Origin: an uncultured Lachnospiraceae bacterium
Lineage (GTDB): Bacteria; Bacillota; Clostridia; Lachnospirales; Lachnospiraceae
DNA: 12,036 bases
Assembly (NCBI GenBank): GCA_947653315.1
Contig: CANTGP010000051.1
Coordinates: forward strand, 1-12,036
Direction of reading: 5' to 3'
Position numbers and translations under genes: made by a program
Shown here: in pieces, positions 1 through 12,036 of the stretch
Numbering within the stretch: the first letter of the stretch is position 1
How the letters are laid out: the number at the start of each line of letters is the position of its first letter
The notes under the pieces: generated by a model
Told to the model about the DNA's origin: nothing
Database searches by the model: none
Seen by the model: only the letters and a program-made list of their open reading frames with translations

Positions 1-14
1 ACAATCTTATCGGA

Positions 15-1616
15 TTAAATGTTTTTATTCATGTAATCCCTGGGGGAGACGCCGGTAATCTTCTTAAAAACCCGGCTGAAATAAAAGGCGCTTTCAAATC
101 CAAGCACATCGGAAATTTCGTAAATTTTGTAATCCCCGCCGGACATCATTTCTTTTGCGGCCTCTATTTTGCTGTGGTTGATATAGTCCGTAAATCCGGT
201 GTCGTTGTATTTGGAAAAAAGCACGCTTAAATAATTGGGGCTGATGTTAAAGACTTCCGCCACCTGGTTTAAGTTGAGTTTTTCCTTGATATGTTCCTGT
301 ATATATTTCTTAACGCTGATGACAATGTGGTTCTTGTAGTCCTTGTTGTGGGCGGCGAAGCTGTCACAAAGACCGTCCCGGAATTGTTTCAGCCATTCCA
401 TGATTTGTTCCACGTTGGTCAGCTCATAAAGGGAACGGTAGCCGTTGTTCCTGTCCCGGAAAATTTCCGAGACGGTCTGCTCCCCGTCGTTTAACAGGGA
501 AAGGGACAGGTATAAAATATTTCCGGCGGCATCCAACGCCTGTACATAGTGGGCGGACTGGTTTTCAAATAATTCCATGACGGACGTAAAGATGTCATAA
601 AGCGCTTTTTCGTCATATTCCGCATAGGCTTTACGGATGTCTTCCTTAAACAGGGAAATGTTAAATACGTTTTTTAACGGTTCGCTGGCAGGAATATCCT
701 CAAAAAACAGGATGGGATTTTCATGGGTAACCCGTGAAAATGCCTGTTTGGCATCCTGATAGGAGGAGGCAATCTGTAACGGTGCGGTAACGGGCGCCCC
801 GATGGCCGCATGGATGGTCACGCTGTAATAGTTAAACAGCATGGCGGATACCTGCTCTATGGCTTTTTGGATAATGCCCCGGTAATCGGCGGCATGTTCC
901 CCGTCCAAAAAAAACAGGATGCAGAAATGTTTCGTATCCAGGGAAAGGACATGGCAGGGAACGTATTTGGATGTCAGCTCTTTCGCCATCTGCAGGCTGT
1001 TGGAATAGAGGTTAATTTGTTTCTCCGTACTCATGCTGCCCAGCCTGCCGCTGCGGATTTCCACATAGCAGGCGGCAAAGGCGGAAAAACCGAAATCAAT
1101 GTTCAGGTTGTCCGCCTGTAACCGGAACTGCTGCTCGGATTCAAACAGGTTCAGGACAAGGCGGGTAAAAAACTGCTCCTTCAAAAAGTAAATATTGCCG
1201 TAAGCCGGTTCCGATACCTGCGCCGATGCCTGCAGTTCGGAGACTTTGCCGATGGCGCGTTTTAACGCCTCGCCAAGCACCTGCGGCGTCAGCTCCAGCT
1301 TCACCAGATAGTCGATAACCTGGTAGGTCAGCGCTTCCTTGACAAACTGGAATTCCTCATAACTGGTGAGAATGATAAATACGGGCAGGAGTCTTTCTTC
1401 CTCATGGCATTTTTTGGCGAGCTCCAAACCGCTCATCACCGGCATCTTAATGTCGGTAATGACGATTTCGGGGGCATATTCCTTTATCATTTCATAAGCC
1501 GCCGCACCATTTGCGGCGGTTCCTATGAGGCGGATGTTGTATTCTTCCCAGTTAATCATGGATTTGATGCCTGCCTGGATTAAAGGTTCGTCATCTGCAA
1601 TCAGTAAGTTAATCAT
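15..1616 (-). CDS. AraC-family two-component response regulator (YesN type)
   Basis: Cytoplasmic DNA-binding regulator of 533 residues, the partner of the kinase encoded just upstream. The receiver domain fills roughly residues 1-120: acidic pair D8/D9, phospho-acceptor D55 in the stretch TDIKMP, T84/S85, and K106 in DYLVK. A long middle region without recognisable motifs follows (about 125-428). The C-terminal AraC/XylS domain (about 429-533) has two helix-turn-helix segments near 449-468 and 499-518 and ends in the typical GVSPRDYM. The ATG overlaps the end of the kinase gene by 8 bases and is preceded by AGGGGAGG (minus strand, 1630-1623) six bases away, so the two genes are translationally coupled. 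By family precedent and the divergent layout, it most likely activates the transporter operon starting at 3699; this is inference. Domain call is sure, target is probable. Confidence 0.95.
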   Translation of the reverse strand: MINLLIADDEPLIQAGIKSMINWEEYNIRLIGTAANGAAAYEMIKEYAPEIVITDIKMPVMSGLELAKKCHEEERLLPVFIILTSYEEFQFVKEALTYQVIDYLVKLELTPQVLGEALKRAIGKVSELQASAQVSEPAYGNIYFLKEQFFTRLVLNLFESEQQFRLQADNLNIDFGFSAFAACYVEIRSGRLGSMSTEKQINLYSNSLQMAKELTSKYVPCHVLSLDTKHFCILFFLDGEHAADYRGIIQKAIEQVSAMLFNYYSVTIHAAIGAPVTAPLQIASSYQDAKQAFSRVTHENPILFFEDIPASEPLKNVFNISLFKEDIRKAYAEYDEKALYDIFTSVMELFENQSAHYVQALDAAGNILYLSLSLLNDGEQTVSEIFRDRNNGYRSLYELTNVEQIMEWLKQFRDGLCDSFAAHNKDYKNHIVISVKKYIQEHIKEKLNLNQVAEVFNISPNYLSVLFSKYNDTGFTDYINHSKIEAAKEMMSGGDYKIYEISDVLGFESAFYFSRVFKKITGVSPRDYMNKNI

Positions 1617-3435
1617 GCGCTACCTCCCCTGCCTGAAAAGGCAGTAATATGGAAACCGTGGTGAATTCCCCCGTTTTACTGGTGATATGCAGCCCGTAGG
1701 CGCTTCCGAATTCGTACTGCAGCCGTTTATGGACATTGCTGACGCCGATTTCCTTAAAAAAGGAGGAACCTGCCGAAGAATCGTTGTCCAAAAGGTGGGC
1801 GGCGACTTCGTCTTCCATGCCGATGCCGTCGTCGGTTACGTCGATATGGACATCCGTATGTTCATCCCGGTATATGTGTATGGTAATGGTGCCGGTGTTT
1901 CCTTTCGGCTCAATGCCGTGGAAAATGGCGTTTTCCACGATGGGCTGCAGGGTAAATTTTAAGATACGGCATTCGGTCAGCGTTTCGTCCTCGATGTCAA
2001 AGGATAAGGTGATGGTTCCGCCGTACCGGTACTGCTGTATGGTAAAATAATCCTTAATCAATGTTATTTCATGCGATATGGGAACGAGGTTCGTGGTTCC
2101 CTTGGAAATATCTTTTAACAGGCGGGAGAGGGCGGTGGTCATCTCCGCAATTCCCGTGGCGTTCTGTATGGTTGCCATCCATTTGATGGAATTTAACGTA
2201 TTGTACAGGAAGTGGGGATTAATCTGGCTTTGCAGCATCCGGTATTCGTAATCCTTTTTCTGCCGTTCGTCCTCGATTCTCTGGTTCATCAGGGAAAGCA
2301 CGTTTTCGGACAGGTCGTTGATATTTTTGCCGATGTCGCCCAGTTCATGTTCCCACTCCGTGGACGGGTCTCTGGAAAAGTCGCCGTCCGCAATCCGTTT
2401 CATCCGCACCTGCAGCTTCCGTACCGGCACGTTAACCGTCTTTGACAGGTAGCCGAAAAGCAAAATGCCGAGAAACGCGGAAGCGGTCAGGATGATTACG
2501 GTGACAAGGAGGAAGGTGGAGAAAATATCCCGTGAAAGGGTATGTTCGTCCAAACATTCCGTCACATATAAATTCCGCGTACCCAGCGGGCGCGTAACCA
2601 TGAGATAGGTTTTCTGTTCTTCCCGGCTCCAAACTTTTTGTATTTCCGTATCCCGGCTCAATGCATTGCCGGAAAGGTTTTCCAGCGGTTCAAATTCGTC
2701 TTCGCACAGAAGCAGGTTTTGCCCCGTATACCGGTACAGAGAATTCCCCATGCGGAAATAAAGGCGGTCGTCCGTGTCCGAAAGCGCATCCCGCATGGGG
2801 GATGTGATGACGGAGGTGGACATTTCCGTAAAAATATACCCGATTTCCCCTGCGCGGTAAGGGTGTTCGATGGTGTGGAGCATGGGAATGACGGGTAACG
2901 TTTTTGTGGTGAAAAAAGGATCCGGCAGGATTTCGGTGGCTATTTCACCGGTGTTTTCATAAAGTATCCCGAAATAGGGGAGCGACAGCACCGCTTCCGA
3001 GGAAACGGCAATGTTGGAATTAACGGCTTCCACGATTTGGATGATGTCCTTTCTGGATTTTCCGATGATGACCGCCCGGATAATCTGTGAGGACAGGGAA
3101 CTGTTGGAAGCGTATATTTCCGTGACAAAGTCGTGGGCTTCCCGTTTGGCGAGACTGTTCGGTACGTTTTCCCCCATGGCAAATTTGCTGATTTTATTGC
3201 TTTTCTGGCAGGAATCAATAAAGCCCTTTACGTTATTGATGTTGGAGTCGATGGAGGAACATAAAAAAGAAAGCCTGATTTCCGAAGTCTGTATCATGTT
3301 CTGCCTGAGGTTGTAAGACACGATAAAATAACTGATGGCAGTTATGATAATACTAATCAGCAGTATCATGGAAATGGTGCATAATAAAATCCGCGCGCGG
3401 ATGGTATGGAAAAATTTTTTCACGGGAATGTTCAC
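1609..3435 (-). CDS. Sensor histidine kinase (YesM type, HAMP + His_kinase + HATPase_c)
   Basis: Membrane sensor kinase of 608 residues. TM1 is at about 16-38, a large extracellular sensing region spans about 40-303, and TM2 is at about 305-330. HAMP follows (about 332-385), then the His_kinase domain with H408 in QSQINPHFLYN, characteristic of the LytS/YesM class. The ATPase domain has the N box ENAIFHG (501-507), G1 box DDGIGM (535-540) and GVSNVHKRL (564-572). All catalytic motifs look intact. The start is GTG (minus strand 3435-3433), chosen because AAAGGA lies five bases upstream and the next Met (residue 23) falls inside TM1. It is the first gene of a two-gene operon with the response regulator. 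The ligand is unknown; by context it would be a uronic-acid oligosaccharide or its loaded binding protein, but nothing in the extracellular region proves it. Confidence 0.94.
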   Translation of the reverse strand: MNIPVKKFFHTIRARILLCTISMILLISIIITAISYFIVSYNLRQNMIQTSEIRLSFLCSSIDSNINNVKGFIDSCQKSNKISKFAMGENVPNSLAKREAHDFVTEIYASNSSLSSQIIRAVIIGKSRKDIIQIVEAVNSNIAVSSEAVLSLPYFGILYENTGEIATEILPDPFFTTKTLPVIPMLHTIEHPYRAGEIGYIFTEMSTSVITSPMRDALSDTDDRLYFRMGNSLYRYTGQNLLLCEDEFEPLENLSGNALSRDTEIQKVWSREEQKTYLMVTRPLGTRNLYVTECLDEHTLSRDIFSTFLLVTVIILTASAFLGILLFGYLSKTVNVPVRKLQVRMKRIADGDFSRDPSTEWEHELGDIGKNINDLSENVLSLMNQRIEDERQKKDYEYRMLQSQINPHFLYNTLNSIKWMATIQNATGIAEMTTALSRLLKDISKGTTNLVPISHEITLIKDYFTIQQYRYGGTITLSFDIEDETLTECRILKFTLQPIVENAIFHGIEPKGNTGTITIHIYRDEHTDVHIDVTDDGIGMEDEVAAHLLDNDSSAGSSFFKEIGVSNVHKRLQYEFGSAYGLHITSKTGEFTTVSILLPFQAGEVAHD

Positions 3436-3475
3436 ACCTTTCCTTTGAAGTATTTATGGATGATCCATGGAGTAT

Positions 3476-3505
3476 ATTCTAACATAAGGTACGTTTGGGT
3501 GGAAA
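3476..3505 (-). promoter_or_regulatory. Candidate promoter for the kinase/regulator operon
   Basis: Reading the minus strand, TTTCCA (3505-3500) and TAGAAT (3481-3476) are separated by 18 bases and lie about 40 bases upstream of the GTG start. Matches to the sigma-A consensus are four of six and five of six. A 13-bp inverted repeat, ATGGAT-G-ATCCAT (3456-3468), sits just downstream in the presumed leader. Assigned by eye, so only moderate support. Confidence 0.3.
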
Positions 3506-3528
3506 GGAAAAGTGCGGAAAGTTGGAAA
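3501..3528. repeat. Cluster of four GGAAA repeats in the divergent control region
   Basis: GGAAA occurs at 3501, 3506, 3516 and 3524 on the plus strand, including two related units GGAAAAGT and GGAAAGTT about ten bases apart, roughly one helical turn. The cluster overlaps the candidate -35 of the kinase operon. It could be a binding site for the AraC-type regulator or a purine-rich upstream element. Short and low in complexity, so chance is possible. Confidence 0.25.
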
Positions 3529-3626
3529 TAAAGATAAAAAAGACATGTTTTTCAAAAAAAGTATATCTTTTTTCCCGCGGATTCCAAAATGTGAAATAAT
3601 TATGAATAAAAAATTAAAATTTTTCA

Positions 3627-3655
3627 TGTTCAGGTAAGGCAGGAAACCATATAAT
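3627..3655 (+). promoter_or_regulatory. Candidate promoter of the transporter/hydrolase operon
   Basis: A perfect -10 box, TATAAT (3650-3655), lies 43 bases before the ATG of the binding-protein gene. The hexamer 17 bases upstream, TGTTCA (3627-3632), matches the -35 consensus at only three positions. A strong -10 with a weak -35 is typical of activator-dependent promoters, which fits control by the adjacent AraC-type regulator. An AT-rich imperfect dyad, ATGAA (3602-3606) with TTCAT (3623-3627), lies immediately upstream, where an activator would bind. Confidence 0.5.
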
Positions 3656-3698
3656 GAAATTGCGAAATGCAAAATGAAGGAAAAGGGAGGAAGTTAGA

Positions 3699-5105
3699 AT
3701 GAAGAAAAAACTTGTAAGTGTTTTACTGGCAGCTACCATGTTGGCATCCGTGCTGGCAGGATGCGGCGGTTCCGGCTCCGAACCGGCAGCGGAGGCGCCT
3801 GCGGCAGAAGCTCCGGCAACGGATGCGGCTCCTGCGGAAACCCCGGCGGAACCGGCGGCAAACGACGTGGCCGATGCGGGCGAGACGGCTCCTGCCGCAG
3901 AAGGCGAAGCGGTTACGTTAAAATGGGCTATTTGGGATAAGGACATCACCCCTTACTGGCAGGCTTTGAAAGACGGCTATGAAGCGGCAAATCCCAATGT
4001 GACCATCGAAATGACGGATTTGGGTTCCACGGATTACATGACGGTACTGGCAACGGAGTTGTCGGGAAGCGGTTCCGATTTCGACGTGGTTACGATTAAG
4101 GATGTGCCGGGATATGCGACGCTGGTTTCCAAGAATACACTGGAGCCCCTTGACAGCTACATTTCCGAAGCAGGCATCGATTTGGGACAGTACGGCGGCG
4201 TGGACAAACAGGTTACGGTAAACGGAAGCCTGTATGAGCTTCCTTTCAGGAATGACTTTTGGGTAGTGTTCTACAACAAAGACATTTTTGACAATGCGGG
4301 CGTTGCTTACCCCACCAACGACATGACCTTTGAGGAGTATGACGCTTTGGCAAGGCAGGTGGCGGATCCTACGTTCGGCGCACAGGTATACGGTACCCAT
4401 TACCATACCTGGAGAAGTGCGGTGCAGTTGTTCGGCGTGCTGGACGGAAAGCATTCCATCCTGGACGGTACTTATGATTATTTCAAACCCTATTACGAAA
4501 TGGTATTAAAGCAGGAAGACGATAGCATCTGCAGGAACTATGCGGATTTGAGCGCGGAAGGACTGCATTACTCCGCAGCGTTCTCCGGCGGCGACGTGGC
4601 GATGTTGAACATGGGTTCCTGGTATATCTCCACCCTGATTGCAAGCCTTCAGAGCGGCGAATATGATTCTTCCCTCTGCGGAAACTGGGGCATCGTAAAA
4701 TATCCCCACGCAGAAGGTGTGGAAGCGGGTTCCACCCTCGGTACGATTACCGGTCTTGCAGTAACCAGCGTATCCTCGAATAAGGATGCGGCATTCGATT
4801 TCGTGGAGTGGGTATCCGGTGCGGAAGGCGCAAAGGTTATGGCACAAACGGGTAACTTCCCGGCGCTCATGACCGATGAAGTGGCAGGCATCATCGCAGG
4901 ATTGGAAGGTTTCCCTTCGGATGCGGAAAGCAAAGAAGCGCTGAATGTATCCAACCTGTACCTGGAAGTTCCTTATGCAGAGAACGTATCCGAAATCAAC
5001 GATATCCTCGATACTTACCACAAGTCCATCATGAACCGTGAAATGACCGTGGACGAAGGGATTGCGGCAATGAATGAAGAAGTAGGCAAGGTGCTGGGAC
5101 AGTAA
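3699..5105 (+). CDS. Sugar ABC transporter substrate-binding lipoprotein (family 1)
   Basis: Extracellular lipid-anchored protein of 468 residues that captures the oligosaccharide and delivers it to the permeases. It has a lysine-rich N-terminus and hydrophobic core, then the lipobox LAGC with the lipidated cysteine at residue 22. Residues 23-71 form an Ala/Glu/Pro-rich low-complexity linker. The mature fold begins near 72 (VTLKWAIWD) and runs to the end as a typical bacterial extracellular solute-binding protein of the MalE/UgpB group. The start is preceded by AAGGGAGG (3683-3690) eight bases upstream. It is the first gene of the plus-strand operon and the counterpart of YesO in Bacillus subtilis. 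The ligand cannot be read from the sequence; the downstream GH88 enzyme points to an unsaturated uronic-acid oligosaccharide. Confidence 0.94.
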   Translation: MKKKLVSVLLAATMLASVLAGCGGSGSEPAAEAPAAEAPATDAAPAETPAEPAANDVADAGETAPAAEGEAVTLKWAIWDKDITPYWQALKDGYEAANPNVTIEMTDLGSTDYMTVLATELSGSGSDFDVVTIKDVPGYATLVSKNTLEPLDSYISEAGIDLGQYGGVDKQVTVNGSLYELPFRNDFWVVFYNKDIFDNAGVAYPTNDMTFEEYDALARQVADPTFGAQVYGTHYHTWRSAVQLFGVLDGKHSILDGTYDYFKPYYEMVLKQEDDSICRNYADLSAEGLHYSAAFSGGDVAMLNMGSWYISTLIASLQSGEYDSSLCGNWGIVKYPHAEGVEAGSTLGTITGLAVTSVSSNKDAAFDFVEWVSGAEGAKVMAQTGNFPALMTDEVAGIIAGLEGFPSDAESKEALNVSNLYLEVPYAENVSEINDILDTYHKSIMNREMTVDEGIAAMNEEVGKVLGQ

Positions 5106-5150
5106 GAAAATGCCCGGAACCGTAGCCAAACGGAATATGCAGTAAAATAC

Positions 5151-5178
5151 GGGGCTGGCAGGGAAAACCGCCAGCCCC
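5151..5178 (+). other. Intercistronic stem-loop downstream of the binding-protein gene
   Basis: A perfect 9-bp stem, GGGGCTGGC (5151-5159) with GCCAGCCCC (5170-5178), encloses a 10-base loop 45 bases after the binding-protein stop codon. It is followed by AAAATATCC and not by a T-run, so it does not look like an intrinsic terminator. Such hairpins between binding-protein and permease genes commonly protect the upstream mRNA from 3' decay and give the binding protein a higher expression level. That role is inferred. Confidence 0.6.
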
Positions 5179-5183
5179 AAAAT

Positions 5184-5208
5184 ATCCGGCAAAACCGTGC
5201 CGCCGGAT
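5184..5208 (+). other. Second intercistronic stem-loop
   Basis: ATCCGGC (5184-5190) pairs with GCCGGAT (5202-5208) in a perfect 7-bp stem with an 11-base loop, five bases after the first hairpin. No T-run follows. With its neighbours it forms a series of RNA structures before the permease gene. Confidence 0.45.
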
Positions 5209-5224
5209 GAAGCAGGAGGGAAAA

Positions 5225-5238
5225 GTCCGGTACCGGAC
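5225..5238. repeat. 14-bp perfect palindrome upstream of the first permease gene
   Basis: GTCCGGTACCGGAC (5225-5238) is fully self-complementary. As RNA only a short 5-bp stem with a four-base loop can form; as DNA it is a possible dyad binding site. It lies 30 bases before the permease start codon, just upstream of its ribosome binding site. Confidence 0.4.
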
Positions 5239-5256
5239 ATGAATAAAAGAAAGGGC

Positions 5257-5261
5257 AGGAG
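5257..5261 (+). promoter_or_regulatory. Ribosome binding site deciding the permease start at 5269
   Basis: AGGAG is seven bases before the ATG at 5269. Two other in-frame starts lie upstream. The ATG at 5239 has its nearest AGGAGGG 18 bases away, and the GTG at 5197 lies inside the second hairpin with no good site. The 5269 start is therefore preferred. Confidence 0.65.
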
Positions 5262-5268
5262 TGAGAGA

Positions 5269-6318
5269 ATGGATGAAAAAAAAGCGGCTCAGGTAAAAAA
5301 ACTGGAAACGGAATCCGCAGAGCTGATGCGTCTGATCCGTGCGGAAAACGACATAGAGAAAAAGAAAAAACTGATTGCGAAAAGGGACGGCATACAGAGA
5401 AAAGTGACCGCGGTCAGGAATAACCGGAAAATAAGCAGGGAAACAAAGAGGGACATTGTCGCTTATTCGTTTATTGCGCCAAACTTTATCGGCTTTGCCG
5501 TATTTACCCTGATTCCCATTATTTTTGCCTTTATGCTGGCTTTTATGGATTGGGACGGAAGCAATGCGGCATCTTTTGTGGGTTTGGCGAATTTCAAGAA
5601 ACTGGTGGGTGATACGTTCTTTGTGGCGGCGTTAAAAAATACAATTATATACGTAATCGGTACGGTGCCGCTTACCATGATTGCATCCCTGGCGCTTGCC
5701 ATCGTACTGAATCAGAAAATTGTGGCGCGGGGGTTTTTCCGTACCGTCGCCTTCTTCCCTTACGTGGCGTCGCTGGTGGCGATTACCGCGGTATGGAGCA
5801 TGATTTTCCATCCTTCCAAGGGTCCCGTGAACTATCTGCTCTTAACCCTTTTTAAAGTGCCGCAAAACGAGCTGCCAAAGTGGTTCAGCGGAAGTCTGGT
5901 ACTGTTCACCCTGATTTTGTTCAGCGTATGGAAGTATATGGGCTATTATATGGTGATTTACCTTGCGGGCCTGCAGGGGATTTCCGCAGAGCTTTATGAG
6001 GCGGGGAGCCTTGACGGCGCTACCACATGGCAGAAATTTTGCTATATCACATGGCCGCAGCTTCGTTCCACCACGTTTTTCGTCGTGGTTATGCTGACCA
6101 TTAACTGTTTTAAGGTCTATGACATTGCCGTTATGCTGGCGGGAGGCGGCGACGGAAAATTAAGTACCTCGGCGACCGTCCTTGTTTATTATATCTACCA
6201 AAACGCGTTTAACTATTGGGATCTCGGATATTCCAGTGCAATCGCGATGGTGCTGTTCTTAATGGTTCTCGTGGTGACGCTGATCCAGTTCAGGTACGAG
6301 AAGAAATTAGGCGAATAG
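5269..6318 (+). CDS. Sugar ABC transporter permease (first subunit, UgpA/YesP type)
   Basis: Integral membrane permease of 349 residues that forms the import channel with the next gene product. Six hydrophobic segments span about 63-340. The EAA loop that contacts the ATPase is at about 243-265 (YEAGSLDGATTWQKF and on to WPQ). Residues 1-60 form a highly charged stretch rich in Lys, Glu and Arg with heptad-like hydrophobic spacing, probably a cytoplasmic coiled coil. Permeases of this class are usually about 290-310 residues and lack it. The start was set by the ribosome binding site at 5257-5261; an in-frame reading from 5197 would add 24 residues. The stop is 25 bases before the second permease. 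Family assignment is firm, substrate is inferred from context. Confidence 0.93.
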   Translation: MDEKKAAQVKKLETESAELMRLIRAENDIEKKKKLIAKRDGIQRKVTAVRNNRKISRETKRDIVAYSFIAPNFIGFAVFTLIPIIFAFMLAFMDWDGSNAASFVGLANFKKLVGDTFFVAALKNTIIYVIGTVPLTMIASLALAIVLNQKIVARGFFRTVAFFPYVASLVAITAVWSMIFHPSKGPVNYLLLTLFKVPQNELPKWFSGSLVLFTLILFSVWKYMGYYMVIYLAGLQGISAELYEAGSLDGATTWQKFCYITWPQLRSTTFFVVVMLTINCFKVYDIAVMLAGGGDGKLSTSATVLVYYIYQNAFNYWDLGYSSAIAMVLFLMVLVVTLIQFRYEKKLGE

Positions 6319-6343
6319 GGATAACGGGAAAGGAGGAGCTAAG

Positions 6344-7219
6344 ATGGGCAATACAAACAATAACGAAACCAACAAGAAGTTTAAATCGAAAAGAAAAGCC
6401 GAGATAGCCGGTAAAGTAGGCGTGTATCTTGTGCTGCTGATTATTACGGCATGTATGATCGTCCCCTTCCTGTGGATGCTTTCCGCTTCCATTAAGTCGA
6501 ACCGGGAAGTTTTCCTGATGGATCCGTTCGTATGGATTCCGGAGCAGCCGAAATGGGATAATTACATAAACATTTGGACGAAAATTCCTTTGTTAAAATT
6601 TGTGGAAAATACGGTTATCCTGACGATTGTGGTAACCTTCCTGCAGCTTTTGACATCCAGCTTTGCGGCATATTCTTTTGCAAAACTGGAGTTTAAGCAT
6701 AAAAATGCTTTGTTCCTGGCCTATATTGCCACCATCGCCATGCCTTGGCAGGTGTACATGGTACCCCAGTTTATCATGATGAGGGGGATGGGGCTGAACG
6801 ATAAGCTGCTGGCAATGATTTGTTTACAGGCGTTTTCCGCATTCGGCGTATTCTTAATGAAGCAGTTTTATGAAGGAATTCCCAATGATTTGTGTGAGGC
6901 GGCGAGGATTGACGGTATGAGCGAATATCGGATTTACGCGAAAATCATGCTGCCGCTGTCAAAGCCCGCGCTGTCTACGCTGACCATTTTCACGTTCGTG
7001 AATACCTGGAATGATTACCTTGGTCCCTTGATTTATTTAAGGACGGAAACGAAGAAGACCATCCAGTTAGGTTTGAAAATGTTTATCGGCCAGTATTCCG
7101 CGGAATACGGTCTGATTATGGCAGGCTCGGTGGTATCGCTGGTGCCGGTAATTATCGTATTCCTTTGCCTGCAGAAATACTTTGTGGAAGGTGTTGCGTC
7201 CACCGGGTTAAAGGGATAA
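6344..7219 (+). CDS. Carbohydrate ABC transporter permease (second subunit, UgpE/YesQ type)
   Basis: Integral membrane permease of 291 residues, normal length for the family, partner of the preceding permease. After a short polar N-terminus, TM1 runs at about 24-48. Further hydrophobic segments lie near 87-110, 122-145, 155-175, 208-230 and 258-280. The EAA loop is at about 185-204 (EAARIDGMSEYRIYAKIMLP), the contact site for the nucleotide-binding subunit. AAAGGAGG (6329-6336) lies seven bases before the ATG. No ATPase gene follows; the next gene is the GH88 hydrolase. This is usual for family-1 sugar importers of Gram-positive bacteria, which share one MsmK/UgpC-type ATPase encoded elsewhere. 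Confidence 0.95.
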   Translation: MGNTNNNETNKKFKSKRKAEIAGKVGVYLVLLIITACMIVPFLWMLSASIKSNREVFLMDPFVWIPEQPKWDNYINIWTKIPLLKFVENTVILTIVVTFLQLLTSSFAAYSFAKLEFKHKNALFLAYIATIAMPWQVYMVPQFIMMRGMGLNDKLLAMICLQAFSAFGVFLMKQFYEGIPNDLCEAARIDGMSEYRIYAKIMLPLSKPALSTLTIFTFVNTWNDYLGPLIYLRTETKKTIQLGLKMFIGQYSAEYGLIMAGSVVSLVPVIIVFLCLQKYFVEGVASTGLKG

Positions 7220-7242
7220 GATGGAGAGACGGAGAAAGGTAT

Positions 7243-7248
7243 GGGAGG
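7243..7248 (+). promoter_or_regulatory. Ribosome binding site favouring the GH88 start at 7256
   Basis: GGGAGG is seven bases before the ATG at 7256. The upstream in-frame ATG at 7241 has GGAG (7231-7234) at six bases, a weaker but usable site. The five extra residues it would add (MGGKA) carry no recognisable motif, so 7256 is preferred without certainty. Confidence 0.5.
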
Positions 7249-7255
7249 AAAAGCG

Positions 7256-8446
7256 ATGTTGTTTGAAAATATGCCGGTGATCACCGGGGAAGAAGTGGAC
7301 CGCGCCCTGCGTTTTTCGGCGGAACAGGTCGTGCGGAACCTGCCGGAATTTACGCATAAGTTCCAAAAGGCTTACAGTGAAAACGGTTTTTACCATCCGA
7401 TTGAGAACAATTACTGGACGACGGGTTTTTGGACAGGGGAAATCTGGCTGGCATACGAATATATGAAAGGGCTGGGGGAGGCCGGAAAAGATGCGGCAGG
7501 GCAGCTCAGGGAAGCCGGGGAAATCCAGATTGACAGCTTCTTAAACCGTATTGACAAAAAAATCGAGGTGGACCACCACGACATGGGATTCCTTTATTCC
7601 CCGTCCTGCGTGGCGGGATACAAGCTGGTTGGAAGCAGGAAAGGGCGGGAGGCCGCCATAAAGGCGGCGGACCAGTTGATTACGCGTTACCATCCGGTGG
7701 GGGAATTTATCCAGGCATGGGGTCCCATGGATGCGCCGGAGAATTACCGCCTGATCATTGACTGTCTGCTGAACCTGCCGCTGTTATACTGGGCGTCGGA
7801 GGAAACCGGGGACGGTAAGTACAGGGAGATTGCGGAGAAGCATATCCATACGGCGGTGAAAAATGTCATCCGTGAGGATTATTCCACATGGCATACGTTT
7901 TTCTTTAATATGGAAACGGGCGCTCCCGACCACGGCGCTACCTGTCAGGGATACCGTGACGGTTCCGCGTGGGCGAGGGGGCAGGCGTGGGGGATTTACG
8001 GATGCGCGCTGGCTTACAAGTATACCAAGCGGGAAGAATACATTGATAATTTTAAACATGTGACACAGTACTTTTTGGAGCATCTGCCAAAGGACATGGT
8101 TCCGTTTTGGGATTTGGAATTTACGGACGGGGACGACCAGCCCAGGGATTCTTCTTCCGCCTCCATTGCGGCGTGCGGCATGTTGGAAATGATAAAATCC
8201 ATGGGAGCGGAGGATGCGGCGGTTTATAAAAAATATGCCCTGCAGCTCATGAAGTCGGTATATGACAATTATGCGGTAAAAGATGCCGGGGAATCCAACG
8301 GTTTGGTGCTGCACAGCACCTATTCCAACCATTCCCCTTATAATACCTGCAATCATTACGGGGTGGACGAATGCAACTCCTGGGGGGATTATTTCTATAT
8401 GGAAGCGCTGACAAGGCTGCAGAAGGACTGGGTATTGTATTGGTAG
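7256..8446 (+). CDS. ugl: Unsaturated glucuronyl hydrolase (GH88)
   Basis: Cytoplasmic enzyme of 396 residues (401 if begun at 7241), the usual length for GH88, with no signal peptide. It hydrolyses the 4-deoxy-4,5-unsaturated uronic acid from the non-reducing end of oligosaccharides made by polysaccharide lyases, by hydration of the double bond. Numbered from 7256, the two conserved acidic residues of the family are visible: D109 in HDMGFLYSP and D169 in IIDCLLNLPLLYWA. Other GH88 landmarks are SAWARGQAWGIYG (about 237-249), SSASIAACG (about 300-308) and GVDECNSWGDYFYMEAL (about 369-385). The fold is an (alpha/alpha)6 barrel. The SxxSxK region linked to sulfated substrates in streptococcal enzymes reads SNHSPY here, without the lysine. 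GH105 was considered, but these motifs favour GH88. It follows the permease by 36 bases, so its substrate is probably what the transporter imports. Confidence 0.93.
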   Translation: MLFENMPVITGEEVDRALRFSAEQVVRNLPEFTHKFQKAYSENGFYHPIENNYWTTGFWTGEIWLAYEYMKGLGEAGKDAAGQLREAGEIQIDSFLNRIDKKIEVDHHDMGFLYSPSCVAGYKLVGSRKGREAAIKAADQLITRYHPVGEFIQAWGPMDAPENYRLIIDCLLNLPLLYWASEETGDGKYREIAEKHIHTAVKNVIREDYSTWHTFFFNMETGAPDHGATCQGYRDGSAWARGQAWGIYGCALAYKYTKREEYIDNFKHVTQYFLEHLPKDMVPFWDLEFTDGDDQPRDSSSASIAACGMLEMIKSMGAEDAAVYKKYALQLMKSVYDNYAVKDAGESNGLVLHSTYSNHSPYNTCNHYGVDECNSWGDYFYMEALTRLQKDWVLYW

Positions 8447-8465
8447 GAAAGGAGGAGCCGGGGCG

Positions 8466-10190
8466 ATGCGGACGGATTGGGAAGGAAAATTGGACAGTAA
8501 GAAGGATTTTCAGGATTTGCTGATGGAAATACTGAATCCGCTGCTTCCGTATTACAGCGAAGGAAAGGCGGAACTGGTACTGGGGGTTACGGCGACAAAT
8601 TATGACCAAAAGGCAATCCGGCTGGAAGCGTTTTCGCGGCCGTTATGGGGGCTGGTTCCTTTGTGGGCGGGCGGCGGAAGCGCGCCTGCCTTTGAGGAAA
8701 TATACCGGAAGGGCCTGGCGGAAGGGACGAACCCGGACAGTAAGGAATATTGGGGCGGCTTCCATGCCTTTGACCAAAGGTTTGTGGAAATGGCGGCGAT
8801 TTCCTACGGGCTGATTTTGGCGCCGGAGAAGGTGTGGGAGCCTTTGACGGAAAAAGAGAAGGACGGTTTGGCGGATTGGCTGTACGGAATTAACCGGTAT
8901 GAACTGCCGGTCTGCAACTGGATTTTATTTGCGGTATTGGTGAATATAGCCCTTAAGAAGCTGGGGAGAAAGTATGATGCCGAAAAGCTGGAAACCTATT
9001 TAAAGGGTGCGGATACTTTTTATTTGGGCGATGGCTGGTACCAGGACGGGGATTCGGGACAGAAGGATTATTATGTGTCGTTTGCCATTCATTTTTACAG
9101 TCTGTTTTATGCCAAGGTGATGGAGGAGGAAGACGCGGAGCGCAGCCGGTTATATAAAGAAAGGGCGGCCTTGTTTGCAAAGCAGTTTATATATTGGTTT
9201 GACGGGAACGGGGCGGCGCTGCCGTTCGGGCGTTCCCTGACTTACCGTTTTTCCCAGGTGAGCTTTTTCTGTGCCTGTCTGATGGCGGGGGTGGAGCCTT
9301 TCCCCATAGGCGTCATGAAAGGGCTAATCGTAAGGCATTTGTGCGACTGGATGAAGAAACCCATTTTTGACCGGAACGGCATCCTGACCATCGGGTACGG
9401 TTATCCCGATTTGGTGATGGGGGAGCGTTATAACGGACCGGGGTCGCCGTATTGGGCGCTGAAAACTTTTGCGGTGCTGATGCTGCCGGACGATCATCCG
9501 TTTTGGAGTGCAAAGGCACAGCCCATGCCGGAATTAAAAGAGCAGACAGCGCTTCCCTGCGCGGATATGTTAATCCGCCGTTACGAAAACCATACCACGG
9601 CATATGTGCCGGGCAGGTACAGCCCTGCCGGTCACGGGCAGACGCCTGCAAAGTACGGGAAGTTTGCCTATGACACCAGGTTCGCTTTTAATGTGGCGAA
9701 ATCAACCTGTGAACTGCATGAGGCTGCGCCGGACAGTATGCTGGCTTTTTTGGTAAACGGTTATGTATACGTGAGAAGGATTTGCGGAAAGTTCCATGTG
9801 TCGGAAACGGACGTGACATCGGAATGGACGCCGTATGAGGGAATTACGGTGGAAACCGTAATCGTACCTACCAGGCATGGGCATATCCGCAAGCATATCA
9901 TAGAAAGCGACAGGGAGTGTGAAGCCTGTGACTGTGGTTTTGCGGTGGAAATCGATGTGCCGGGAGAGAAACTGGTGGAGGAAGACAATACTGCATGGGT
10001 GGAAAACGGTTATAGTATCTGTCAGGTGATTGCGGTACAGGGGGAGGGCAGAGGGGAAATCATCATTGCCGATCCCAATACGAACCTGCTGCACCCGATG
10101 ACGCGGATTCCGGCGGTGCGTTACCGGATTCACAAGGGCAGGAATGAGATTGTTACGGAAGTAAAAGCGAGATACCACCGTACATGGTAA
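8466..10190 (+). CDS. DUF2264 domain-containing protein, putative glycoside-active enzyme
   Basis: Protein of 574 residues without signal peptide, so intracellular. The pattern matches the DUF2264 family: EAFSRPLWGLVPLWAGG (about 54-70), DGWYQDGDSGQKDYYVSFA (about 189-207), LPFGRSLTYRFSQ (about 252-264) and YNGPGSPYWALKTF (about 322-335). The N-terminal two thirds are helix- and Trp/Tyr-rich, suggesting an alpha-barrel; the last 200 residues look beta-rich. No catalytic residue is established by inspection. I recall a CAZy family of beta-glucuronidases (GH154) being tied to this domain, but could not check it. Its place directly behind GH88, with AAAGGAGGAG (8448-8457) before its ATG, suggests a second step on the same uronic-acid oligosaccharide. 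Family call is good; the reaction is unproven. Confidence 0.85.
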   Translation: MRTDWEGKLDSKKDFQDLLMEILNPLLPYYSEGKAELVLGVTATNYDQKAIRLEAFSRPLWGLVPLWAGGGSAPAFEEIYRKGLAEGTNPDSKEYWGGFHAFDQRFVEMAAISYGLILAPEKVWEPLTEKEKDGLADWLYGINRYELPVCNWILFAVLVNIALKKLGRKYDAEKLETYLKGADTFYLGDGWYQDGDSGQKDYYVSFAIHFYSLFYAKVMEEEDAERSRLYKERAALFAKQFIYWFDGNGAALPFGRSLTYRFSQVSFFCACLMAGVEPFPIGVMKGLIVRHLCDWMKKPIFDRNGILTIGYGYPDLVMGERYNGPGSPYWALKTFAVLMLPDDHPFWSAKAQPMPELKEQTALPCADMLIRRYENHTTAYVPGRYSPAGHGQTPAKYGKFAYDTRFAFNVAKSTCELHEAAPDSMLAFLVNGYVYVRRICGKFHVSETDVTSEWTPYEGITVETVIVPTRHGHIRKHIIESDRECEACDCGFAVEIDVPGEKLVEEDNTAWVENGYSICQVIAVQGEGRGEIIIADPNTNLLHPMTRIPAVRYRIHKGRNEIVTEVKARYHRTW

Positions 10191-10258
10191 ATCAGGCGGG
10201 CGGCAGGCGCAAGGAGTGCAGCGGCAGGACCGTATTGTATGGAAAGGCGGAGACCGGC

Positions 10259-10267
10259 AGGAAGGAG
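10259..10267 (+). promoter_or_regulatory. Ribosome binding site deciding the DUF624 gene start
   Basis: AGGAAGGAG lies eight bases before the ATG at 10276. A GTG at 10216 is in the same frame but would add 20 polar residues unlike the family and has no well-spaced site. Confidence 0.6.
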
Positions 10268-10275
10268 CATGGGAA

Positions 10276-10908
10276 ATGGCAAAGCTGTTTAGTTATGATA
10301 ATCCGGTATGGAGGTTTATGGGCAGGGTGGCGGATGTGTTTTTCCTGACGGTGCTTTGGGCGGTGTGCTGCCTGCCGGTGGTGACGGTGGGCGCTTCCAC
10401 TTCCGCACTTTATTATGTGTCGTTAAAAATGGCAAAAAACAGGGAAGGTTATCTTGGGAAATCTTTCTTAAAGGCTTTTAAGGATAATTTTGCACAGGCA
10501 ACGGCAGTATGGCTCCTTATGCTTGCCGCAGGCGGTTTTCTTGGCGCGGATTTGTATTTTTTCTACCATATGGAATCGCGGGCGGGGGTTTTTGCTTTTT
10601 GGCTGTTTTTGGTGTTTACGGTATTTTGGCTGTTTGTGGCGGTGCTTGTGTTTCCCTTGGAGGCGCGGCTGGATACGAAGGTGGGAAACCTGTTTTTCAT
10701 GGCGTTTATGGTCTGCATCAAGAATTTCTCCTGGGTGCTGTTGATGGCGGTTACGGCGGTCTGTGTCCTGGCGGTGGGTGTGTTCGTGTTTTGGCCGGTG
10801 CTGCTTTTGGGGGCAGGGACCGTCGCTTATGTCCATTCCCTGATACTGGTTTGGATGGTGTTTCCGAAATACGGGTGGAATGGGGAAGAAGCGGAGGAGG
10901 CAGCGTGA
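10276..10908 (+). CDS. DUF624 family membrane protein (YesL type)
   Basis: Small integral membrane protein of 210 residues, matching the usual length of YesL. The opening MAKLFSYDNPVWRFMGRVAD, the segment LWAVCCLPVVTVGASTSALYY (about 27-47) and KNREGYLGKSFLKAFKDNF (about 54-72) are typical DUF624 features. Five hydrophobic segments are seen near 18-42, 76-95, 103-127, 150-172 and 174-195. Function is unknown. The family is repeatedly found next to YesM/YesN regulators and sugar ABC transporters, including the Bacillus subtilis yes locus, so a role in transport or its regulation is plausible. It sits 85 bases after the DUF2264 gene; that gap shows no promoter or terminator I can support, so it is probably co-transcribed. 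Confidence 0.88.
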   Translation: MAKLFSYDNPVWRFMGRVADVFFLTVLWAVCCLPVVTVGASTSALYYVSLKMAKNREGYLGKSFLKAFKDNFAQATAVWLLMLAAGGFLGADLYFFYHMESRAGVFAFWLFLVFTVFWLFVAVLVFPLEARLDTKVGNLFFMAFMVCIKNFSWVLLMAVTAVCVLAVGVFVFWPVLLLGAGTVAYVHSLILVWMVFPKYGWNGEEAEEAA

Positions 10909-10974
10909 ATTTACGGAACGGACACGTTTAGCGGTTTCGTTTAACGGATTTTTGGAAAGGACAGGGTTGGATTT

Positions 10975-11766
10975 ATGGCGACTTTGGCATTAAAAGTGTT
11001 GGATAAAAACGGGAAAACGGTTTGCGTAAGCAGCGGGGAGGATTACGTAAGCCTTGTATGCACGGCGGAATACCGGGAAGGCGACCGTATCGTGCTGGAA
11101 ACCTCGGAAAAGAACCTGCACGTAGTTTGGCAGGTAGACGATGCATTGGGGGCGGCGTTTTGTTATATTACGGGAAACGTGTCCTATGGGATTCCTTTCG
11201 GGGAAAAACGGATTTGTTATTCACCGAAAGCATTTTACGGGAACCGGCATTATCTGTATGCCCGGACGGCGAGGGAGGACGAGGTCGGGGCATACCGGAA
11301 TTTGGCGCTCAATATTTGCGACCAGCATGGCGATACGGGATGCTTTCCCCATGCGTATGCCAATGTGGAGACAAGGGGAGAATCGGTGTTTGCGGCGCGC
11401 AACGCCATCGACGGCGTATGCGAGAACCGTTCCCACGGCGAATGGCCTTATGAATCATGGGGCATTAACATGCAGGACGATGCGGAAATGACCGTGGATT
11501 TCGGGAGGGAAGTGGAAGCGGACAAAGTGGTTTTGTATACCCGTTCGGATTTCCCCCACGATAACTGGTGGAAGCAGGTGAAGCTGTCTTTCTCCGACGG
11601 TTCCGAAACCGTATGGGATTTGGAAAAAAGCAGCCTGCCCCATGTGCTTACGTTTGAAAAAAAGAGGATTACGTGGGTGCGTTTGGGGGATTTGATCAAA
11701 GCGGACGATCCGTCGCCGTTTCCGGCGCTGAGCCAAATGGAGGTGTATGGACGGGTAGTGGTGTGA
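10975..11766 (+). CDS. Putative intracellular carbohydrate-binding protein with galactose-binding-like C-terminal domain
   Basis: Protein of 263 residues with no signal peptide or membrane segment. The C-terminal half (about 125-260) looks like an F5/8 type C or discoidin-type beta-sandwich: ESVFAARNAIDG (136-147), a tryptophan-rich patch (HGEWPYESWGINMQDDAEM, 154-172), VDFGREVEADKVVLYTR (174-190) and the closing SQMEVYGR (253-260). The N-terminal half (1 to about 120) is also predicted beta-rich and contains YGIPFGEKRICYSPKAF (71-87) and DQHG (116-119); I do not recognise a named domain there. No catalytic motif is evident. AGGG (10964-10966 with the preceding A) lies eight bases before the ATG. 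As last gene of a uronic-acid operon it may bind the imported sugar or assist the hydrolases; this is inference. Confidence 0.7.
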   Translation: MATLALKVLDKNGKTVCVSSGEDYVSLVCTAEYREGDRIVLETSEKNLHVVWQVDDALGAAFCYITGNVSYGIPFGEKRICYSPKAFYGNRHYLYARTAREDEVGAYRNLALNICDQHGDTGCFPHAYANVETRGESVFAARNAIDGVCENRSHGEWPYESWGINMQDDAEMTVDFGREVEADKVVLYTRSDFPHDNWWKQVKLSFSDGSETVWDLEKSSLPHVLTFEKKRITWVRLGDLIKADDPSPFPALSQMEVYGRVVV

Positions 11767-11837
11767 AGGGGGCATGTTATAAGAGGGGCGGACGCACGTG
11801 CGGGATTTTTTTGCGGGGCGGCGGCAGCGGGATGGCA
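11767..11837. other. Spacer after the last gene: G-rich, no convincing gene or terminator
   Basis: A 71-base stretch between the last stop codon and the inverted-repeat element. It holds a 10-bp palindrome CGCACGTGCG (11793-11802) followed by GGGA-like bases and a run of seven T (11806-11812). The palindrome can form only a three-pair stem with a four-base loop, too weak for a normal intrinsic terminator, although the T-run position would suit one. Confidence 0.4.
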
Positions 11838-11920
11838 TGTCCCGGTTTTCCGTGCACTTTTTTCGGCGGGTTTTTCTAAACAGAATGGGTAGGGGTTTCA
11901 CTGGCTGCGGTCGCCCTCTA

Positions 11921-11936
11921 TCGGCATCCATGCCGA
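11921..11936. repeat. Small hairpin 1 in the core of the inverted-repeat element
   Basis: TCGGCAT and ATGCCGA flank the two bases CC, giving a 7-bp inverted repeat around the motif CATCCATG. In RNA the loop would open to at least four bases. Confidence 0.6.
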
Positions 11937-11944
11937 ATCGGGCT

Positions 11945-11968
11945 AAATCGGGCATCCATGCCCGATTT
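11945..11968. repeat. Small hairpin 2 in the core of the inverted-repeat element
   Basis: AAATCGGGCAT (11945-11955) and ATGCCCGATTT (11958-11968) form an 11-bp perfect inverted repeat around CC, with the same CATCCATG centre as the preceding hairpin. The left-arm octamer AATCGGGC also occurs ten bases upstream (11936-11943), so the right arm could pair with either copy. Confidence 0.65.
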
Positions 11969-12036
11969 CCCTTAGGTATCCACATTCTGTTAAGAAAAAC
12001 TCCGCCGAAAACGAAGCACGGAAAATCCGGGACAGG

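Follow-up and report, generated by a model that had tools for sequence, protein, structure and literature searches.

A TwoAYGGAY (RF01731) copy as the probable core of a dispersed fold-back mobile element in Lachnospiraceae

The contig of an uncultured Lachnospiraceae bacterium analysed here (G000:C51:1-12036; "the window" denotes this whole stretch of 12,036 nucleotides) ends in an assembly-breaking repeat that occupies its final 250 bases. We read positions 11788 to 12036, together with the part lying beyond the contig end, as one copy of a dispersed, non-autonomous, fold-back MITE-like element centred on the RNA family TwoAYGGAY (Rfam RF01731), in which two small hairpins serve as RNA sites, most likely for the regulator CsrA; to this reading as a whole we assign a probability of roughly 0.6. 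Its parts carry different weight: the case for a mobile element in this genus is strong, that for an RNA-level constraint on the hairpins is moderate, and the CsrA step is what we infer and what can be tested. The RNA family itself is already known, with its function unproven; what is new is the reading of what carries it.

The inverted repeat and its RNA core

The features of the window that bear on this reading are the following.

10975-11766, plus strand: final gene of a sugar-uptake and glucuronyl-hydrolase-type operon, coding for 263 aa with weak similarity to F5/8 type C
11788-11837, strandless: outer continuation of the left arm, beginning GCGGACGCAC (BLAST and alignment of other copies)
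11838-11887, strandless: left arm of the inverted repeat, the inner part of the long stem (gapped alignment)
11856-12015, minus strand: Rfam RF01731 (TwoAYGGAY) match, model positions 1-168 of 168 (cmscan)
11921-11936, minus strand: second hairpin of the core as read on the RNA strand; its stem closes a loop AUGGAU at 11926-11931
11945-11968, minus strand: first hairpin of the core as read on the RNA strand; its stem AAATCGGGC / GCCCGATTT closes a loop AUGGAU at 11954-11959
11983-12034, strandless: right arm of the inverted repeat (gapped alignment)

The initial annotation had described two reverse-complement arms within 11838-12034, far beyond chance and enclosing two nested hairpins, and these points are borne out. 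The arms pair with 47 matches, 1 mismatch and 6 gap positions in a gapped alignment (score 67, as against 25 for the next-best tiled local inverted repeat in the window and 28 for the best of 1000 composition shuffles), and the predicted folding energy is -110.8 kcal/mol on the minus strand (z -11.6) and -111.8 kcal/mol on the plus strand (z -12.5); on neither strand did any of 200 shuffles fold as well. The two hairpins of the core share GGCATCCATGCC, which is present at 11923-11934 and at 11951-11962. Two details of that description have to be corrected: the arms differ chiefly by short gaps and not by clustered mismatches, and the interval was drawn too small. BLAST matches of other copies begin at 11787-11788 (query position 8-9), and other copies in the same genome mirror GCGGACGCAC by ...GTGCGTCCGC on the far side, which in the window falls past the contig end. 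The right side of the window's element is incomplete because the contig stops at 12036, inside the element. Allowing up to 1 mismatch, the outer-end pattern occurs at 59+55 sites and its reversed control at 15+8, and further outward other copies carry the tail CAACAYAACATTCAGGCTGAACNGTTAC; the left end of the window's copy is not the intact end motif described below, and its right end lies off the contig. The earlier statement that no gene explains the arms holds: a minus-strand reading frame at 11455-11985 was considered as a gene and rejected, having no Pfam match and running antisense through the last operon gene.

The whole TwoAYGGAY model is covered on the minus strand at 78.4 bits (E 2.4e-12; gathering score 43; cmscan), or at E 6.8e-14 when the stretch alone is scanned, and RF01731 is the sole Rfam family in the whole window. 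The match includes all 168 model positions, both AYGGAY-loop hairpins on one strand and the outer stem that closes around them. The earlier suggestion of a structured RNA thereby gains a family name, as yet without an established function. TwoAYGGAY is typed Cis-reg in Rfam; the table of the discovery paper lists it, for human gut, gamma-Proteobacteria and Clostridiales, as probably an RNA and not cis-regulatory (PMC2864571), and a 2014 motif paper proposed it to be a CsrA-binding sRNA of Clostridia (PMC4333381). Later papers treat, in the parts that name the family, only its fold and covariation (PMC11661157, PMC11701678, PMC7657543), and one of these three reports extra covarying pairs that extend the annotated helix. 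The passages naming the family in these five papers (PMC2864571, PMC4333381, PMC11661157, PMC11701678, PMC7657543) make no mention of mobility, and literature linking Rfam, MITEs and CsrA, on fold-back MITEs in Clostridia, or on CsrA binding together with transposable elements yielded nothing on this element. Compared with the model, the element described here is longer, with outer arms of up to about 200 bp and, in the genus, terminal repeats and target duplications, and the second loop position is N and not only Y. TD-2 RNA (RF03162), which likewise has hairpins with AUGGAU-like loops, was rejected as an identity (20.5 bits, E 0.94, as against a gathering score of 48.7).

Copies, ends and target duplications

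A palindromic repeat spread through the host genome had been among the earlier suggestions, and BLAST of 11780-12036, with 40 of 157 candidates scored, locates the repeat at no fewer than 40 places in the window's own genome; the single-copy outcome, which would have spoken against it, did not occur. The 54 BLAST rows reduce to these 40 places, the other 14 being second-arm matches at places already counted. Identity ranges from 94% down to about 76%, and 30 of the 40 places lie within 60 bp of a contig end. The covariance model detects 13 copies in this genome. Exact CAYGGAAATCAATTT is found there at 7+7 sites (reversed control 0), one core-bearing copy (L024) has CATGGAAACCAATTTTTG as its outer end, and a 73-bp core-less element (L403) is flanked by a 9/9 duplication. 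A phage- or plasmid-borne repeat was also considered, and no match was found in phage and plasmid collections.

Among 61 relatives, RF01731 was detected in 14, and among the 16 members of the genus in 12, with up to 37 copies among the matches listed per genome. In congeners, the core lies inside fold-back elements of about 300-460 bp that have CAYGGAAATCAATTTT ends and no transposase gene; in G004 and G015, both arms extend 100-200 bp out to the ends CAYGGAAATCAATTTT...AAAATTGATTTCCRTG. Allowing up to one mismatch, G015 has 54 sites of the end motif and G004 has 33, and the reversed control none. Both ends were located in 29 of 40 copies of these two genomes (11 were dropped, their ends falling below the score limit; L136, of 686 bp, is among those kept and is probably mis-ended), and in 11 of the 29 the 9-bp flanks agree at 8-9 of 9 bases, four of them perfectly, as against 0 of 812 mispaired 9-mer controls. 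This agreement is limited to a length of 9; lengths of 5-8 and 10-12 gave nothing comparable. G001 and G002 contain compact whole elements, 304-307 bp long, that have the ends, the core hairpins and the duplication.

L410 (G001/G002): 304 bp, duplication 7/9
L411 (G001/G002): 306 bp, duplication 7/9
L412 (G001/G002): 307 bp, duplication 8/9

Core-less derivatives of 67-86 bp were found in G000 (duplication 9/9), G001 (7/9 and 2/9) and G003 (8/9). Elements of this kind, about 50-90 bp long and with little beyond two CAYGGAAATCAATTTT ends (L403, L414, L415, L416, L319, L329), stand beside the long elements and also in the window's genome, some of them with 9-bp duplications.

Given the 9-bp duplications and the terminal repeats, the core is in these congeners the core of a MITE-like mobile element, and we regard mobility within the genus as nearly certain. 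For one subfamily, the transposon reading has been demonstrated; for the window's copy we infer it, and considering homology, the shared genome and L024, it is very probable that this copy, too, belongs to a mobile element. The earlier suggestion of a MITE is thus upheld by terminal repeats and duplications in congeners and extended on these grounds to the window. The exact end motif is present in 8 of the 16 genus members and absent from five that are RF01731-positive (G008, G009, G011, G013, G014); copies in G008, G011, G014, G019 and G023 have other ends or flanks, with no clear duplication seen. An autonomous, full-length relative with the same ends, which the initial annotation had proposed to look for, was not found among the PF01609 transposase loci of 10 congeners (G015, G004, G001 and seven others), nor do the sites listed for the genus include paired exact ends 1-3 kb apart. 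One candidate for an autonomous copy, L332, with long matching arms around a transposase, turned out to be a different insertion sequence inside a copy.

Among bacterial MITEs, QMITE2 of Coxiella has terminal inverted repeats and a 7-9 bp target duplication (PMC10969869). The present element resembles such MITEs in being short and geneless, in its terminal inverted repeats, in a duplication of similar length (9 bp) and in the strong fold of the whole transcript, and differs from them in that its arms form one fold-back stem of almost full length that varies between copies, in its conserved two-hairpin RNA core, and in that no parental transposase was found among the same PF01609 loci.

Arms and core hairpins under different constraints

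The arms and the core behave differently when copies are compared. Over the 90 bp of arm adjoining the RF01731 model, the two arms of one copy agree at 0.90 (G015, 22 copies) and 0.93 (G004, 17 copies), while arms of different copies agree at 0.67 and 0.71 (shuffled 0.59 and 0.60); the core is shared between copies at 0.87 and 0.88. In 19 of 22 copies of G015 and 13 of 17 of G004, an arm is closer to its own opposite arm than to the arm of any other copy. High identity within and low identity between copies mean, therefore, that the arms drift and are repeatedly re-made symmetric.

Mismatched pairs on the RNA strand separate the two layers further. They were counted in 87 copies, that is, 88 less one (G014:C2:1930494-1930659) which lies in a folded-back contig end repeating C1:4273. 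The arms hold 116 G-U and 141 A-C pairs and the outer stem of the Rfam model 31 and 43, whereas the ANGGA core hairpins hold 12 G-U and 1 A-C, a small count; the contrast of the hairpins with the arms and with the outer stem is significant in both cases (Fisher p 0.0009 and 0.0007). A second extraction of 114 hairpins gave 11 G-U against 1 A-C, and these events are spread over different genomes and positions, one apparently shared pair excepted. Since the outer stem came from the same covariance model, the selection of matches by the model alone does not explain the contrast, although the bias of model-based selection is present in the wobble count, and the copies are related. RNA selection as the cause of the long arms was rejected, A-C mismatches being as common in them as G-U pairs. 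Stems that differ between copies, stay self-complementary and show no G-U excess look maintained at the DNA level, and their pattern would fit template switching inside palindromes, a mutation mechanism on record by which perfect hairpins are formed and preserved (PMC8794818). The core hairpins, judging by their substitutions, are probably constrained as RNA. Selection on the fold, raised in the initial annotation, accordingly stands for the two small hairpins and falls for the long arms.

The loops point in the same direction. All 31 core loops counted in BLAST-selected copies of the window's own genome, where the model-based bias is reduced, read ANGGAT, with N being T in 22, C in 5, A in 3 and G in 1, and no other position varies (the count left out three hairpin calls other than the ANGGA core hairpins, one in L018 and two in L021; at its stem limit, no hairpin was obtained from 5 of 30 loci). 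In the 87 model-found copies, 100 of 105 strong core hairpins are likewise ANGGAT. CsrA recognises GGA preceded by a free N in the loop of a hairpin, a pattern on which the 2014 proposal was also based, and all nine departures from ATGGAT fall on the position left free by the CsrA consensus. A CsrA gene is present in the window's own genome (G000:C75:9665-9820, E 5.1e-24).

Across a sample of 398 genomes of the phylum, CsrA was matched in 49 of 51 RF01731-positive and in 236 of 347 other genomes (Fisher p 4e-6, a statistic that ignores kinship). RF01731 was accepted there at E up to 0.001, with 6 candidates per genome scored and 34 of the 51 above cut-off, and the two samples were taken as identical because the same genome handles appear in both. 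Two positives in this set, G241 (94% complete) and G295, have no CsrA match. The 61 near relatives show no significant association (CsrA in 11 of 14 positive against 31 of 47 other genomes; p 0.52), and the positives G003, G009 and G013 lack a CsrA match, of which G003 is 97% complete and has 9 RF01731 matches. We give CsrA about even odds of being the partner of the twin hairpins, a candidacy that draws on loop pattern and gene distribution. The known CsrA-sequestering RNAs (CsrB, CsrC, RsmX/Y/Z) share with the element the paired GGA-bearing hairpin loops, the ANGGA pattern with its free N, and a host that has CsrA (PMC4333381); the element differs from them in having two predicted sites per unit, in being spread as a mobile element, and in that no promoter was seen.

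The mechanism that we propose would comprise three steps. A DDE-type transposase supplied in trans would recognise CAYGGAAATCAATTTT-type ends and insert the element between genes with a 9-bp target duplication, as the congeners display and as the window's copy presumably followed. Palindrome correction at the DNA level by template switching, and not RNA selection, would then keep the arms complementary, to go by the substitution pattern. Finally, the two core hairpins, on the Rfam strand and with the loop ANGGAU, would be conserved as RNA and most likely act as paired CsrA sites; the sequence constraint is observed, the function is conditional. A transcribed copy would bind CsrA, adding to or acting within the CsrA network of the cell.

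Gene context, rival readings and range

In the window, the element lies directly after the stop codon of the gene at 10975-11766, both Pfam matches of which are below their cut-offs, and the RNA strand is antisense to that gene; read-through from the operon would therefore not display the GGA loops. The cluster at 15-11766 comprises a two-component regulator pair, an ABC sugar transporter, a glycosyl hydrolase of family 88, DUF2264, DUF624 and the 263-aa protein. No promoter-like site was seen in 11500-12036. Within 1200 bp after the orthologue of 10975-11766, ANGGAY hairpins are found in 0 of 6 congeners; the sequence after the orthologue differs between genomes, so that this shows absence at the place and not a clean empty site. 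With respect to neighbouring genes, 72 copies (the 87, less 9 in which a reading frame crosses the palindrome and 6 that lack a neighbour) are divergent in 24 cases, convergent in 15 and co-directional in 19 and 14, which is no orientation bias, and in the sense direction neither 5' nor 3' untranslated regions are preferred. Without such a bias and without a promoter-like site, transcription is not evident, and cis-regulation as a general role was rejected, given the lack of orientation bias.

These observations would also suit a mobile element whose hairpins matter only as DNA, through cruciform or single-strand recognition by a transposase or not at all, and have no RNA role. The arms and the outer stem, which have no G-U preference, agree with this, and an insertion sequence of G015 that targets exactly these hairpin loops (described below) implies that something reads the loops as DNA. 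Against it stand the core hairpins, which are unlike the arms in their 12 to 1 ratio of G-U to A-C, and a loop that is fixed as ANGGAT except at N. A purely DNA-level role is the most serious competitor, and still rather unlikely.

The published view of TwoAYGGAY, a stationary CsrA-binding sRNA gene or cis-regulatory RNA, draws on its Rfam type, on the proposal in the 2014 paper (PMC4333381) and on the co-occurrence with CsrA across genomes, and it suits L385, L390 and L391, which mark a single conserved place in three genomes of one genus. For the genus studied here, it is contradicted by the terminal repeats and 9-bp duplications, and tens of copies per genome, the use of all gene arrangements and the six element-free orthologous places also speak against it, which makes it improbable. 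Elsewhere in the phylum, RF01731 loci in other families mostly measure 204-230 bp and have short arms, and most of 26 loci measured outside the family have the short stem of the model only. As the outside loci are mostly short-stemmed, mobility may be special to this lineage, in which the family, perhaps an old RNA, may have turned into a mobile element or been taken up by one.

That the element terminates or attenuates transcription of the upstream operon, a reading raised in the initial annotation and suggested by its position right after the last stop codon, is very improbable: 2 terminator-like sites against 0.8 +/- 1.1 in shuffles are not above chance, copies elsewhere lie between divergent genes as often as in any other of the four arrangements, and 6 of 6 orthologous operon ends do without it. 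A 100-bp stem may nevertheless stop or stabilise transcripts as a side effect. A REP/BIME-like palindrome mobilised by a RAYT (Y1 tyrosine) transposase would also be dispersed and intergenic, but is very improbable, as the 9-bp target duplications point to a staggered-cut DDE enzyme and Y1 transposases are not known to make such a duplication.

If the fold-back MITE-like element with RNA-level hairpins is the right reading, a curated RNA family that is listed as cis-regulatory, with its function unproven, is here the core of a mobile element. The conservation of TwoAYGGAY can then be re-read: most of its paired columns, those of the long stem, would be explicable by DNA-level palindrome correction that mimics RNA covariation, and the true RNA signal would be confined to the two small hairpins. 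The underlying comparison, arms in which G-U is as rare as A-C against hairpins with G-U only, is a simple test that is applicable to other palindromic "RNA" families. Should the hairpins bind CsrA, a transposon would be dispersing sites for a global regulator, and the 2014 proposal becomes directly testable. In its most far-reaching form the idea is tentative and rather unlikely to hold in full: TwoAYGGAY, as an RNA that binds CsrA, would have been captured by a fold-back transposon or have turned into one, and would now place twin CsrA sites between genes tens of times over, so that transposition itself would re-wire a global post-transcriptional regulator, with arms rewritten copy by copy through DNA template switching.

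Several further repeats were encountered. Paired GCATGGATGC hairpins recur as a wide DNA pattern in many unrelated phyla (116 loci, L154-L269), several per genome in Shewanella, Pseudomonas and an Alteromonadaceae bin; in a cmscan of 18 of the 116, only 3 were RF01731, so that most of these loci are something else and no range is drawn from them. A second repeat family in the window's genome shares the end motif of the element but continues as ...TTTCCGYYCACCCTCCTGCTGCGGTTTGG (L398, L399, L401, L402, L404, L405, L406, L407, L409). At the end of a contig, the locus L289 (G014:C2:1929500-1931700) forms a near-perfect palindrome whose arms are 481 bp long; it duplicates the copy at G014:C1:4273 and looks like a fold-back assembly artefact.

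The insertion sequence of G015 is 1594 bp long, encodes a 447-aa DDE_Tnp_1 protein, has the ends GGTAATGTCATTAAGTTAGG and makes a 7-bp duplication. Of 6 copies with both sides resolved, 4 (L332, L338, L342 and L344) are inserted precisely into the loop of a TwoAYGGAY-like hairpin; one side of L340 shows this as well, but L335 and L346 do not. The duplicated heptamer is that of the loop (CATCCAT, CCTCCGT, CATGGAG), flanked by 9 of 9 pairs, and the insertion sequence looks as if it targets hairpin loops.
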